A stretch of 64,000 nt of DNA from an uncultured Pelagibacteraceae bacterium (GTDB taxonomy: Bacteria > Pseudomonadota > Alphaproteobacteria > Pelagibacterales > Pelagibacteraceae): positions 1 to 64,000 of the forward strand of contig CACMVB010000002.1 of the NCBI GenBank assembly GCA_902617025.1, given 5' to 3'. The translations under genes were made by a program, and so were the position numbers. The notes below the pieces were generated by a model that saw only the letters and a list, made by a program, of their open reading frames with translations, had not been told where the DNA came from and made no database searches. Numbering within the stretch: the first letter of the stretch is position 1; each line of letters opens with the position of its first letter. Shown here one piece after another: positions 1-64,000 of the stretch.

Positions 1-647
1 TGTGAGTTATTATTATTAATTTCAATTTTAAAAAAAGTATCGGTATTGGGATTTGTATTTATCAGATTTACACCTTCAATAAAATTTTTTGAAATAATTC
101 TTTTTACTTTTAAGTTACATTGTTTAAAAATATTTTTAAGATTCTTTAAATCATTATTATCTATTAAAAAAAAAGATAACTCATGAGTGTAAAAGTTCCC
201 AAACAAACCAATGGGTAAATTTTTAATTTCTTTTTGATCAAGAAAAAACTTAGAATTGAAAATATGAAGCACTGATTTATTTTTTTCTATTTCTCCAATT
301 TTATTTTTGAGGGAGTTAAGTATGTAAATTATATTCTCTTTAACTAGTTGAGACCCATTTAAACGTTTATAACCTGAGAGGGCAATAACAGAGCACTCAA
401 AGTTATCTATCATGATCACTGCCTCTTTGAATGTAAAATTTAATTTTTGTTCTATTAAGTAAATATTCTTTTTAAAGTTATTTACAATTAGATCAAAGTC
501 AAAAATTTTATTGTTACTTATTCCCTCATTTATGATTTTATCTTTGTATAATACTTTAATATCATCATTTTCGATGTTTTCTAGAACAACAAATATTGTT
601 TCAAAATTATTTATTTCAATAAAAAGTTTTGGTGATTTAGTGCCCAT
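1..647 (-). CDS. ftsA: FtsA-like cell division protein (partial, N-terminal part)
   Basis: Absent from the ORF track because it runs off the left edge; reading the minus strand from the ATG at 645-647 gives about 215 residues with no stop. It starts 3 nt after the ftsQ stop, the normal place for ftsA, the actin-like protein that tethers FtsZ to the membrane. The stretch VLHIFNSKFFLDQKEI...LPIGLFG followed by an 'L..L..IFKQCNLKVKRI' segment resembles the FtsA 1C/SHS2 region. The N-terminus is divergent: the usual actin-fold phosphate-1 motif (D-I-G-S/T) is replaced by IEINNFETIF. Identity rests on synteny plus this weak similarity; the C-terminal half cannot be seen. Confidence 0.72.
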   Translation of the reverse strand, partial: MGTKSPKLFIEINNFETIFVVLENIENDDIKVLYKDKIINEGISNNKIFDFDLIVNNFKKNIYLIEQKLNFTFKEAVIMIDNFECSVIALSGYKRLNGSQLVKENIIYILNSLKNKIGEIEKNKSVLHIFNSKFFLDQKEIKNLPIGLFGNFYTHELSFFLIDNNDLKNLKNIFKQCNLKVKRIISKNFIEGVNLINTNPNTDTFFKIEINNNNS

Positions 648-650
648 TAT

Positions 651-1310
651 TTATTTTAAAATAAGTTGATTATTTATTCTATAATCAAAAATTTCGTATT
701 TTTCGAAATTTTTTTGATTTTTTATGCCTAAAAAATATTTAAGACTTTTTTCATAATTTTGATTAGGTAATTTAATTGTTTTATTATCAACTGTAATTAG
801 ATCCCATCTTTTAGACTCAAAAAAATTAAATTGTTTAATTGTTTCAATTGGAAAATTAATTTTTTTAAGTTGATTATAAAAAATTTTGAAGTTGTTTTTA
901 TCACCGAAAACTATTGGTAAATTTTGATAATTATTTAATTCTACAAAATTAATTAATTTGTCATCATTAGTATAATACTTTTTTTCTTTTTTATTTTGAA
1001 GTATAGCGATTGGTTGCCTCTCATAAATTTTAATCTTTATATTATTTGGGTAGATTTTTTTAAATTCAAAACTTTCAATAAAATCTATTTCTCCGATCTT
1101 TGAATTTATATCCTGTGAGTTAATCGAAAATATATTTGCTTCATACAAAAACGATAGTTTTTTTTTTAAAATTTTTTCATCAATTATTGAGTTATTTTCA
1201 ACTAAAATCTTTTTAATTGTAAATTTTGAATTTAGATTAAGTTTATCTTGAAAACTATAAGTGCTTAGTAACAAAAATAATACTAAAGCGATAAATAAAC
1301 GTTTATTCAT
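651..1310 (-). CDS. ftsQ: Cell division protein FtsQ
   Basis: Bitopic inner-membrane division protein linking FtsL/FtsB to the rest of the divisome. The N-terminus (MNKRLFIALVLFLLLSTY) is one short membrane segment with almost no cytoplasmic tail, followed by a POTRA-like stretch (FTIKKILVENNSIIDEKIL, about residues 30-100) and a beta domain containing the family-typical 'ERQPIAI' segment. At 219 residues it is shorter than most FtsQ proteins (roughly 270-300), mainly through loss of the cytoplasmic N-terminus. It overlaps the ddl stop by 4 nt and precedes ftsA. The call is supported by position and the POTRA pattern. Confidence 0.85.
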   Translation of the reverse strand: MNKRLFIALVLFLLLSTYSFQDKLNLNSKFTIKKILVENNSIIDEKILKKKLSFLYEANIFSINSQDINSKIGEIDFIESFEFKKIYPNNIKIKIYERQPIAILQNKKEKKYYTNDDKLINFVELNNYQNLPIVFGDKNNFKIFYNQLKKINFPIETIKQFNFFESKRWDLITVDNKTIKLPNQNYEKSLKYFLGIKNQKNFEKYEIFDYRINNQLILK

Positions 1311-2248
1311 CGATTTATGCTAGCATCTAACAAAATATTCTCAATCAAATCTGGGAAAGTAATTCCACAATAATTTGCTATTTCAGGTACTAAAGATAAA
1401 TTTGTCATCCCAGGTTGTGTATTTATTTCTAATAAATAAAACTTATTATTAAAAAATTTAAAATCTGCTCGTGAAACCCCCTTGCAACTTAAAACCTTAT
1501 GAGCTTTTTTTGCTAATTTTAAAACTTTGTTATAATCCTTTTTGTTTAATCTAGCTGGCATAATGTGTTTTGTTTTAGCAGCTTTCGTATATTTTGCTTT
1601 GTAATCATAAAATAATCTTTTTGGAATTAATTCTATAGCCCCAATAGCATTTTTATTAATTACTGCTGCTTGAATCTCTTGGCCTCCAATGTATTGCTCC
1701 ACTATAATTTCTCCGTAATAACCTAACAAATTATCAATTGATTTTTTCAAGTGATTTAAATTTTTAACTATTTTAACCCCAATACTTGATCCTTCATCAG
1801 TAGGTTTTACCACTAAAGGGAGTTTCATTTTTTTTTTTTTTATAATTTTTTTTAAATATTTTACGTTTTCTCTCTTTTTGAGTGAAAAATATTTTGGAGT
1901 TAAAATTTTATTTTTAATAAATATTTCTTTAGAAATAATTTTATTCATAGCGTTATAAGAACTTATAACCCCAGAGTGCGTATAAGGAATTCTTAAATAT
2001 TCAAAATAACTTTGGGCTACTCCATCTTCGCCGTCTTTACCATGTAAAGCATTAAAAATTACATCAATTTTTTTCTTATCAATTAAATTAAAGTTTTTAA
2101 ACTTAGGATCAAATTTAGATATAACATATTTTTTCTTTTTTAATGCCTTTATACATGCTTTACCGCTATCTAAACTAATCGCTCGTTCTCCAGAATTTCC
2201 GCCAAGCACTACAAGCACTCTTTTGAAAGGTAAATGTTTATTCACCAA
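1307..2248 (-). CDS. ddl: D-alanine--D-alanine ligase
   Basis: Cytoplasmic ATP-grasp enzyme that makes D-Ala-D-Ala for the UDP-MurNAc-pentapeptide (added by MurF). Visible signatures are VLGGNSGERAISLDSG at the N-terminus, HGKDGEDGVAQ around residue 70, VVKPTDEGSSIGV in the ATP-binding loop and the C-terminal LLEINTQPGMTNLSLVP Mg-binding motif. The 313-residue length is normal. It overlaps murB by 11 nt upstream and ftsQ by 4 nt downstream, so translation is probably coupled within the dcw operon. In a Ddl the GM-T-LSLVP ending is the family hallmark, so confidence is high. Confidence 0.96.
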   Translation of the reverse strand: MVNKHLPFKRVLVVLGGNSGERAISLDSGKACIKALKKKKYVISKFDPKFKNFNLIDKKKIDVIFNALHGKDGEDGVAQSYFEYLRIPYTHSGVISSYNAMNKIISKEIFIKNKILTPKYFSLKKRENVKYLKKIIKKKKMKLPLVVKPTDEGSSIGVKIVKNLNHLKKSIDNLLGYYGEIIVEQYIGGQEIQAAVINKNAIGAIELIPKRLFYDYKAKYTKAAKTKHIMPARLNKKDYNKVLKLAKKAHKVLSCKGVSRADFKFFNNKFYLLEINTQPGMTNLSLVPEIANYCGITFPDLIENILLDASINR

Positions 2249-3143
2249 TAATTTTAATCTCTAATTCGAGATCAACTCCCATTTTTTTACTTACAGTATC
2301 CTTGACTCTTTTTATGAGTCTTTCAATATCAGCCGACTTTGCTTTACCGTTGTTAACAAAAAAGTTACAATGTTTTTCAGAAATTGAAGCATCACCTTCT
2401 GAAAATTTATCACAACCTGCATTTTTTATTATTTGCCAAACTTGTTTTTCTTCACCTATATTTTTGAATGTACTTCCACATGTTTTTATTTTACTTGGTT
2501 GAGCTAATTTTTTTTTTTCAATCAATTTTTTTTGTGTTTTTTCTATTACTTGCGGATTTTCTTTTTTTCCTCTCAATTTTACTGAAGTAATAATTGATCC
2601 TTCTGGTAGATTTGAACCTCTGTAAAAAAATTCTATTTCTTCAGACTTGATCTCTTTTTCTGTACAATTCTTAGTGTTGATTACTCTAATTGAGACTAAA
2701 ATTTTTGAAATATCGTTACCATAACATCCACTATTCATTATAACTGCTCCGCCTATAGAGCCAGGAATGCAAGACAAGAATTCCAAATTACCTATTCCCT
2801 TGTCTTTTGCAAAGTCTGAGATTTTTCTATCCAGTGCTGCAGCTCCAACTTCTAAAATATCATTATCTAGTAATCTAATATCTGTAAAACCTGATCCAAG
2901 CTTTATAACAACTCCTTTAATTCCTTTATCTCTGATAAGTGTGTTAGATCCTGCTCCAAGAATAGTTATATCTAGTTTATTTTTTTTATTATGAGTCAGA
3001 AATTCAATTAATTGTTTTTTATCTTTAGGTTTAAATAAATATTCAGCAGGTCCACCGAGATTAAACCAACTATAATTTGAAAGTTTCACATCTTTTGAAA
3101 TACTTGAATTGAGCTTATTTATTAATTCATCGTTGATTTTCAT
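2238..3143 (-). CDS. murB: UDP-N-acetylenolpyruvoylglucosamine reductase
   Basis: FAD/NADPH enzyme that reduces UDP-GlcNAc-enolpyruvate to UDP-MurNAc in the cytoplasm. The FAD-binding domain shows SWFNLGGPAEYLFKP near residue 25 and ILGAGSNTLIRD near residue 60. GSIGGAVIMNSGCYG (about 130) and the C-terminal TCGSTFKN with a following SEKHCNFFVN are MurB-specific; the serine in CGSTFKN corresponds to the catalytic proton donor. At 301 residues it is a compact type-II-like MurB. It overlaps murC by 4 nt (ATGA) and ddl by 11 nt. Confidence 0.96.
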   Translation of the reverse strand: MKINDELINKLNSSISKDVKLSNYSWFNLGGPAEYLFKPKDKKQLIEFLTHNKKNKLDITILGAGSNTLIRDKGIKGVVIKLGSGFTDIRLLDNDILEVGAAALDRKISDFAKDKGIGNLEFLSCIPGSIGGAVIMNSGCYGNDISKILVSIRVINTKNCTEKEIKSEEIEFFYRGSNLPEGSIITSVKLRGKKENPQVIEKTQKKLIEKKKLAQPSKIKTCGSTFKNIGEEKQVWQIIKNAGCDKFSEGDASISEKHCNFFVNNGKAKSADIERLIKRVKDTVSKKMGVDLELEIKIIGE

Positions 3144-4537
3144 AGTTCAGCTTTAAGTCCCCTCATATATTTTGATATTAAACCAGCGCCCATACCAATT
3201 ATAATTTCATCACTAGTTAGGTTCTTTTTAAAATATTTTTTTATTTCTTCAAAGTTTTTTATAATAATAACTTGGGTTTTTGAAAATTTAGAAATTAATT
3301 TTGCAAATTTAATTGAACTAAATTTTAGATTTTTTTTTTCACCAGCGGCATATAATGGACAAAGTAAAACTAAATTTGATTTTGTAAATGAATTAGCAAA
3401 TTCATTTTTTAAAGAAAACACTCTAGAATAACGATGTGGTTCAAAAACTGATATTATTTTTCTAGTTCTGTAAACATTTTTTACACCATCTAGGATGGAT
3501 TTAATCTCAGTCGGGTGGTGTGCATAATCATCATAAAAATCATTCTTACCTTTTTTAAATATTTTTGTCATTCTTCTTTGAACACCAGAAAAATTTTTTA
3601 ATGATTTTTTTATTATATTTTGACTTACACCAATATTTAAACAAACAGTTATAGCTGCCGCTGCATTTAAAACATTGTGTCTTCCAAGTAATTTGAGCTT
3701 TATATTTTTAATATTTTTATTTTTTTTATTAATATTTTTATAACTTAAATCAAAAATAGAATAATCAACATTATATCTAATATTAGAGATTTGATAGTCT
3801 GCATTCGAGCTTAGACCATAAGTCAAAATATTTTTATTTTTTATTTTACCTAATACCCTTTTTAAATTTTGACTATCTATACAAATTATTGATTTACCTG
3901 TTGGAGGAGTTTTTTCAATAAATTTAATAAATGAGTTTTCTAAGTTTTTAAAATTTTTATAATAATCAACATGCTCGTGATCTATGTTAGTTACAATTGA
4001 ATAGTTTATTGGAAATTTAAGAAAACTACCATCGGACTCATCTGCCTCTAATATTGCCCATTCCCCTCTACCTAATTTAGCATTGCTATTTAATGAATTA
4101 ATTACACCACCATTAACAATAGTTGGATCAAGTTTCTGATCAGATAGGATTTTTGAAACCAAAGAGGTTGTAGTCGTTTTTCCGTGTGAGCCTGTGATTA
4201 TTATATTTTTTTTAAGTGAAACTACATCCGCTAATACTTCTGCTCTTGAATAAATGGGAATTTTTTTTGATTTCGCAAATTTTAATTCAACATTATTTTT
4301 TTTAATAGCAGAAGATTTTACAAGAATTGTTGAATTTTTTATATTTTTTTTTGAATGGCCAAAAAAAACTTTAATGCCTCTTTTAACACAACTTAAGGTA
4401 TTTTTATTTTTATTATTATCACTTCCTTGTATCTTGAATCCCATATTGTTCATTATCTGGGCTAAACCACTCATCCCTATTCCACCAATTCCAACAAAGT
4501 GTATAACTTCTTTCTGGCCTAAATTAATTTTTCTCAT
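3140..4537 (-). CDS. murC: UDP-N-acetylmuramate--L-alanine ligase
   Basis: First ligase of the peptide stem, adding L-Ala to UDP-MurNAc. The N-terminal Rossmann motif VGIGGIGMSGLAQI (about 15) binds the UDP-sugar, IITGSHGKTTTTSL (about 114) is the P-loop, EADESDGSFLKF follows, and the C-terminal domain has DDYAHHPTEIK and FEPHRYSR. The 465-residue length is typical. The start overlaps the murG end by 14 nt and the stop overlaps murB by 4 nt. No alterations of catalytic residues are visible. Confidence 0.97.
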   Translation of the reverse strand: MRKINLGQKEVIHFVGIGGIGMSGLAQIMNNMGFKIQGSDNNKNKNTLSCVKRGIKVFFGHSKKNIKNSTILVKSSAIKKNNVELKFAKSKKIPIYSRAEVLADVVSLKKNIIITGSHGKTTTTSLVSKILSDQKLDPTIVNGGVINSLNSNAKLGRGEWAILEADESDGSFLKFPINYSIVTNIDHEHVDYYKNFKNLENSFIKFIEKTPPTGKSIICIDSQNLKRVLGKIKNKNILTYGLSSNADYQISNIRYNVDYSIFDLSYKNINKKNKNIKNIKLKLLGRHNVLNAAAAITVCLNIGVSQNIIKKSLKNFSGVQRRMTKIFKKGKNDFYDDYAHHPTEIKSILDGVKNVYRTRKIISVFEPHRYSRVFSLKNEFANSFTKSNLVLLCPLYAAGEKKNLKFSSIKFAKLISKFSKTQVIIIKNFEEIKKYFKKNLTSDEIIIGMGAGLISKYMRGLKAEL

Positions 4538-5621
4538 TTATTATTTCTTTTAATATTTTGCTTATATTGTTGTAGACATTTTTGTCAGAATATTGACTTT
4601 GGCTAAGTAAAATTTTATTTATTTTTGTCTTTTCTCTATAGATTTCTAAAATAAGTTCAAACAACTTATTATTTAAATCTTTTTCCTCTACTAAAAATCC
4701 ATAATTTTTGTTTTTGTAATAAATGGCGTTTTTTAATTGATGGTTATCTGCAGAAGATGGTAAAGGAATTGATATAAAAGGAACGTTTACATTTGTAAGT
4801 TCAGCTAAAACAGACGATCCAGATCTAGTAATCGCTAAATTAACTTTTGAAAAAAAATCGAGAAGATTGTTTTTAAAATTGAATATTTCAAAATCAATTT
4901 TATTTTTTTTATAAAAAGATGATAATTGATCGTTTTGACTGGGTAAGCAATGTTGGTAAACTGTAATCGGAATACCTTGGTTAGAACATTTAAGAAAAAT
5001 TTCTGGAAGTGTCTCAGCAAAAATTCTTGCTGCTTGGCTGCCGCCAAGAACAAGCAAGTTGATTTTATAAGAAATTGAGACATTGGAATTCTTATTTTTA
5101 AAATTAATTATCTCTTTGTTTATGATATTTCCTAAAACATAAATTTTATCTAAATATTTTTGGGGAACTCCTTCTAACTCTTTATGAGATACTAATATTT
5201 TTTTAGAAAATGGAAGTAAATATTTGTTGGCCTTTCCAATTACTAAATTATTCTCGTAAATAATGTATTTTATTTTTAGAATACTTGCAGCAATACAAAC
5301 TGGAAAAGATGCATATCCACCCATACCGAAAATAATCGAGGGTCTATTGAATATTAAAAATATAAACGCAAATGTGATTGCATAGAAAATAAGAAAAAAA
5401 GAGATAAATAATTTTAAAATATTTTTTTTTACAAAAGGGAATGAGGGTAATATTGCAATATTTAAATAATCATTTTTTTTGATAAATTTATAACCTCTTT
5501 TGTCTGTTACAATATTTACATGATAGTTTTTTTCTAAAAGGTGTTTTGCCAAGTTTAAACCCGGAAATACATGACCGCCTGTTCCTCCTATAGCAATTAA
5601 TACTTTTATTTTTTTACTCAT
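4524..5621 (-). CDS. murG: UDP-GlcNAc:undecaprenyl-PP-MurNAc-pentapeptide transferase
   Basis: GT-B glycosyltransferase that converts lipid I to lipid II on the cytoplasmic face of the inner membrane. The N-terminal glycine-rich loop IAIGGTGGHVFPGL, GMGGYASFPV (about 97), LVLGGSQAARIF (about 190, second G-loop) and ITRSGSSVLAEL...PFISIPLPSSADNHQ (UDP-GlcNAc binding) are all present. Length 365 is normal. It overlaps ftsW by 8 nt and murC by 14 nt, which suggests translational coupling of lipid II synthesis with the flanking genes. Confidence 0.96.
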   Translation of the reverse strand: MSKKIKVLIAIGGTGGHVFPGLNLAKHLLEKNYHVNIVTDKRGYKFIKKNDYLNIAILPSFPFVKKNILKLFISFFLIFYAITFAFIFLIFNRPSIIFGMGGYASFPVCIAASILKIKYIIYENNLVIGKANKYLLPFSKKILVSHKELEGVPQKYLDKIYVLGNIINKEIINFKNKNSNVSISYKINLLVLGGSQAARIFAETLPEIFLKCSNQGIPITVYQHCLPSQNDQLSSFYKKNKIDFEIFNFKNNLLDFFSKVNLAITRSGSSVLAELTNVNVPFISIPLPSSADNHQLKNAIYYKNKNYGFLVEEKDLNNKLFELILEIYREKTKINKILLSQSQYSDKNVYNNISKILKEIINEKN

Positions 5622-6741
5622 AAAGATAAGTATTATTTTTAGTATAATTTAAAATTACCCCTGCAAGTATAGCGCTACCAATTAAGGATGAACCTCCATA
5701 ACTTAGGAATGGCAAGGTCATACCTGTTGTTGGTATAAGACTAGTATTAACGCCAACGTGAATAAATGTTTGAAATATCAATAATGTAGCTAAAGAACAT
5801 AAAGAGATTTTAATGAGTTCATCTTCTTCATTAATGCAGTTTTTTATAATTCTGAAAGAAATATATAAAAATATTAATATAATAATGATTGAAATTATTG
5901 ATCCATATTCCTCAGAAATAATTGCTATTATATAATCGGTGTGGGCTTCAGGAACACTATCTTTTAAAATTCCCTCTCCCATGCCTTGTCCCCTAAGTCC
6001 ACCAAGCTTTATGGCATCTAGAGCAGACGATGATTGGAATTTGTCACCCTTGCTTGGGTCAATAAAAGAAACTAATCGATCAATTATATATCCAAATTTC
6101 TCAGGCATTGAAAATAGTAACAAACTTATAGAAAGAAGAAAAATTGAGATAAAAACTAATATATAAATTAAACTTACGCCTGATATAAAAACTGTAGTTA
6201 TCCATGTTCCGATAAGCAAAATAGTTTGCCCAAGATCAGGCTGATCAATTAAAAAAATGATTACTGAAGATAATAATAAAAAACTAAAAATATATTTTAT
6301 TTGAGATTTTTTTAGGCTTTTTAAAGTCAAAATTTGAACTGTAATTAAGATAAAAAAAGGTTTTAAAATTTCTATCGGTTGTAATCTAAAAAAATAAAAG
6401 TCAAGCCATCTTTTTGCTCCTTTAACTTCAACTCCCGCAATTGGAACTAAAGCAAGAGATATAAAAGACAAAATAAAGAGAGGAGTTACAAATTTTTTCA
6501 AAAGAGAAGTATCAATAATTGAAATTAAAATCATAATATTTAGAGCAAGGAAAGTGAATATTAGATGTTTTGAAAAGAAAAAATAATAATCTTTATTAAG
6601 TCTTTCACCAGCTAAAGAAGAAGTAGAGGAAAAAGAAAAAAATAAACCAAGAAAAAACAAAACTATAAAACAAAAAAAAATTTTTTTATCAATATTACGC
6701 CAATAATTTTTAAATTTAAGTTTAGATATATTTTCTTGCAT
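5614..6741 (-). CDS. ftsW: SEDS-family septal glycosyltransferase FtsW
   Basis: Polytopic inner-membrane peptidoglycan polymerase working with FtsI at the septum. The sequence is a run of about ten hydrophobic segments, with family motifs KGAKRWLDFYFFRLQPIEILKP (short form of the RWI...QPSE motif), LIDQPDLGQTILL, and the C-terminal HVGVNTSLIPTTGMTLPFLSYGGSS. The pentad 'PTTGMTLPF' is diagnostic for SEDS proteins. The usual 'QPSE' reads QPIE here. Length 375 is normal. It overlaps murD by 20 nt and murG by 8 nt. Confidence 0.95.
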   Translation of the reverse strand: MQENISKLKFKNYWRNIDKKIFFCFIVLFFLGLFFSFSSTSSLAGERLNKDYYFFFSKHLIFTFLALNIMILISIIDTSLLKKFVTPLFILSFISLALVPIAGVEVKGAKRWLDFYFFRLQPIEILKPFFILITVQILTLKSLKKSQIKYIFSFLLLSSVIIFLIDQPDLGQTILLIGTWITTVFISGVSLIYILVFISIFLLSISLLLFSMPEKFGYIIDRLVSFIDPSKGDKFQSSSALDAIKLGGLRGQGMGEGILKDSVPEAHTDYIIAIISEEYGSIISIIIILIFLYISFRIIKNCINEEDELIKISLCSLATLLIFQTFIHVGVNTSLIPTTGMTLPFLSYGGSSLIGSAILAGVILNYTKNNTYLYE

Positions 6742-8008
6742 AATATTTACTTAGTTTTTTAAATTTTTCTCCCCTTTTTTCGAAATTTAAAAATTGGTCA
6801 AAAGATGCTGCGGCTGGGCTTAAAAGAATAAAGTTTTCTTTATGGCTAAATGATTTGATGTCTTTTAATATTTGAATTATGGAATTTTTTAAACTTTTAG
6901 TAATCATTAATTTAATCTTGTTTTTCAATTGATTTTTAAAAAAATTAATGTTTTCGCCAATAATATAGGATTTTATAATATTTTTTTTTAAACTTTTTAC
7001 ACGAAACTTGTCGTTTTTTTTTGGTAACCCTCCAACTATCCAATAAATATTTTTTGTATTTTTTAAAGCAAATTTTGCAGCCTCAAAAGTAGTTGCTTTT
7101 GAGTCATTAATAAAGGTACAATTATTTTGTTTTAAAAAGATTTCATATCTATGTGGTAAACCTTTAAAAGAATTAAGTGATTTACAAAATGATTTAAAAC
7201 TAATTTTGAGAAGTTTTGTAAAAGAGTAAACAAAAGACATGTTCTCGTCATTTATATCAAGCTTTAAATAAGAATTTTTTATGTAAGGTTTTATTTTTTT
7301 ATATTTATCTATGTTAGGAATATTTAACTTTCCTAAAAATCTTCTTTTTTTAAATTCGTATTTAAAGTTTTTATTTACAAAAGAGTATTGACTCTTTTTT
7401 TGTCTTTCAAAAATTTTGAATTTCGAATTTATGTAATTTCTAATGCTACCATGCCAGTCAATATGATCATTTGTTATATTTAATAATATAGCATAATCAG
7501 GGGAGATAAATTTTGAGTAAGCAAGTTGAAATGATGAAGCTTCAATTATAAGAAAATTATTTTTATTAACATTTAAATTTAATATGGGTGTGCCTATATT
7601 ACCGCCTAATAATGTTTTATAACCATTTTTTTTTAATACGTGATCTATAATTTTACAAGTCGTGGATTTGCCATTGGTTCCTGTAACAACGACACTTTTT
7701 GAAAAATTTTTTAATAAAAAAATTAAATCTAAGTCTGTAATAATCTTATTTTTATATTTTTTTAATTTATTTCTATTTTTAGACCCTTTTAAACTTATAC
7801 CAGGGCTCAAAACAATATGGTTAATTTCTTTAAGCGTTTTGTCCAAGTTTACTGGTCTTTTACTTTTGTACAGACGAAAATTTTTATCATCCCAGACTTT
7901 GTAATTTTTTATATTGTTTCTTTTAAAAAAATTTATTACTGACTTTCCTGTTAAGCCTAATCCATAAACTAAGAAAGAGTGGTTTTTAAAATTTTTTTTA
8001 GAGATCAT
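6722..8008 (-). CDS. murD: UDP-N-acetylmuramoyl-L-alanine--D-glutamate ligase
   Basis: Cytoplasmic Mur ligase that adds D-Glu. The N-terminal domain begins with FLVYGLGLTGKSVINFF, the P-loop is VVTGTNGKSTTCKI (about 109), IEASSFQL (about 155) and NITNDHIDWHGSI (about 177) follow, and INDSKATTFEAAKFAL is the conserved MurD central motif. LLSPAAASFDQFLNFEKRGEKF near the C-terminus is highly characteristic. Length 428 is slightly below the usual 440-450. It starts 2 nt downstream of the mraY stop. Confidence 0.96.
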   Translation of the reverse strand: MISKKNFKNHSFLVYGLGLTGKSVINFFKRNNIKNYKVWDDKNFRLYKSKRPVNLDKTLKEINHIVLSPGISLKGSKNRNKLKKYKNKIITDLDLIFLLKNFSKSVVVTGTNGKSTTCKIIDHVLKKNGYKTLLGGNIGTPILNLNVNKNNFLIIEASSFQLAYSKFISPDYAILLNITNDHIDWHGSIRNYINSKFKIFERQKKSQYSFVNKNFKYEFKKRRFLGKLNIPNIDKYKKIKPYIKNSYLKLDINDENMSFVYSFTKLLKISFKSFCKSLNSFKGLPHRYEIFLKQNNCTFINDSKATTFEAAKFALKNTKNIYWIVGGLPKKNDKFRVKSLKKNIIKSYIIGENINFFKNQLKNKIKLMITKSLKNSIIQILKDIKSFSHKENFILLSPAAASFDQFLNFEKRGEKFKKLSKYYARKYI

Positions 8009-8010
8009 GT

Positions 8011-9096
8011 TTACCTAAGTTTTAATGTCGCTAATCCCACTAAAGCTAAAATTATGGCTATGATCCAAAATCGAATAACAATTGTAGACTCCGCCCAACC
8101 TTTTTTTTCAAAATGATGGTGAATAGGAGCCATTTTGAAAATTCTTTTACCTGTCAACTTAAAAGAAAGAACCTGAATAATTACAGATACTGTTTCAAGC
8201 ACAAATAAACCTCCGACGATTGCTAAAACGATCTCATGTTTAACTATTATAGCTATTGCGGCAAGGGATCCCCCTAAGGAAAGCGACCCTGTATCACCCA
8301 TAAAAATTTTTGCTGGAGGGGCGTTGTACCATAAAAATCCTAAACAAGCTCCTACAATTGAACCACAAAAAATGGAGAGCTCTCCAACATCAGGAATATA
8401 TTGTATTTGAAGATATTCAGAAAAAATTGTGTTTCCAACGACATAAGAAATTAGCGTAAAGGATAAAGCTACTAGCATTACTGGTACAGTTGCGAGACCA
8501 TCAAGGCCATCTGTTAAATTTACAGCATTAGATGCCCCAATAATTACAAAAAGACCAAATGGAATAAAAAATAAGCCCATGTGCAAAATTAAATTTTTAA
8601 AAAAAGGGAAATATAAATCATATAGATATTCGTGATTAGAATATTTGATCAAAATAAATAAAGCTAAAGACCCAATAATTAGTTGTCCTATAAATTTGTA
8701 TTTCGACTTTAGACCGCTAGAGTTTTTAAGTTTAATTTTAAGGATATCATCGATCAAACCTAGACAACCAAGACTTAGTGAAACAAATACAAGCGTCCAA
8801 ACATATATATTTGCTAAGTCTGCCCAGAGCAAAGTACTAGTGATAATTCCTATAATTATTATTACTCCCCCCATTGTTGGTGTACCAGACTTTTTTATTA
8901 TATGATCTATAGGCCCATCTTGTCTTATAGGTCCAGTTATCATTTTTTCAGAAAAAATTTTTATTAAGGGTGCTCCAATTATAAATACTACTATCAACGA
9001 AGTTATTACAGATAATCCTGTCCTAAAAGTTAGATATCTAAATACATTGAAAAAAGAATATTGGTCAATTAGAGATGTAAAAAAATGAAATAGCAT
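8011..9096 (-). CDS. mraY: Phospho-N-acetylmuramoyl-pentapeptide transferase
   Basis: Integral membrane enzyme that transfers phospho-MurNAc-pentapeptide to undecaprenyl phosphate, giving lipid I. Signatures: GTPTMGGVIII (about 72), LGLIDDILKIK (about 110, the first DD motif), ASNAVNLTDGLDGLATVP (about 188), FMGDTGSLSLGGSLA (about 265) and APIHHHFEKKGW (about 323, the HHH catalytic loop). About ten transmembrane stretches are evident. The gene abuts the MurE-MurF fusion: its ATG is one base after that stop codon. Confidence 0.98.
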   Translation of the reverse strand: MLFHFFTSLIDQYSFFNVFRYLTFRTGLSVITSLIVVFIIGAPLIKIFSEKMITGPIRQDGPIDHIIKKSGTPTMGGVIIIIGIITSTLLWADLANIYVWTLVFVSLSLGCLGLIDDILKIKLKNSSGLKSKYKFIGQLIIGSLALFILIKYSNHEYLYDLYFPFFKNLILHMGLFFIPFGLFVIIGASNAVNLTDGLDGLATVPVMLVALSFTLISYVVGNTIFSEYLQIQYIPDVGELSIFCGSIVGACLGFLWYNAPPAKIFMGDTGSLSLGGSLAAIAIIVKHEIVLAIVGGLFVLETVSVIIQVLSFKLTGKRIFKMAPIHHHFEKKGWAESTIVIRFWIIAIILALVGLATLKLR

Positions 9097-11853
9097 TTAA
9101 TAACCTTTTATCATTTTTTTGCAAAAATTATTTAAGCCAGTTGCGTTAGATCCTTTAATCATTAAATAATCATTATTAGATATAATATTACTTAAAGTAA
9201 AATCTATATCTTCATCCTGTTGAAAAATATTGCCACGTTTATGTTTGTGTATTTTTTTAAAGGTATCTAACGTTTTGTCGCCTTTAACAAATACTTTATC
9301 TATATCTGAATTGTTAATAACTCTTGATAGTCCTTCATGTAAAATTTTAGATTTTTTTCCTAACTCGAGCATATCTCCAAGTATTAGATATTTTTTAAAT
9401 TTTTCTTTTTTAATAGATTTGAAATTTTTAATTGCAGTTTTTACTGAAAGAGGATTAGCATTATAACTCTCATCGACTAATTTAAATTTTTTACTATACC
9501 TAGAAATAATATGAATTTTCCCTCTCCCTTCAATTGGGTCAACTTTTTTAAAACAATTAGATAATTTCTTTAAATCTAGATTTAATTCTTGAATTAGAGT
9601 TAACGATGCAAGAATATTGTAAATATTAATATTTTTGGTTTTTAGTCTCACATTACTATTTTTTACTTTAATATTTAAGAAATTATGACCTTTTCTTTTT
9701 AAAACTGAGGTAGGATAAACATCTGATTTTTTATTCAAACCAAAAGAAAGAATTTTTAAATTTTTAAATTTTGCTTTTTTTTCTAGAAATCTAAAATATT
9801 TATCATCTCGATTTAAAATTATTGTTCCATTTTTTTCAATATTTTCAATTATTTCTCCTTTTGCTTTAGCAATACCTCTCAAATTTTTAAAGTTTTCAAT
9901 ATGTGCCTCACCTATATTAGTAATAATAGCTATATGAGGCCTGATAAGTTTTGATAATTTATTTATCTCTCCACTTTTACTCATGCCTACTTCAAAAATA
10001 CCATATTTATGATCAACTCTTAACTGTGATAAACTTAATGGAACTCCTAAATAATTATTGTAAGATTTAGGGGAACTTAATGTATCTCCAAAATTTTGTA
10101 ATAATACTCTTAATAAACTTTTTAAAGAAGTTTTTCCTGCGCTACCTGTAATTGCTATTATTTTAGAATTAGTTCTACTCCTTTTCTTATAAGCAAACTT
10201 CTGTAAAAAATTTATTTCATTATCAACTTTAATAATCTTTTTGTTGTACTTTTTGTTTTTTCTGGAAGAAATTATAAATTTCGCGCCTTTTTTTAATGCA
10301 TGAGCCACATATTTATTACCATCATTTTTTTTACCTTTAATTGTGATAAATAAATCATTTTTTTTTACTAATCGGGAGTCTATAGAAAATCCATTAAATT
10401 TTTTAATATCTATATCTTTTTTAATTTCCGCAAGAATTTTTTTATTTTGAACTAAATTTGGATCCTTGTAAAAAAATTTTTTTAATTTTATATTTTTGAT
10501 TATTTTTTTATCTGAAATAAAAATTGTTTTATTTTTATAAATTTGCTCCTCTTCATGACCTTTTCCAGCTACTAAAATTATATCATTAGGGTCTGACTTA
10601 AGTATTGCTTCTTTTATCGCTTTTGCTCTATTACCTACGTTGAAGCAATTATTGCTTTTAATTTTGCCAATTATCTCTTTTCTAATCTTATTTGGATTTT
10701 CACTTCTTGGATTATCATCAGTAACAAAAAAATTTTTACAATACTTTTGTGCTATTTGCCCCATTAAAGGCCTTTTTTCATAATCTCGATCACCTCCACA
10801 CCCAAATACCAGCGAAATATTTTTACTATTATCTTTTAATAAAGCTTTTAATGATTTTTCTAAAGCATCAGGTGTGTGTGCAAAATCAACGTAAATTTTT
10901 CTTTTGCCTGGTAAAATTTTTACTAACTCTAATCTACCATTTACATTTTTAATCTTATTTAAGGTTCTAAAAATTTTTCGCTCTGTCAGTTTACATAATT
11001 TTGCAGCTAAAATTGCCATAGATAAATTTTTAATTTGAAATTCATTTAACTTAAGATTTCTTTTTTTTTTAATTTTTTCTTGGGTTGAGCTTATGTCAAT
11101 TAAACGTAGCTTCTTTTTTTTACAAATATTTTTTAACAAGGAATATTCTTTGAGTGATTTATCTGTTATAACTGTTTTGTTTTTAGACAATATGCTATTG
11201 AAGAGAAAAAGCTTTGCTTTTAAATATGAAAACATTGATTTATGATAATCTAAATGATCTTGACTAAAATTTGTAAAAATACCGGCTTTTATATTTAAAT
11301 TATTTATTCTTTTTTGATGAAGTCCATGACTAGACGCCTCAATGATTACGTTGTTAATTTTTTTTTTTTTTATTTTCTCTAGATTTTTATGCAACGAAAT
11401 AATATCTGGTGAAGTCAGATCAGATTTAATAATTTTTCCTTTTAATTTTATGCCTAATGTTCCAATAGACGCTACAGGAATATTATTCAAATTAAGAATT
11501 TGGTAAAATAGATCAGCAACAGAGGTTTTTCCATTCGTGCCGGTCACTGCAATTATATTATTTGGCTTTAATTTATAAAAAGATGATGTTATTTCACTTA
11601 ATAAGCGCTTTATATTAGAAGTTTTAATTACTAAAATTTTATTATTTATATATTTACATTTTTTTGAGCAAATAACAACTTCGGCACCTTTTGTAACAGC
11701 TTCTTTTATAAACTTTTCACCATTGGATTTATAACCTCTAATGGCAAAAAAAATAAATCCTTTTGAGATATTTTTGCTATTTATTGAAAGGCCTTTAATC
11801 CTCAATTTTTTTTTTTTCTCAGGTAGATTTTTAATTAGTTTTTTCAGTAACAT
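9097..11853 (-). CDS. murE-murF: MurE-MurF fusion (UDP-MurNAc-tripeptide ligase / D-Ala-D-Ala adding enzyme)
   Basis: A single uninterrupted 918-residue frame joins two consecutive Mur ligases. Residues 1 to about 460 are MurE: IAVTGTNGKTSVADLF (P-loop), TSPDIISLHKNL, IIEASSHGLHQKRI, FTNFSQDHLDYH, VDFAHTPDALEK, CGGDRDYEKRPLMG and DDNPRSENP. The DNPR motif predicts meso-diaminopimelate as the added amino acid. From about 475 onward is MurF: FSIDSRLVKKNDLF, IAITGSAGKTSLKSLL (second P-loop), YNNYLGVPLSLS, GMSKSGEI, NIGEAHIENF, VDESYNANPLSVK and LGDMLELG. Both active sites look intact. In most bacteria these are separate adjacent genes. The linker between them is short (roughly 10-15 residues). 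Confidence 0.95.
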   Translation of the reverse strand: MLLKKLIKNLPEKKKKLRIKGLSINSKNISKGFIFFAIRGYKSNGEKFIKEAVTKGAEVVICSKKCKYINNKILVIKTSNIKRLLSEITSSFYKLKPNNIIAVTGTNGKTSVADLFYQILNLNNIPVASIGTLGIKLKGKIIKSDLTSPDIISLHKNLEKIKKKKINNVIIEASSHGLHQKRINNLNIKAGIFTNFSQDHLDYHKSMFSYLKAKLFLFNSILSKNKTVITDKSLKEYSLLKNICKKKKLRLIDISSTQEKIKKKRNLKLNEFQIKNLSMAILAAKLCKLTERKIFRTLNKIKNVNGRLELVKILPGKRKIYVDFAHTPDALEKSLKALLKDNSKNISLVFGCGGDRDYEKRPLMGQIAQKYCKNFFVTDDNPRSENPNKIRKEIIGKIKSNNCFNVGNRAKAIKEAILKSDPNDIILVAGKGHEEEQIYKNKTIFISDKKIIKNIKLKKFFYKDPNLVQNKKILAEIKKDIDIKKFNGFSIDSRLVKKNDLFITIKGKKNDGNKYVAHALKKGAKFIISSRKNKKYNKKIIKVDNEINFLQKFAYKKRSRTNSKIIAITGSAGKTSLKSLLRVLLQNFGDTLSSPKSYNNYLGVPLSLSQLRVDHKYGIFEVGMSKSGEINKLSKLIRPHIAIITNIGEAHIENFKNLRGIAKAKGEIIENIEKNGTIILNRDDKYFRFLEKKAKFKNLKILSFGLNKKSDVYPTSVLKRKGHNFLNIKVKNSNVRLKTKNINIYNILASLTLIQELNLDLKKLSNCFKKVDPIEGRGKIHIISRYSKKFKLVDESYNANPLSVKTAIKNFKSIKKEKFKKYLILGDMLELGKKSKILHEGLSRVINNSDIDKVFVKGDKTLDTFKKIHKHKRGNIFQQDEDIDFTLSNIISNNDYLMIKGSNATGLNNFCKKMIKGY

Positions 11854-13561
11854 ATTGTTGATTAAAATCCTCGCTATTTATGGCTAAAATTGGTCCAATT
11901 TTTTTTATCATTTTGCCCGCGACGTATACTGAATTCCATCCAGCTTCATTTCTAGTGCCTTTAATATTCATACCTCTATAATTGTAAACAAGGTCTTTCG
12001 CCACTTGTGGATTCTCTAACATAACTAATAAAACGTATTTAGGTTTATGTGATGGAAAAATAGAGATAAATGTGTTGAGATTATTTTTTTTATCATAATA
12101 ATTTTGTGATGTTCCGGTCTTACCTCCTACCTGGTACCCATCTATATCAGCTAAACTTGCGGTACCCTCCTTTTCGGTGACTACTTTTCTGAGAATATTG
12201 TTCATGATATCACTTGTTTCTTTAGAAATGATTCTTTTGTGACTCTTTTCTTTATCTTTTTTTACAATACTTGGTTTAATCATTTTTCCACCATTAGCTA
12301 GAGCAGCATAAACTGTTGCGGCTTGTAATGGAGTAGTTGTAATTCCATGTCCAAAAGATACAGTTTCTAACTTACATTTATTCCATTCAAAATTAATTGG
12401 TTTACCAACTTCTTCTATTTCTAGCTCAGGGCTTTTAAGTAAATTTGAGTCGTTAATAAATTGTTTTAGTTTTTCTTTACCTATCTTTCTAGCAATTAAT
12501 AGAGTTCCTACGTTTGATGATCTTATTAAAATATCTTGGACTGAAAGTTTATCTGGAAAATTTTTAATATCTGAGATTTGATGCCTAGAACATTTGATTG
12601 AGTTAGGAATTTTATCAATTATAGTTTTTGGGGTAACAATATTATTTTCAATAGCAAGAGCAATTGTAAAAGTTTTAAATATTGATCCTAATTCATAGAC
12701 TCCCTTAGTAATTTTGTTCATATAGATTTTATCCTCTAAATGAGCTCTTTTATTAATGTCAAAGTTAGGAAGAGATACTAAAGATAAAATTTCTCCACTG
12801 TGAACGTCCATCAACAAAGAGCCTCCTCCAGTTGCACCAAAAGTTTCTATAGCTTCACTTAGCTCTTTGTTAACCAAATATTGAATATTTGTATCTAAAG
12901 TTAACTCTAAAGGATGTTTAGATAAATTTTTGTCTTTAAGCTCTTTATCAAAATACTTCTCTATACCTGAAATACCATAATTGTCGTAATCTACTTGGCC
13001 GACTAAGTGACTAAATAAGTTTGAATGAGTATAAATTCTAGACTGAAACGGCTCAAAAATTATCGCTTTTTCACCTAAGGCCCATAATTTTTCTTTTTCT
13101 TTTTGGCTTAAGCGTTTTTTTAAATAAAAATATTTCTCTTCATTCATTTTTTTTTTAATTTTATCAATTTGAAGTTCTTGGAAATGAAGTCTTAACTTTA
13201 TTATAAAGTTCTCTTTATTATTTACTAACTTTGGGTTTACAGCCGCATGAAAGGATTGAATATTTCTTGATATTATAGAACCATTTTTATCTGTTATATC
13301 TCTTCTTAATAGATTAGATTGTTGATAGGTATTTTCATTTTGAAATAGTTCAACTTTACTAAGAGATACATATATTATCTTTATGCTAAAAATTAATATT
13401 AAAGAAAAAAATAAAAAAAATAAAAGATATATTCTATCGTGTAAAAAATTTTTACTTTTGGAATATTTATTTTTTTTATTAGTTTCTAAATAATCTTCGA
13501 AGTAAAAACTAGTTTGATTTGGATTTAAAATATTTTTTTTTTTGTTTTTTCTCAATTTCAA
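11831..13561 (-). CDS. ftsI: Septal peptidoglycan transpeptidase FtsI (PBP3)
   Basis: Class B penicillin-binding protein that cross-links septal peptidoglycan together with FtsW. A cytoplasmic tail of about 45 residues precedes one transmembrane segment (IYLLFFLFFSLILIFSIKII). The pedestal domain follows, and the transpeptidase domain carries the catalytic triad motifs SIFK (in ELGSIFKTFT), SSN (RSSNVGTLL) and KTG (GGKTGTSQNY). Length 576 is standard. It overlaps ftsL by 4 nt upstream and the murE-murF fusion by 23 nt downstream. Confidence 0.96.
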   Translation of the reverse strand: MKLRKNKKKNILNPNQTSFYFEDYLETNKKNKYSKSKNFLHDRIYLLFFLFFSLILIFSIKIIYVSLSKVELFQNENTYQQSNLLRRDITDKNGSIISRNIQSFHAAVNPKLVNNKENFIIKLRLHFQELQIDKIKKKMNEEKYFYLKKRLSQKEKEKLWALGEKAIIFEPFQSRIYTHSNLFSHLVGQVDYDNYGISGIEKYFDKELKDKNLSKHPLELTLDTNIQYLVNKELSEAIETFGATGGGSLLMDVHSGEILSLVSLPNFDINKRAHLEDKIYMNKITKGVYELGSIFKTFTIALAIENNIVTPKTIIDKIPNSIKCSRHQISDIKNFPDKLSVQDILIRSSNVGTLLIARKIGKEKLKQFINDSNLLKSPELEIEEVGKPINFEWNKCKLETVSFGHGITTTPLQAATVYAALANGGKMIKPSIVKKDKEKSHKRIISKETSDIMNNILRKVVTEKEGTASLADIDGYQVGGKTGTSQNYYDKKNNLNTFISIFPSHKPKYVLLVMLENPQVAKDLVYNYRGMNIKGTRNEAGWNSVYVAGKMIKKIGPILAINSEDFNQQYVTEKTN

Positions 13562-13878
13562 TCCTGGCTTACGTATTTATTTTGAAGATTATTAAAATTC
13601 GAGATGCTCAGAAAAATTTTTGAGTATTCCATTGGTAGATATTGCTCAATATCCAAATTTTTAATTCTTTTTTCTATCATTGATGGTGAAGTTAAGTAAA
13701 AATAATCAAGTTGGGACTCATTGAAATCTTTTTCTTGAAAATTTATTTTTTTATTCAATTGATCTATATTTTTTTCAATTTCTCTAGTTTCATTTTTAAT
13801 TACTGATGTTCCAAATAAAAGAGATGAAAAAATAAGTAGGGAAATAAATATTTTAATTTTAAACATAAATAGCCTCAA
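13558..13878 (-). CDS. ftsL: FtsL-like cell division protein
   Basis: A 106-residue protein between rsmH and ftsI, the canonical ftsL slot. It has one N-terminal membrane segment (KIFISLLIFSSLLFG), then a heptad-like helix (IKNETREIEKNIDQLNKKINFQEKDF) typical of the FtsL coiled coil that pairs with FtsB, and a short C-terminal part with the alphaproteobacterial-type 'SPSMIEKRI' segment. Two starts are possible, Met1 (20 nt overlap with rsmH) or Met5 at 13866 (8 nt overlap); MFKIKIF is the tidier one. Sequence similarity in FtsL is weak, so the call relies on position and architecture. Confidence 0.82.
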   Translation of the reverse strand: MRLFMFKIKIFISLLIFSSLLFGTSVIKNETREIEKNIDQLNKKINFQEKDFNESQLDYFYLTSPSMIEKRIKNLDIEQYLPMEYSKIFLSISNFNNLQNKYVSQD

Positions 13879-14869
13879 TATCTAAATATTTTTTAAACTT
13901 TTGTATGAAGCTTTTAGGATAAAAAAAATCTTTTTTATTTCTTATTGCAAATCTCAGTTTTGCAGAACGTGAAGGATTATTAATATTAATTTCTTTTTGT
14001 GAGGGTTTTAAGGCTTTATTATTATAATTTTCAAATAAAATAGAATTATCATTTACTTCCTCCGGAAAGTACCTTGACGGCTTTGATTTATTTTTTGAAA
14101 AATTACTAAAAAAATATTTTACTATCTTATCTTCTATTGAATGAAAGCTCACAATAATTATCTTTCCTCCAGGCTTTAAAAGCTTTGAAGCTTTAATAAT
14201 TCCATTTATAAGTTCTGTTATTTCTTTATTTACGTATATTCTTAACGCCTGAAAAGTCTTAGTGCTTGGATTTATTTTTGTGTAATAATTTTTTTTTTTA
14301 CTTTTCTCAATAATTTCTACTAGTTCATCTACTCTAGTAATTTTTTTTTGCGTTCTAGCTTTAACTATATTCCTCGCAATTTTTTTTGCATCTTTTTCTT
14401 CTCCTAAAACTTTAATTATTAAAGTTAACTGGTTTTCAGATAAATTATTAATAGCGTGTTGAGCGGAATTATCAGAAAGGCCCATAGTCATATCTAATTT
14501 TTCTTTAGACTTAAATGAAAATCCTCTTTTAAAATCTTGAAGTTGTATAGAAGAAAGGCCCAAATCAATTAAAATAACGTCTACATTATCTTTACAAACT
14601 TTTTCTAACTGACTGAATTTTAAATGATAAAATTTAAATCTATTTTTAAAATTTTTTTCCATCTTTCTGGCGATTGAAATTACGGCATCATCTCTGTCGA
14701 TACCTATCACTTTTGTTTTTGGAAAATCTAATAATGCTTTTGTATAGTTTCCACCTCCAAAGGTACAATCAATAAATACACCGCCTTTTTTTGGATTTGA
14801 AATTTCGATAATTTCACTCAACATCACTGGAAAATGGGTGAATTCCAGTGATGATATTTGAGTAGTCAT
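13859..14869 (-). CDS. rsmH: 16S rRNA (cytosine(1402)-N(4))-methyltransferase
   Basis: SAM-dependent methyltransferase (formerly MraW) modifying C1402 in the ribosomal P site. Motifs: HFPVMLSEIIEI, GVFIDCTFGGGNYTKALL (SAM motif I, about 31), GIDRDDAV, DVILIDLGLSSIQLQDFKRGFSF (about 103), and IIVSFHSIEDKIVKYFF near residue 240. Length 336 is slightly longer than usual (about 310), through a lysine-rich C-terminus. Here it lies after ftsZ rather than directly after mraZ, with an 18 nt gap from the ftsZ stop. Confidence 0.97.
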   Translation of the reverse strand: MTTQISSLEFTHFPVMLSEIIEISNPKKGGVFIDCTFGGGNYTKALLDFPKTKVIGIDRDDAVISIARKMEKNFKNRFKFYHLKFSQLEKVCKDNVDVILIDLGLSSIQLQDFKRGFSFKSKEKLDMTMGLSDNSAQHAINNLSENQLTLIIKVLGEEKDAKKIARNIVKARTQKKITRVDELVEIIEKSKKKNYYTKINPSTKTFQALRIYVNKEITELINGIIKASKLLKPGGKIIIVSFHSIEDKIVKYFFSNFSKNKSKPSRYFPEEVNDNSILFENYNNKALKPSQKEININNPSRSAKLRFAIRNKKDFFYPKSFIQKFKKYLDIEAIYV

Positions 14870-14887
14870 TAATCTTCAATTTTGTCA

Positions 14888-16402
14888 TTAAAACTTTTGT
14901 CTTCTTAAAAAAGCAGGTATTTCAAAATCCTCGTCCTCATCATTATCTTGGTCAAACAATTCGGTAGAGTTAGTGTCAGTTATATTGTCTTTACTTTCGA
15001 GGTTCTCTTGTGAATGATCTTCTGCAAACAGTTTTGGTGTATTCTCCTCTTGCGTATTTTCTTTAAAATAATCCCCATATATTTTATTGGTATTCTCGAG
15101 TTTCATTTCAGGATTGTTTTCCATATAGGATGCACTTTCAATTGATACACCGGAAGGAATTTCATTTGTTAAACTTTGGTTTTTCAGTGACTCTTCTTGG
15201 GCAATTTTGATTTCTTCTTTACTTTCAAAACTATCTATAAGAGCGTTTTGCTCGTCGCTATTTTTTATTTCTAAACTTTCATCTAGTTTTAACGCTGTGG
15301 CACCGTCAATTGAGCTTGTGATATTATTATCAATGCTTTTAGCATTAAACAAAGTGTCTCCTTGACTAGGTCCACTATTAAAAAGCGAACTTTTACTGTT
15401 TGATGTGTTTACTAAGTTTAGATAAGGCTTTGAACCTGAGCCGTGAAGTGCAGTAGCTACTATAGAGACTCTTATCTTACCATTCATATTTTCATCTTTA
15501 ATTGCTCCAAAAATCAATTCTGCCTCTGGATCAACTTCTGCTCTAATTTTATTAACTGCCGCATCAACTTCGAAAAGTTTTATATCGCTTCCACCAGTAA
15601 TGTTCACTAGTAAACCTTTAGCTCCTTGTAATGTATATTCATCAATTAAAGGATTATTTAAAGCTAATTCAGTTGCAGACATAGCTCGATTTTCTCCATC
15701 AGCTTCGCCAGTTCCCATCATAGCTTTACCGCTTGAACTCATTACAGTCTCGACATCTGCAAAATCTAAATTTATCATTCCAGGTCTAACCATTAGGTCT
15801 GTAATACTTTGCACACCATGCTTTAAAACATCATTTGACAAATTAAAAGACTCTTCGAAACCAGTTGCCTCATTAGCAATTTTAAATAAATTTTGATTTG
15901 GCACCACAATCGTTGTGTCTAAATATTTTTTAAGCTCTTCGAGCCCTGCTACTGCTCTTCGCATTCGTTTAGGTCCCTCATAAGAAAAAGGTAGCGTGGT
16001 TACACCTACAGTGAGAATATTCATTTCTCTAGCAGCTCTAGCAATTACATGAGATGCTCCAGTACCTGTCCCACCTCCCATGCCCGAAGCAATAAAAACC
16101 ATATTGCTTCCTTGAATATAGTTTACTATTTCATTAATTGACTCATCAGCAGCAGCCTGACCAATATCATGTTTAGCTCCAGCACCTAATCCTTTAGTTA
16201 AATTCATTCCTATTTGTATTTTAGCATCTGCCTTGCTCATCTTTAAATCTTGTGCATCAGTGTTTACTGCAACGAATTCCACTCCTTGCATGCCAGCTTC
16301 TATCATCGCATTAATTGCGTTACCGCCTGCTCCGCCAACACCAATTACTAATATTCTTGGTTTCAATTCTCTCAGTTCGCCACCTCCAACATTTATACTC
16401 AT
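14888..16402 (-). CDS. ftsZ: Cell division GTPase FtsZ
   Basis: Tubulin-like GTPase that forms the Z ring. Visible: IGVGGAGGNAINAM at the N-terminus, the tubulin signature SGMGGGTGTGASHVIA (about 107), NLDFADVETVM in the T7 synergy loop, and GSDIKLFEVD. A long, acidic, low-complexity linker (about residues 335-490) ends in the conserved C-terminal peptide DEDFEIPAFLRRQKF that binds FtsA and other partners. The residues after GGGTGTG are ASH, where AAP is usual. The 504-residue length fits alphaproteobacterial FtsZ. Its position between mraZ and rsmH is abnormal, since ftsZ normally ends the cluster after ftsA. Confidence 0.98.
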   Translation of the reverse strand: MSINVGGGELRELKPRILVIGVGGAGGNAINAMIEAGMQGVEFVAVNTDAQDLKMSKADAKIQIGMNLTKGLGAGAKHDIGQAAADESINEIVNYIQGSNMVFIASGMGGGTGTGASHVIARAAREMNILTVGVTTLPFSYEGPKRMRRAVAGLEELKKYLDTTIVVPNQNLFKIANEATGFEESFNLSNDVLKHGVQSITDLMVRPGMINLDFADVETVMSSSGKAMMGTGEADGENRAMSATELALNNPLIDEYTLQGAKGLLVNITGGSDIKLFEVDAAVNKIRAEVDPEAELIFGAIKDENMNGKIRVSIVATALHGSGSKPYLNLVNTSNSKSSLFNSGPSQGDTLFNAKSIDNNITSSIDGATALKLDESLEIKNSDEQNALIDSFESKEEIKIAQEESLKNQSLTNEIPSGVSIESASYMENNPEMKLENTNKIYGDYFKENTQEENTPKLFAEDHSQENLESKDNITDTNSTELFDQDNDEDEDFEIPAFLRRQKF

Positions 16403-16416
16403 GACATCTCCCCTTT

Positions 16417-16863
16417 CTATTTATTTTCCCACTTTAAATTAGACCTGTTTTGAAAAGCTTTTTTTCTAGCAAATGATTTAAATTTTTCAAAATTTTTAGG
16501 TTCCCATATTTGGAATGTTTTACCGAGCCCAACAAATAAAATGTTATTTTTAATTTTAGCATGACCAAGTAATTTTTCAGATATCGAAACTCTTCCTTCG
16601 GTATCAAATTGCAAACTTTCACTTTCAGATAAAACCGAAGTAGCAAAATAATCTCTTTTTTCTTCAAAAGGATTTAAAGAGTCGATTGTATTAGATAATC
16701 TTTCAATCCTCTCTTGCGAACAAGCCTCTAGCGCAGAATGATTAAAAGAAGGATAACTAATAAATCCATTGTAACCTAATGAGTTTAAATAAGATCTAAA
16801 AGTTGCTGGCACAGAAACCCGACCTTTCTTGTCTATTTTGTTTTCGAAATTCGATAAAAACAT
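16417..16863 (-). CDS. mraZ: Transcriptional regulator MraZ
   Basis: First gene of the dcw cluster and usually its autorepressor. It carries two SpoVT/AbrB-type swapped-hairpin repeats: ENKIDKKGRVSVPATFRSYL near the start and LQFDTEGRVSISEKLLGHA near residue 90. Family members form a ring that binds tandem TGGGN repeats. Three such repeats lie 52-76 nt upstream of the ATG (see the promoter entry). Length 148 is normal. It is followed 14 nt later by ftsZ. Confidence 0.95.
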   Translation of the reverse strand: MFLSNFENKIDKKGRVSVPATFRSYLNSLGYNGFISYPSFNHSALEACSQERIERLSNTIDSLNPFEEKRDYFATSVLSESESLQFDTEGRVSISEKLLGHAKIKNNILFVGLGKTFQIWEPKNFEKFKSFARKKAFQNRSNLKWENK

Positions 16864-16914
16864 TAGCTTTCAAAAATCCTTTTATTATAAAAATTTTCAA
16901 ATCACCCTCCATAA

Positions 16915-16956
16915 TGGGAATATATGGGATATTATGGGTTTTTAATGAATAGTCAA
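16915..16956 (-). promoter_or_regulatory. mraZ/dcw promoter with three TGGGN repeats (candidate MraZ operator)
   Basis: On the minus strand a sigma-70-like promoter reads TTGACT (16951-16956), a 16 nt spacer, then TAATAT (16929-16934), about 65 nt upstream of the mraZ ATG. On the plus strand three pentamers, TGGGA (16915), TGGGA (16925) and TGGGT (16935), repeat with exactly 10 bp periodicity and 5 nt spacers, bracketing the -10 element. MraZ from E. coli is reported to bind TGGGN direct repeats with 5 nt spacers, so autoregulation is the obvious inference. The relative strand of the repeats was not compared with known cases. Confidence 0.75.
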
Positions 16957-17013
16957 TGAATTTGTATTTTTAGTTTAAGTACAAAAGTAGAACAATTATA
17001 TGGTGATTTTAAA

Positions 17014-17368
17014 GCCAGATAATCTGTAAGCCGGGTTCTGTCATTGAAGATTTCATTTCTCTAGGCCTAAAATTGCTTTTAAGCTCAAGCGGTTAACCCA
17101 GAAGACTAACTAAAGACTGTTTTTAGCAAAAAATGCAGTGTCTTCTCTATTTAACCTTGCTCCCAGTGGGGTTTGCCCTGCGTTTTTTGTTACCAAAAAA
17201 CCGGTAAGCTCTTACCTTACCTTTTCACCCTTGCCTTGATTAGGCGGTTTATTTTCTGTGGCACTATCCCTGAGGTCACCCTCGCCAGCCGTTAACTGGC
17301 ACTGTGTCCTTATGGAGCCCGGACTTTCCTCTATTAGAAAACTAATAGCGATAATCCAATTATCTGGC
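17014..17368 (-). ncRNA. rnpB: RNase P RNA (M1 RNA)
   Basis: Catalytic RNA that matures tRNA 5' ends. Reading the minus strand, the 5' terminus GCCAGATAATTGGATTATC pairs with the 3' end GATTATCTGGC. Near the start is the universal AGAGGAAAGTCCGGGCTCC (P4/J3-4), followed by AGGGTGAC, CAGGGCAAACCCC, and near the 3' end GAACCCGGCTTACAGAT. These are bacterial type A landmarks. The ends are taken from the terminal helix and are good to a few bases. It lies upstream of mraZ and downstream of ampD on the same strand. Confidence 0.95.
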
Positions 17369-17413
17369 GAAAATCTTTTATTAAATTAACCTTAATAAAT
17401 CAAGCTTTTACGT

Positions 17414-18121
17414 TTAATTTATTAAAATATGGCTAATTTTATAGGTTTTGTAATCTATTTTACCTGTAATATTTTCTGGAAGAAAGTGTTGTTGAAAACA
17501 TCGAATTATTTTCTTATCGTTTTTACTCCTTTTTTTAAGGCTAAAATATCTATAACCAATTTTTTTTAAATTTTTAAAAAAAAGCTTCTCTTTTTTATCT
17601 AAATAAAAATTAATGCTCGTGCTATTAATTGAATACCATTTTCCTAGTTTATTCTTGCTTAATATTTTCCAAGGAAATTTTTCACCTGGGTCACCTTTTC
17701 TCAAGGGAGCAATATCTGAGTGCCCGAGAAAATTCTCTGCCTTAACTCTAAATTTTTTTTTTAAATACTTGCAAAGTGAGATTAGGCTATTAATTTGTTT
17801 TTTGGTAAACTTTTGGTATCCAAATTGATGTCCTTTATTCACTAATTCAATCCCGATCGAATGATTGTTTAAGTTAAGAAATTTTTTCCATTTAGACTTT
17901 CCTGCGTGCCATGCAACATTCTCGTCTTTTACCATTTGAGTGATATTACCTTTTCTATTAATGATATAATGACAACTTACCTTAGATTTTGGGTTTTTTA
18001 ATCTTTTCATTGATACAATTTCTGATTGCATACCTGTATAATGAATTATGACAAATTTGATGTCATTTTTTGATCTATTTTTTTTTGAGAAATTGGGAGA
18101 AAAGTCAAATTTTATCTTCAT
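17414..18121 (-). CDS. ampD: N-acetylmuramoyl-L-alanine amidase, AmpD type
   Basis: Zn-dependent amidase_2 enzyme that removes the peptide from (anhydro)muropeptides during wall recycling. The metal ligands appear as VIIHYTGM (about 25) and NFLGHSDIAPLRKGDPGEKFPW (about 145-165), with VAWHAGKS and HSIGIELVNKG between. No signal peptide is visible, which fits a cytoplasmic AmpD. The C-terminal 60 residues (FSLKKRSKNDKKIIRCFQQHF) look like a reduced peptidoglycan-binding domain, as in many alphaproteobacterial homologues. It is upstream of rnpB, with 45 nt between them. Confidence 0.9.
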   Translation of the reverse strand: MKIKFDFSPNFSKKNRSKNDIKFVIIHYTGMQSEIVSMKRLKNPKSKVSCHYIINRKGNITQMVKDENVAWHAGKSKWKKFLNLNNHSIGIELVNKGHQFGYQKFTKKQINSLISLCKYLKKKFRVKAENFLGHSDIAPLRKGDPGEKFPWKILSKNKLGKWYSINSTSINFYLDKKEKLFFKNLKKIGYRYFSLKKRSKNDKKIIRCFQQHFLPENITGKIDYKTYKISHILIN

Positions 18122-18212
18122 TATTCGATATTCGAACCTATTTATTACAAAATTTTAACTAATTTAAGTTATTATGTATAGATTATAAGCTAAAATTATA
18201 TATATAGCCATT

Positions 18213-18956
18213 ATGCATATTTTAAAAAGTTTAAAATTAATAATATATGTTTTTGCTATTATTTCGCTTCTTACGTCTAACTCTAAATCTACAGAGGAGT
18301 GTTTTGAAGGGACTAGTAGAGCAATTTTTAAATTTAATTTAGCTATTGATAACATTATTTTGGAACCGATAGCTAAAGGATATAGCAAGTTGCCGGATCC
18401 AATAAAAACTGGAACTGGAAATTTTACATCAAATATTAGTGTTTTGTTATCGATACCTAATAACTTGTTACAAGGTGATTTTAAAAAACTGGGTCACTCA
18501 ATTGGAAGTTTTGCAATAAATTCGACAGTAGGTATTTTAGGTTTTTTAAATCCTGCAGAAAAAATAGGGTTGAGTCCTTCGAAAGAGGATGTGGGTCAAA
18601 CTTTAGGTACTTATGGTTTCGGACCAGGTTGTTATTTAGTACTTCCAATTTTAGGGCCTTCTACAGCAAGGGACACTTTAGGTATATTAGCCGATACTTA
18701 TATTGATCCTTTTGCTCACGTTACGCTCAGAGAAAAAGAAATCTTTAGTACATCAGGAAACGCATTGGATTATTACTCAGTAAAAGCTACAGGTGTTGTA
18801 GATTTTAGAGCAGACAATATTAAAAATTTTGAAAGCTTAGAAAAAAATTCAATCGATCTTTATTCTTCATATAAAAGTATTTACCTGCAAGATAGAGAAA
18901 ATAAAATTAGTAATTCTGTTAATGAGCAAGATGAATGGGGAAGTTTAGACAATTAA
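18213..18956 (+). CDS. mlaA: MlaA/VacJ-family phospholipid transport protein
   Basis: Outer-membrane component that extracts mislocalised phospholipids and hands them to MlaC. A signal peptide (MHILKSLKLIIYVFAIISLLTS) precedes the mature protein. Family motifs are FKFNLAIDNIILEPIAKGY, NNLLQGDF, FAINSTVGILGFLNPAEKIGL, EDVGQTLGTYGFGPGCYLVLP (about 125-150) and GPSTARDTLG. A lipobox is not visible: the only nearby cysteine is in STEECFEG, without an L-x-x-C context, so the protein may be a non-lipidated form. It runs divergently from ampD and is followed 8 nt later by mlaC. Confidence 0.92.
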   Translation: MHILKSLKLIIYVFAIISLLTSNSKSTEECFEGTSRAIFKFNLAIDNIILEPIAKGYSKLPDPIKTGTGNFTSNISVLLSIPNNLLQGDFKKLGHSIGSFAINSTVGILGFLNPAEKIGLSPSKEDVGQTLGTYGFGPGCYLVLPILGPSTARDTLGILADTYIDPFAHVTLREKEIFSTSGNALDYYSVKATGVVDFRADNIKNFESLEKNSIDLYSSYKSIYLQDRENKISNSVNEQDEWGSLDN

Positions 18957-18964
18957 AATATTTG

Positions 18965-19561
18965 ATGAAAAAAATAAGTATTTTTATTACTTTATTTATA
19001 GTTTTCAGCCATAGTATCTTATTAGCTTATAGTTCTGATCCTGCTGAGTTTGTGAATGAACTTGTTACTGAAGCTATAAGTAAACTATCAGATAAAAATC
19101 TTAATAAAGAGGAAAAATCATCTTTTATTGAAAAAGTTGCAAAAGAAAACGTCGATATAAATGCCCTTGGACTTTATACATTAGGGGAGTTAAGAAAAAC
19201 CTCTGATGAGACAATCATTGGTCAATATCAAAGATCCTTTGAAAAGTACTTTTTAAAAAGCCTTACTTCAAGGCTATCAGACTATTCTTCTAGTAAATTC
19301 GAAGTAGTAGGATACGACAAAAAAAGTTCAAATTATACTATAGTCAACTCTCAAATTATACCAGGAGACGGAAGTCCTAAAATAAAAATTGATTGGAGAA
19401 TTTATACTAAAAATCCAGATGTACCATTGATAAGAGATCTAATAGTTGAGGGTTTAAGTTTAGCAAGAACTCAAAAAGAGGAATTTGCATCAATCCTCAA
19501 TTCAAATAACAATGATATTAAAATACTTATAAGCAAACTCGAAGAATTTTTAAAAAAATAA
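18965..19561 (+). CDS. mlaC: MlaC/Ttg2D-type periplasmic phospholipid-binding protein
   Basis: Periplasmic shuttle that carries phospholipids between MlaA and the inner-membrane MlaFED transporter. The ORF-track start at 18935 overlaps mlaA; the ATG at 18965 gives an immediate signal peptide (MKKISIFITLFIVFSHSILLAYS) and is preferred. The mature part shows the family pattern: FVNELVTEAISKLSD, LGLYTLGELRKTS, FEKYFLKSLTSRLSDYS, IDWRIYTKN and LIVEGLSLARTQKEEFASIL. It ends one base before the tRNA on the other strand. No mlaFEDB genes are in the window. Confidence 0.9.
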   Translation: MKKISIFITLFIVFSHSILLAYSSDPAEFVNELVTEAISKLSDKNLNKEEKSSFIEKVAKENVDINALGLYTLGELRKTSDETIIGQYQRSFEKYFLKSLTSRLSDYSSSKFEVVGYDKKSSNYTIVNSQIIPGDGSPKIKIDWRIYTKNPDVPLIRDLIVEGLSLARTQKEEFASILNSNNNDIKILISKLEEFLKK

Positions 19562-19562
19562 T

Positions 19563-19639
19563 TGGTGGGCCCGCCAGGACTCGAACCTGGGACCAATACA
19601 TTATGAGTGTACTGCTCTAACCAACTGAGCTACAGGCCC
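19563..19639 (-). tRNA. tRNA with CAU anticodon (Met elongator or Ile2)
   Basis: A 77 nt cloverleaf starts GGGCCTG and ends CGGGCCCACCA with CCA encoded. D arm TAGCTCAGTTGGTTAGAGCA, anticodon loop CTCATAA (anticodon CAT) and T arm CCAGGTTCGAGTCCTGG all fold. The acceptor stem has C4-G69 and C5-G68, the pairs reported to mark tRNA-Ile2 for TilS (lysidine at C34) against tRNA-Met. So this may be the AUA-reading isoleucine tRNA rather than elongator Met. It sits 27 nt downstream of rpoD. Confidence 0.95.
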
Positions 19640-19666
19640 GGTATAAACCTCTTATATCACAAATAA

Positions 19667-21529
19667 CTATTTTTCTAGGAAACTTTTTAATTGTTTTGAC
19701 CTACTAGGATGTTTAAGTTTTCTCAAAGCTTTTGCCTCTATTTGTCTAATTCTTTCCCTCGTAACTGAAAATTGGAGACCTACCTCTTCTAGAGTGTGGT
19801 CAGTATTCATACCTATTCCAAATCTCATTCTTAAAACTCTCTCTTCTCTTGGTGTAAGTGATGCTAAGATTTTTGTAGTTGACTCGCTCAAATTTGACTG
19901 AATTGCTGTATCAAGCGGTTGCAAAGCATTTTTATCCTCTATAAAATCACCCAAACTACTATCTTCCTCATCACCCACTGGAGTTTCAAGTGAGACAGGC
20001 TCTTTAGCGATTTTTAAAACTTTTCTAACTTTCTCTAGTGGCATTGCAAGTTTTTTAGATAATTCCTCTGGAGTGGGTTCTCTACCAAATTCACTCATTA
20101 TTTGTCTTTGAGTTCTTACTATCTTATTTATTGTTTCTATCATATGAACAGGGATCCTTATAGTTCTAGCTTGGTCAGCAATTGATCGCGTAATCGCCTG
20201 TCTGATCCACCAAGTAGCATATGTTGAAAATTTGTATCCCCTTCTGTATTCAAACTTATCAACTGCTTTCATTAAGCCTATATTTCCTTCTTGGATCAAG
20301 TCTAAAAATTGTAAGCCTCTATTAGTATATTTTTTAGCAATTGAAATAACTAATCTTAAATTAGCTTCGACCATTTCTTTTTTAGCTATTCTTGACTCTC
20401 TCTCTCCTTTTTGAATTCTACTAACTAGTTTTTTAAATTCACCAACTGATAAGCCAATCTTCTTACTAAACTCGACTAATCTATCTTTTATTTCCGCAAA
20501 ATCTTTTTTATATTTTTTGAAAAAAGCTTTCCATGTTGCATTTTCTTTTAAAAATGACTCGAACTTCGGATTGATTTCATTTCCAATATAATATTTTAAA
20601 AATTCTTCTCGAGAGATTTTATTATCCATTGCGAGTCTTAATAACACGCCTTCCAGAGAAACTATTTTTTTGTTTTCTTTATAATGTGATTGAACCAATT
20701 CTTCAACAACATGTGGGGCTAGTTGGAGATTTTTAAAATTATCAACTAAAATTTCTTGAATTTTTTTAAAGTTTTTATTTTTTGATACTGAAAGCTCTTT
20801 AGAGTCTAAAAGACACTCGAGTTTTTCAATTTGGTATTTTTTAAGTTTTGAATAGTTTTTATTCAAGGAGTCTAAAATATTTAATATCTTTGGCTTGATT
20901 TCTTCTTCCATTTTCGCCAAAGAAACGTTAAATTCGTCATCTTCATTTGTAGAATTTTCCTCAGTTTTATTTACTTCTTCTTCGTTTGGTTTACTAGAAG
21001 ATTTAGATTTTTTGTTAACTTTAGCATCTTCATCATCGTCTTGTGCCTCAAAGTCCTCGTAAGTTGAGTCAATATCTATTATATCCCTTACTAAAAGCTG
21101 ATTATTTTCTATTTCGTTTTTCCAATCATTAATTTTTTTTCCAACTATTGGGCTTTGCGTTAAAGCATTAATCATTACATCTTTTCCAGCTTCAATTCTT
21201 TTTGCTATAGCGATTTCTCCCTCTCTTGATAAAAGTTCAACACCTCCCATTTCTCTGAGATACATTCTTATTGGATCATCGCTTTTATCTGAAGTTTTTT
21301 CTTCGCTTGTTGTTGATGCTTCTTTTTTCTTATTGGATTGGAATTGTGATTTTTTTTCTACAAGAGTAATCTTTTCATCTACCAATATGATAAATGCTTT
21401 TTCTATATTCTCATTCGTTCCATTTCTTTTGCCTAAAGATTTTCCGAGTTCTTCGTAAGTGATAAATCCTCTATGTTTTCCTTTGTCTAGAAGTCTTTCA
21501 AACGATTTTGTTATAAGTTTTTCAGCCAT
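19667..21529 (-). CDS. rpoD: Primary RNA polymerase sigma factor (sigma-70)
   Basis: Housekeeping sigma factor. Region 1.2 shows [23 protein letters not shown] (about 83), followed by an acidic non-conserved region (about 150-215). Region 2 has [57 protein letters not shown] (read in pieces, about 390-450). Region 3 has [10 protein letters not shown], and region 4 has [12 protein letters not shown] and the helix-turn-helix [27 protein letters not shown]. At 620 residues it is close to E. coli RpoD. The yqeY-dnaG-rpoD order is typical for the group. Confidence 0.98.
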
Positions 21530-21584
21530 ATGATATTGGAATTGTTTATATATAATGACAAAGTCAAAAAAATCTATACTTTTA

Positions 21585-23378
21585 TTATTCCCTATTTAAT
21601 TGGCTTTTAAGCTTTATTAATTCAGAATAAGAGTTTTCGTCCAAGTTGTTGATTAGTTTTTGCTCGAGAGATTCTATCTTTTTAAGATTTCCTTGATCCT
21701 TATGGTCTTGGATCAATTCATCCAATAAGTTTGAAACCTGATCTTCAGATTTATTTTTTATGATTATTTGGATATTTGAGTTTTCATTTATTTCCTCAAT
21801 TATTTTGTCATAAGTTATGTTAATTTTTGAATGAGTCTTAGCTTTATCGTTTCCTGTAGTGATTGAAGTTATAAAATCATTTTTTAAACTTTCATTTTTT
21901 TCTGCTAAAAACTTAATCTCGGATAACTCTTCTAGTTTTTTTAACGCTATCTCGAAATAATTCAGAATGATAAATAGAATTGAAAATTCAATAATTTGAA
22001 TTTTAGATAAATTTTTTGTTCTTTGATGCAAAATCTTTGTTTCTTTGAGGATCTTATGATCTTTTTTCTTTTTTAGTGATGAAAATTTATAATTATTTCT
22101 AGAAGTCTGGATAGGCGTCAATTTTTTTATTTTATCAAGAAAATCTTCCAAAACATATTTTTTTAAAGTTTCATCTTTTATAGAATATGATAATTTTTTC
22201 ATCTCTTTTTCAAATTTTGATACCTCGTATGGATTGTTTTGATCTATTAGATTTATTTGATGATTCCAAATAAATGATTGAATTACTTCTTTTTGTTTAA
22301 GCAAATTTAATAGTCCATCTTTGCCATTTTGATGAATAAAATCGTCAGGATCTTCACCATTCGGCATTATTGAAAAATAAATTTTATTATTTTCATTAAT
22401 GAAAGGAAATAATTTTTCACCAATTCTTAAAGCAGCTTTTTGCCCGCTTTCATCGCCGTCTAAACAAATAATAGGATTTGAAAAAAATTTCCAAATTAAA
22501 TTGATTTGTCTTTCAGTAATAGCTGTTCCTGAATTTGAAATAACATTTTTAAATCCGGATGAATAAACGCTAACTACATCCATGTAACCTTCAACAATTA
22601 AAACCTCATTAGTCTCAGACCTCAAATTTTTTGCTTTGTCCAAATTGAAAATCATACTTCCTTTTTTATAGAATTCAGTTTCTGGTGAATTGATATACTT
22701 TGCTGATTTACTATCTCGAATAATTCTTCCTCCAAAAGCTATCGTGTCTCCGGTGATGTTATTGACTGGGAAAATTATTCTTGAATTAAACCTATCGATA
22801 TATTTTCCGGTTTTTTCATTTTTGTAGTAAAGGCCTGTAAAGTTTATTTCCTCTTCAGAATATTTTTTAAGTAGATTTTCATAAAACGAGTTCTTCCAAG
22901 GCACGTAACCAAGTTTAAATTCTTGTATGATATCTTTTTTTAATCCTCTTTTAAGAAGGTAATCTAACGCCTCTTTGTTGTTATACTCAAAAAGTTGTTG
23001 ATTATAAAAATTTGAATAATCGCTGAATATATTTTTGTATGATTGAAATCTTAATTCTTTTTTTTGATCAAAATTAGAAAACCTATAAGGCTGCATACCA
23101 GCTTCAGCTGCCAGAGTTTTCACTGCTTCCCCAAAACCAACAGATTTTGTTTTCATAAGAAAGTCAAAAATATTCCCGTGTTCGCCCGTGCTAAAACAAT
23201 GATAAAACTCTTTTTCATCGTTGACAGTAAATGAGGGGGTTTTTTCATTTTTGAATGGAGAAAGTCCAATAAACTCTTTCCCTCTTTTTTTTAACTGAAC
23301 AGTTTTTCCGACAACTTGAGAAACTTTTAATCTAAGTTTTATTTCATTTAAATATTCTTTAGGGTATTTCATACTCAA
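21585..23378 (-). CDS. dnaG: DNA primase
   Basis: Synthesises RNA primers at the replication fork. The N-terminal zinc-ribbon-like domain (about residues 36-75) keeps its shape but not its ligands: the usual CPFHxEK is [11 protein letters not shown], and CFGCGxxG is CFSTGEHG, leaving one cysteine (C61). The RNA-polymerase domain has [13 protein letters not shown], the TOPRIM domain [13 protein letters not shown] (about 257) and [17 protein letters not shown]. The C-terminal 150 residues are a divergent DnaB-interacting region. Length 597 is normal. It overlaps yqeY by 4 nt. Confidence 0.97.
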
Positions 23379-23830
23379 GTTAAAAGCCTTTTTAAAATTG
23401 CACTTACTTTCGAAAAATCTAAACTATCTGCATGTTTAGATTTTAAAACGCCCATTATTTTACCCATATCTTTCATTGAAGATGCGCTTACAGATTTTAT
23501 TGTTTCCTCACAAATTCTTTTAGTTTCATCTTCGCTAAATTGTTTTGGTAAAAATTTACTTATAACTTCTATTTCTCTATTTTCACTTTCTAAAAGCTCT
23601 ATGCGACCAGCTTTTTTGTAAACATCACAAGACTCATTTCTTTGTTTTATCATCTTTTTAAGTAATATGACGATATCGCTGTCTTTGATATCTGTCTGAC
23701 CTTTCGAGCGTCCAGCTATTTCTGCGTCTTTTATAGCTGAAACTACTAATCTTAAAGTTGGGTAAGTTTTTTTATCTTTTGCTTTTAGAGCCTCATTTAG
23801 CTTTTCTTCAATTAGTTTTTTTAGAGACAT
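23375..23830 (-). CDS. yqeY: GatB/YqeY-domain protein
   Basis: A 151-residue protein of the YqeY family, related to the C-terminal domain of the GatB amidotransferase subunit. Its precise role is unknown, with tRNA-related functions suspected. Family features: LKKLIEEKLNEALKAKDK at the start, LRLVVSAIKDAEIAGRS, MIKQRNESCDVYKKAGR, EIEVISKFLPKQFSEDE and SMKDMGKIMGVLKSKH near the end. It overlaps dnaG by 4 nt (ATGA) and is divergent from carA, an arrangement shared by many alphaproteobacteria. Confidence 0.93.
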   Translation of the reverse strand: MSLKKLIEEKLNEALKAKDKKTYPTLRLVVSAIKDAEIAGRSKGQTDIKDSDIVILLKKMIKQRNESCDVYKKAGRIELLESENREIEVISKFLPKQFSEDETKRICEETIKSVSASSMKDMGKIMGVLKSKHADSLDFSKVSAILKRLLT

Positions 23831-23879
23831 AATGAAAATATTTTAATCACAATTCTTATACAAAATAAAAAGAACTTTC

Positions 23880-23908
23880 TTGACGATTTTAGTTCTATTT
23901 CATATGTT
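23880..23908 (+). promoter_or_regulatory. Candidate carAB promoter
   Basis: TTGACG (23880-23885), 17 nt spacer, TATGTT (23903-23908) lies in the 120 nt space between divergent yqeY and carA. A transcription start near 23915 would leave a 5' leader of about 35 nt before the TTG start. Assignment is by consensus match only. Confidence 0.5.
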
Positions 23909-23950
23909 GCGCAAAATCATGTTTATAAGTTTTTTACTTTAACTCATGAG

Positions 23951-25159
23951 TTGTATTTGAAGAAGTTTGGTCAAAATATAAACTCAAAAAAAAATCTTAG
24001 AAAGATCGATTCTACTGCTATTTTAGTTCTTCAAAACGGCAAATTTTTTAAAGGTATAGGATTAGGTCACAAGGGCACCGCAACTGGAGAAGTATGCTTT
24101 AATACTTCAATTACCGGTTACCAAGAGATAATTTCCGATCCTTCTTACGCAGACCAAATTATTAACTTTACATTTCCGCACGTAGGTAATGTAGGAACCA
24201 ATAAAGAAGATCACGAGTCTGATAAAATATGGACTAAAGGAGTAATTATTAACACTGAAATAACTAATCCATCAAATTACAGATCTTTAAAGCATTTAGA
24301 TCAATGGTTAAAAAAGAATAAGATAGTTGGAATAACCGGAATTGATACCAGAAGTCTAACAAATTACATTAGAGATGAAGGTGCTCCAAAGGGGACGATA
24401 TCCTTCTTTGATAAAAATAAACTAAATATAAAGAAACTTTTTAAAGTTACTAATAAATGGAGCGGTCTTAAAAACTTAGATTTGGCAATTCAAGTTACCA
24501 CTAAGAAAAATTATTTGTGGCAAGGTTTTAAGACTTGGAAAAAAGAGATTGGATATTTAAAAAATAAAAAAAAGTTATTGCATGTTATTGCGATCGACTA
24601 TGGAATTAAGAAAAATATTTTAAGATATTTTTCAGATTTTAATTGCAAAGTCACAATAGTATCATGTGAGACTAATGCAAAAGATATTCTTCAGCTTCAC
24701 CCTGATGGAATTTTTTTATCAAATGGGCCTGGGGATCCCGCAGCAACTGGGAAATATGCCATACCAATAATTCAAGACTTGATCAAAAAAAATTTACCAT
24801 TATTTGGTATTTGTTTAGGTCATCAAATACTTGCTTTAGCCCTTGGTGCAAAGACAGAAAAAATGAAATTAGGCCACAGAGGTGCTAACCATCCTGTTAA
24901 AAATTTAATTGAGGGCAATGTTGAAATTACAAGTCAGAATCACGGGTTCGAAGTAGTAAAAAAAGGTTTGCCAAAAAATATAAGAGTTACTCACCAGTCT
25001 TTATTCGACAATAGTATTGAAGGTATTGAATTAAAAAATAAACCTGTTTTCTCAGTTCAATATCACCCTGAGTCTAACCCTGGTCCTCAAGACAGTGTTT
25101 ATTTATTTGATAAATTTGTAAAGAGTATGAAAAAATATGCCAAAAAGAAAAGATATTAA
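23951..25159 (+). CDS. carA: Carbamoyl-phosphate synthase small subunit
   Basis: Glutaminase subunit that supplies ammonia to CarB for pyrimidine and arginine synthesis. The N-terminal domain has [38 protein letters not shown] and [11 protein letters not shown]. The class I amidotransferase domain has [29 protein letters not shown] (catalytic Cys in GICLGHQ) and [11 protein letters not shown] (His and Glu of the triad). No in-frame ATG precedes the conserved region; the frame starts at TTG 23951 or TTG 23957, which give the expected N-terminal length. It overlaps carB by 23 nt. Confidence 0.97.
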
Positions 25160-28100
25160 AAAAATTTTAGTTGTAGGTGCTGGACCAATTATTATTGGAC
25201 AGGCTTGTGAGTTTGATTATTCAGGAACTCAAGCTTGCAAGGCTTTAAAAGATGAGGGTTTTAAAGTAATTCTAATTAATTCAAACCCAGCTACGATTAT
25301 GACGGATCCGGACATTGCAGATAAAACTTATATTGAACCTATAACAATAGAAGTTCTTGAAAAAATTCTAATCAAAGAAAAACCAGATGCAATTTTACCA
25401 ACAATGGGTGGTCAAACTGCATTAAATTTGGCAATGGAGGCAGAAAAAAAAGGGATTCTTAAAAAATATAAAATTGAACTTATAGGTGCTAATTCAATAG
25501 CGATATCTAATGCAGAGGATAGAAAAAAGTTCAGAAAAAATATGTTAGAGATTGGATTAGATCTTCCTAAATCGAAAATAATAAATAATGCAAATCAATC
25601 TTCCAAAGTATTAAAACAAATCGGTTTGCCAGCAATTATAAGACCAGCTTTTACTTTAGGTGGTTTGGGAGGAGGTATCGCCAAAAATAAAAAAGATTTT
25701 TTCAAGATAATAAAAAATGGTCTTCACGAGTCACCAGTTAATCAAGTCTTGGTAGAGGAGTGTTTAGAAGGTTGGAAAGAATTTGAGATGGAAGTTGTTA
25801 GAGATAAAAATGATAATTGTATTATTGTTTGCTCAATAGAAAATCTAGATCCAATGGGTATTCATACTGGTGACTCGGTTACTATCGCCCCAGCACTAAC
25901 TTTAACAGACAAAGAGTATCAAGTAATGAGAAATGCCTCTATAGCTTGCTTAAGAAAAATTGGTGTAGAAACTGGGGGATCAAATGTTCAATTTGCCATA
26001 AATCCGAAAAATGGAAGAATGGTAATTATTGAGATGAACCCTAGGGTTTCAAGATCATCAGCGCTTGCTTCCAAAGCAACAGGTTTTCCAATAGCTAAAG
26101 TTGCAGCGAAGTTAGCTGTTGGTTACACATTAGACGAATTAAAAAATGAAATTACGAAAGTTACACCTGCATCGTTTGAACCCACAATAGACTATGTGGT
26201 CACTAAAATTCCAAGATTTACTTTCGAAAAATTTTCCGCTTCAGCTGCAGTTTTAGGAACATCAATGAAATCAGTAGGAGAAGCAATGGCTATCGGAAGA
26301 AATTTCAAAGAGTCGCTTCAAAAAGCTTTGGTTTCTTTGGAAACAGGTTTTTCAGGATTAGACCAAATATTTAATTTAAATACAAAACAAATTAGAAAAA
26401 AACTTAGAGAAAATATTCCAAATAAGATTTTACTTGTTGGGGAAGCTATTAGAAAAAATATAAATTTAAAAGAAATAAATAAACTATCAAAAATTGATCC
26501 TTGGTTTTTAAATCAAATTAAAGAAATCGTAGAAAATGAAAATATAATAAAGAAAAAAGGTCTTCCTAAAAATTTTAATGAATTAAATTATATAAAGTCT
26601 ATTGGATTTTCTGACAAAAAATTATCTGAGCTTACAAATATTTCAGAGTCATTAATAAGAAAGAAAAGAGCTGCTTTAAAAGTTTTACCAGTTTATAAAA
26701 AGGTTGACACATGTGCTGCAGAATTTAAATCTTTCACTCCCTATATGTATTCTACTTATCAGAGAAATTTCTCTTCTAATTTAGAATGTGAGGCTGACCC
26801 TACTAACAAGAATAAGATTATAATACTTGGAGGGGGGCCAAACAGAATTGGTCAGGGTATAGAGTTTGATTATTGCTGTTGTCAAGCTAGTTTTGCTCTT
26901 AAGGAAGCTAAGTATGAAACTATAATGGTCAATTGTAATCCAGAAACTGTATCAACAGATTACGACACAAGTGACAGATTATATTTTGAACCTTTAATAG
27001 ATGAATATGTTTTCAATATAATAAAGAGAGAAAAATCAAAAGGTAATGTAAAAGGTGTCATTACTCAATTTGGAGGACAAACTCCAATTAAACTTGCAAA
27101 ATTTTTATACGAAAACAATCTTCCAATAATAGGAACTCAATACTCATCCATCGATCTTGCTGAAGACAGAGATAGATTTAGGAGTCTTTTAAATGAACTT
27201 AATTTAAAACAGGCTAAAAGTGGTATCGCTAGAACTTTTCCTCAAGCAATAAAAATTGCAGATAAAATTGGTTTGCCTCTAATGGTAAGGCCATCTTACG
27301 TTTTAGGTGGAAGAGCAATGGAGATTGTTCATGAAAAAAGGCAACTCAAAGACTTTATAAAAGAAGCATTTAAAGTCGCCGAAAAAAATCCAATTTTAAT
27401 TGATAAGTTTATTGATAATGCAATGGAGGTTGATGTTGACGCAATATCAGATGGTAAAAATGTTTTCGTAGCCGGTATTATGCAACACATTGAAGAGGCA
27501 GGGATACACTCAGGTGACTCGGCATGTAGTTTACCTCCTGTATCAATAAAATCTTTTTTAATAAAAGAAATTGAAAATCAAACAAAAAAATTAGCTTTAG
27601 CACTTAAAGTAAAAGGTTTCATGAATGTTCAATATGCAATTAAAAAGGATAAGATTTATGTAATTGAGGTTAATCCTAGAGCAAGTAGAACTGTGCCATT
27701 TGTTTCGAAAGCAAAAAATTTACCCCTCGCCAAGATAGCATCAAGAGTGATGGCGGGAGAAAAATTAACTAATTTTAATTTAAAAAGTAAAACAAAAGAT
27801 ATGTTTGCAGTAAAAGAGGCAGTATTTCCATTTAATAAATTCCCAAACAGCGATCTTTTACTTGGTCCTGAAATGAAATCAACAGGTGAAGTTATGGGTT
27901 TTGATAAAAATTTCGGGATGGCTTTTGCTAAGAGTCAAATTGCAGCCTCAAACTCTCTTCCTAAAAAAGGCTTAGCTTTTATCTCTTTAAAAAATAGTCA
28001 TAAAGAAGAGGGGGTGCAATTAGCAAAACAATTAATTAAATTAAATTTCACACTTTGTGGAACCGGAGGTACTGCCGATTATATTAGCAAACACGGGATT

Positions 28101-28361
28101 AAGTGCAAAAAAATTAATAAAGTAAATCAGGGATCCCCTCATATTGTTGATATTCTAAATACTAAAAAAATAGCATTAGTAATTAATACAGGTGGCGGTA
28201 ATAGTGAAGCTCAGTTGAGCGATGCGGTAGCTTTAAGAAGGGCTACGTTAGCTAACAAAGTTCCATATTGCACGAATATGTCGACAGCCAAGGTTTGTTT
28301 GGAAGGTATTAAATCTCTCAAATTGAAAGATATCAGCGTTACTTCTTTACAAGATCTTTAA
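25137..28361 (+). CDS. carB: Carbamoyl-phosphate synthase large subunit
   Basis: Makes carbamoyl phosphate from bicarbonate, ATP and ammonia delivered by CarA. Two duplicated ATP-grasp halves are visible: [18 protein letters not shown] and [14 protein letters not shown] in the first, and [19 protein letters not shown] and [14 protein letters not shown] in the second. Each is followed by a [17 protein letters not shown] and E-x-NPR motif. The C-terminal MGS-like allosteric domain ([18 protein letters not shown] to the end) contains [13 protein letters not shown]. Length 1074 matches the family. Translation is probably coupled to carA. It converges on the oxygenase gene with a 4 nt overlap. Confidence 0.98.
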
Positions 28362-29023
28362 CTTTTAACTTTCCAATCAGTTTCAAATGTAACATAATTT
28401 ATTTGAATACATCTTCTCTCTTTTTTTATCTCTTTTTTTTCCATTCCATGCCAAGTGTTTGGTCCGCTGGTAAAGAAGTATCCATAATTATGTTTATAAG
28501 GAACTGTTTTAACTTTGTTCAATTTTGCGTCATAAAAATCAGTACCTAAATTCTCCGATTCATTGTGTAAATTAACAAAAACTATTGATGACATTAATTT
28601 TTCCTCAATATCGCAATGAGGCTTTAACCAAAAACCTTCTCTATCACAAATTACCTCTAGCCTTACATAAGAATTACTCAAATCTTTTCCAATTAATGAT
28701 CCAATCTTTTTATAAACATCAGGTGATCTTAATTCTTCTATAAATTTTGTTAAATTTGGAAATTGATTAGAGTTTTCTTTAGTTACATAACATCGAAGTT
28801 TTTTTGCTTTACCACCATCTTTAATTCCAGCTCGAAAGGCTCCCTCTCCTCCATCAAGAGCTCTTGTTCCATCATAATTTAAATTTTGTTTTCTAGGATC
28901 AGCTATCTCTGCACTACAGATCTCATCAATAGCATTTTGAGTCAGTGGCTGGTTGATTTCAAAATGTTTAAATGGATCGCTAAATAGTTTAGTTCTTTTT
29001 TCTAATGATTTAAATAATTCCAT
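28358..29023 (-). CDS. 2-oxoglutarate/Fe(II)-dependent oxygenase-like protein
   Basis: Unnamed 221-residue protein with the double-stranded beta-helix metal triad. H136 and D138 are in [12 protein letters not shown]192 in NTWHGMEK, and an arginine 11-12 residues later ([10 protein letters not shown]) suits 2-oxoglutarate binding. This pattern is that of the prolyl-4-hydroxylase superfamily. No signal peptide is visible. The substrate is unknown. The gene starts inside the end of the ELM1-family gene (14 nt overlap), so the two are probably co-expressed. The upstream N-terminal 60 residues do not resemble a domain I can name. Confidence 0.72.
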
Positions 29024-29963
29024 GTTTTTTCATTTTTGCTTTTACAATTGGAGCAATTCTGTTTACCTCATTTAAACTATTGTAACTCCAACTTTCAATC
29101 CTATCTTCTAATTCTCTTGTTATACCTAAATCTTTCAATTGTGAATAAAATTTTTTAAATCTTCCAGTTGGCTTAAAAGACTTCATCATGGCAATATAAA
29201 CGGGTTTTCCAGTGATCGCAGCCTCTGAAATCATTGACGTGGAGTCGCATGTTACAACTATATAATTTGAGATTGCTAGTGCAGAAAGATAGGCTTTTTT
29301 ATCAATATTTTTTACAACATGATGGTTAATGCTAAAGGTATTGAATGCTATTTTTAAAATATTTTCAGGTGTTCTATAAGAAGGAATTACAATAATTTTA
29401 AATTTATCTGGAGTAAATAATGTCTTAACTTTGTTAAAAAGTTCATGAATTTGTTTTTCTGAATAATTGTAATATTTATTCGGTCCCCCGATTATAAATG
29501 CAACTAGTTCTCTTCTCTTGTCTTTCTCAATTCCAAGATATTTTGAATTCTCATTAATTTCTTTTTTATTTAGATAATGAATAGCTCCTATTGTGTTGAT
29601 TATATTTTCTCCTTTTAAATTATCATGCTCTGGACTTACTATAAGGTCGAAATGTTCAAAAGAAACTTTGGGGTCTTGGACGTGAATATTAAAAATTTGA
29701 TTTCCTAATCTCTTTTTTAAAGCTATTGATGGTATCACACTTTTTCTTCCACAAGATATAATAACTTTACAATCACATACGAATTTATTTTTAACCAAGT
29801 TTTCTGATATCGGGCTGATTCTTGGTGGTATAAAATTCCAAAAAGATTTTAGTTCAATTTTTTGGTGTTTATAACTTAGGCCCAAAGCTTGAGCTAATCC
29901 CTCGACTTGACTAACCATGCCATGCATGCCTTGCGTTAAAAGAAGTGCTTTTAATTCTAACAT
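29010..29963 (-). CDS. ELM1/GtrOC1-family (DUF1022) protein, glycosyltransferase-like
   Basis: Belongs to the family named after plant mitochondrial fission factor ELM1 and widespread in alphaproteobacteria; the fold resembles GT-B glycosyltransferases. Supporting segments are LLTQGMHGMVSQVEGLAQALG at the N-terminus, CKVIISCGRKSVIPSIALKKR, IHVQDPKVSFEHFDLIVSPEHD (about 95), FIIGGPNKYY (about 155) and VVTCDSTSMISEAAITGKPVYI (about 235), the last like a nucleotide-sugar site. Bacterial function is not settled. It is transcribed away from trxB and overlaps the oxygenase gene. Confidence 0.85.
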   Translation of the reverse strand: MLELKALLLTQGMHGMVSQVEGLAQALGLSYKHQKIELKSFWNFIPPRISPISENLVKNKFVCDCKVIISCGRKSVIPSIALKKRLGNQIFNIHVQDPKVSFEHFDLIVSPEHDNLKGENIINTIGAIHYLNKKEINENSKYLGIEKDKRRELVAFIIGGPNKYYNYSEKQIHELFNKVKTLFTPDKFKIIVIPSYRTPENILKIAFNTFSINHHVVKNIDKKAYLSALAISNYIVVTCDSTSMISEAAITGKPVYIAMMKSFKPTGRFKKFYSQLKDLGITRELEDRIESWSYNSLNEVNRIAPIVKAKMKKHGII

Positions 29964-29986
29964 TAGTTACTATATACCTTTACATA

Positions 29987-30937
29987 ATGAATAATAAATC
30001 AACAAAACACACAAAAGTGTTAATTCTTGGATCTGGCCCTGCTGGCTATACCGCAGCTATTTATGCGGCTAGGGCTATGCTTAAACCAATACTTGTTCAT
30101 GGCTCTCAACCTGGGGGACAATTAACTACCACTACAGATGTTGAAAATTACCCCGGATACTCGAAAGTGATTCAAGGACCATGGCTTATGGACGAAATGA
30201 AAGGCCAAGCAGAAGCTGTAGGTACAGAGATGATACAGGATCATATAAGTAAAGTTGACTTAACAAAAAAACCTTTTACAGCAACAGGTGATAGTGGCCA
30301 GGTTTATACTGCGGATAGTTTTATAATTTCAACAGGGGCACAAGCAAGATGGTTAAATTTAAAATCTGAACAGGAATTTAGAGGATTTGGAGTTTCAGCG
30401 TGTGCTACTTGCGATGGTTTTTTCTTTAAGGAAAAAGAGGTAGCAGTAGTTGGTGGAGGAAATGCTGCAGTTGAAGAAGCAATGTTTCTCACTAAATTTG
30501 CTTCAAAGGTTTATTTAATACATAGAAGAAATGAATTAAGAGCAGAAAAAATGCTTCAAGCAAAATTAAAAGCGAATAAAAAAATAGAAATTATATGGGA
30601 CACAGTAGTTGAAGATGTTATTGGTACTAAAGAGCCGAAAACTGTTAATGCATTAAAAATTAAAAATGTAAAAGATAATAAAGTTAAAGAGCTTAAAGTT
30701 GATGGTTTATTTATTGCCATAGGTCATGATCCAGCAACATCTTTGTTTAAAGATCAACTTAATATGGACAAAGAAGGGTATTTAATTACAAAACCTGACT
30801 CTACTGAAACAAATATTCCAGGAGTTTTTGCGGCTGGCGATGTAAAAGATAAAATTTTTAGACAAGCTGTTACTGCTGCTGGAATGGGTTGTATGTCGGC
30901 ACTTGAGGCTGAAAAATATCTATCGGAGATTAACTAA
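29987..30937 (+). CDS. trxB: Thioredoxin-disulfide reductase
   Basis: NADPH/FAD flavoenzyme that reduces thioredoxin. The ORF-track start at 29945 would overlap the divergent ELM1 gene and add a spurious hydrophobic leader; the ATG at 29987 (MNNKSTKHTKVLILGSGPAG) is preferred. Motifs: LGSGPAGYTAAIYAARA (FAD), GGQLTTTTDVENYPGY, the redox-active ACATCDGFF (about 134), VAVVGGGNAAVEEAMFL (NADPH) and GVFAAGDVKDKIFRQAVTAAGMG. Length is 316 after correction. It ends overlapping the convergent aspC by 8 nt. Confidence 0.97.
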   Translation: MNNKSTKHTKVLILGSGPAGYTAAIYAARAMLKPILVHGSQPGGQLTTTTDVENYPGYSKVIQGPWLMDEMKGQAEAVGTEMIQDHISKVDLTKKPFTATGDSGQVYTADSFIISTGAQARWLNLKSEQEFRGFGVSACATCDGFFFKEKEVAVVGGGNAAVEEAMFLTKFASKVYLIHRRNELRAEKMLQAKLKANKKIEIIWDTVVEDVIGTKEPKTVNALKIKNVKDNKVKELKVDGLFIAIGHDPATSLFKDQLNMDKEGYLITKPDSTETNIPGVFAAGDVKDKIFRQAVTAAGMGCMSALEAEKYLSEIN

Positions 30938-32117
30938 GGTTTTCGCAAAAAGCTTTGATCCTGTCCATTGCTTTTTTTAAATTATCCATTGAAGTAGCGT
31001 AAGATATTCTAAAGTAACCGTCTAAACCAAAAGCAGAACCTTGAACTACAGCTACTTCAGCTTTTTCTAACAATTTTTCTACAAATTCTTTATCAGTTTT
31101 AAGTTTTGTTTTCTTATTAAGTAATTTTTTACAGTTTGGAAAAACATAAAAAGCTCCTTCGGGACTTAAACAGCTTATACCTTTTATATTATTTAAACTA
31201 TCAACAACAAAGTTTCTTCTTTCTTTAAAAGAATTTGATCTTTCTATAATAAAGTCTTGTGTTCCGTTTAAAGCTTCTACTGCAGCTGCTTGACTTATAG
31301 ATGTAGGATTACTAGTTGATTGGGATTGAATTTTAGCCATAGCTTTAATTATTTCTTTTGGACCTGCAGCATAACCAATTCTCCAGCCAGTCATTGAGTA
31401 AGATTTGCTCACTCCATTCATGGTTAAAGTTCTGCTTTTTAATTTTTCAATTTGCGCTATTGTAAAAAATTTAAAACCGTCATAAGTAATATGTTCGTAA
31501 ATATCATCGCTTAAAATATATAAATTTTTATATTTTATTAAAATCTTTGATAAAGCTATAATCTCATCTTTAGTATAACCAGAGCCTGTAGGGTTAGATG
31601 GAGAGTTTATAATTATCCACTTTGTTTTTTTTGAAACTGCTTTTGTTAATTTTTCAGGCGTTAATTTAAAATTATTTTTTTCATCACATTTAATTATTTT
31701 GGGCTTTCCCCCAGCTAACAAAACAATGTCAGGATAAGAAACCCAATAAGGAGCTGGAATAATTACCTCATCACCTTTGTTTATGGTTGCCATAAAAGCA
31801 TTATATAAAACTTGCTTGCCACCAGTTCCGACAGAAATTTGATCAAGACCGTATGATAAATCATTTTCTCTAGAAAATTTTGCTTGAATAGCTTTTTTTA
31901 ACGCTGGGGTTCCATCCACCGCAGTATATTTTGTATCGCCTTTTCTAATTGCTTCTATTGCTGCTTCTTTAATATTATCTGGGGTATCAAAATCAGGCTC
32001 TCCAGCTCCTAAACCTATTACATCCTTCCCGGCAGCTCTCATTTCCCTGGCTTTTGAGGTTACTGCTATCGTAGGTGACGGTTTTATACGTTTTAAACTA
32101 TTGGAAACTATGCTCAT
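30930..32117 (-). CDS. aspC: Aspartate aminotransferase (class I PLP enzyme)
   Basis: Fold-type I aminotransferase of the alphaproteobacterial AspB/AspC-Igamma type. Segments: VIGLGAGEPDFDTPDNI, KYTAVDGTPALKKAI, GGKQVLYNAFMATI, SPSNPTGSGYT, LSDDIYEHI, and the PLP-lysine region NGVSKSYSMTGWRIGYAAG (about 230-248). The terminal arginine-binding segment is YFRISYATS. Length 395 is typical. Prephenate as an alternative substrate is possible in this subgroup. Convergent with trxB, divergent from uvrB. Confidence 0.92.
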   Translation of the reverse strand: MSIVSNSLKRIKPSPTIAVTSKAREMRAAGKDVIGLGAGEPDFDTPDNIKEAAIEAIRKGDTKYTAVDGTPALKKAIQAKFSRENDLSYGLDQISVGTGGKQVLYNAFMATINKGDEVIIPAPYWVSYPDIVLLAGGKPKIIKCDEKNNFKLTPEKLTKAVSKKTKWIIINSPSNPTGSGYTKDEIIALSKILIKYKNLYILSDDIYEHITYDGFKFFTIAQIEKLKSRTLTMNGVSKSYSMTGWRIGYAAGPKEIIKAMAKIQSQSTSNPTSISQAAAVEALNGTQDFIIERSNSFKERRNFVVDSLNNIKGISCLSPEGAFYVFPNCKKLLNKKTKLKTDKEFVEKLLEKAEVAVVQGSAFGLDGYFRISYATSMDNLKKAMDRIKAFCENLS

Positions 32118-32155
32118 TGAAATTTATAATATAATTAATTTATTATTAACACAAA

Positions 32156-34327
32156 ATGCAAAATACTTATCAAGAAAAATTGGCTGACCTAGAAGTTAAT
32201 AACTCTAAAAAAATTAAGAAGTTAGAGGGAGGTATTAACTTTAAAATTAAAAGTGATTTTCAACCTAGCGGTGACCAACCAGAGGCTATTAAGCAAATAT
32301 TAAAAAACTTAAAAGATAACAAACAAGAACAAGTGCTTTTAGGGGTCACAGGATCGGGTAAAACTTTTACAATGGCAAAAGTTATCGAAAAGGCTAATAG
32401 ACCAGCTCTAATTCTAGCGCCAAACAAAACGTTAGCTGCCCAATTGTACGGAGAGTTTAAAAGTTTTTTTCCGGATAATGCTGTAGAATATTTCGTATCG
32501 TATTACGATTACTACACTCCAGAAGCATACGTTCCAAGATCTGATACTTATATAGAAAAAGAAGCCTCAATAAATGAACAAATTGATCGTATGAGACACT
32601 CGGCTACAAGATCTTTATTGGAAAGAGATGATGTAATTATTGTTGCGAGTGTATCATGTATTTATGGTTTAGGTTCTGTAGAAGCGTACTCGAAAATGAC
32701 AATTACTTTAAAAAAGAATTATGATTACGAGCGAGACGATTTAATTAGGGCATTTATAAACTTGCAGTATAAAAGAAATGATCAAAATTTTTTTAGAGGT
32801 ACTTTTAGGGTAAGAGGTGAAAATTTAGAAATCTTTCCATCACACTTAGAAGATAGAGCCTGGAGAATAAGCTTTAATTTAAATAAATTGGAAAAAATTG
32901 AAGAATTTGATCCGCTTACTGGAGATAAGACAAATGATTACTCAATTATTAAAATTTACGCCAATAGCCATTACATAACTCCTAAACCTACTATCGAGCA
33001 AGCAATAAGACAAATAAAATCTGAATTAGCTGAGACTTTAAAAAAACATAGAGAAAATAATAAACTTTTAGAAGAGCAGAGATTAAGAGAACGAACCAAG
33101 TTCGATTTAGAAATGATTGAAGCTACCGGAACTTGTGCTGGGATAGAAAATTATTCAAGATTTTTATCAGGAAGAAAAGCTGGTGAACCACCTCCTACTC
33201 TGTTTGAGTATTTTCCAGATAATGCAATTATATTTGTAGACGAAAGTCACGTAACAGTCCCTCAATTAAATGGAATGTATAAAGGTGACCGGACAAGAAA
33301 AAGTACGTTAGCCGAATACGGGTTTAGACTCCCTTCATGTATGGATAATAGACCTTTGAAATTTGAAGAGTGGGATTTAATGAGAACGCAAACTGTTTTT
33401 GTCTCTGCTACCCCAGGACCTTGGGAACTAAAACAAACAAGCAATAAATACATTGACCAAATCATTAGGCCAACAGGTTTAATAGACCCACCGGTTGAAA
33501 TAAGGCCAGCCAAAACTCAAGTTGACGATCTTATGCACGAGGCAAAAGAGATTGTAAAAAAAGGATATAGAGTTCTTGCTACAACGCTGACAAAAAAAAT
33601 GGCTGAAGATCTTACTGAGTACCTACACGAAAATGGTCTTAAAGTAAGATATATGCACTCTGACATTGATACTCTTGAAAGAATTGAGATCATAAGAGAT
33701 TTGAGAATGGGAGTGTTTGATATTCTTGTAGGAATTAATTTGTTGAGAGAAGGGTTAGATATTCCCGAATGTGCTTTGGTAGCAATTTTAGATGCTGATA
33801 AAGAGGGATTTTTAAGATCTGAAACTTCTTTAATTCAAACAATTGGAAGAGCAGCACGAAATGTTGATGGTAAAGTAATTTTATATGCTGATAAAATCAC
33901 GAAGAGTATTGAAAAAGCCATTAAGGAAACAGATAGGAGAAGAAATAAACAATTAGAATATAATAAGAAAAATGGAATAACTGCTGAGTCAGTTAAAAAA
34001 GAGATAAGTGATATCTTAGAGTCTGTTTACGAAAAAGATTACGTGAAAATAAGTGAGGGCTCAAATGTAGGCGGAAACTTAAAAAAACATCTGAAAGCTT
34101 TGAATAGAAAAATGAAAGAAGCTGCATCTAATTTAGAATTCGAAGAGGCAGCTAAACTAAGAGATGAAATGAGAAAATTAGAGGCGAGTGAACTTGAAAT
34201 TACTTTAAATCCAAAAATTTCCCAATATAATTTAAAAAGTAAGGTATACCCAAAAGGTAGATCAACTATGGGTATGCCGGGCACTAAACCAAGGAAAGCG
34301 ATAAAAAAATGGAAGCCAAAAAAATAA
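32156..34327 (+). CDS. uvrB: Excinuclease ABC subunit B
   Basis: Damage-verifying helicase-like subunit of nucleotide excision repair. [17 protein letters not shown] (Walker A, about 62), the beta-hairpin [21 protein letters not shown] (about 115), FVDESHVT (Walker B), [21 protein letters not shown] and QTIGRAARN (helicase motifs V/VI) are all present. The C-terminal UVR motif ([24 protein letters not shown]) interacts with UvrC. A basic tail [13 protein letters not shown] ends the protein. Length 723 is normal. It overlaps the SDR gene by 19 nt and forms an operon that ends with uvrC and pgsA. Confidence 0.98.
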
Positions 34328-35064
34328 TAATCACTGGTGCAGCTACTAGAATAGGGTCTGCAATCGCAAAGAGTTTAGTTAACTTTAAAACAAAAATAGG
34401 TATTCACTATAATAAATCTAAAAGTAGCGCCTTAAAATTAAAAAAAGAATTAGAAGAACTTGGGGCTGAAGCATATTTGTTCAAAGCTGATTTAAATAAT
34501 TTAAAACAAACCCAAATTTTAATAAAAAAAGCCCATAAAACTATGAAAGGATTAGATTGTTTAATTAATAATGCTTCTATTTTTGAAAATGATAATCTTG
34601 AGAATTTTTCCGAAAAATCATTTTTAAAACATATAAATATAAATTTAAAAGCACCAGCAATCTTAACACAAAGTTTTAAAAAGCTAGTTAAAAATAAAGA
34701 AGGATGTATCATTAATATAATTGATCAAAGAGTTGAAAAATTAACTCCTTTTTTTTTCTCATACACTTTAAGTAAGTCTTCATTGGCCACTTTCACAAAA
34801 ACATCAGCCATGAAATTAGCACCTAATATAAGAGTAAATGGTATCTCACCTGGGCCAACTTTAAAAAACAAAAGACAATCCGAAGCGCATTTCAAAAAAC
34901 AATGGAAATCTACACTCTTAAGGAAAAAAGTAGACCTAGATAACATATGTAACGGGGTAAGGTTTTTTATTGAAAATAAAAGTATAACAGGAGAAATAAT
35001 AAATATCGATAGCGGGCAAAGACTTGCTTGGCAAACGCCAGATATTATTAATACAAAAGAATGA
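34309..35064 (+). CDS. folM: Pteridine reductase-type SDR (FolM/PTR1-like)
   Basis: NADPH-dependent short-chain reductase, probably acting on dihydrobiopterin/dihydromonapterin or dihydrofolate. The cofactor loop [13 protein letters not shown] (residues 8-20) fits TGxxxRxG, the form distinctive for pteridine reductases. NNAS is at 87-90. The catalytic serine of ordinary SDRs is replaced by Asp139, 13 residues before Tyr152 of YxxSK (Lys156), the same D...Y...K arrangement as in PTR1. NGISPGPTL follows. Being immediately before folB, in a 4 nt overlap, strongly supports a folate/pterin role. It could substitute for a classical dihydrofolate reductase; no folA is in the window. Confidence 0.8.
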
Positions 35065-35456
35065 AAATAATTAAATTCAAAAAGAAAGAAAAATTTAAAT
35101 ATAAAAGAAAAGTAATTATAAAAGATTTAATTTTAAATATTTCGATAGGGATACATAATTTTGAGAAAAAAAAGAAGCAAAGAGTAAAATTTAATATTGA
35201 AATTTTAACTAATCCATATGTACTTCCTAATAATAAAGATTTAAATTCAATACTCAATTATGAGGAAATTGTTGGTAAAATTGAAAAAATTTCATATTTA
35301 AAACATCACGAGCTACTCGAAGATCTAGCAGAAAATATTTTTAATATGATATTTAAAAATAAACTTGTTAAAAAGATTAATCTTAAGATAGAGAAGTTAG
35401 ATATCTTAAAAAAAACTAAATCTGTTGGTATCGAAGTATCAAAATCAAAAGTATGA
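35061..35456 (+). CDS. folB: Dihydroneopterin aldolase
   Basis: Tunnel-fold enzyme of folate synthesis that cleaves dihydroneopterin to hydroxymethyl-dihydropterin and glycolaldehyde. After a lysine-rich leader, [31 protein letters not shown] matches the family start. [28 protein letters not shown] and [10 protein letters not shown] (with the conserved C-terminal Lys region) follow. Length 131 is normal. Overlaps of 4 nt on each side (with the SDR and uvrC) place it in one polycistron. Folate functions embedded between uvrB and uvrC have no evident functional link to repair. Confidence 0.88.
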
Positions 35457-37291
35457 TGAATAGTTTAGAATTAGGAAAAAAAGTAATTAAGGAAAAAATA
35501 CCGCTAATACCTAAAAACCCTGGCGTTTATAAAATGCTTAGTTCCACTGGTGAAATCCTTTATATTGGGAAAGCTAAAAACATACCAAATAGACTTAAAA
35601 GTTATGTCACTGAATCAAACCTTCCAATTAGAACTGAGAGAATGCTCTCACTCACACATAACCTTGAAACTACTACCACAAGTAATGAGAGCGAGGCTCT
35701 TCTATTAGAAGCAAATTTAATAAAAAAACATAAACCTCGTTACAACATTCTTTTGCGTGATGACAAATCTTTTCCTTATATTTATATTGGTAATAAAGAT
35801 AAGTGGCCACAACTTACAAAATTAAGAGGGAAAAAATCAAAAACTGGATACTATTTTGGTCCTTTTGCATCAATTGGATCTGCTAATTGGACAATAAAAA
35901 TTTTACAAAAAATTTTTCTTTTACGTGTTTGTGATGACACTGTTTTTAAAAATAGAGAGAGGCCGTGTATCCTTTACCAAATTAAAAGATGCTCAGCTCC
36001 GTGTGTTGGGCATATAAATGAAAAAGATTACGAGTCTACAGTAGCCGATGCTATTGATTTTATTTCTGGTAAATCTAGAAGAATTCAAAAAAATTTATCC
36101 AAAGAAATGGAAAAAGCTAGTAAAGAATTAGATTACGAAAAAGCTGCTGTAGCTAGGGACAGAATAAAAGCATTAACTCAAATCCAAACTTCTCAAAAAA
36201 TAAATCAAACAAACTTAACAGAGGCTGATGTTATTAGTATCTATAAAGAAACAGGAAAAACATGTGTCCAAGTGTTTTTTTTCAGGTCAAAACAAAACTG
36301 GGGCAATCAGGCTTTCTATCCAAAACATGATCCAGATGACAGTGTAGAAGATATAATTAGTTCTTTTATATCTCAATTTTATGAAAATAAAACTATTCCA
36401 AGACTTATATTGACTAATTGTGAAGTTAAGGACAAAAAACTTATTGAGAAAACATTCTCAGACAAGGATAAAAAAGATATTACTATTAAGCTTGCTAAAA
36501 GTAAAAATGAGATAAGTATTTCTAGTCTTGCAGAGAAAAATGCAAAACAATCTTTAAAACAAAAACTCATTCAATCTGATACTAACAATAATCTTATCGA
36601 AGAATTAGCATCTAAATTCAAAATTAATAACAACATTGATTTGATAGAGGTTTACGATAATAGCCACATTCAAGGATCTGACTCTGTCGGATCATTGATT
36701 TGTTTCAGTAATGAGGGTTTTGTTAAGAAAAGATACAGAAAATTTAATATTAAAGATGAAAAGGTAAAAAATGATGACTACGGTATGATGAAAGAAGTTT
36801 TATTTAGAAGATTTTCCAAAGCAATTAAGGAGAAATCTGGTTCATTATCATTACCGGATCTAATAATGATAGACGGTGGAAAAGGACAATACTCTGTATC
36901 TAGAGAAGTTCTTAATGAATTGGGATTACATGACTTGCCAATTTTAGCAGTGGCAAAGGGTAAAAAAAGAAATGCTGGAGAAGAAAAGATATATCATGAA
37001 AGTAAAGAGTATATTTTAGAAAAAAATGATCCATTATTATTTTTCATACAAAGACTAAGAGATGAAGCTCATCGATTTGCTATAAGCACTCACAGGGCTA
37101 AAAGAAAGAAAAATCTTAGCAAATCTTTATTAGATCAAATTCAAGGAATAGGAAGACAGAGAAAAAGAGCTTTATTAAATCATTTTGGTTCCGCACGAGC
37201 AGTTGAGTCTGCAAGCTTTGATGATTTGAAATCAGTTGAAGGAATAGAAGACAACATAGCAAAGAAAATATATGATTATTTTCACGAATAA
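35453..37291 (+). CDS. uvrC: Excinuclease ABC subunit C
   Basis: Dual-incision nuclease of nucleotide excision repair. The N-terminal GIY-YIG-like domain appears as [22 protein letters not shown] (about 22-43), followed by [27 protein letters not shown]. The cysteine-rich [10 protein letters not shown] and UVR motif ([17 protein letters not shown]) come next. The RNase-H-like nuclease has [20 protein letters not shown] and [12 protein letters not shown], and the C-terminal helix-hairpin-helix pair is [21 protein letters not shown] plus SVEGI. Length 612 is typical. It starts at ATGATG, the first ATG overlapping the folB stop. Confidence 0.98.
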
Positions 37292-37876
37292 ATGAAATTA
37301 AAAATACCAAACATACTTACTATCGGTCGGATTATAATTGTTCCAATTTTTGTTATTACTTTTTTTATCCCTGGGTTTTTTGGAGATTTAATACCGTTCT
37401 TTTTATTTGTCTTAGCAAGTTTTACAGACTATTTGGATGGTTTATTAGCAAGATTTTTCAAAGAAGAATCTAAGTTAGGAGAACTTTTAGACCCTATAGC
37501 GGACAAAATACTTGTTGCCGCCGCACTAATATTGCTTGTAATGAATGGAACAATAAAAAACTATGAGGTCATAGCTGCAGTAATTATTTTAACCAGAGAG
37601 ATCTTAGTTTCAGGTTTAAGAGAATTTTTAGCAAAAGGAAAAATTACAATGCAGGTAACAAGCTTAGCAAAAATGAAAACTTTTATTCAAATGACTTCAA
37701 TTGCAATTTTACTTACTGGAGATATTGGAAATAAAATTATAAATTTTCAAGATTATAATGCACAAACAGTAGGAATTATTTTACTATGGTTATCTGCTTT
37801 TTTGACATTATATACAGGCTACGATTATCTTAGAAAAGGGATTGACCATGCGATTAATGAGGATAGTAAAGACTAA
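37292..37876 (+). CDS. pgsA: CDP-diacylglycerol--glycerol-3-phosphate 3-phosphatidyltransferase
   Basis: Integral membrane enzyme committing CDP-diacylglycerol to phosphatidylglycerol. The CDP-alcohol phosphotransferase signature D-G-x2-A-R-x8-G-x3-D-x3-D is intact in DGLLARFFKEESKLGELLDP plus IADK. It begins MKLKIPNILTIGRIIIVPIFV, as in PgsA, and has about five to six membrane segments in 194 residues. The ATG immediately follows the uvrC stop codon, continuing the uvrB-folM-folB-uvrC operon; uvrC-pgsA adjacency is common in proteobacteria. It ends overlapping ilvE (convergent) by 4 nt. Confidence 0.95.
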   Translation: MKLKIPNILTIGRIIIVPIFVITFFIPGFFGDLIPFFLFVLASFTDYLDGLLARFFKEESKLGELLDPIADKILVAAALILLVMNGTIKNYEVIAAVIILTREILVSGLREFLAKGKITMQVTSLAKMKTFIQMTSIAILLTGDIGNKIINFQDYNAQTVGIILLWLSAFLTLYTGYDYLRKGIDHAINEDSKD

Positions 37877-38760
37877 GCGGCAGTATCTTTTCTAACTAAT
37901 TTTTGATAATCATCATTTAAACTAGAAATTAAGTTACATACTTTGAATTTGTATTCATTAATTTGAGAAACAGGTGTAACTTCTGCTGCGGTGCCTGTCA
38001 AAAAACACCCAACAAATTCTTTCATTTCTTCTGGCTTTATTTTTCTTTCAATTACATTAATTCCTTTAGACTTTGCAATTTTTATTACTTCACGTCTAGT
38101 AATACCATCGAGAAAAGAGTCTGGCACTGGAGTATGGAGGTCATCATTTTTGCTTTTAAAAAATACATTTGCACCAGTGGCCTCTGCAATATTTCCTTCA
38201 TGATCTAACATTAATGAGTCTGTAAAACCTTCAGCTTCTGCTTCATGTTTAGAGAGGGTACAAATCATATATAACCCTGCTGCTTTGGTGTCCCAAGGAA
38301 TCGTGTTAGGCGCAGGTCGTCTCCAATTTGAGATATTAAGTTTAATACCTTTCAATTTTAACTGAGGATCAAAGTATGACCCCCATTCCCAAGTGGCAAT
38401 TGCTACATGTATTTTATTTCTTTGCGCTGATATAGCCATCATTTCACTTCCTCTCCATATTAGAGGTCTTACATAACCATTTTGTACTTTTTGAATATTA
38501 ACGATTTTTTTACAAGCGCTATTAATTTCGTCTTGACTATAAGGTACTTTTATTCCCATTCGTTTAGCTGAGTAAAATAATCTTTCGGTATGTTCCTCTA
38601 GTTTAAATATTTCACCATCATAAACTCTCTCGCCCTCAAAAACACAACTAGCATAGTGCAATCCGTGATTTAAAATATGAATATTTGCATCTTTCCAATC
38701 AACAGTCTCTCCATTAAACCAAATTTTTCCTGATCTCTTATCGTAAGGTATACTTTCCAT
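37873..38760 (-). CDS. ilvE: Branched-chain amino acid aminotransferase
   Basis: Fold-type IV PLP enzyme for the last step of Leu/Ile/Val synthesis. The ORF-track start (38835) adds 25 residues unlike the family; the ATG at 38758-38760 gives MESIPYDKRSGKIWFNGE, the expected beginning, and leaves a 76 nt divergent spacer before marR. Motifs: HGLHYASCVFEGERVYDG, VRPLIWRG, PWDTKAAGLYMICTLSKHEAE (PLP-Lys region), LMLDHEGNIAEATGANVF and the C-terminal FLTGTAAEVTPV. Length is 295 residues after correction. Confidence 0.95.
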   Translation of the reverse strand: MESIPYDKRSGKIWFNGETVDWKDANIHILNHGLHYASCVFEGERVYDGEIFKLEEHTERLFYSAKRMGIKVPYSQDEINSACKKIVNIQKVQNGYVRPLIWRGSEMMAISAQRNKIHVAIATWEWGSYFDPQLKLKGIKLNISNWRRPAPNTIPWDTKAAGLYMICTLSKHEAEAEGFTDSLMLDHEGNIAEATGANVFFKSKNDDLHTPVPDSFLDGITRREVIKIAKSKGINVIERKIKPEEMKEFVGCFLTGTAAEVTPVSQINEYKFKVCNLISSLNDDYQKLVRKDTAA

Positions 38761-38836
38761 TTGCAGTAAATATATAGATTTTTTTAAATTAAAAAAGTAT
38801 ATTCCAAATAAGGATAAGTCAATATAACTTACCATT

Positions 38837-39277
38837 ATGAAAGATTTACTTTATCTTAAAGATGATCAAATAAAAGAGTTCATTCAGCTACTTTATTACG
38901 CCTATAGGGAGACTTTTTCAGATCCTAGAGAGATTTTATCAAAGAAATTTTTTGGTCCTGCCCATTTGAGAGCATTAAACTTGATAGAGAGAAATCCTGG
39001 AATTAATTTGGGTGAACTAATATTTAAATTGAAAGTTACTAAACAAAGTCTAAATAGAGTTTTGCGTGATCTTATTAAATCAAAAATGATAAAGCAGATA
39101 CAAGATGAAAATGACACTAGAAAGAAAAATTTGTTTTTGGATAAGGAAGGAAAAATTTTTTTTGATACTGTTTATAATTCTCAAAAGAAAAGAATTTTTA
39201 ATGCTTTAAAAAATTCAAACTCCGACTCTGTAATAAAATTTAAAGATGTTTTAAAAAGAATAATTAATGGGAAATAG
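38837..39277 (+). CDS. MarR-family transcriptional regulator (PetP-like)
   Basis: A 146-residue winged-helix regulator. DNA-binding signs are HLRALNLIERNPGINLGELIFKLKVTKQSLNRVLRDLIKSKMIKQ, in which the recognition helix lies around VTKQSLNRVL, followed by the wing DENDTRKKNLFLDKEGK. The gene overlaps an OmpR-type response regulator by 11 nt, and a histidine kinase follows. A MarR plus OmpR pair is the layout of Rhodobacter petP-petR, described near the bc1 genes; here petABC is 8 kb away, so equivalence is only suggested. Divergent from ilvE. Confidence 0.85.
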   Translation: MKDLLYLKDDQIKEFIQLLYYAYRETFSDPREILSKKFFGPAHLRALNLIERNPGINLGELIFKLKVTKQSLNRVLRDLIKSKMIKQIQDENDTRKKNLFLDKEGKIFFDTVYNSQKKRIFNALKNSNSDSVIKFKDVLKRIINGK

Positions 39278-39944
39278 TAAAGTACATATTTTAATTGTTG
39301 ATGATGATGACAGAATTAGAAATCTTCTTAAAGATTTTTTATCTGAAAATAATTTTATCGTCTCAACAGCTGAAGATGCTGATGAAGCTAAGATAAAAAT
39401 TGGTTACTTAAAATTTGATTTAATAATCTTAGACGTAATGATGCCTGGTCAAAATGGATATGAATTGACAAGAGAAATAAGAAAAGATTTAAAAATTCCG
39501 ATAATTTTGTTAACAGCAAAAGGAGAAGTTGAAAATAGAATTAAAGGTTTGGAACTTGGTGCAGATGATTATCTGGGAAAACCTTTTGAACCTAAAGAAC
39601 TGTTGTTGAGAATAAAGAATATTATTAATAAGGGTGTAAAGTTAAAATTAAGTTCTAAATATAGTATTGGAAAAACAGAGATAGACCTTAATAAAATGAT
39701 AATTAAATTAGATGAAACTAGTAAAAAAATTAATAATGCTGAAAAAAAAGTACTTATTGAAATGCTTTCTAATCCGGGAAAAACTTTTTCAAGAGAAGAA
39801 ATTGGTAAAATTTCTGGAATAAAACAAGAAAGATCTATTGATGTCATGATAACAAGGTTGAGACAAAAGATAGAGGCCAATCCAAAAAATCCAAAATTTT
39901 TACAAACTATAAGGGGCTCAGGTTATGTTCTCTGGATTGAATAA
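39267..39944 (+). CDS. ompR: OmpR-family response regulator
   Basis: Two-component response regulator. The receiver domain has the acidic pocket VDDDDR (11-16), the phosphoacceptor D56 in LDVMMPG, T83 in LLTAKG and K105 in YLGKPF. The DNA-binding domain (about 125-225) is the OmpR/PhoB winged helix: EKKVLIEMLSNPGKTFSREEI, RSIDVMITRLRQKIE and the final IRGSGYVLWIE. Length 225 is standard. It overlaps the marR gene by 11 nt and the kinase by 20 nt, so regulator and kinase are produced together. The target genes cannot be told from sequence. Confidence 0.93.
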   Translation: MGNSKVHILIVDDDDRIRNLLKDFLSENNFIVSTAEDADEAKIKIGYLKFDLIILDVMMPGQNGYELTREIRKDLKIPIILLTAKGEVENRIKGLELGADDYLGKPFEPKELLLRIKNIINKGVKLKLSSKYSIGKTEIDLNKMIIKLDETSKKINNAEKKVLIEMLSNPGKTFSREEIGKISGIKQERSIDVMITRLRQKIEANPKNPKFLQTIRGSGYVLWIE

Positions 39945-41241
39945 ATTTATAAAAATAATTTTACCTAAAAGATTGTTTTATAGAGCTCTAATAATTGTTG
40001 CCGCTCCTACAATTATTCTTCAGATAATTATCACCGTTGTTTTTTATGATAGTATTTGGATAAAAGCTAATAAGAATACCGCAAGATCCTTAGTTGCACA
40101 GCTTAAGACTATTGAAGAAGTTTATAGAAATGATAAAAAAAACTTAGATTTTCTAACTGATAGCTATAAAAATAACTTTAACTTTGAAATTGGAATTAAT
40201 AAAGATCAATTTCCAAATATTACTGGTGAACGAAAGTTTAGTCCAATGGATAGATCTTTACGTAGAGAACTTAAATCATCATTTGGAAATAATAATTACT
40301 GGTTTAGTACTTCTAAATTTAAAAATGCAGTTGAGATTAAAATTAAATCAGATAATGAAGTTATTGAATTTTTAGTTCCTAAAGAAATGGTATCTACCTC
40401 TTCAGTGAGACTGTTCGTTTTATGGACAACTCTACCATCCATTGTTTTAATAATAATAGCTTTAATATTTTTAAAAAATCAAACTAGACCTCTAGTTAAG
40501 TTAGCTAAAGCAGCAGAAAAATTTGGAAAAGGAGATTACATAAATGATTTTATACCTTCAGGAGCACAGGAAATCAGAAAGGCATCATACGAATTCGATA
40601 GGATGGCAAAAAGAATTAATCGTCACTTAAATCAAAGATCAGAAATGTTATCAGGAATAAGTCATGATTTGAGAACTCCTTTAACACGATTGAAACTTCA
40701 ATTGGCTATGATTAATCAAAAAGATTTATCTGAAAAAATGTCTAAAGATATTGATGAAATGGAAAAAATGTTAAATGATTATCTGCAATTTGCAAAAACC
40801 CAATCTCAAGAAAAAACATCGAGGGTTGAGTTAAGTGAATTATTCAAAGAAATAAAAGACAACTTAAAAAATGATAATTTGGAAATATTACAGGAAAATA
40901 AAATTTTCTTGAATGCACGCCCATTAGCTTTAAAAAGATCATTTGAAAATATAATTCATAACGGTTTGACTTATGGTAAAAAAGTTATTGTAAAAATAGA
41001 AAAAAGTTTAAATAGAGCTGTTATAAATTTTGAAGATGATGGTCCTGGAATTCCTGAAGACCAGTACAAAAATGTTTTTAAACCATTTTTTAGATTAGAT
41101 AAAAGTAGAAGTTTAAATAAGTCTGGTGTTGGACTGGGTTTAGCTATTGTAGAGGATGTTATAAATTCTCATGGGGGAAGTATTCAATTAGGTAAAAGTA
41201 GAGTCAAAGGTTTAAAAGTCAAGATTTCTTTACCTTTTTAG
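39925..41241 (+). CDS. envZ: EnvZ-like sensor histidine kinase
   Basis: Inner-membrane HisKA kinase partner of the preceding regulator. TM1 is near residues 20-41, a periplasmic domain of about 120 residues follows, TM2 is near 163-183, then HAMP. The dimerisation/phosphoacceptor box is SGISHDLRTPLTRLKLQL with H247. The ATPase part has FENIIHNGLTYG (N box), FEDDGPGIPEDQ (G1) and GVGLGLAIVEDVINSHGG (G2). Length 438 resembles EnvZ (450). The input signal is unknown. It ends 23 nt into the convergent ubiK gene. Confidence 0.93.
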   Translation: MFSGLNKFIKIILPKRLFYRALIIVAAPTIILQIIITVVFYDSIWIKANKNTARSLVAQLKTIEEVYRNDKKNLDFLTDSYKNNFNFEIGINKDQFPNITGERKFSPMDRSLRRELKSSFGNNNYWFSTSKFKNAVEIKIKSDNEVIEFLVPKEMVSTSSVRLFVLWTTLPSIVLIIIALIFLKNQTRPLVKLAKAAEKFGKGDYINDFIPSGAQEIRKASYEFDRMAKRINRHLNQRSEMLSGISHDLRTPLTRLKLQLAMINQKDLSEKMSKDIDEMEKMLNDYLQFAKTQSQEKTSRVELSELFKEIKDNLKNDNLEILQENKIFLNARPLALKRSFENIIHNGLTYGKKVIVKIEKSLNRAVINFEDDGPGIPEDQYKNVFKPFFRLDKSRSLNKSGVGLGLAIVEDVINSHGGSIQLGKSRVKGLKVKISLPF

Positions 41242-41464
41242 TTTTTTTGCGTTTTTGTAATTTTTTAATTATTGAGTCTTGTTTTTGAACAATTTTTTTT
41301 AATACTTCAAATTCTTCTCTTGAAACAAGATCCAACTTACTGATTATTTTATCCTTTTTAAATTTTAGATCGGTAGATAATTCTTTACGTATATCTTTAG
41401 AGGTCAAAATACCTCCTTCAATAAAAGAAGAAATAGTTTTCAAAATTTTTTCAGAATTACTCAT
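41219..41464 (-). CDS. ubiK: UbiK/BMFP-family accessory protein
   Basis: Small 81-residue protein with the family's two parts: an amphipathic N-terminal helix (MSNSEKILKTISSFIEGGILTS) and a C-terminal coiled coil starting with the signature LVSREEFEVLKKIVQKQDSIIKKLQ, closed by a lysine-rich tail. Related proteins (YqiC/UbiK, Brucella BMFP) trimerise, bind membranes and assist the ubiquinone-biosynthesis complex. The tail KKRKKTKKVKKS is strongly basic. It lies tail-to-tail with the histidine kinase and divergent from lgt. Confidence 0.83.
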   Translation of the reverse strand: MSNSEKILKTISSFIEGGILTSKDIRKELSTDLKFKKDKIISKLDLVSREEFEVLKKIVQKQDSIIKKLQKRKKTKKVKKS

Positions 41465-41476
41465 AACCTATCTTAT

Positions 41477-41505
41477 TTGATAGGCATGTTAATTTCAAAT
41501 ATGAT
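41477..41505 (+). promoter_or_regulatory. Candidate lgt promoter
   Basis: TTGATA (41477-41482), 17 nt spacer, TATGAT (41500-41505). Initiation about 7 nt downstream would fall at roughly 41512, only about 4 nt before the lgt ATG at 41516, implying a leaderless or nearly leaderless transcript. No Shine-Dalgarno sequence is visible before the ATG. Confidence 0.55.
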
Positions 41506-41515
41506 ATGATAAATA

Positions 41516-42307
41516 ATGTTTATCCATAATTTAGACCCAATTTTATTTGATTTAGGGTTTATTGAACTAAGATGGTATTCATTAGCTTACATCTTCGGGA
41601 TTTTAATTGGTTGGTGGTATGGAAAAAAAATAATTATCCAAAAATCGGCAAATTTGGATAATAACTCTGAAGCAAGAGTTTTTGATGATCTAATTACTTA
41701 CTTAGTAATATCTATAATTATTGGAGGCAGGATTGGCTATGTAATTTTCTATAATTTTAATTACTACATCAATTACCCACTTGAAATTATTAAAATTTGG
41801 GAGGGTGGTATGTCTTTTCATGGTGCTTTAATTGGTATTATTTTGGGAACATATGTCTTCTCAAAAAAAAATAAAATAAAAGTGTTTTTTTTTTTAGATG
41901 TAATTGCTTGCGTTGCTCCAATGGGAATATTTCTTGGGCGTATTGCAAATTTTATAAATAGTGAACTCGTGGGAAAAGTAAGTAATATTCCATGGAGTGT
42001 AGTATTTCCGTTAATCGATGAAAGTCCAAGACATCCATCGCAAATATATGAAGCTTTACTTGAAGGAATTATATTATTCTATATTTTGAGATACGTAATT
42101 AATAGAAAGGGGTATAAAATCGGAAATTGCTCATGTGTTTTTTTGATTGTTTATGGGTTATTTAGAATTATCTCAGAATTATTTAGAGAACCTGATGCTC
42201 ATATAGGTTATTTATTTGGTTTAATGAGTACTGGAACATTTTTAAGTATAATTATGATTTTCTCTGGTCTGATATTATTCAATTTCTTAAAAAAAAATGA
42301 GAAGTAA
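41516..42307 (+). CDS. lgt: Prolipoprotein diacylglyceryl transferase
   Basis: Seven-helix inner-membrane enzyme that attaches diacylglycerol from phosphatidylglycerol to the lipobox cysteine. IRWYSLAYIFGILIGWWYG-like start (ELRWYSLAYIFG), IIGGRIGYVIFYN, WEGGMSFHGALIG (about 98), GIFLGRIANFINSELVGK (Lgt signature with the catalytic Arg) and RHPSQIYEALLEG (about 170) are present. Length 263 is normal. It overlaps the MidA-type gene by 11 nt and begins a lgt-midA-pgeF operon. Confidence 0.96.
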   Translation: MFIHNLDPILFDLGFIELRWYSLAYIFGILIGWWYGKKIIIQKSANLDNNSEARVFDDLITYLVISIIIGGRIGYVIFYNFNYYINYPLEIIKIWEGGMSFHGALIGIILGTYVFSKKNKIKVFFFLDVIACVAPMGIFLGRIANFINSELVGKVSNIPWSVVFPLIDESPRHPSQIYEALLEGIILFYILRYVINRKGYKIGNCSCVFLIVYGLFRIISELFREPDAHIGYLFGLMSTGTFLSIIMIFSGLILFNFLKKNEK

Positions 42308-43358
42308 TTTAAGATTTTTCAAAAATTCAAAATCTTTACCGGTCGATAAATTTTTTTACAATGTTCTTTATGATAAAAAATTTGGTTATTATAATTCAAA
42401 ATTACCCTTTGGAGATAAAGGAGACTTTATAACAGCACCAAAAATCTCAAATTTATTTTCTGAAATGATAGGTATTTGGTTAGTTTCTACTTGGGAGAAT
42501 TATGGAAAACCAAACAGTTTTAAAATTGTAGAATTAGGACCTGGAGATGGTAGCTTAACTAAAATCCTTTTAAAGGTTTTTGAAAAGTTTCCTGAATTCA
42601 ATTCTATAAAAGACTTATATCTATTTGAAAAAAGTATTTTATTAAGAAAATTACAGAAAAAGAATATAGATAACAAGAAAGTAAAATGGATAAATAATTT
42701 AGATATAATTAAAAAGGGACCAATTATTTTTTTTGGAAATGAATTTTTTGATGCTATTCCAATTAAACAATTCAAACGTAGTAAAAAAGTACTTCTAGAA
42801 AAATATTTTGAAAAAAAAAATTCTAAAATCTTGGAGGTATATAAAAAAGCTTCCTCTAAAAATAAAAAGGTAATCAATTCATTTAAAACTTTGAATAATT
42901 TAAAATTTATTGAGTATCCTATGAAAGGTTTTTTTGAACTAAAAAGAATTATAAATAAAATTATTGATTTACAAGGGTGTCTCTTATTAATTGATTATGG
43001 TTATTTAGAACCAAATAACCTGAACACATTGCAATCAGTGATGAATCACAAAAAAAATCCTTTACTTAAAAATCTTGGAAAAGCAGATATCACCTCACAT
43101 GTAAATTTCTCTTTATTAAATGAGTTTTTGAAGAAAAATAATTTAAAAGTGAAAAAGATAATTTCTCAAAGAGAATTTTTGATTAATATGGGTATTGAAA
43201 AAAGAGCAGAGCTAGTAAGTAAAAAGATGAGGTTTTTAGATAAATCAAATATTTATTTAAGACTAAAAAGACTATTAAGCCCAAGTTTAATGGGAAGTTT
43301 ATTTAAAGTAAGTTTATCTTATAATTTTAAAAATAATGATTATTTTGGATTTAAATAA
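42297..43358 (+). CDS. MidA/NDUFAF7-family SAM-dependent methyltransferase
   Basis: Arginine methyltransferase-like family; in mitochondria NDUFAF7 methylates a complex I subunit (NDUFS2). Segments: YYNSKLPFGDKGDFITAPKISNLFSEMIGIWL, IVELGPGDGSLTKILL (SAM motif I, about 78-92), FFGNEFFDAIPIKQF, LLIDYGYLE and GKADITSHVNF. Length 353 is typical. The placement between lgt and pgeF is common in alphaproteobacteria. A complex I target is plausible by family but not shown here. No nuo genes are in the window. Confidence 0.88.
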   Translation: MRSNLRFFKNSKSLPVDKFFYNVLYDKKFGYYNSKLPFGDKGDFITAPKISNLFSEMIGIWLVSTWENYGKPNSFKIVELGPGDGSLTKILLKVFEKFPEFNSIKDLYLFEKSILLRKLQKKNIDNKKVKWINNLDIIKKGPIIFFGNEFFDAIPIKQFKRSKKVLLEKYFEKKNSKILEVYKKASSKNKKVINSFKTLNNLKFIEYPMKGFFELKRIINKIIDLQGCLLLIDYGYLEPNNLNTLQSVMNHKKNPLLKNLGKADITSHVNFSLLNEFLKKNNLKVKKIISQREFLINMGIEKRAELVSKKMRFLDKSNIYLRLKRLLSPSLMGSLFKVSLSYNFKNNDYFGFK

Positions 43359-44110
43359 TGTTTTATTCAAAGAAATTAAAAAAATTTAAAGAGATTAATC
43401 ACTGTTTTTTTTCAAGGAATGGAGGAGTTTCCAAAGGTTTATATAGGAGTTTAAATTGTGGTAAAGGCTCAAAGGATAAAAAACAAAATATAAGCAAAAA
43501 TCTAAAAATTGTTTCAAAAAAAATGAAAGTTAACTCAAATAATATTATTTTGATGTATCAAACACATAGCAATAAAGTAATCCAAATAAATAAACACAAT
43601 ATAAAAAAACAAATTAATTCAGACTCAATAATAACAAAAATCAAAGGTTTTGCATTAGGAGTTGTTACAGCTGACTGTGTGCCTATTTTATTATTTGATT
43701 ATAAAAATAAGATTGTTGGATGTGTTCATGCTGGCTGGAAAGGAGCTTTAAAGGGAATAATTAAAAATACGATATCTAAAATAAGATCAATTAGTCCTAA
43801 TAATAAAATTTATGCTTGTATTGGACCATGTATTGGAAAAAAAAGTTATGAAGTGGATTTAGAATTTTATAAAAAATTTATTTTAAATTCAAAAAAAAAT
43901 AAAAGATATTTTTTTGATAAATCAGAACATAAAAAATTATTTGATTTGAGAAAATTTGTGACAGATAAGCTTATTGAGCAAAAAGTAAAAGTCGATCATG
44001 TAAATTACGATACTTTCACAGAATCTAGGAACTTTTTTAGCTATAGAAGGTCATCAATTTTTAAAGAGAAAGACTATGGAAGGTGTATATCGTTGATAAA
44101 GCTAAATTAG
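43358..44110 (+). CDS. pgeF: PgeF/YfiH-family multicopper oxidase-like (laccase domain) protein
   Basis: Cytoplasmic family implicated in peptidoglycan editing (removal of mis-incorporated L-Ser from UDP-MurNAc) and in purine nucleoside chemistry. The metal-binding motifs are visible as MYQTHSNKV, GVVTADCVPILLFD (Cys) and VGCVHAGWKGALKG (His), with ACIGPCIGKKSYEVD and FSYRRSS-type ending. Length 250 is normal. The start ATG shares its A with the upstream TAA (TAATG), giving tight coupling with midA. The wall-editing role matches the Mur genes elsewhere in the window. Confidence 0.9.
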   Translation: MFYSKKLKKFKEINHCFFSRNGGVSKGLYRSLNCGKGSKDKKQNISKNLKIVSKKMKVNSNNIILMYQTHSNKVIQINKHNIKKQINSDSIITKIKGFALGVVTADCVPILLFDYKNKIVGCVHAGWKGALKGIIKNTISKIRSISPNNKIYACIGPCIGKKSYEVDLEFYKKFILNSKKNKRYFFDKSEHKKLFDLRKFVTDKLIEQKVKVDHVNYDTFTESRNFFSYRRSSIFKEKDYGRCISLIKLN

Positions 44111-44117
44111 ATTAAAT

Positions 44118-44146
44118 TTGAAAACTTTATTAAATAAATGTATAAA
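44118..44146 (+). promoter_or_regulatory. Candidate prs promoter
   Basis: TTGAAA (44118-44123), 17 nt spacer, TATAAA (44141-44146) sits in the 48 nt between pgeF and prs. Predicted initiation near 44153 gives a leader of about 6 nt before the ATG at 44159, too short for a ribosome-binding site. Confidence 0.6.
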
Positions 44147-44158
44147 TAATAACTTTTC

Positions 44159-45091
44159 ATGAAAATATTATCTGGAACTAGCAATTTAAAGCTTAGCAAA
44201 GATATTTCGAAGAATCTCAAACTTAAATTGATTAATACCAATATAAGAAGATTCGCAGATGGTGAAATCTATATTGAGATAAATGAGAACATTAGAGGAA
44301 ACAGCGTGTTTGTAATTCAATCAACTTCTAATCCTGCTAATGACAATATTATGGAACTTCTTTTAGTTATTGATGCTTTAAAAAGATCCTCTGCAAAAAC
44401 TATAACAGCCGTAATCCCATACTTTGGTTATGCTAGACAAGATAGAAAAGTCGCTCCAAGAACATCCATTTCGGCAAAAGTAGTTGCTAACTTAATTTCT
44501 AACGCTGGAGCTACAAGAGTAGTGACAGTAGATTTGCATGCTGGTCAAATCCAAGGTTTTTTTGATATGCCAGTTGATAATTTATATACTGCACCATTAT
44601 TTGCTAAATACATAAAAAAGAAATTAATTAATAAAAAACTTATTTGTGTTTCTCCAGATGTTGGCGGAGTAGCAAGAACAAGGGCTTTGGCAACAAGAAT
44701 TAAAGCAGATCTTGCAATTATAGATAAAAGAAGACCTGCGCCCGGAAAGTCTGAAGTAATGAATATTATAGGAGATGTTAAAAATAAAACTTGTATAATT
44801 GTAGACGATATTATCGACAGTGGTGGAACAATCGTAAATGCTGTGGACGCTCTCAAAAAAAAAGGTGCTAACGAAGTGTATGTATTTATAACTCATGCTG
44901 TACTCAGTGGAGACGCAGTTAAAAAAATTAAAACGTCCAAAATAAAAAAACTGATAATAACAGACACCATAGATAACGCTCAAAAAATTAAGAATAATAA
45001 TAAAATTGAGGTGCTATCCATTGCCTCATTAATGTCAGAAGCTATTAAAAGAATAGCTAATTCTAATTCTGTATCAGATTTATTCAATTAA
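44159..45091 (+). CDS. prs: Ribose-phosphate pyrophosphokinase
   Basis: Makes PRPP for nucleotide, His and Trp synthesis. KILSGTSNLKLSKDIS, RRFADGEIYIEI, VIQSTSNPANDNIMELLL, PYFGYARQDRK (about 100, flexible loop with catalytic Arg/His region), VDLHAGQIQGFFDMPVDNLY, RRPAPGKSEVM and the PRPP-binding CIIVDDIIDSGGTIVNA (about 215) are all intact. Length 310 is normal for the bacterial class I enzyme. Preceding promoter and following rplY-pth genes give a separate transcription unit; prs-rplY-pth-ychF is a standard order. Confidence 0.97.
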   Translation: MKILSGTSNLKLSKDISKNLKLKLINTNIRRFADGEIYIEINENIRGNSVFVIQSTSNPANDNIMELLLVIDALKRSSAKTITAVIPYFGYARQDRKVAPRTSISAKVVANLISNAGATRVVTVDLHAGQIQGFFDMPVDNLYTAPLFAKYIKKKLINKKLICVSPDVGGVARTRALATRIKADLAIIDKRRPAPGKSEVMNIIGDVKNKTCIIVDDIIDSGGTIVNAVDALKKKGANEVYVFITHAVLSGDAVKKIKTSKIKKLIITDTIDNAQKIKNNNKIEVLSIASLMSEAIKRIANSNSVSDLFN

Positions 45092-45094
45092 CAC

Positions 45095-45123
45095 TTGTTT
45101 TAGTAGAGATCATGAGTTATATA
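45095..45123 (+). promoter_or_regulatory. Candidate rplY promoter
   Basis: TTGTTT (45095-45100), 17 nt spacer, TATATA (45118-45123). Initiation near 45130 would leave about 10 nt before the ATG at 45141. The -35 is a moderate match, so this is tentative. Confidence 0.4.
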
Positions 45124-45140
45124 CCTTTTTTTATAAAATT

Positions 45141-45893
45141 ATGAGTAATCTTAAAGCAATAAAGAGAGAAAATCCGAGCGCTGGCTCAAATAATAAATTA
45201 CGTGCTGATGGCCTAATTCCAGCAATCTTATATGGAGGTAAGGATCCTAATCAGAATATTTCAGTCAGTAAAAAAGAAATATCTAATATAATTAATTCGG
45301 ATACCTTTTTATCAAAAGTTTTAGAGATAGAATTAGACGGCAAAAAAGAAAAAGTTATCCCAAGAGATGTTGCTTATCATGTTGTTTCAGAGGAACCAAT
45401 CCACATTGATTTTATGAGAATAGTTTCAGGCAAAAAAATTATTTTGGAAATACCAGTAAAATTTATAAATCATCCAGACTCACCTGGCTTAAAACGTGGG
45501 GGAGTTTTAAATATAGTAAGAAGAAAAGTTGAGCTTAAATGTCCAGCAGAAACTATCCCAGATGAAATTGTCGTTGATCTTACTGGAACTGATATTGGAA
45601 CAAGTATCAAGATTTCTTCAGTAAAGCTTCCTGAAAATGTAATTCCAACAATTACTGATCGTGATTTTGTTGTTGCCACTGTCGCGGCTCCAACTGTAAT
45701 TAAAGAACCTGAAAAACCAGCTGAAGAAGCTTCTGCTGAAGGAGCAGAAGGTGAGACACCAGCTGAAGGAGGAGACGTTGCAGCTAAAGATGGAGAGACA
45801 GGTAAAAAGGACGAAAAAACTAAAGAAGGGTCTGCCGAAAAAAAACCTGATGAGAAAAAACCTTCTGATAAAAAACCCACTGAGAAAAAATAA
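45141..45893 (+). CDS. rplY: 50S ribosomal protein L25 (CTC-type long form)
   Basis: Binds 5S rRNA in the central protuberance. The N-terminal L25 domain (IKRENPSAGSNNKLRADGLIPAILYGGKDPNQNISV) is followed by the CTC/TL5 beta domain (IHIDFMRI, IPVKFINHPDSPGLKRGGVLN, DEIVVDLTGTDIGTSIKIS). The last 60 residues are a low-complexity tail of E, K, A, G and P with repeated DEKKPSDKKPTEKK-type units, and its codons are visibly more GC-rich than the rest. The tail is probably disordered. Length is 250. It is 5 nt upstream of pth. Confidence 0.94.
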   Translation: MSNLKAIKRENPSAGSNNKLRADGLIPAILYGGKDPNQNISVSKKEISNIINSDTFLSKVLEIELDGKKEKVIPRDVAYHVVSEEPIHIDFMRIVSGKKIILEIPVKFINHPDSPGLKRGGVLNIVRRKVELKCPAETIPDEIVVDLTGTDIGTSIKISSVKLPENVIPTITDRDFVVATVAAPTVIKEPEKPAEEASAEGAEGETPAEGGDVAAKDGETGKKDEKTKEGSAEKKPDEKKPSDKKPTEKK

Positions 45894-45898
45894 TCAAT

Positions 45899-46471
45899 AT
45901 GCTTTTACTTGTTGGATTAGGAAATCCAGGATCAAACTATACTAATACAAGACATAATATAGGATTTAAAATTATTGATGCAATAAATGCACATTTTAAA
46001 CTTTCCAAACAAAAACCAAAATTCAAAGGATTATTAACAACAGGCAACATAGAAGAAAAAAAGATTTATGCAATCAAGCCTCTTACTTTTATGAATAATT
46101 CAGGTACAGCTATCAAAGAACTTATTGATTATTTTAAAATAGATGCAAAAGATGTGATTGTTTTCCACGATGATATGGATATCGATTTTGGTAAAGTTAA
46201 AGCTAAATTTGGTGGTACCAGTGCAGGACATAATGGAATTGAGTCAATTGATAAATTTATTGGTAAGGACTACTCTAGAGTAAGAATTGGGATTGGCCAT
46301 CCTAAACAAAAAAAAAAGGTAAATAATCATGTTTTAGAAGACTTTAAAGAAGATGAAGAAGAAAAAATTCAAGAAATTACAGAAAATATAGTTAAACAAA
46401 TACCAACATTAATCGAAAAAAAAATAGACTTGTTCTCAAGTAAAGTTAATCAAAATCTTAATGGGATTTAA
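45899..46471 (+). CDS. pth: Peptidyl-tRNA hydrolase
   Basis: Cleaves peptidyl-tRNA released from stalled ribosomes. MLLLVGLGNPGSNYTNTRHNIGF contains the catalytic His of NTRHN; IKPLTFMNNSG (about 65), VFHDDMDIDFGKVKAKFGG (catalytic Asp region, about 92) and GHNGIESIDKFIG follow. Length 190 is normal. It overlaps ychF by 11 nt. Confidence 0.97.
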   Translation: MLLLVGLGNPGSNYTNTRHNIGFKIIDAINAHFKLSKQKPKFKGLLTTGNIEEKKIYAIKPLTFMNNSGTAIKELIDYFKIDAKDVIVFHDDMDIDFGKVKAKFGGTSAGHNGIESIDKFIGKDYSRVRIGIGHPKQKKKVNNHVLEDFKEDEEEKIQEITENIVKQIPTLIEKKIDLFSSKVNQNLNGI

Positions 46472-47531
46472 ATGTGGTATTGTCGGATTGCCAAATGTGG
46501 GGAAATCTACTTTATTTAATGCACTCACGGCTTCAAAAAATGCAGAAGCTGCCAATTTTCCTTTTTGTACTATTGATCCAAATATTGGGGTAGTTGATGT
46601 AATTGACGAAAGGCTTGATCATCTTGCTAAGCTATCAAAATCAAAGAAAAAAATTTATACTAATATAACTTTTGTGGATATAGCTGGCTTAGTTAAAGGA
46701 GCATCAAAAGGTGAAGGATTAGGAAATAAATTTCTTTCACACATCAGAGAAGTCGATGCGATTATACATTTAGTCAGATGCTTTGACTCTGAAAAAATTA
46801 CCCATGTAAACTCTCAAATAGATCCTGCATCTGATCTTGAAACGATTAAAACTGAAATTATACTTTCAGATTTAGATGTGATTCAGAAAAAATTGGAAAA
46901 GAGTAAAAAAAAACTCCTTACTGAAACAGAGGAAAAAATATTAAAAGAAAAATTAAAAGATCTAAATAATGGAAAAGAGACAAAAATCAATAACGTAGAA
47001 GAAGAAAAATTTCTATCGCGTATTGGCTTACTTAGTGTCAAACCAAAAATTATAGTTTGTAATGTAGATGAAGAAAATTTAACTAAAGGAAACAACTATA
47101 CTCAACAGGTTAAAAATAAATATCCTAATGAAAAAGTAATTAATATTTGTGCTGATATTGAAGACCAACTATCAGGTTTAGATAAAGATGAAAAAGAAAA
47201 ATTTATGCAAGAAATTGGTCTTAATAAGACAGGTTTAAATAAACTTATAAAAGAAGGATATGATCTTTTAAACCTTGATACTTTTTTTACATCTGGGCCC
47301 GAAGAAAGTAGAGCATGGACTGTGAGACGAAATACATCTGCTCCAAAAGCTGCAAGTGTAATTCATACTGAATTTGAAAAAAAATTTATTAGAGCTGAAA
47401 CAGTTACATGTGAGGACTTTATTAAATATGGTAGTGCTGAAAAATGTAAAGAAAATGGAAAATTAAGAATTGAAGGCAAAGACTATATTGTGCAAGACGG
47501 AGATGTTTTATACTTCCGTGTCAATTCGTGA
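46461..47531 (+). CDS. ychF: Redox-regulated ATPase YchF (OLA1 family)
   Basis: Obg-like translation-associated P-loop NTPase. IVGLPNVGKSTLFNALTASK (G1, no-ATP/GTP swap visible in G1), NFPFCTIDPNIGVV (switch I), FVDIAGLVKGASKGEGLGNKFLSHIREVDAI (G3), IVCNVDEENL at the position of the altered G4 (not NKxD, consistent with ATP preference), and a C-terminal TGS domain ending [12 protein letters not shown]. Length 356 is close to E. coli YchF (363). It converges on petC with a 24 nt overlap. Confidence 0.96.
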   Translation: MGFKCGIVGLPNVGKSTLFNALTASKNAEAANFPFCTIDPNIGVVDVIDERLDHLAKLSKSKKKIYTNITFVDIAGLVKGASKGEGLGNKFLSHIREVDAIIHLVRCFDSEKITHVNSQIDPASDLETIKTEIILSDLDVIQKKLEKSKKKLLTETEEKILKEKLKDLNNGKETKINNVEEEKFLSRIGLLSVKPKIIVCNVDEENLTKGNNYTQQVKNKYPNEKVINICADIEDQLSGLDKDEKEKFMQEIGLNKTGLNKLIKEGYDLLNLDTFFTSGPEESRAWTVRRNTSAPKAASVIHTEFEKKFIRAETVTCEDFIKYGSAEKCKENGKLRIEGKDYIVQDGDVLYFRVNS

Positions 47532-48290
47532 CCAAATCTTTTTCATGCTTAAATAAACTAAGATTGTTAAAAGTACCAAATAAATAATAACTTTTACTCC
47601 GGTCTTATGTCTTTCCTCAAGTTCAGGTTCTGCAGCCCAAGCTAAAAAAGTCGTCACATCCTTTGCCATTTGATCTATAGTTGAGTCTGTTCCGTCAGCA
47701 TACTCGACTAAACCATCCATCAAATTGTTAGGCATTTTAATCTTGTTACCAATCATATACTTATTATAGTAAACTCCGTCATCAAGTTTAACACCTGGCG
47801 GAGGGTCCTCATAACCAACTAATACAGAATATATGTAGTTTGCCCCTCCTTTTCTTGCTTTAACTAAAACTGACATGTCTGGTGGGTAAGCTCCACCGTT
47901 TGCTGCTGTTGCTGCTTGAACATTAGGGTACGGGCTTTTAAATTTATCTGAAGGTCTTCCTGGACGAGTGAACATTTCTCCTTGCGCGTCGGGCCCATCT
48001 TCAATCTCAAAACTAGCAGCAATAGCTTTAACTTCTTGCTCTGAAAACTCAGGTCCACCGGGTTCTCCTAGATTTCTGTAACTTAGATATTGCATGGAGT
48101 GGCAAGAGGCACATACTTCTTTATAAACTTGAAAACCTCTTTGTAATGATGCTCTATCAAAAGTTCCTGTTAAACCCTTAAAACTCCAGTCTACTTTTAT
48201 TGGGTCTACCATTTCGGCGCTTTGTAGTGGTTTAAATGAGATTAGTAATAAAAAAGGTAAAACGAATAATCTTGATTTAGACTTTATCAT
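47508..48290 (-). CDS. petC: Cytochrome bc1 complex, cytochrome c1 subunit
   Basis: Membrane-anchored c-type cytochrome that passes electrons from the Rieske protein to soluble cytochrome c. Signal sequence [19 protein letters not shown], heme-binding [15 protein letters not shown] (CxxCH, about 60), the distal ligand Met region [15 protein letters not shown], and the C-terminal anchor [16 protein letters not shown] followed by [11 protein letters not shown]. Length 260 matches alphaproteobacteria. It overlaps petB by 14 nt and is the last gene of petABC. Confidence 0.96.
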
Positions 48291-49536
48291 TAACCTTCCT
48301 AGCTATAGATGGTTCAGCGCCACCAGTTAAAACTGGTTCTGAAATGCTCATTGGAATTGGGTCGGTTTTCTCCAAATAACCAACAACTGGCATAACAACA
48401 ATGAAATGTAAGAAATAGTAAACAGTTCCTACTCTAGCTAATACTAAATAAACTCCCTCAGCTGGCATTGCGCCTACGTAACCAAGCATTAGAACGTCTA
48501 TTACTAATATCCAAAAGAACTGTCTATAAATCGGTCTAAAAACAGCCGATCTCACTTTTGATGTATCTAACCAAGGTAAAACAAAAAGAATAAAAATTGC
48601 ACTAAACATTAAAATTACCCCGCCTAATTTATCAGGGACAGATCTTAAAATTGCGTAAAATGGTAACAAATACCATTCAGGCACAATGTGAGCAGGTGTA
48701 ACTAATGGATTTGCAGGTATATAATTGTCTGAGTGTCCCAAAACGTTAGGAGTAAAAAATACAAATCCAGCAAATATGATCATAAAAACTAAAAGCGCGA
48801 AAGCGTCTTTAATTGTTATGTAAGGATGAAACGGCACTGTATCTTTAGACGGTTTCTTTATATCAATACCTACAGGGTTATTATTTCCCGGAACATGTAA
48901 AGCCCAAATGTGTAAAACTACTAATCCTAAAATTAAAAAAGGTATTAAATAATGTAAACTAAAAAATCTGTTTAGTGTTGGATTATCTACAGAATATGCT
49001 CCCCATAGCCAAGTCGTTATACTGTCTCCAACTAATGGTATCGCGCTAAATAAGTTAGTTATTACTGTAGCACCCCAGAAGCTCATTTGACCCCAAGGCA
49101 AAACATAACCCATGAAAGCTGCTGCCATCATTAATAAATAAATCATCAAACCAATTATCCAAATTACTTCTCTTGGTGATTTATATGATCCATAAAATAA
49201 AGATCTAAAAATGTGAATGTAAACTGCTAGGAAAAACATAGATGCACCATTGCTATGAATGTATCTAATTAACCATCCATAATTAACGTCTCTCATTATA
49301 TGTTCGACGCTTGCAAAAGCTAAATCTGCATGAGCGACGTAATGCATTGCTAAAACAATTCCTGTAACTATTTGAGTGATTAAACAAAAAGTTAAAATTC
49401 CACCGAAGGTCCACCAATAGTTTAGATTTTTAGGTGTTGGGTAATCTGTAAGGTGTGCTCCAAGAGTAAGTAATGGTAAACGATCGTTAAACCATTTTCC
49501 TGCTTTAGATTTAGGTGTATATTCGTGCTCACTCAT
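48277..49536 (-). CDS. petB: Cytochrome bc1 complex, cytochrome b subunit
   Basis: Eight-helix quinol-oxidising core of complex III. The N-terminal half has [18 protein letters not shown], heme-ligand regions [20 protein letters not shown] and [21 protein letters not shown], and [20 protein letters not shown]. The Qo-site PEWY motif appears in [16 protein letters not shown]. The second histidine pair is in [21 protein letters not shown]. Length 419 fits the proteobacterial type. It is 8 nt downstream of petA. Confidence 0.98.
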
Positions 49537-49544
49537 AATTTTTT

Positions 49545-50066
49545 TTAACCAATCTTAATCGTATTACTGTCTACAAATTCAAATTTTGGTATTTCCATGT
49601 TTGTTGGAGCTGGTCCCTTTCTTATTCTGCCTGATACATCGTAATGTGAACCATGGCAAGGACAAAACCAACCATTAAAGTCCCCTTTATCTTTTAAAGG
49701 CACACATCCAAGATGTGTACAAACTCCTAACATGACTAACCATTCATCTTTGCCCTCTTTTACTCTATCTTCATCTTTTTGAGGATCAGGCAAATCGTCC
49801 AATTTTACTGCCCTGGCTTCAGCTATTTCTTCTGAAGTTCTTTTTTTTATAAATATTGGCTTTCCTCTCCATAAAACAGTAATAGATTTGCCAGGTTCTA
49901 TGCTACTAATGTCAACTTCTGTAGTTGCTAAAGCTTTTTGGGCTTTATCAGGATTCATTTGGTCAATCATTGGCCAAATAACGGCTCCAACTCCTACTGC
50001 TCCTACTGTATAACTGGCTGTAAATAAAAAATCTCTTCTGTTAACTTTTTTTTCTTCTTTGCTCAT
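49545..50066 (-). CDS. petA: Cytochrome bc1 complex, Rieske iron-sulfur subunit
   Basis: [2Fe-2S] protein carrying electrons from ubiquinol to cytochrome c1. A twin-arginine-like N-terminus ([21 protein letters not shown]) acts as the membrane anchor/Tat signal. The cluster is bound by the boxes CTHLGCVPL and [13 protein letters not shown] (about 118-145). Length 173 is normal. First gene of the petABC operon, divergent from trmL across an 89 nt spacer in which I found no clear promoter. Confidence 0.97.
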
Positions 50067-50155
50067 TTATGTAAGTGCTTATAATATAATTATTAGATAA
50101 AACCATATTTTAAAGATTTCTAGGGTCAGAATGACACATAAATTAAGCTCAAATA

Positions 50156-50605
50156 ATGCACATAGTACTTTACAAACCTGATATCCCGCAAAATACTGCA
50201 GCAATAATAAGGCTAGGAGCCTGCCTGAATTTGAGTATTCACTTGATAGAACCATGTGGTTTTAATTTAAACGACAACAGGTTTAAAAGAGTGGTTATGG
50301 ATTACATTGGCTTAAGCAAGATTGTTCGGCACAATGGGTTTGAAGCATTCTTAAAAAAATACAAGAAATCAAGAATAGTTTTAATGACAACAAAAGCAAA
50401 AAAATTATATCATAAGTTTAAGTTTAAAAAAAATGATATGCTTTTATTTGGAAAAGAAAGTGCTGGAGTTCCAGAAGAAATACATCAAATGCTTAAAAAT
50501 AAAATAAAAATTCCTATGAACAAAAAAACTAGGTCTTTAAATATTGCAATGAGTGTTGCGATAGTAGCTGCAGAAGCTTTAAGGCAAAATAATTTACTTA
50601 AATGA
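50156..50605 (+). CDS. trmL: tRNA (cytidine(34)-2'-O)-methyltransferase
   Basis: SPOUT-fold methylase acting on the wobble base of tRNA-Leu isoacceptors. MHIVLYKPDIPQNTAAIIRLGA (N-terminal N-x-G-A-x-x-R variant), LHLIEPCGFN-like IHLIEPCGFNLND, MLLFGKESAGVPEEI (about 102) and IPMNKKTRSLNIAMSVAIVAAEALRQ form the knotted SAM site. Length 149 is typical. It overlaps hemF by 4 nt. Confidence 0.94.
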   Translation: MHIVLYKPDIPQNTAAIIRLGACLNLSIHLIEPCGFNLNDNRFKRVVMDYIGLSKIVRHNGFEAFLKKYKKSRIVLMTTKAKKLYHKFKFKKNDMLLFGKESAGVPEEIHQMLKNKIKIPMNKKTRSLNIAMSVAIVAAEALRQNNLLK

Positions 50606-51426
50606 TTACACCCGACTTTAGAAAAAAAATGGCTGATAGCTGGTTTTCATATTTACAAATTCAAATTTGTAAAGAGTTTGAATACCTTGAAAAGAATAAA
50701 GTAAAATTCTCAAAAAGAGATTGGAGTAAAAACAAAAAAAATGAGGGTGGAGGAACTTCATTTCTTTTAACAAATGGGAAGATATTTGATAAAGTTGGCG
50801 TCAATAAATCTACCGTTTCAGGAATTTTTCCTAAAAGATTTAGGTCAAAGATATTAGGAGCTGAAAAAAAAGGTAAATATTGGGCTTCAGGAGTTTCTGT
50901 GGTAGCTCATATGAGAAACCCCAAAATGCCTGCAATACATTTTAACACTAGGTTTATAGTAACTTCTAAAGAGTGGTTTGGTGGAGGAATGGATGTAACA
51001 CCAAGTTATGAAGATATAAAAGAAAAAAAAATGATACACGATGAGTTAAAAAAAGTATGTATCCAAAATAAAAAAAATTATAAAAAATATAAAAAATGGT
51101 GTGACGAATATTTTTATTTACCACACAGGAAAGAAGCTAGAGGAATTGGCGGTATTTTTTTTGACTATGAAACTAAAGATTGGATTAAAAACTTTAAATT
51201 TGTAAGAGAACTTGGTCTTTCTTTTATAGATATTTCAAAAAAAATTATAAAGAAAAAAGAAAATTTAAAATGGACGAAAAAAGATAAAGAAAAACAGTTT
51301 CTCAAACGGGGAAGATATGTTGAGTTCAACCTTTTGTATGATAGAGGTACAAGGTTTGGATTAAACTCGGGAGGAAATATTGACTCAATATTAATGTCAC
51401 TTCCTCCTGAAGCAAGGTGGAAATAG
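50602..51426 (+). CDS. hemF: Oxygen-dependent coproporphyrinogen III oxidase
   Basis: Oxidative decarboxylation of coproporphyrinogen III in heme synthesis (needed for the bc1 hemes). Segments: EGGGTSFLLTNGKIFDKVGVNKSTVSG, SGVSVVAHMRNPKMPAIHFNTRF, WFGGGMDVTPSY, FYLPHRKEARGIGGIFFDY, RGRYVEFNLLYDRGTRFGLNSGGNIDSILMSLPP. It stops at PPEARWK, so the roughly 25-residue tail found in E. coli HemF is missing; I recall several alphaproteobacterial forms ending nearby. Length 274. greA follows 2 nt after the stop. Confidence 0.95.
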   Translation: MITPDFRKKMADSWFSYLQIQICKEFEYLEKNKVKFSKRDWSKNKKNEGGGTSFLLTNGKIFDKVGVNKSTVSGIFPKRFRSKILGAEKKGKYWASGVSVVAHMRNPKMPAIHFNTRFIVTSKEWFGGGMDVTPSYEDIKEKKMIHDELKKVCIQNKKNYKKYKKWCDEYFYLPHRKEARGIGGIFFDYETKDWIKNFKFVRELGLSFIDISKKIIKKKENLKWTKKDKEKQFLKRGRYVEFNLLYDRGTRFGLNSGGNIDSILMSLPPEARWK

Positions 51427-51428
51427 TC

Positions 51429-51905
51429 ATGAAAAAAGAACCGATAACAGTAAGCGGTCTTCAAAATTTAAAAGCAGAATTAGAAGATCTCAAAAATATT
51501 CAGAGGCCAAAAATTGTTGAAGCAATAGCTGAAGCAAGATCTCATGGAGATTTAAAGGAGAACGCTGAATATCATGCAGCAAAAGAGCAACAAGCATTAA
51601 TCGAAAGCCGGGTAATTGCAATAAATGATATTATTGCTAGAGCAAATGTAGTTGACGTCACTAAAATAGAAAACGATGGAAAAGTTATTTTTGGATCAAC
51701 TGTAAAAGTTCAAGATTTAGCAACAGATAAAAAGATTTCTTATAGATTAGTAGGTCAGGATGAAGCAGATATTAAAAATAATTTAATTTTTTTTAAAAGT
51801 CCAATCGGGAAAGCTCTTATAGGTAAAAATAAGGGTGAAATGATAAGTGTATCAACACCATCTGGGGAGAGAAACTTTGAAATCCTTGATGTTGAATACA
51901 TCTAA
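51429..51905 (+). CDS. greA: Transcription elongation factor GreA
   Basis: Rescues backtracked RNA polymerase by stimulating transcript cleavage. The ORF-track start at 51417 lies inside hemF; the ATG at 51429 (MKKEPITVSGLQNLKAEL) gives the family N-terminus. The coiled coil carries the catalytic acidic tip ARSHGDLKENAEYHAAKEQQ (DLxENAEY, about 40-50). The C-terminal FKBP-like domain has VIFGSTVKVQDL, DIKNNLIFFKSPIGKALIGK and IEVxTPxG-like ISVSTPSGERNFEIL. Length is 158 residues. Confidence 0.97.
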   Translation: MKKEPITVSGLQNLKAELEDLKNIQRPKIVEAIAEARSHGDLKENAEYHAAKEQQALIESRVIAINDIIARANVVDVTKIENDGKVIFGSTVKVQDLATDKKISYRLVGQDEADIKNNLIFFKSPIGKALIGKNKGEMISVSTPSGERNFEILDVEYI

Positions 51906-53164
51906 TTCGAATTTACTTTTATTATCTCATCGACTCTTTCATTTGAAATTTTAAAATTATTGTTTATCCACTCCCTCTCTAAAGTTTTTAAAACATTTCC
52001 TAACGTCTGTCCCTCCTGCATCCCTTTGTGCTTAAGAGTATCGCCATCTATTGGAAATACAGGCACTTTAATTTTTAAAATCCTATGAAGAGTTTTAGAA
52101 AAATCATTTACTTTCGCTTTTGAATTTATTGAAAAGTTGATTAAATTAAGAGCTATTAAATGATTTTTTCCATTTATATAAACATTTTTAATTAAATTTT
52201 TGTTAAAAAATTCTTTATCATTTTTGAGTTTTGTTAAATTTTCATTGAATTTCTTCAAGGTCTCCTTGATCTTATTAGATGTATTATATTTATGAGTAAA
52301 ATATTCATGATTTCCCTTTTCATCAATTAACATCACTGCTAACAAAATATCTAAGTGTGCTTCCGAGTATTGATATACCTTTTTTAGTCTTTCTAGTCTG
52401 TTCAAATACAAAAATTCGGGAAATGTCATTGAAAATATTTCCTTCAAATTGCTACTTTGATTAATTGTTAAAAAGTTTTTTAAACTTAAAATTTTGAGTA
52501 ATTCAATTAAAATTCTTTCTCTGGAGATTTTTTTAATACCGTCTAAATTTTGTTTAATCGCATTACTAGTTGTTGGCTCAACTACAATATCATACATAAC
52601 TTTAAATCTTACAAATCTGACGATTCTTAAATAATCCTCTTCTATTCTTTTTTGTGGGTCTCCAATAAACTTGATATTTTTATTTTTAAGATCAACTATA
52701 CCCATTTGAGGATCATAAAGTTTACCATTAGTATCCATGTAAATTGCATTTATTGTGAAATCTCTTCTCTCAGAGTCTTGTTGCCAATTATCAGTATACT
52801 CTACCTCTGCATGTCTTCCATCTGTTTTTATATCTTTTCTTAAGGTTGTTAATTCAACTTTGTGGTTTTCTGACACAATAGTAACGGTTCCATGTTTAGC
52901 TCCAGTATCGATAACTTTTAAATTTGTGTCTTTAAATTTTTCTTTGATCTGATCTGTTGTTAAAATCGTTGCAATATCAATATCGTCTATTTTTTCATTT
53001 GAGAGATATTTCCTCACACATCCGCCTACATATCTTGCAGCTACTTTATCTCTAGGAATATCCTCTTGTAATTTTTTGAAAATAAATTTTAAATCTTTGT
53101 TTCTGTAAAATGGAAAAATAATTCTCTTGATATTTTTTAAAAAATTAAAACTTAGATTAAGCAT
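51902..53164 (-). CDS. cca: CCA tRNA nucleotidyltransferase / poly(A) polymerase family
   Basis: Class II nucleotidyltransferase that adds or repairs tRNA 3'-CCA. AARYVGGCVRKYLSNEKIDDIDIATIL (catalytic DxD), GTVTIVSENHKVELTTLRKD, RRDFTINAIYMD (about 127) and RIEEDYLRIVRFVRF are typical. The C-terminal half is a divergent helical tail. Length is 420. tRNA-Gln ends 8 nt upstream of the start on the same strand, so the mRNA 5' end may be produced by tRNA processing. Both tRNA genes here already encode CCA, so a repair role is likely. Confidence 0.92.
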   Translation of the reverse strand: MLNLSFNFLKNIKRIIFPFYRNKDLKFIFKKLQEDIPRDKVAARYVGGCVRKYLSNEKIDDIDIATILTTDQIKEKFKDTNLKVIDTGAKHGTVTIVSENHKVELTTLRKDIKTDGRHAEVEYTDNWQQDSERRDFTINAIYMDTNGKLYDPQMGIVDLKNKNIKFIGDPQKRIEEDYLRIVRFVRFKVMYDIVVEPTTSNAIKQNLDGIKKISRERILIELLKILSLKNFLTINQSSNLKEIFSMTFPEFLYLNRLERLKKVYQYSEAHLDILLAVMLIDEKGNHEYFTHKYNTSNKIKETLKKFNENLTKLKNDKEFFNKNLIKNVYINGKNHLIALNLINFSINSKAKVNDFSKTLHRILKIKVPVFPIDGDTLKHKGMQEGQTLGNVLKTLEREWINNNFKISNERVDEIIKVNSN

Positions 53165-53171
53165 AAATCTA

Positions 53172-53245
53172 TGGCTGGGGCACTAGGATTCGAACCTAGG
53201 ATGGCGGTATCAAAAACCGCTGCCTTACCGCTTGGCTATGCCCCA
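53172..53245 (-). tRNA. tRNA-Gln (UUG anticodon)
   Basis: 74 nt cloverleaf: acceptor TGGGGCA, D arm TAGCCAAGCGGTAAGGCA, anticodon arm GCGGT-TTTTGAT-ACCGC with anticodon TTG, T arm CCTAGGTTCGAATCCTAGT, and encoded CCA. The weak U1-A72 pair matches glutamine tRNAs recognised by GlnRS. Located 35 nt after ispE and 8 nt before cca on the same strand. Confidence 0.97.
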
Positions 53246-53280
53246 ATTACAAGTGACTGATATATCATAATTAAATAGAT

Positions 53281-54120
53281 TTAAATACTTTTTGCAATTG
53301 AAAACCAAAATTTAGGGTATTTCCTTCTTAATTTTTTAAGTGCGACTAATGAACTATTTTTGTTAAGAAATAAACCATAACAAGCGGATCCTGAGCCTGT
53401 CATTCTTGAAAAATGACAACCTTTAATTTCGTGAATATTGGATATTAATTTTCCTAAAATTTTATGCTTTTTTTCAACAATGGATTGTAAATCATTTTTA
53501 GAATTTATAAGAAACTCAATGAAATTTTTTCTAACAGCTAAGTTTTTATTAAAAGTTTTTTTTAATTTTGAGTAATTTTTGACTTTTGCAAAGACGCTTT
53601 TAGTGGAGCTTTTTATCTTGGGAAAGATCAATAAAAAATGAAACTTATGTTTTTTCTTTAAATGGATAACGGACCTCAAATTTTTTTGATATCCCTGATT
53701 ATAAAAAAAAAGCCTTAAATCAGATCCAATTTCTTTTATAATTTTGCTTAATATCTTTTTATTTAAGTCTTTTTTTGTTAATTGCTTCAATAGTGTTGCA
53801 GCGTTACTTGTTCCTCCACCAAGGCCTGCAAAGACGGGAATTTTTTTAACTACTTTAACAGCATAATAGTCATTGATTATTTTATTTTTTCTCATTGCAT
53901 TTAAAACTTTTTTTACTGAATTATTAGATTTATTAACATCTTTTGAGAAAGGTCCAGTAAAAGAAACTTTATCAAAATTTTTATTTTTAATTTTTTTCAA
54001 AAATATTTTGTCATGTAGGTCAATAAGACAATAAATTGACTGGATATTATGAAGTCCACATTTAAGTCTTTTATTGACTGATAATGTTAAATTTATTTTT
54101 GCGTAAGACTTTAAGACCAT
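53281..54120 (-). CDS. ispE: 4-diphosphocytidyl-2-C-methyl-D-erythritol kinase
   Basis: GHMP kinase of the non-mevalonate isoprenoid pathway. SYAKINLTLSVNKRLKCGLHNIQSI at the N-terminus, IPVFAGLGGGTSNAATLL (ATP loop, about 92-110), IGSDLRLFFYNQGY and the C-terminal RMTGSGSACYGLF (motif III) are present. GSDVPFF of most IspE proteins reads GSDLRLFF. Length 279 is normal. It supplies the undecaprenyl and ubiquinone side chains used elsewhere in the window. It is 4 nt after the TPR gene. Confidence 0.93.
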   Translation of the reverse strand: MVLKSYAKINLTLSVNKRLKCGLHNIQSIYCLIDLHDKIFLKKIKNKNFDKVSFTGPFSKDVNKSNNSVKKVLNAMRKNKIINDYYAVKVVKKIPVFAGLGGGTSNAATLLKQLTKKDLNKKILSKIIKEIGSDLRLFFYNQGYQKNLRSVIHLKKKHKFHFLLIFPKIKSSTKSVFAKVKNYSKLKKTFNKNLAVRKNFIEFLINSKNDLQSIVEKKHKILGKLISNIHEIKGCHFSRMTGSGSACYGLFLNKNSSLVALKKLRRKYPKFWFSIAKSI

Positions 54121-54124
54121 ACTT

Positions 54125-55825
54125 TTAAAGGCCTTTAATTAATTTTTGTTCAATTTTTTCCTTTAAATCTTTTTCTGACTTTTCAAGACTCAAAACATAG
54201 TTCCAATAATATCTAGCCTGAATTTCGTTACCATTTTGCCAAAGAACATCACCATAATGATCATTAACTATTGGATCTGCAGGCATTAATTTGACAGCAA
54301 GTTGAAGATATTTTTTTGACTCTTGATATCTCTTTAGTTTGTATAAAGCCCATCCAAGAGAGTCTATTATGTACGGGTCATTAGATTTTATTTTGTTTGC
54401 TTTTTCTAACATTTTTAAAGATTTTTCAATTTTTATACCTTTTTCTATCCAAGTGTATGCTAGATAATTAATGACATAAGCTTGATTGGGACTCGCTTCT
54501 AAAGATGCGAGAAGATCTTTTTCAGCTTTATCCCATTGTCCGTTTCTTTCATATGCAACACCTCTACTGTCAGTGACTTCGGGATAAATTGGATGTGTTG
54601 TATCTATTTTTTCTAAAACTTTTGTATAATATTTAATTGAGTCTGCGTACTGTTCATTATTTTTCAAAAATTCAGCATAATCATAAATTTCATAAATTCC
54701 TTTGGATGGAAGATTGTTGAAAGAATTTGTATATAGTTTAATTGCATCATCTTTTTTTTTCTCTTGTATTAAAATTCTAGAAATTTGTTTATTTGAATAC
54801 CACTCAAAAGCTTTTCCGTTCTTTCTTAACTTTTGATAAGTTTTTTTTGCACTTTTTAAATCCTCAATTTGATAAAAGTTTTCTGCTAAAAGCGTGTCAA
54901 ATGAGTAAAAATTTTTGTTTAAAAATTTTGAAAAATTTAGATAAAAATTTGAAGTTTGAAAATATGATTGTGAAGACAAAGCATTTGCGGCTATGTAAAG
55001 TAATTCTGCTACAATTTCTATCTTATTGCTGCAATTAAAGTCAGAGAAATTTTTTTGAAGATCTAAATTGACCTCATATTGATTGAGAATTAAATTTCTT
55101 GGATATTTATCTAAAGCTTTCTTTATAATTTTTCTAGCTTCAATTTTTTGTCCTTTATTATCTAAATGTCTTGCATAAAAATAGTTGTATCTAGAAAAAT
55201 CAGTTTTTTCGTTAGAAATAAGTTTATTAAAAAGAAGATCTGTATCTTTGCTGTTGAAATAACAATGTAAAAAAGTATTTTGAATCTTTTTTAAATTTTC
55301 AAATCTATTATCAAGTTGACTCAGTTTGAGCTTAGCCTCTTCTAAAGTGCTACCCTCCAAATCAGACCAAATATATAATGTATTTAAAATATAATTGTTT
55401 AAAACAGAAATTGAATTATATTTTTTTGCTTTAATAAAATATTTTTTAGCAAGATCATATTTAGAATTTTTGAGATAGTTTATTCCAAGGACAAAATCAC
55501 TTTCATAATTATTTCTTTTTTCTCTATTCAGTTTTTTTGCAAAATTAAAAGCTTGACTAAAATTTCCAGAATTAATTAAAGAATAAATATACTTTCTGGA
55601 GTAATTCGGATGGCTTTCTTCAAGTCCATCAAGCTTTTTAAAATACTGATAAGAGTCGGCATAATTGCTTTGATTTAAAAGCAAAATACCTGAAAAATAA
55701 TCAGCTATATTTTCTGCCTTGTTATATTTGTCCAAACTTTTTGCCTCAAGTGTGGAAAAAAAAATAAAAATAATGACAAATGTAATATGTCCTGTAATCT
55801 TACGTAATTTTTTACTTTCGAGCAT
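54125..55825 (-). CDS. Exported tetratricopeptide-repeat protein
   Basis: Function unknown. A signal peptide or anchor (ITGHITFVIIFIFFSTLEAKS) is followed by about 530 residues of TPR helices. Recognisable repeats: YADSIKYYTKVLEKIDTTHPIYPE, GQWDKAEKDLLASLEASPNQAYV, KIEKSLKMLEKANKIKSNDPYIIDSLGWALYKLKRYQE and SKKYLQLAVKLMPADPIVNDHYGDVLWQNG in the C-terminal third; earlier repeats are more degenerate. Similar TPR proteins sit beside ispE in other alphaproteobacteria. A periplasmic scaffold role is a guess. Only 3 nt separate its ATG from the divergent udg ATG. Confidence 0.85.
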   Translation of the reverse strand: MLESKKLRKITGHITFVIIFIFFSTLEAKSLDKYNKAENIADYFSGILLLNQSNYADSYQYFKKLDGLEESHPNYSRKYIYSLINSGNFSQAFNFAKKLNREKRNNYESDFVLGINYLKNSKYDLAKKYFIKAKKYNSISVLNNYILNTLYIWSDLEGSTLEEAKLKLSQLDNRFENLKKIQNTFLHCYFNSKDTDLLFNKLISNEKTDFSRYNYFYARHLDNKGQKIEARKIIKKALDKYPRNLILNQYEVNLDLQKNFSDFNCSNKIEIVAELLYIAANALSSQSYFQTSNFYLNFSKFLNKNFYSFDTLLAENFYQIEDLKSAKKTYQKLRKNGKAFEWYSNKQISRILIQEKKKDDAIKLYTNSFNNLPSKGIYEIYDYAEFLKNNEQYADSIKYYTKVLEKIDTTHPIYPEVTDSRGVAYERNGQWDKAEKDLLASLEASPNQAYVINYLAYTWIEKGIKIEKSLKMLEKANKIKSNDPYIIDSLGWALYKLKRYQESKKYLQLAVKLMPADPIVNDHYGDVLWQNGNEIQARYYWNYVLSLEKSEKDLKEKIEQKLIKGL

Positions 55826-55828
55826 AAA

Positions 55829-56521
55829 ATGTTAAAAAATAATAAAATTAAATTAATAAAATTTTATAATTTTATAAATCATAATCTAATTTACAATAAT
55901 AAAGCAATCAATAGGTATAAAAAAGAGAATTATGAAATACCTGAAGATAAATTTAAAAGTTTAGAGCTTTTGAAAAAGTCTATTATGAATTTGAAAAAAT
56001 GTGATCTTAAGAAGAATGCTAAAAATATAGTTTTCAGTGATGGTAATCCCAAATCAAAAATAATGCTTATTGGAGAAGCGCCAGGTGCCAATGAGGATGA
56101 TGAGGGTTTACCTTTTGTGGGAAGGGCGGGAATGCTGTTGGATAAAATGCTAGCTGCTATAAATTTAGATAGAAAAAAAGTTTATATCTCTAATATTATA
56201 AATTATCGACCACCTGAAAATCGAAGACCTACGGATGAAGAAATTAAAAGATATTTGCCCTTCATCACAAAGCATATTGAAATAATTAATCCAAAAATAC
56301 TCGTTCTTCTTGGGAGTACTGCGATGAATGCACTTATTGGTAATGATGTGGTTATTTCAAAAATGAGGGGAAAGTGGATTAAAAAAGAATTTGGAAATTG
56401 TAAAACTTCAGTTATCATTACTTTTCACCCTGCGTTTTTAATGAGGCAGCCAGCCCAAAAAAAGATGTCTTGGATTGATTTAAAAATGATAAGAGATAAA
56501 AAAACTAACCTTAAAATTTAA
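55829..56521 (+). CDS. udg: Family 4/5-type uracil-DNA glycosylase
   Basis: Removes uracil from DNA for base excision repair. Motif 1 is MLIGEAPGANEDDEGLPFVG (about 79-98) and the C-terminal motif FHPAFLMRQPAQKKMSW (about 199-215). Family 4 enzymes normally use four cysteines for a [4Fe-4S] cluster; here only C58 (KKCDLK) remains at a matching site, and the later ones read YISNIINYRPP and EIKRYLPF, with Asn/Tyr and Tyr. C191 lies elsewhere. The cluster is probably absent. rnhB starts directly after the stop. Confidence 0.87.
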   Translation: MLKNNKIKLIKFYNFINHNLIYNNKAINRYKKENYEIPEDKFKSLELLKKSIMNLKKCDLKKNAKNIVFSDGNPKSKIMLIGEAPGANEDDEGLPFVGRAGMLLDKMLAAINLDRKKVYISNIINYRPPENRRPTDEEIKRYLPFITKHIEIINPKILVLLGSTAMNALIGNDVVISKMRGKWIKKEFGNCKTSVIITFHPAFLMRQPAQKKMSWIDLKMIRDKKTNLKI

Positions 56522-57091
56522 TTGAAAGAGTTAATTACAGCAGGAGTTGATGAAGTTGGAAGAGGATGTCTTGCAGGGCCAGTTGTTTCTGCTGCTGTGA
56601 TATTCAAAAAAGGTATAGATTTAAGCCTTTTAAAAGACTCTAAGAAAATATCGTTCAACAAGCGGGAAAGAATTTCTGAACATATTAAATATAACTCTTA
56701 TTATTCAATAGGTATTGCATCCGTGAATGAAATTTTAAATCTTAATATTCTACAAGCATCACTTCTTTCTATGAAAAGAGCAATTGATCAATTAATCGTA
56801 AAACCAGGTTTGACTTTGATAGATGGAAACTTTGTTCCAAAAGGTTTAAAAAATTGTAAAGCAATAATCAATGGCGATGAAAAAATTAAAGTAATAAGTG
56901 CTGCATCTATAATTGCAAAAGTTTATAGAGATAACTTTATGATTAAATTATCAAAAAAATTTTCTAATTATGCTTGGGATAGAAACTTTGGTTACGGCAC
57001 AAAAGCTCATTTAGATGGTTTAAAAAAGTTTGGTGTTACTGCTCATCACAGAAAAGGTTTTAAACCTGTACACAAGATATTGTCCAGTTAA
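56522..57091 (+). CDS. rnhB: Ribonuclease HII
   Basis: Removes RNA primers and misincorporated ribonucleotides from DNA. AGVDEVGRGCLAGPVVSAAVI holds the first acidic residues (D/E of DEVGRG), with LLKDSKKIS, TLIDGNFVPKG and SAASIIAKVYRDNFM following. HLDGLKKFGVTAHHRKGF ends the domain. Length 189 is normal. The frame opens with TTG at 56522, adjoining the udg stop; no ATG lies before the conserved start, so TTG is likely the true start. rnhB next to ccrM is common in alphaproteobacteria. Confidence 0.96.
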   Translation: MKELITAGVDEVGRGCLAGPVVSAAVIFKKGIDLSLLKDSKKISFNKRERISEHIKYNSYYSIGIASVNEILNLNILQASLLSMKRAIDQLIVKPGLTLIDGNFVPKGLKNCKAIINGDEKIKVISAASIIAKVYRDNFMIKLSKKFSNYAWDRNFGYGTKAHLDGLKKFGVTAHHRKGFKPVHKILSS

Positions 57092-57133
57092 AATTCTCAA
57101 ACACAAGAAGATACAATTTTTTTCTAAAATGAT

Positions 57134-57163
57134 TTGACCCTGGATTCAATTTAGAGTTGAATC
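57134..57163 (+). promoter_or_regulatory. Candidate ccrM promoter carrying two GANTC methylation sites
   Basis: TTGACC (57134-57139), 17 nt spacer, TTGAAT (57157-57162), with predicted initiation at about 57169, i.e. at the ccrM ATG (57170). GATTC (57143-57147) lies in the spacer and GAATC (57159-57163) overlaps the -10. GANTC is the CcrM target, so methylation could tune its own expression, as described for Caulobacter ccrM. The -10 match is weak. Confidence 0.5.
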
Positions 57164-57169
57164 AAGAAA

Positions 57170-58243
57170 ATGTTCAAATTTTGTAACCAAATTCTTAATG
57201 GTGACTGCTTAGAGGAATTAAAAAAAATTCCTGATAAAACCTTTGATTTAGTTTTTGCTGATCCACCCTATAACATGCAGATTGGTGAAAAATTAACTCG
57301 TCCAGACTCCTCAAAAGTAAATGGCGTTAACGATAAATGGGATCAATTTAATAGTTTTAATCATTATGATGACTTCTGTAAATCTTGGTTAAGCGAGTGT
57401 AAAAGAATTTTAAAGGATAATGGGTCTATATGGGTAATAGGATCTTATCATAATATTTTTAGATTAGGATACCACTTACAAAATTTGGGTTACTGGTTGT
57501 TAAATGATGTTATTTGGAGAAAAAATAATCCAATGCCTAATTTTAGAGGAACAAGATTTACCAATGCTCATGAAACTTTAATCTGGGCATCAAAAAGCAA
57601 AAAATCAAAATATACTTTTAATTATCAATCTCTTAAATGTTTAAATGATGATTTACAAATGAGATCGGACTGGAAATTGCCAATATGTAATGGAAAAGAG
57701 AGGTTGAAGAGAAATGGAAAAAAAATACACTCTACTCAAAAACCTGAGGCACTTCTTCATAGAATTATTTTAGCAACTACTAATAAAGGTGATACAGTGT
57801 TTGATCCTTTTCTAGGAACTGGCACTACCGCTGTTGTATCTAAAAAATTAGGTAGAAATTATTTTGGAATTGAAAAAGATAAAAAATACTTTGTTGCAGC
57901 AAAAGAAAGAATAAATAAAACCTCTAAAATAGCTGACGATTATCTTGATACTATTGAAAACATTAAATCAAAACCCAGAATACCTTTTGGTTCACTTGTA
58001 GAATTAGGGATAATTAAACCTGGAACTTCTTTGTTTGATCCTAAGAAAAAAATTAATGCAAAAATAATGGCTGATGGAAGTTTAAAATACAAGAATACTG
58101 AAGGATCAATACACAAAATCGCTGCAAAAATAATGGGTGCCGAAAGTTATAATGGTTGGACCTATTGGCATTATGATTTAAATGGATCATCTGTATTAAT
58201 TGATAACCTAAGACAAAAATTTATTTCAGAAAAACAAAGCTAA
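57170..58243 (+). CDS. ccrM: Adenine-specific DNA methyltransferase CcrM (GANTC)
   Basis: Solitary cell-cycle DNA N6-adenine methylase of alphaproteobacteria, beta class. The catalytic DPPY is at residues 31-34 (FADPPYNMQIG), the SAM motif FDPFLGTGTTAVVSKKLGRNY at about 217-237 comes after it, and STQKPEALLHRI is typical. The C-terminal 90 residues (VELGIIKPGTSLFD...ADGSLKYKNTEGSIHKIAAKI...GAESYNGWTYWHY) are the CcrM-specific DNA-recognition extension. Length 357 matches Caulobacter CcrM (358). No cognate restriction gene is nearby. Confidence 0.96.
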   Translation: MFKFCNQILNGDCLEELKKIPDKTFDLVFADPPYNMQIGEKLTRPDSSKVNGVNDKWDQFNSFNHYDDFCKSWLSECKRILKDNGSIWVIGSYHNIFRLGYHLQNLGYWLLNDVIWRKNNPMPNFRGTRFTNAHETLIWASKSKKSKYTFNYQSLKCLNDDLQMRSDWKLPICNGKERLKRNGKKIHSTQKPEALLHRIILATTNKGDTVFDPFLGTGTTAVVSKKLGRNYFGIEKDKKYFVAAKERINKTSKIADDYLDTIENIKSKPRIPFGSLVELGIIKPGTSLFDPKKKINAKIMADGSLKYKNTEGSIHKIAAKIMGAESYNGWTYWHYDLNGSSVLIDNLRQKFISEKQS

Positions 58244-59370
58244 CGTTTGTAGACCGTTCCTAAATAGGAGCCAATAAAGCTCTTTTTTTTAATCAGAAAT
58301 TTCATAAAAAAATTCCTAATCACTTGCATAATCGTACTGGAAAAATGAAAGACAAAAAAATTAAAATTTGATCTTCTTCTCACAATCTTTGCTCTTCTTA
58401 ATCTCTCTTGATAATAAGCTTTTTGAATATCTTCTTTGTCTTCCTTTATTAAGTTGAATAATTCATAAGCACTTTCTATCGATTGTCCTGCCCCTTGAGC
58501 TAGAGTTGGTAAGAAACCATTAAATGCATCTCCAATGTAAAAAACTTTGCTATTTGTAGACGGATGTATTTTAGTTGTAAAATATAACGGCCAAGATTTT
58601 AACTCACCTTCAAAAATTTTTTCTAAATCAGAATTTTGAGCAACGACTCTACTGACCAATGATTTAATATTATCAGGATCATATTTATTATCTCTTATTA
58701 TACAAACAAGATTAAGTTCCTTATTTTGATTTAACGGGTAAATCACGATATGGCAGTTTTTTCCCATCATGATACTTATTCTTTGTTCATCAATCTTCAA
58801 TTCAGATTTTGTTTTTAATATTGTTCTTAAGGCTATAGCTTTTTTAAATTTTGGCTCATTTTTTTTCTTTTCAAAAAAGGATCTTGTATTAGAAAATATA
58901 CCATCTGCACCCACAACTATATCAACAAGATCATTGGTATTATCATCAAATTTAATTAGAACTTTTCCTTTTAATTCAGAAACTTCTTTAATTTTTTTTC
59001 CAAATCTTAAGTGTTGTGTGTATACATTGTCCTTTAAAAATTCAATTAGAGTTGATCTTTGTAAAGTAGTATGCTTATTTTCTATTGTATTAAATTGTGT
59101 GAGATCTAATTCACAAATTTTTTTATTTTGAATATTGTAAAAATCAACTCCTATTGGATGGAAAATTTTATTATTATCTATTTTATCAAATCCAATAGTG
59201 TTTAAAATTTTTATGCTATTTGTTGAGAGTTGAATGCCATATCCTTCGTCGAGTGATAAGCTTTCTTGTTTTTCATACAGCATGAAGTCATAATCAGAAT
59301 TTTTTTTTATAAGATTCGCAAGTGTTAAACCTGCTATACCAGCTCCAATTATTGCTATTTTTTTTTTCAT
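58240..59370 (-). CDS. FAD-dependent monooxygenase (aromatic hydroxylase type)
   Basis: Class A flavin hydroxylase. The dinucleotide motif KIAIIGAGIAGLTLANLI opens it, VVGADGIFSNTR (DG motif, about 150) is in the middle, and FYIGDAFNGFLPTLAQGAGQSIESAYEL (GD motif) is the second FAD site. Length 376. Such enzymes include ubiquinone-ring hydroxylases and salicylate- or kynurenine-type hydroxylases; the sequence alone does not decide. The C-terminus has a basic amphipathic stretch (FFMKFLIKKKSFIGSYLG). It converges on ccrM with 4 nt overlap and follows mutY. Confidence 0.85.
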   Translation of the reverse strand: MKKKIAIIGAGIAGLTLANLIKKNSDYDFMLYEKQESLSLDEGYGIQLSTNSIKILNTIGFDKIDNNKIFHPIGVDFYNIQNKKICELDLTQFNTIENKHTTLQRSTLIEFLKDNVYTQHLRFGKKIKEVSELKGKVLIKFDDNTNDLVDIVVGADGIFSNTRSFFEKKKNEPKFKKAIALRTILKTKSELKIDEQRISIMMGKNCHIVIYPLNQNKELNLVCIIRDNKYDPDNIKSLVSRVVAQNSDLEKIFEGELKSWPLYFTTKIHPSTNSKVFYIGDAFNGFLPTLAQGAGQSIESAYELFNLIKEDKEDIQKAYYQERLRRAKIVRRRSNFNFFVFHFSSTIMQVIRNFFMKFLIKKKSFIGSYLGTVYKR

Positions 59371-60371
59371 TAGAATAAAGTTGATACTTGTCTTAATATT
59401 TTTTTTGTAAAACTTGGAACAAATTCTTTATTACTTTTTAAGGAATACCAGTTATACTTAGGTGGAAGCTTATTTGAAAATTTATAATAAAGATTAATAT
59501 TTAATTTTAAATTTGAAATTGAATTTTTATAGTTTTTTAAAAATTTCCAATTCTGGTCCTGTTTAAAACTACTTGCTTCTTTAATCTCAGGTAAATTGAA
59601 ATTTTTCAAAAAACTGATTTGATTATTTTTTGTTAAAGCAATTTGTTTTTTTTTATTGATATAACAAAAAATGTTGAAATTTTTATTTTTAATCATTTTA
59701 TTTCTAATACTTCTGATTTTGTTATCAGATTTAAAATACTTACACGTTTTCTTCAAACAACAAGTAAGACAATTTGGGTCTTTTGGCTTACATATTAATG
59801 CACCAAATTCCATTAAAGCTTCAATAAAATCAGCGTTTCGTTTAGTGCTAAATAGTTTTTTTTTATTTTTTTCAATCAATAAATCGAATTTTATATTTTT
59901 TTCCTTGATGTTCAAATTTCTTGAAAACACTCTTTTTACATTTCCATCTATTGCAATTCTTGGCTCATCATAAACTAAGCCTAATAATGCATTTGCAGTA
60001 TAATCCCCTACTCCGGGAAGTTTTTTAACTTCAATTATAGAATTCGGTAATCTTGATTTGTGTTTTTTTACGAGAATCTTTGAACATGCTAAAAGGTTTC
60101 TTGCTCTTCTATAGTAACCAAGACCTTCCCACATTTTTAAGATTTCATTTTCGCTGCTTTTTGATAAAGCTTCAATAGTTTTGAATTTTTTTATAAATTT
60201 ATTAAAATACGGGATAACAGTTTTTACCTGAGTTTGTTGCAACATAAACTCACTTAATACTCGATAATACAGCTTTTTAGGTGACTTTTTGCCAACACGC
60301 CATGGTAAATTTCTTTTGCTATTATCATACCAAGCTAAAATGTTTTTTGGTAATGTCGAGTTTAAATGCAT
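59370..60371 (-). CDS. mutY: A/G-specific adenine glycosylase MutY
   Basis: Excises adenine mispaired with 8-oxoguanine. The ORF-track start (60407) runs into the divergent gene; the ATG at 60369-60371 (MHLNSTLPKNILAWYDNSKRNLPW) gives the usual N-terminus. YRVLSEFMLQQTQVKTVIPYF holds the catalytic Glu, LPGVGDYTANALLG the helix-hairpin-helix, and the [4Fe-4S] cluster is bound by C-x6-C-x2-C-x5-C (CKPKDPNCLTCCLKKTC). The C-terminal NUDIX-like 8-oxoG domain is short. Length is 333 from this start. Confidence 0.94.
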   Translation of the reverse strand: MHLNSTLPKNILAWYDNSKRNLPWRVGKKSPKKLYYRVLSEFMLQQTQVKTVIPYFNKFIKKFKTIEALSKSSENEILKMWEGLGYYRRARNLLACSKILVKKHKSRLPNSIIEVKKLPGVGDYTANALLGLVYDEPRIAIDGNVKRVFSRNLNIKEKNIKFDLLIEKNKKKLFSTKRNADFIEALMEFGALICKPKDPNCLTCCLKKTCKYFKSDNKIRSIRNKMIKNKNFNIFCYINKKKQIALTKNNQISFLKNFNLPEIKEASSFKQDQNWKFLKNYKNSISNLKLNINLYYKFSNKLPPKYNWYSLKSNKEFVPSFTKKILRQVSTLF

Positions 60372-60851
60372 AACAAAAATAATAATAAAACGCATACCTA
60401 CATACAAGGCTTGAGGCCTTTTTCAAGTTCAATTCCAAAGACACTTAAGAAACATCTTAGAAAAGGTGGTTATAACTATTCAAATATAGTTGATAATTGG
60501 ACTAAGATGATAAGTAAGGAAATATCTGATGCTTGCTATCCATTAAATGTAAAAATGGGAAAAGAAATGAAAGATGGCACATTAGTTCTTAATGTAATTC
60601 ATGGAAAAGAGCTTGATGTAGAATATAAAAAAAATGAAATTATTGATAAAATTAACAGTTTTTTTGGATATAATTGTATTAAACAAATTACTCTTAAAGT
60701 GATCTCTAATAAAATCATTGGACATAAAAAAATTTTATCTAAAATTAAAGATTCAAAACAAATTGATGAAAAAATGAAAAAAGTAGAAAATAATCAGCTT
60801 AAAAATTCTCTTAGTAATTTTTTAAAGGCATACAATGAAAGAAATAGTTAA
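60366..60851 (+). CDS. dciA: DUF721/DciA-like protein
   Basis: DciA (DUF721) is the ancestral replicative-helicase (DnaB) operator in bacteria lacking DnaC/DnaI. The N-terminus has LRPFSSSIPKTLKKHLRKGGYNYSNIVDNWTKMISKEIS, followed by CYPLNVKMGKEMKDGTLVLNVIHGKELDVEYKKNEIIDKINSFFGYNCIKQI in pieces, matching the KH-like DUF721 pattern; the C-terminus is a charged tail. Length is 161. Its ATG is inside the palindrome ATGCAT shared with mutY on the other strand. It overlaps the DsbA-like gene by 17 nt. Confidence 0.8.
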   Translation: MHNKNNNKTHTYIQGLRPFSSSIPKTLKKHLRKGGYNYSNIVDNWTKMISKEISDACYPLNVKMGKEMKDGTLVLNVIHGKELDVEYKKNEIIDKINSFFGYNCIKQITLKVISNKIIGHKKILSKIKDSKQIDEKMKKVENNQLKNSLSNFLKAYNERNS

Positions 60852-61428
60852 GATATTTTATAAAACTTTGTTTTTATTTTTAGTAGTTTTTTCTGTTAAC
60901 GTTTATGGCAAAATTTTAAGTAGTGGAAATGTAAATGCTAAAGTAACAGTTAAAGTTTTTTCCTCTTTAACTTGCCCAGCTTGTGCTAATTTTCATTCGG
61001 AAATTTATTATGATTTAAAAAAAGATTTCATAGATACTGGATTAGTCAAATTTGAACATCATCCTTTCCCGTTAGACTTAGCAGCCCTAAATGCAGAAAT
61101 TATTTTAAGATGTGATAATAAAGATGAAAAAAAATTTGAACTCCTAGGTATGATATATAAAAAACAAAATTTATGGGCAGTTGGCTCTGATATAAATAGA
61201 ATAAATGAGTTAATTAAGAAAATTGGGTCGGAATTTAATATGAAAGATGAGAAAATGAGTAATTGTTTAAAAAATGATAGATCACAAGATGAAATATTAA
61301 ATCAAAGAATTGAAGCTCAGAAAAAATATAAAATTCAATCAACGCCAACAATATTTATAAATGAAAAAAAATATTCCGGCAAAGTTAATTATAAACAATT
61401 TAAAAAAGCTATAGAAAAAAATCTTTAA
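60835..61428 (+). CDS. DsbA-like thioredoxin-fold thiol:disulfide protein
   Basis: Exported protein with a signal peptide (IFYKTLFLFLVVFSVNVYG) and a thioredoxin fold. The active-site motif is CPAC in SSLTCPACANFHSEIY (about 45-60), FEHHPFPLDLAALNAE follows, and the cis-Pro loop is IQSTPTIFINEKKYSG. Length 197, close to DsbA/DsbG-like proteins of alphaproteobacteria. It likely oxidises or isomerises periplasmic cysteines; no dsbB is seen here. It overlaps dciA by 17 nt and smc starts immediately after its stop. Confidence 0.9.
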   Translation: MKEIVKIFYKTLFLFLVVFSVNVYGKILSSGNVNAKVTVKVFSSLTCPACANFHSEIYYDLKKDFIDTGLVKFEHHPFPLDLAALNAEIILRCDNKDEKKFELLGMIYKKQNLWAVGSDINRINELIKKIGSEFNMKDEKMSNCLKNDRSQDEILNQRIEAQKKYKIQSTPTIFINEKKYSGKVNYKQFKKAIEKNL

Positions 61429-63873
61429 ATGAAATTTAAAAATTTAGAAATATCAGGTTTTAAGTCCTTTTCTGAAAAAACTACAGTTCTTATCGAAAAG
61501 GGTCTCACAGGAATAGTCGGACCTAACGGATGTGGTAAGTCAAATATTGTTGAGGCGTTGAGATGGTGCATGGGAGAAAACTCAGCAAAAAGTATGAGAG
61601 GTTCAGGAATGGAAGATGTAATTTTTTCTGGTACTTCAAATAGACCGTCAAAAAATATTTCGGAGGTTTCTTTATTATTAGATAATTTGGAAAAAAATGG
61701 TCCATCCCAGTATAAAGAGTTTGATGAAATATCCATAAAAAGAAAAATTGAAAAAGACAAAGGCTCTAAATATTTTATAAATGAAAAAGAAGTTAGAGCC
61801 AGAGATGTGCAGACCTTTTTTGCTGATCTGTCCACGGGTGCACACTCTCCCTCGCTTATTAGTCAGGGAAGAATTGGTCAGCTAGTGACTGCAAAACCTA
61901 TTGAGAGAAAATCTATACTGGAGGAGGCAGCAGGTATTTCTGGAATTCATGCTAGACGACAAGAGGCTGAGGCAAGACTTACAGCAGCCGAAAATAATCT
62001 CAAACGTGCTGATGAATTAAAAAGACAGCAACAAAAACAGCTTGATAATTTGAAGAAACAAGCTGAAGAGGCTACAAGATATAAAGAAATATCAAGTCAA
62101 ATTAAAAAAATTGAAGCGGGTTTATATTATTTAAAAATTAAAGACATTGAAAAAGATAAAAAACAAATTCAAGAAAAGCTTAGCGAGCTTGAAGATGAAA
62201 TTAGCGCAATAAATATTGATTACAATCATAATAATACTTTACTTGAGGAGGAAAATAAAAAACTCGCTCCTTTAAGAGATAAAAGAATGGAGAGTGCTGC
62301 CACTCTTCAAAAATTAAATTTAGACATGACAAATCTTGTAGAAGAGGAGTCCAGGATAAAATCATTACAGGAAAAACTTGAAAAATCAATAAAAACTGTA
62401 GAATCCGACCTTGAAAGAGAGAAAAGCATATCTCTTGACGCAGACCTAAATGAAAAAAGAATTTCTAAAGAGAAAGAGGATCTTTTAAACACAGAAAATA
62501 AATTATTAGATGTTCAGTCTAATTCATCAAAAGAGCTTCAAATATCTAAGTCGGAGCTAAATAAATTGCAAAGTAATCTTGATGAGATGTTAGATCAAAT
62601 TGAAGATGATATAGATAATAACAAAAAACTCACTAAGGAAACTTTTAAAGATCTAAAAAAACTTGTTAAAAAAATTACTCTTTCTCAGGAAGAATATGCA
62701 GAGAAATATGGAAAAAATAAATCAATAGAAAGTGACTCAATTAAAAGAAAGGAAAGAATTAAAAATATTGATATAGAGTTAGAAAATTGGAGAAGTTTGA
62801 AAACTAACTCAAAAAAAATGATCTCTGAATTAAATGATAGGTCAAATAAAATTAAATTAGAAATTAATGAAAATCAGAAAAATCCTGAGAGAATCGCTAC
62901 TTCTAAAGGTCAAAATTTACAAAACTTAGAAAATATAAAAAAAAGAAATGAGGAAATTGAAGGTGAATTACTCGAAGCTGAAAAAAAATACAGTTTAATT
63001 AATGAAAATCTTAGAGAGATCCAGATTAAGCTTACTGATCTTAAGGAAAACAAAGCTCGAAACGAAGCAACAATAGAAGGAATTGAAAATAGAAAAAAAG
63101 ATCTTCTTTATTCAATTAAAAATGAGCTAAATATAGATAATGAGTCCTCTATTTTACCTCAGTCAGATTTAAGTGATACTGAAATAGAAAATTTTCCATC
63201 GATTGAAGAACAAACACAAAAAGTTGAAAAAACAAAAAAACAAAGAGAGTCTTTAGGATCAGTCAATCTAAGAGCTGACGAGGAGACTAAAAAATATGAA
63301 ACTGAAATTAAAAAAATGGAAGATGATAGAGCGGATTTATATTCAGCAATTGTAAAATTAAAATCTAGTATTGATGAATTAAATCAAAAAGGTCGAGAAC
63401 GTTTATTAGATGCTTTTACAAAAGTTAATAGGAAATTTAACGAGGTTTATACAAAATTATTTAATGGGGGGACTGCAAAGATTGAATTGGTTGACTCAGA
63501 CGATCCACTGGAAGCTGGTTTAGAAATGTTTGTTTCTCCTCCAGGAAAAAGACTTCAGTCTATAACATTGCTTTCAGGTGGCGAACAAGCTTTAACTGCT
63601 TTGTCTTTAGTGTTTGCAGTTTTTTTAGTTAATCCCTCTCCAATATGTGTACTAGACGAAGTTGATGCACCACTAGACGATGCGAATGTGACAAGATTTT
63701 GTGCTCTCTTAGATGAGCTCACAAAAATTACAAATACAAAATTTATAATTATTACTCATCATGCTTTGACTATGTCTAGAATGGATAGGCTTTACGGGGT
63801 AACCATGGCGGAGCAAGGAATAAGCCAGCTTGTGTCTGTCGATTTACAAAGGGCAGAAGAGCTTGTTGCATAA
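61429..63873 (+). CDS. smc: SMC chromosome segregation ATPase, short form without a recognisable hinge
   Basis: Condensin-type ATPase for chromosome organisation. Head motifs are intact: MKFKNLEISGFKSF, Walker A GPNGCGKSN (31-39), ISQGRIGQLV, EEAAGISGIHARRQEAE; C-terminal head ESLGSVNLRADEE (about 606), signature LLSGGEQALTALSLVFAVF (about 713) and Walker B ICVLDEVDAPLDDANV (about 738). Between about residues 170 and 605 there is only charged heptad-like coil, with possible breaks near 390 (DDIDNN) and 485 (NPERIA). The globular, glycine-rich hinge of about 150 residues is not seen, and the total is 814 rather than about 1150. The frame is continuous, so this is not a frameshift. Rad50-type CxxC hook is also absent. 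Confidence 0.9.
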   Translation: MKFKNLEISGFKSFSEKTTVLIEKGLTGIVGPNGCGKSNIVEALRWCMGENSAKSMRGSGMEDVIFSGTSNRPSKNISEVSLLLDNLEKNGPSQYKEFDEISIKRKIEKDKGSKYFINEKEVRARDVQTFFADLSTGAHSPSLISQGRIGQLVTAKPIERKSILEEAAGISGIHARRQEAEARLTAAENNLKRADELKRQQQKQLDNLKKQAEEATRYKEISSQIKKIEAGLYYLKIKDIEKDKKQIQEKLSELEDEISAINIDYNHNNTLLEEENKKLAPLRDKRMESAATLQKLNLDMTNLVEEESRIKSLQEKLEKSIKTVESDLEREKSISLDADLNEKRISKEKEDLLNTENKLLDVQSNSSKELQISKSELNKLQSNLDEMLDQIEDDIDNNKKLTKETFKDLKKLVKKITLSQEEYAEKYGKNKSIESDSIKRKERIKNIDIELENWRSLKTNSKKMISELNDRSNKIKLEINENQKNPERIATSKGQNLQNLENIKKRNEEIEGELLEAEKKYSLINENLREIQIKLTDLKENKARNEATIEGIENRKKDLLYSIKNELNIDNESSILPQSDLSDTEIENFPSIEEQTQKVEKTKKQRESLGSVNLRADEETKKYETEIKKMEDDRADLYSAIVKLKSSIDELNQKGRERLLDAFTKVNRKFNEVYTKLFNGGTAKIELVDSDDPLEAGLEMFVSPPGKRLQSITLLSGGEQALTALSLVFAVFLVNPSPICVLDEVDAPLDDANVTRFCALLDELTKITNTKFIIITHHALTMSRMDRLYGVTMAEQGISQLVSVDLQRAEELVA

Positions 63874-63881
63874 TTGCTAAA

Positions 63882-64000
63882 ATGAAAATGCCTGAAGATT
63901 TCAAGACTCGCCTAAAAATTGCAAAATCTAAAATTAAATCAGAGTTGGACTCTGATAAGCAAAAACGTGCAACATTTATGGGCAATGCCTTTAAATTAGG
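63882..64000 (+). CDS. AtpI-like protein (partial, N-terminus only)
   Basis: Frame starting at the ATG 63882 (a second ATG at 63888) and open to the window edge, about 39 codons: a charged N-terminus MPEDFKTRLKIAKSKIKSEL followed by RATFMGNAFKLG. This resembles the beginning of alphaproteobacterial AtpI (subunit I of the F0F1 ATP synthase operon), in which a hydrophobic hairpin would follow a similar MG...A...G stretch. It starts 8 nt after smc. The ATP synthase genes would be expected beyond the edge. Too short for a firm call. Confidence 0.5.
   Translation, partial: MKMPEDFKTRLKIAKSKIKSELDSDKQKRATFMGNAFKL

Follow-up and report, generated by a model that had tools for sequence, protein, structure and literature searches.

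A predicted MraZ operator and a conserved overlapping upstream reading frame at the head of the mraZ-ftsZ operon in Pelagibacteraceae

The mraZ-ftsZ operon of an uncultured Pelagibacteraceae bacterium is headed by three TGGG boxes that in our judgement probably form an operator for MraZ, through which the protein would repress its own operon, ftsZ included, together with an upstream open reading frame (uORF) that overlaps the start of mraZ and would place a translational layer of control on MraZ, with possible re-initiation at the GTG at codon 18 of mraZ (GTG18). SAR11 bacteria are among the most abundant cell types of the ocean and have very few transcription factors, and it is this combination that makes the control of their ftsZ a real question. 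The uORF has apparently gone undescribed until now; our literature search, which covered only a minority of subscription journals, returned no description of a uORF at mraZ.

The box array and promoter of the mraZ operon

The window, that is, the whole 64,000-nt stretch of DNA analysed, carries mraZ and its operon on the minus strand. The relevant features, in the direction of mraZ transcription, are as follows.

17011–17367, minus strand: rnpB (RNase P RNA; RF00010, 311 bits), upstream of mraZ and on the same strand
16951–16956, minus strand: –35 hexamer TTGACT of the mraZ promoter, with a 16-nt spacer to the –10
16935–16938, plus strand: putative MraZ box 1 (TGGG; CCCA on the mraZ strand), in the –35/–10 spacer
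16929–16934, minus strand: –10 hexamer TAATAT, exactly the 6-nt linker from box 1 to box 2
16925–16928, plus strand: putative MraZ box 2 (TGGG), directly after the –10
16915–16918, plus strand: putative MraZ box 3 (TGGG), 2 nt before the uORF start codon
16796–16912, minus strand: out-of-frame uORF of 38 aa, MEGDLKIFIIKGFLKANVFIEFRKQNRQERSGFCASNF, with ATG at 16912–16910 and stop TAG at 16798–16796
16417–16863, minus strand: mraZ, 148 aa, by profile match to Pfam MraZ (PF02381); its ATG is invariant in 159 loci, mostly without a Shine-Dalgarno sequence (SD)
16810–16812, minus strand: GTG codon 18 of mraZ, candidate internal or re-initiation start, beside the uORF stop
14888–16402, minus strand: ftsZ (PF00091, PF12327), second gene of the operon
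13859–14869, minus strand: mraW/rsmH, third gene of the operon, next after ftsZ

On the plus strand, TGGGA, TGGGA and TGGGT stand at 16915, 16925 and 16935 with a period of exactly 10 bp, as the original prediction had it, and the overlap that it described with a TTGACT-16-TAATAT promoter is likewise borne out, the promoter lying on the minus strand at 16956–16929. As mraZ is itself on the minus strand, the TGGG boxes are antisense to the gene, a point absent from that prediction. Read along transcription, the array is CCCATAATATCCCATATATTCCCA, or CCCA-TAATAT-CCCA-TATATT-CCCA, with the –10 filling the first linker. The three-box array matches once in the window versus not at all in 100 dinucleotide shuffles, and a pattern search finds it a single time in the 1.04-Mb genome, even with one mismatch allowed. 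A two-box match at 57420–57434, ATGGGTCTATATGGG, was considered as a second MraZ target and rejected; it lies inside a DNA methyltransferase reading frame (resembling CcrM) and is probably due to chance. Sequence features expected of an MraZ operator, namely direct TGGG repeats with a 10-bp period at a promoter directly upstream of mraZ, are found here.

Downstream of mraW/rsmH, murein-synthesis and division genes continue to about position 650. In this arrangement ftsZ is placed between mraZ and mraW and not at the far end of the dcw cluster, and it directly follows mraZ in all 119 relatives with enough flanking sequence. The suggestion that the array controls ftsZ as well is plausible for this reason, MraZ being encoded directly downstream of the boxes and ftsZ being the next gene. 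Within the cluster, positions 9097–11853 (minus strand) hold a single 918-aa reading frame which, by eye, from its sequence and position, looks like a MurE-MurF fusion. The closest mraZ relatives in the named collection come from uncultured Pelagibacteraceae single-cell genomes, and the rnpB-mraZ neighbourhood is likewise listed for Ca. Pelagibacter ubique HTCC1062 (PMC2704228). A Rhodobacter-type arrangement with a 268-nt leader and UpsM (PMC5089854) does not fit, the promoter here lying 65–90 bp from the mraZ ATG. The main text of the published SAR11 promoter maps (PMC5069720) does not mention mraZ.

Conservation and strand of the array across Proteobacteria

Comparison of mraZ upstream regions across relatives, the test that had been proposed along with the original prediction, was carried out on 199 Pelagibacteraceae mraZ loci (159 of them distinct), 18 loci from the sister family of the same order, 65 others of the class and 47 from other classes of the phylum. 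Many of these loci are close relatives, and the tree-based counts given below lessen the effect of kinship without abolishing it. None of the 159 distinct Pelagibacteraceae loci lacks the array, which consists of three exact CCCA boxes in 143 of them and of two in the other 16; in the printed examples of two-box loci a single base of the first box is changed (e.g. ACCATATATTCCCATGAAATCCCA in L162). Loci of the sister family mostly have four to five boxes with the phase unchanged. Across the class, an antisense array of at least three boxes was found in 49 of 65 loci and a sense array in none of the 65, while outside the class the orientation is the opposite, with at least three sense GTGG boxes in 34 of 47 loci and an antisense array in 0 of 47.

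Taken alone, the promoter match is not significant in this AT-rich stretch (2 found versus 2.0 expected), and its significance comes from conservation. A –35, then 15–19 nt, then a –10 in a box linker is found in 158 of 159 Pelagibacteraceae loci versus 29% in box-preserving shuffles, and in 18 of 18 sister-family loci versus 38% in shuffles of the same kind. Where a promoter was called in Pelagibacteraceae, the –35 is TTGACT in 130 of 158 loci.

Repeats of this type have been shown to bind MraZ in Burkholderia, and in E. coli MraZ acts as a repressor (PMC7761207; PMC8475190). At the E. coli Pmra/mraZ1p promoter, as here, three TGGG repeats with a 10-bp period stand directly upstream of mraZ; inspection of the E. 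coli sequence places them, as TGGGAAATTGTGGGGCAAAGTGGGA, on the sense strand and downstream of TTGACA..TAAACT. The E. coli boxes are therefore sense and downstream of the –10, whereas those of SAR11 are antisense and interleaved with it, and in the E. coli operon mraZ is followed by mraW and not, as here, by ftsZ. The Burkholderia cenocepacia PmraBc promoter carries four 7-nt repeats separated by 3-nt spacers, with MraZ binding seen by gel shift (PMC7761207). It shares the 10-bp period, but its site lies downstream of the –10 and over the transcription start, while the SAR11 array spans the –10. In Mollicutes the MraZ site consists of AAAGTG[T/G] repeats and is the single such site in the M. 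genitalium chromosome (PMC8475190); the likeness to the present case lies in a direct-repeat operator at mraZ, a reduced dcw cluster with ftsZ and a small genome, and the differences in another core word and an unrelated lineage, with no overlapping uORF reported in the passages covered.

The earlier proposal of a conserved autorepression kept in this genome holds in that the array is conserved in relatives; it does not hold as to geometry, which is reversed throughout the class rather than retained from the E. coli arrangement. Sense-strand boxes, the mark of the operator of beta-gamma type, are not what is seen, the boxes being antisense and spanning the –10 both here and across the class. 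Judged by its sequence, the array is a variant of an already known operator, in an arrangement that is class-wide and reversed relative to E. coli.

A reading frame overlapping the mraZ start

The uORF starts just behind the last box, crosses the mraZ ATG out of frame and stops 59–67 nt inside mraZ. This +1 frame is open in 158 of 159 distinct loci (to nt 59 in 38 and to nt 65 in 120), L337 being the exception. Synonymous resampling of mraZ under the family's own codon usage, taken from mraZ codons 25 onward, keeps the frame free of stops in a mean of 0.36% of cases, with a maximum of 2.75% for any locus. In 156 of 159 loci the interval from the last box to the mraZ ATG holds a start codon in this frame (ATG in 135, TTG in 21); the other two frames have an open ATG there in only 3 and 2 loci. 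Loci L003, L018 and L337 have no scored start, L018 having a TTG beyond the scan window. Scored starts precede the mraZ ATG by 7 to 88 nt, distances that are 1 mod 3 by construction of the frame scan; between genera the start moves over a range of 7 to about 90 nt. The total length of the uORF ranges from 22 to 51 aa; leader sequence and length vary widely, and three-base periodicity in the leader is weak (diversity of 0.31, 0.39 and 0.47 at codon positions 1–3).

An alternative uORF start, a TTG served by a GGAGGG SD, is found in the same frame 12 nt downstream. It was rejected as the sole start, several loci being without that TTG; the ATG GAG/GAA that follows the last box in the same frame is conserved more widely, and both starts are possible.

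Overlapping inhibitory uORFs and termination-reinitiation have precedents in eukaryotic and viral mRNAs and in the translational coupling of bacteria. The present case resembles them in its out-of-frame upstream start, its termination inside the main reading frame and a candidate start codon beside the stop; an upstream out-of-frame start, a frame open past the main start and selection on that frame, which are expected of an overlapping uORF, were found.

The signal of selection resides in the codons of mraZ. A stop in the uORF frame arises where a T-ending mraZ codon precedes AA, AG or GA. Codons 6, 8 and 11 (Tyr/Phe/His, Asn and Asp) end in C in 159, 158 and 157 of 159 loci, respectively; the same amino acids have T-ending codons in 72–87% of cases elsewhere in mraZ. 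On a tree built from mraZ itself (codons 25 onward), these three positions show 0, 1 and 2 C/T third-base changes versus 9–40 in columns beyond codon 24. The exceptions, L166 and L337, obey the rule. L166 has GAT at codon 11 with GTG following, so that no stop arises. In L337 a differing leader length brings the uORF into the mraZ frame; T-ending codons stand at positions 8 (AAT) and 11 (GAT) in that locus, which makes it a natural experiment for stop-avoidance. Gly14 is GGT only where the following codon begins with C. The stop of the uORF is in turn kept, codon 22 being TTT or TAT before AGA/AGG; it is TTC in 5 loci, all of which stop earlier, at nt 59. A general codon effect near the start was rejected as the cause of stop-avoidance in view of the sister family, in which the same frame closes at nt 20–29 and Asn8 is AAT in 18 of 18 loci. 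To the extent that codon choice can tell, stop-avoidance shows that the uORF frame is translated or otherwise selected. The sister-family loci (L033–L050) have instead an upstream TTG behind a GAGGT SD, in frame with mraZ, from which an MraZ with an N-terminal extension is predicted.

Near the uORF stop, which follows 5 or 11 nt later, Val18 of mraZ is encoded by GTG in 159 of 159 loci, with 0 third-base changes on the tree; other Val codons show 36–61 changes and are GTG in 8%. GTG is the sole Val codon able to start translation. The conservation of GTG18 is not due to stop-avoidance, and in the sister family Val18 is GTT in 15 of 18 loci. A purine-rich, SD-like stretch precedes GTG18 (–7.5 kcal/mol versus –5.6 after synonymous resampling; stronger in 123 of 159 loci), a signal that comes partly from the protein motif KKGR, as the sister family, which is without the uORF, reaches –5.3 kcal/mol. 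Codon choice at Arg15 is AGG in 70 of 159 loci and AGA in 23, compared with AGG in 19 and AGA in 139 of 159 at Arg23, and AGG at Arg15 extends the SD. Four loci have Trp14 (TGG AGG), which gives GGAGG before GTG18. Looking across individual loci, the KGR glycine is replaced by Trp or Arg (TGG AGG or AGG AGG) in L127, L132, L137, L141 and L147, creating GGAGG before GTG18. The mraZ ATG itself has little SD (–2.6 kcal/mol) yet is invariant (159/159). From these features we infer that GTG18 may serve as a start for ribosomes that have just left the uORF, with a short MraZ as the putative product. Such a start would delete the conserved first DKKGR motif of MraZ; we know of no N-terminally short MraZ product.

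Proposed control of the operon and alternative explanations

MraZ is an oligomer with repeated DNA-binding surfaces, and it would most likely bind the TGGG boxes, spaced at 10 bp, along a single face of the helix. We propose that, with the –10 hexamer enclosed by two boxes, bound MraZ would exclude sigma factor and RNA polymerase and so repress its own operon, ftsZ included. Autorepression of the mraZ-ftsZ-dcw operon, through predicted binding of MraZ, is well supported. In the published cases, E. coli and Burkholderia, the boxes occupy the opposite strand and follow the –10, so that the geometry of repression is not simply transferable from those systems. Transcription is probably not the sole level of control, given the conserved overlapping uORF between operator and mraZ. 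In Pelagibacteraceae, ribosomes captured by the uORF would bypass the SD-poor mraZ ATG, lowering the yield of full-length MraZ, and would be released too deep inside mraZ to return to that ATG. Terminating ribosomes may then re-initiate at GTG18, which would produce a short MraZ, keep the message covered by ribosomes ahead of ftsZ, or both. In its most specific form, which we put forward tentatively, two levels of control would be packed into 150 bp, an operator interleaved with the –10 and a uORF that ends beside the invariant GTG18 to give an N-terminally shortened MraZ; a single mRNA would then give rise to a repressor together with a putative antagonist of it (or keep ribosomes over the message ahead of ftsZ), translation fixing the proportion of the two.

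There are alternative explanations for the uORF. First, it could be an inhibitory decoy only, which takes up ribosomes and terminates too far past the mraZ ATG for them to restart there, with GTG18 conserved for some other reason. We regard this as a genuine possibility, if short of an even one: stop-avoidance moves termination about 60 nt past the ATG, and the leader peptide is variable and weakly periodic, but the invariance of GTG18 in 159 of 159 loci and the excess of AGG at Arg15 would go unexplained. Second, the overlapping frame could encode a functional small basic protein of about 22–51 aa, any regulation of mraZ being incidental. The weak periodicity of the leader (0.31, 0.39, 0.47) can also be read in this way, as can a basic RKQNRQER stretch and the invariant uORF Ala opposite GTG18; the proposal is nevertheless unlikely, as leader sequence and total length (22–51 aa) vary widely and MraZ determines most residues of the overlap.

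Among structural alternatives the most serious is programmed +1 frameshifting: ribosomes would initiate at the upstream codon, which has an SD, slip one base and produce an N-terminally extended MraZ, making the uORF the true mraZ start. The upstream start is nearly always in the same register (1 mod 3) and is already in frame in the sister family and in L337, and the poor SD of the mraZ ATG (–2.6 kcal/mol) would be understandable. However, the 60-nt overlap and the constancy of the ATG count against frameshifting, and we consider it quite improbable: the +1 frame stays open 59–67 nt past the ATG, beyond any shift that would spare the conserved N-terminus, and the ATG is kept in 159 of 159 loci, though needless under this scheme. 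There are, moreover, two differing stop contexts and no constant slippery codon, and the invariant GTG18 is left unexplained. An RF2-like +1 frameshift at the uORF stop was rejected, with the SD 13–19 nt from the stop versus about 6 and a product without the conserved N-terminus. As for the boxes, binding by a factor other than MraZ, or a role merely as an unusual promoter element, is very unlikely, for although we found no alphaproteobacterial MraZ binding data in the literature and the orientation differs from that in E. coli, the core, the 10-bp period and the gene all match the MraZ operators of E. coli and Burkholderia, the array is unique to mraZ in this genome, and box number varies while phase stays constant.

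Under the reading that we prefer, an MraZ operator combined with a translational layer provided by the uORF, the array would show that MraZ control, with binding predicted, has been retained in SAR11, and where it is placed. The class-wide reversal relative to beta- and gammaproteobacteria offers a ready comparison for the geometry of MraZ on DNA, given that MraZ structures are available in the PDB (1n0e, 9qlr, 9qlg and 9sx6). The overlapping uORF leaves a strong signal in the codons, one that ordinary annotation misses, and suggests that the dose of repressor is controlled at translation, in a genome regarded as having shed its regulation.
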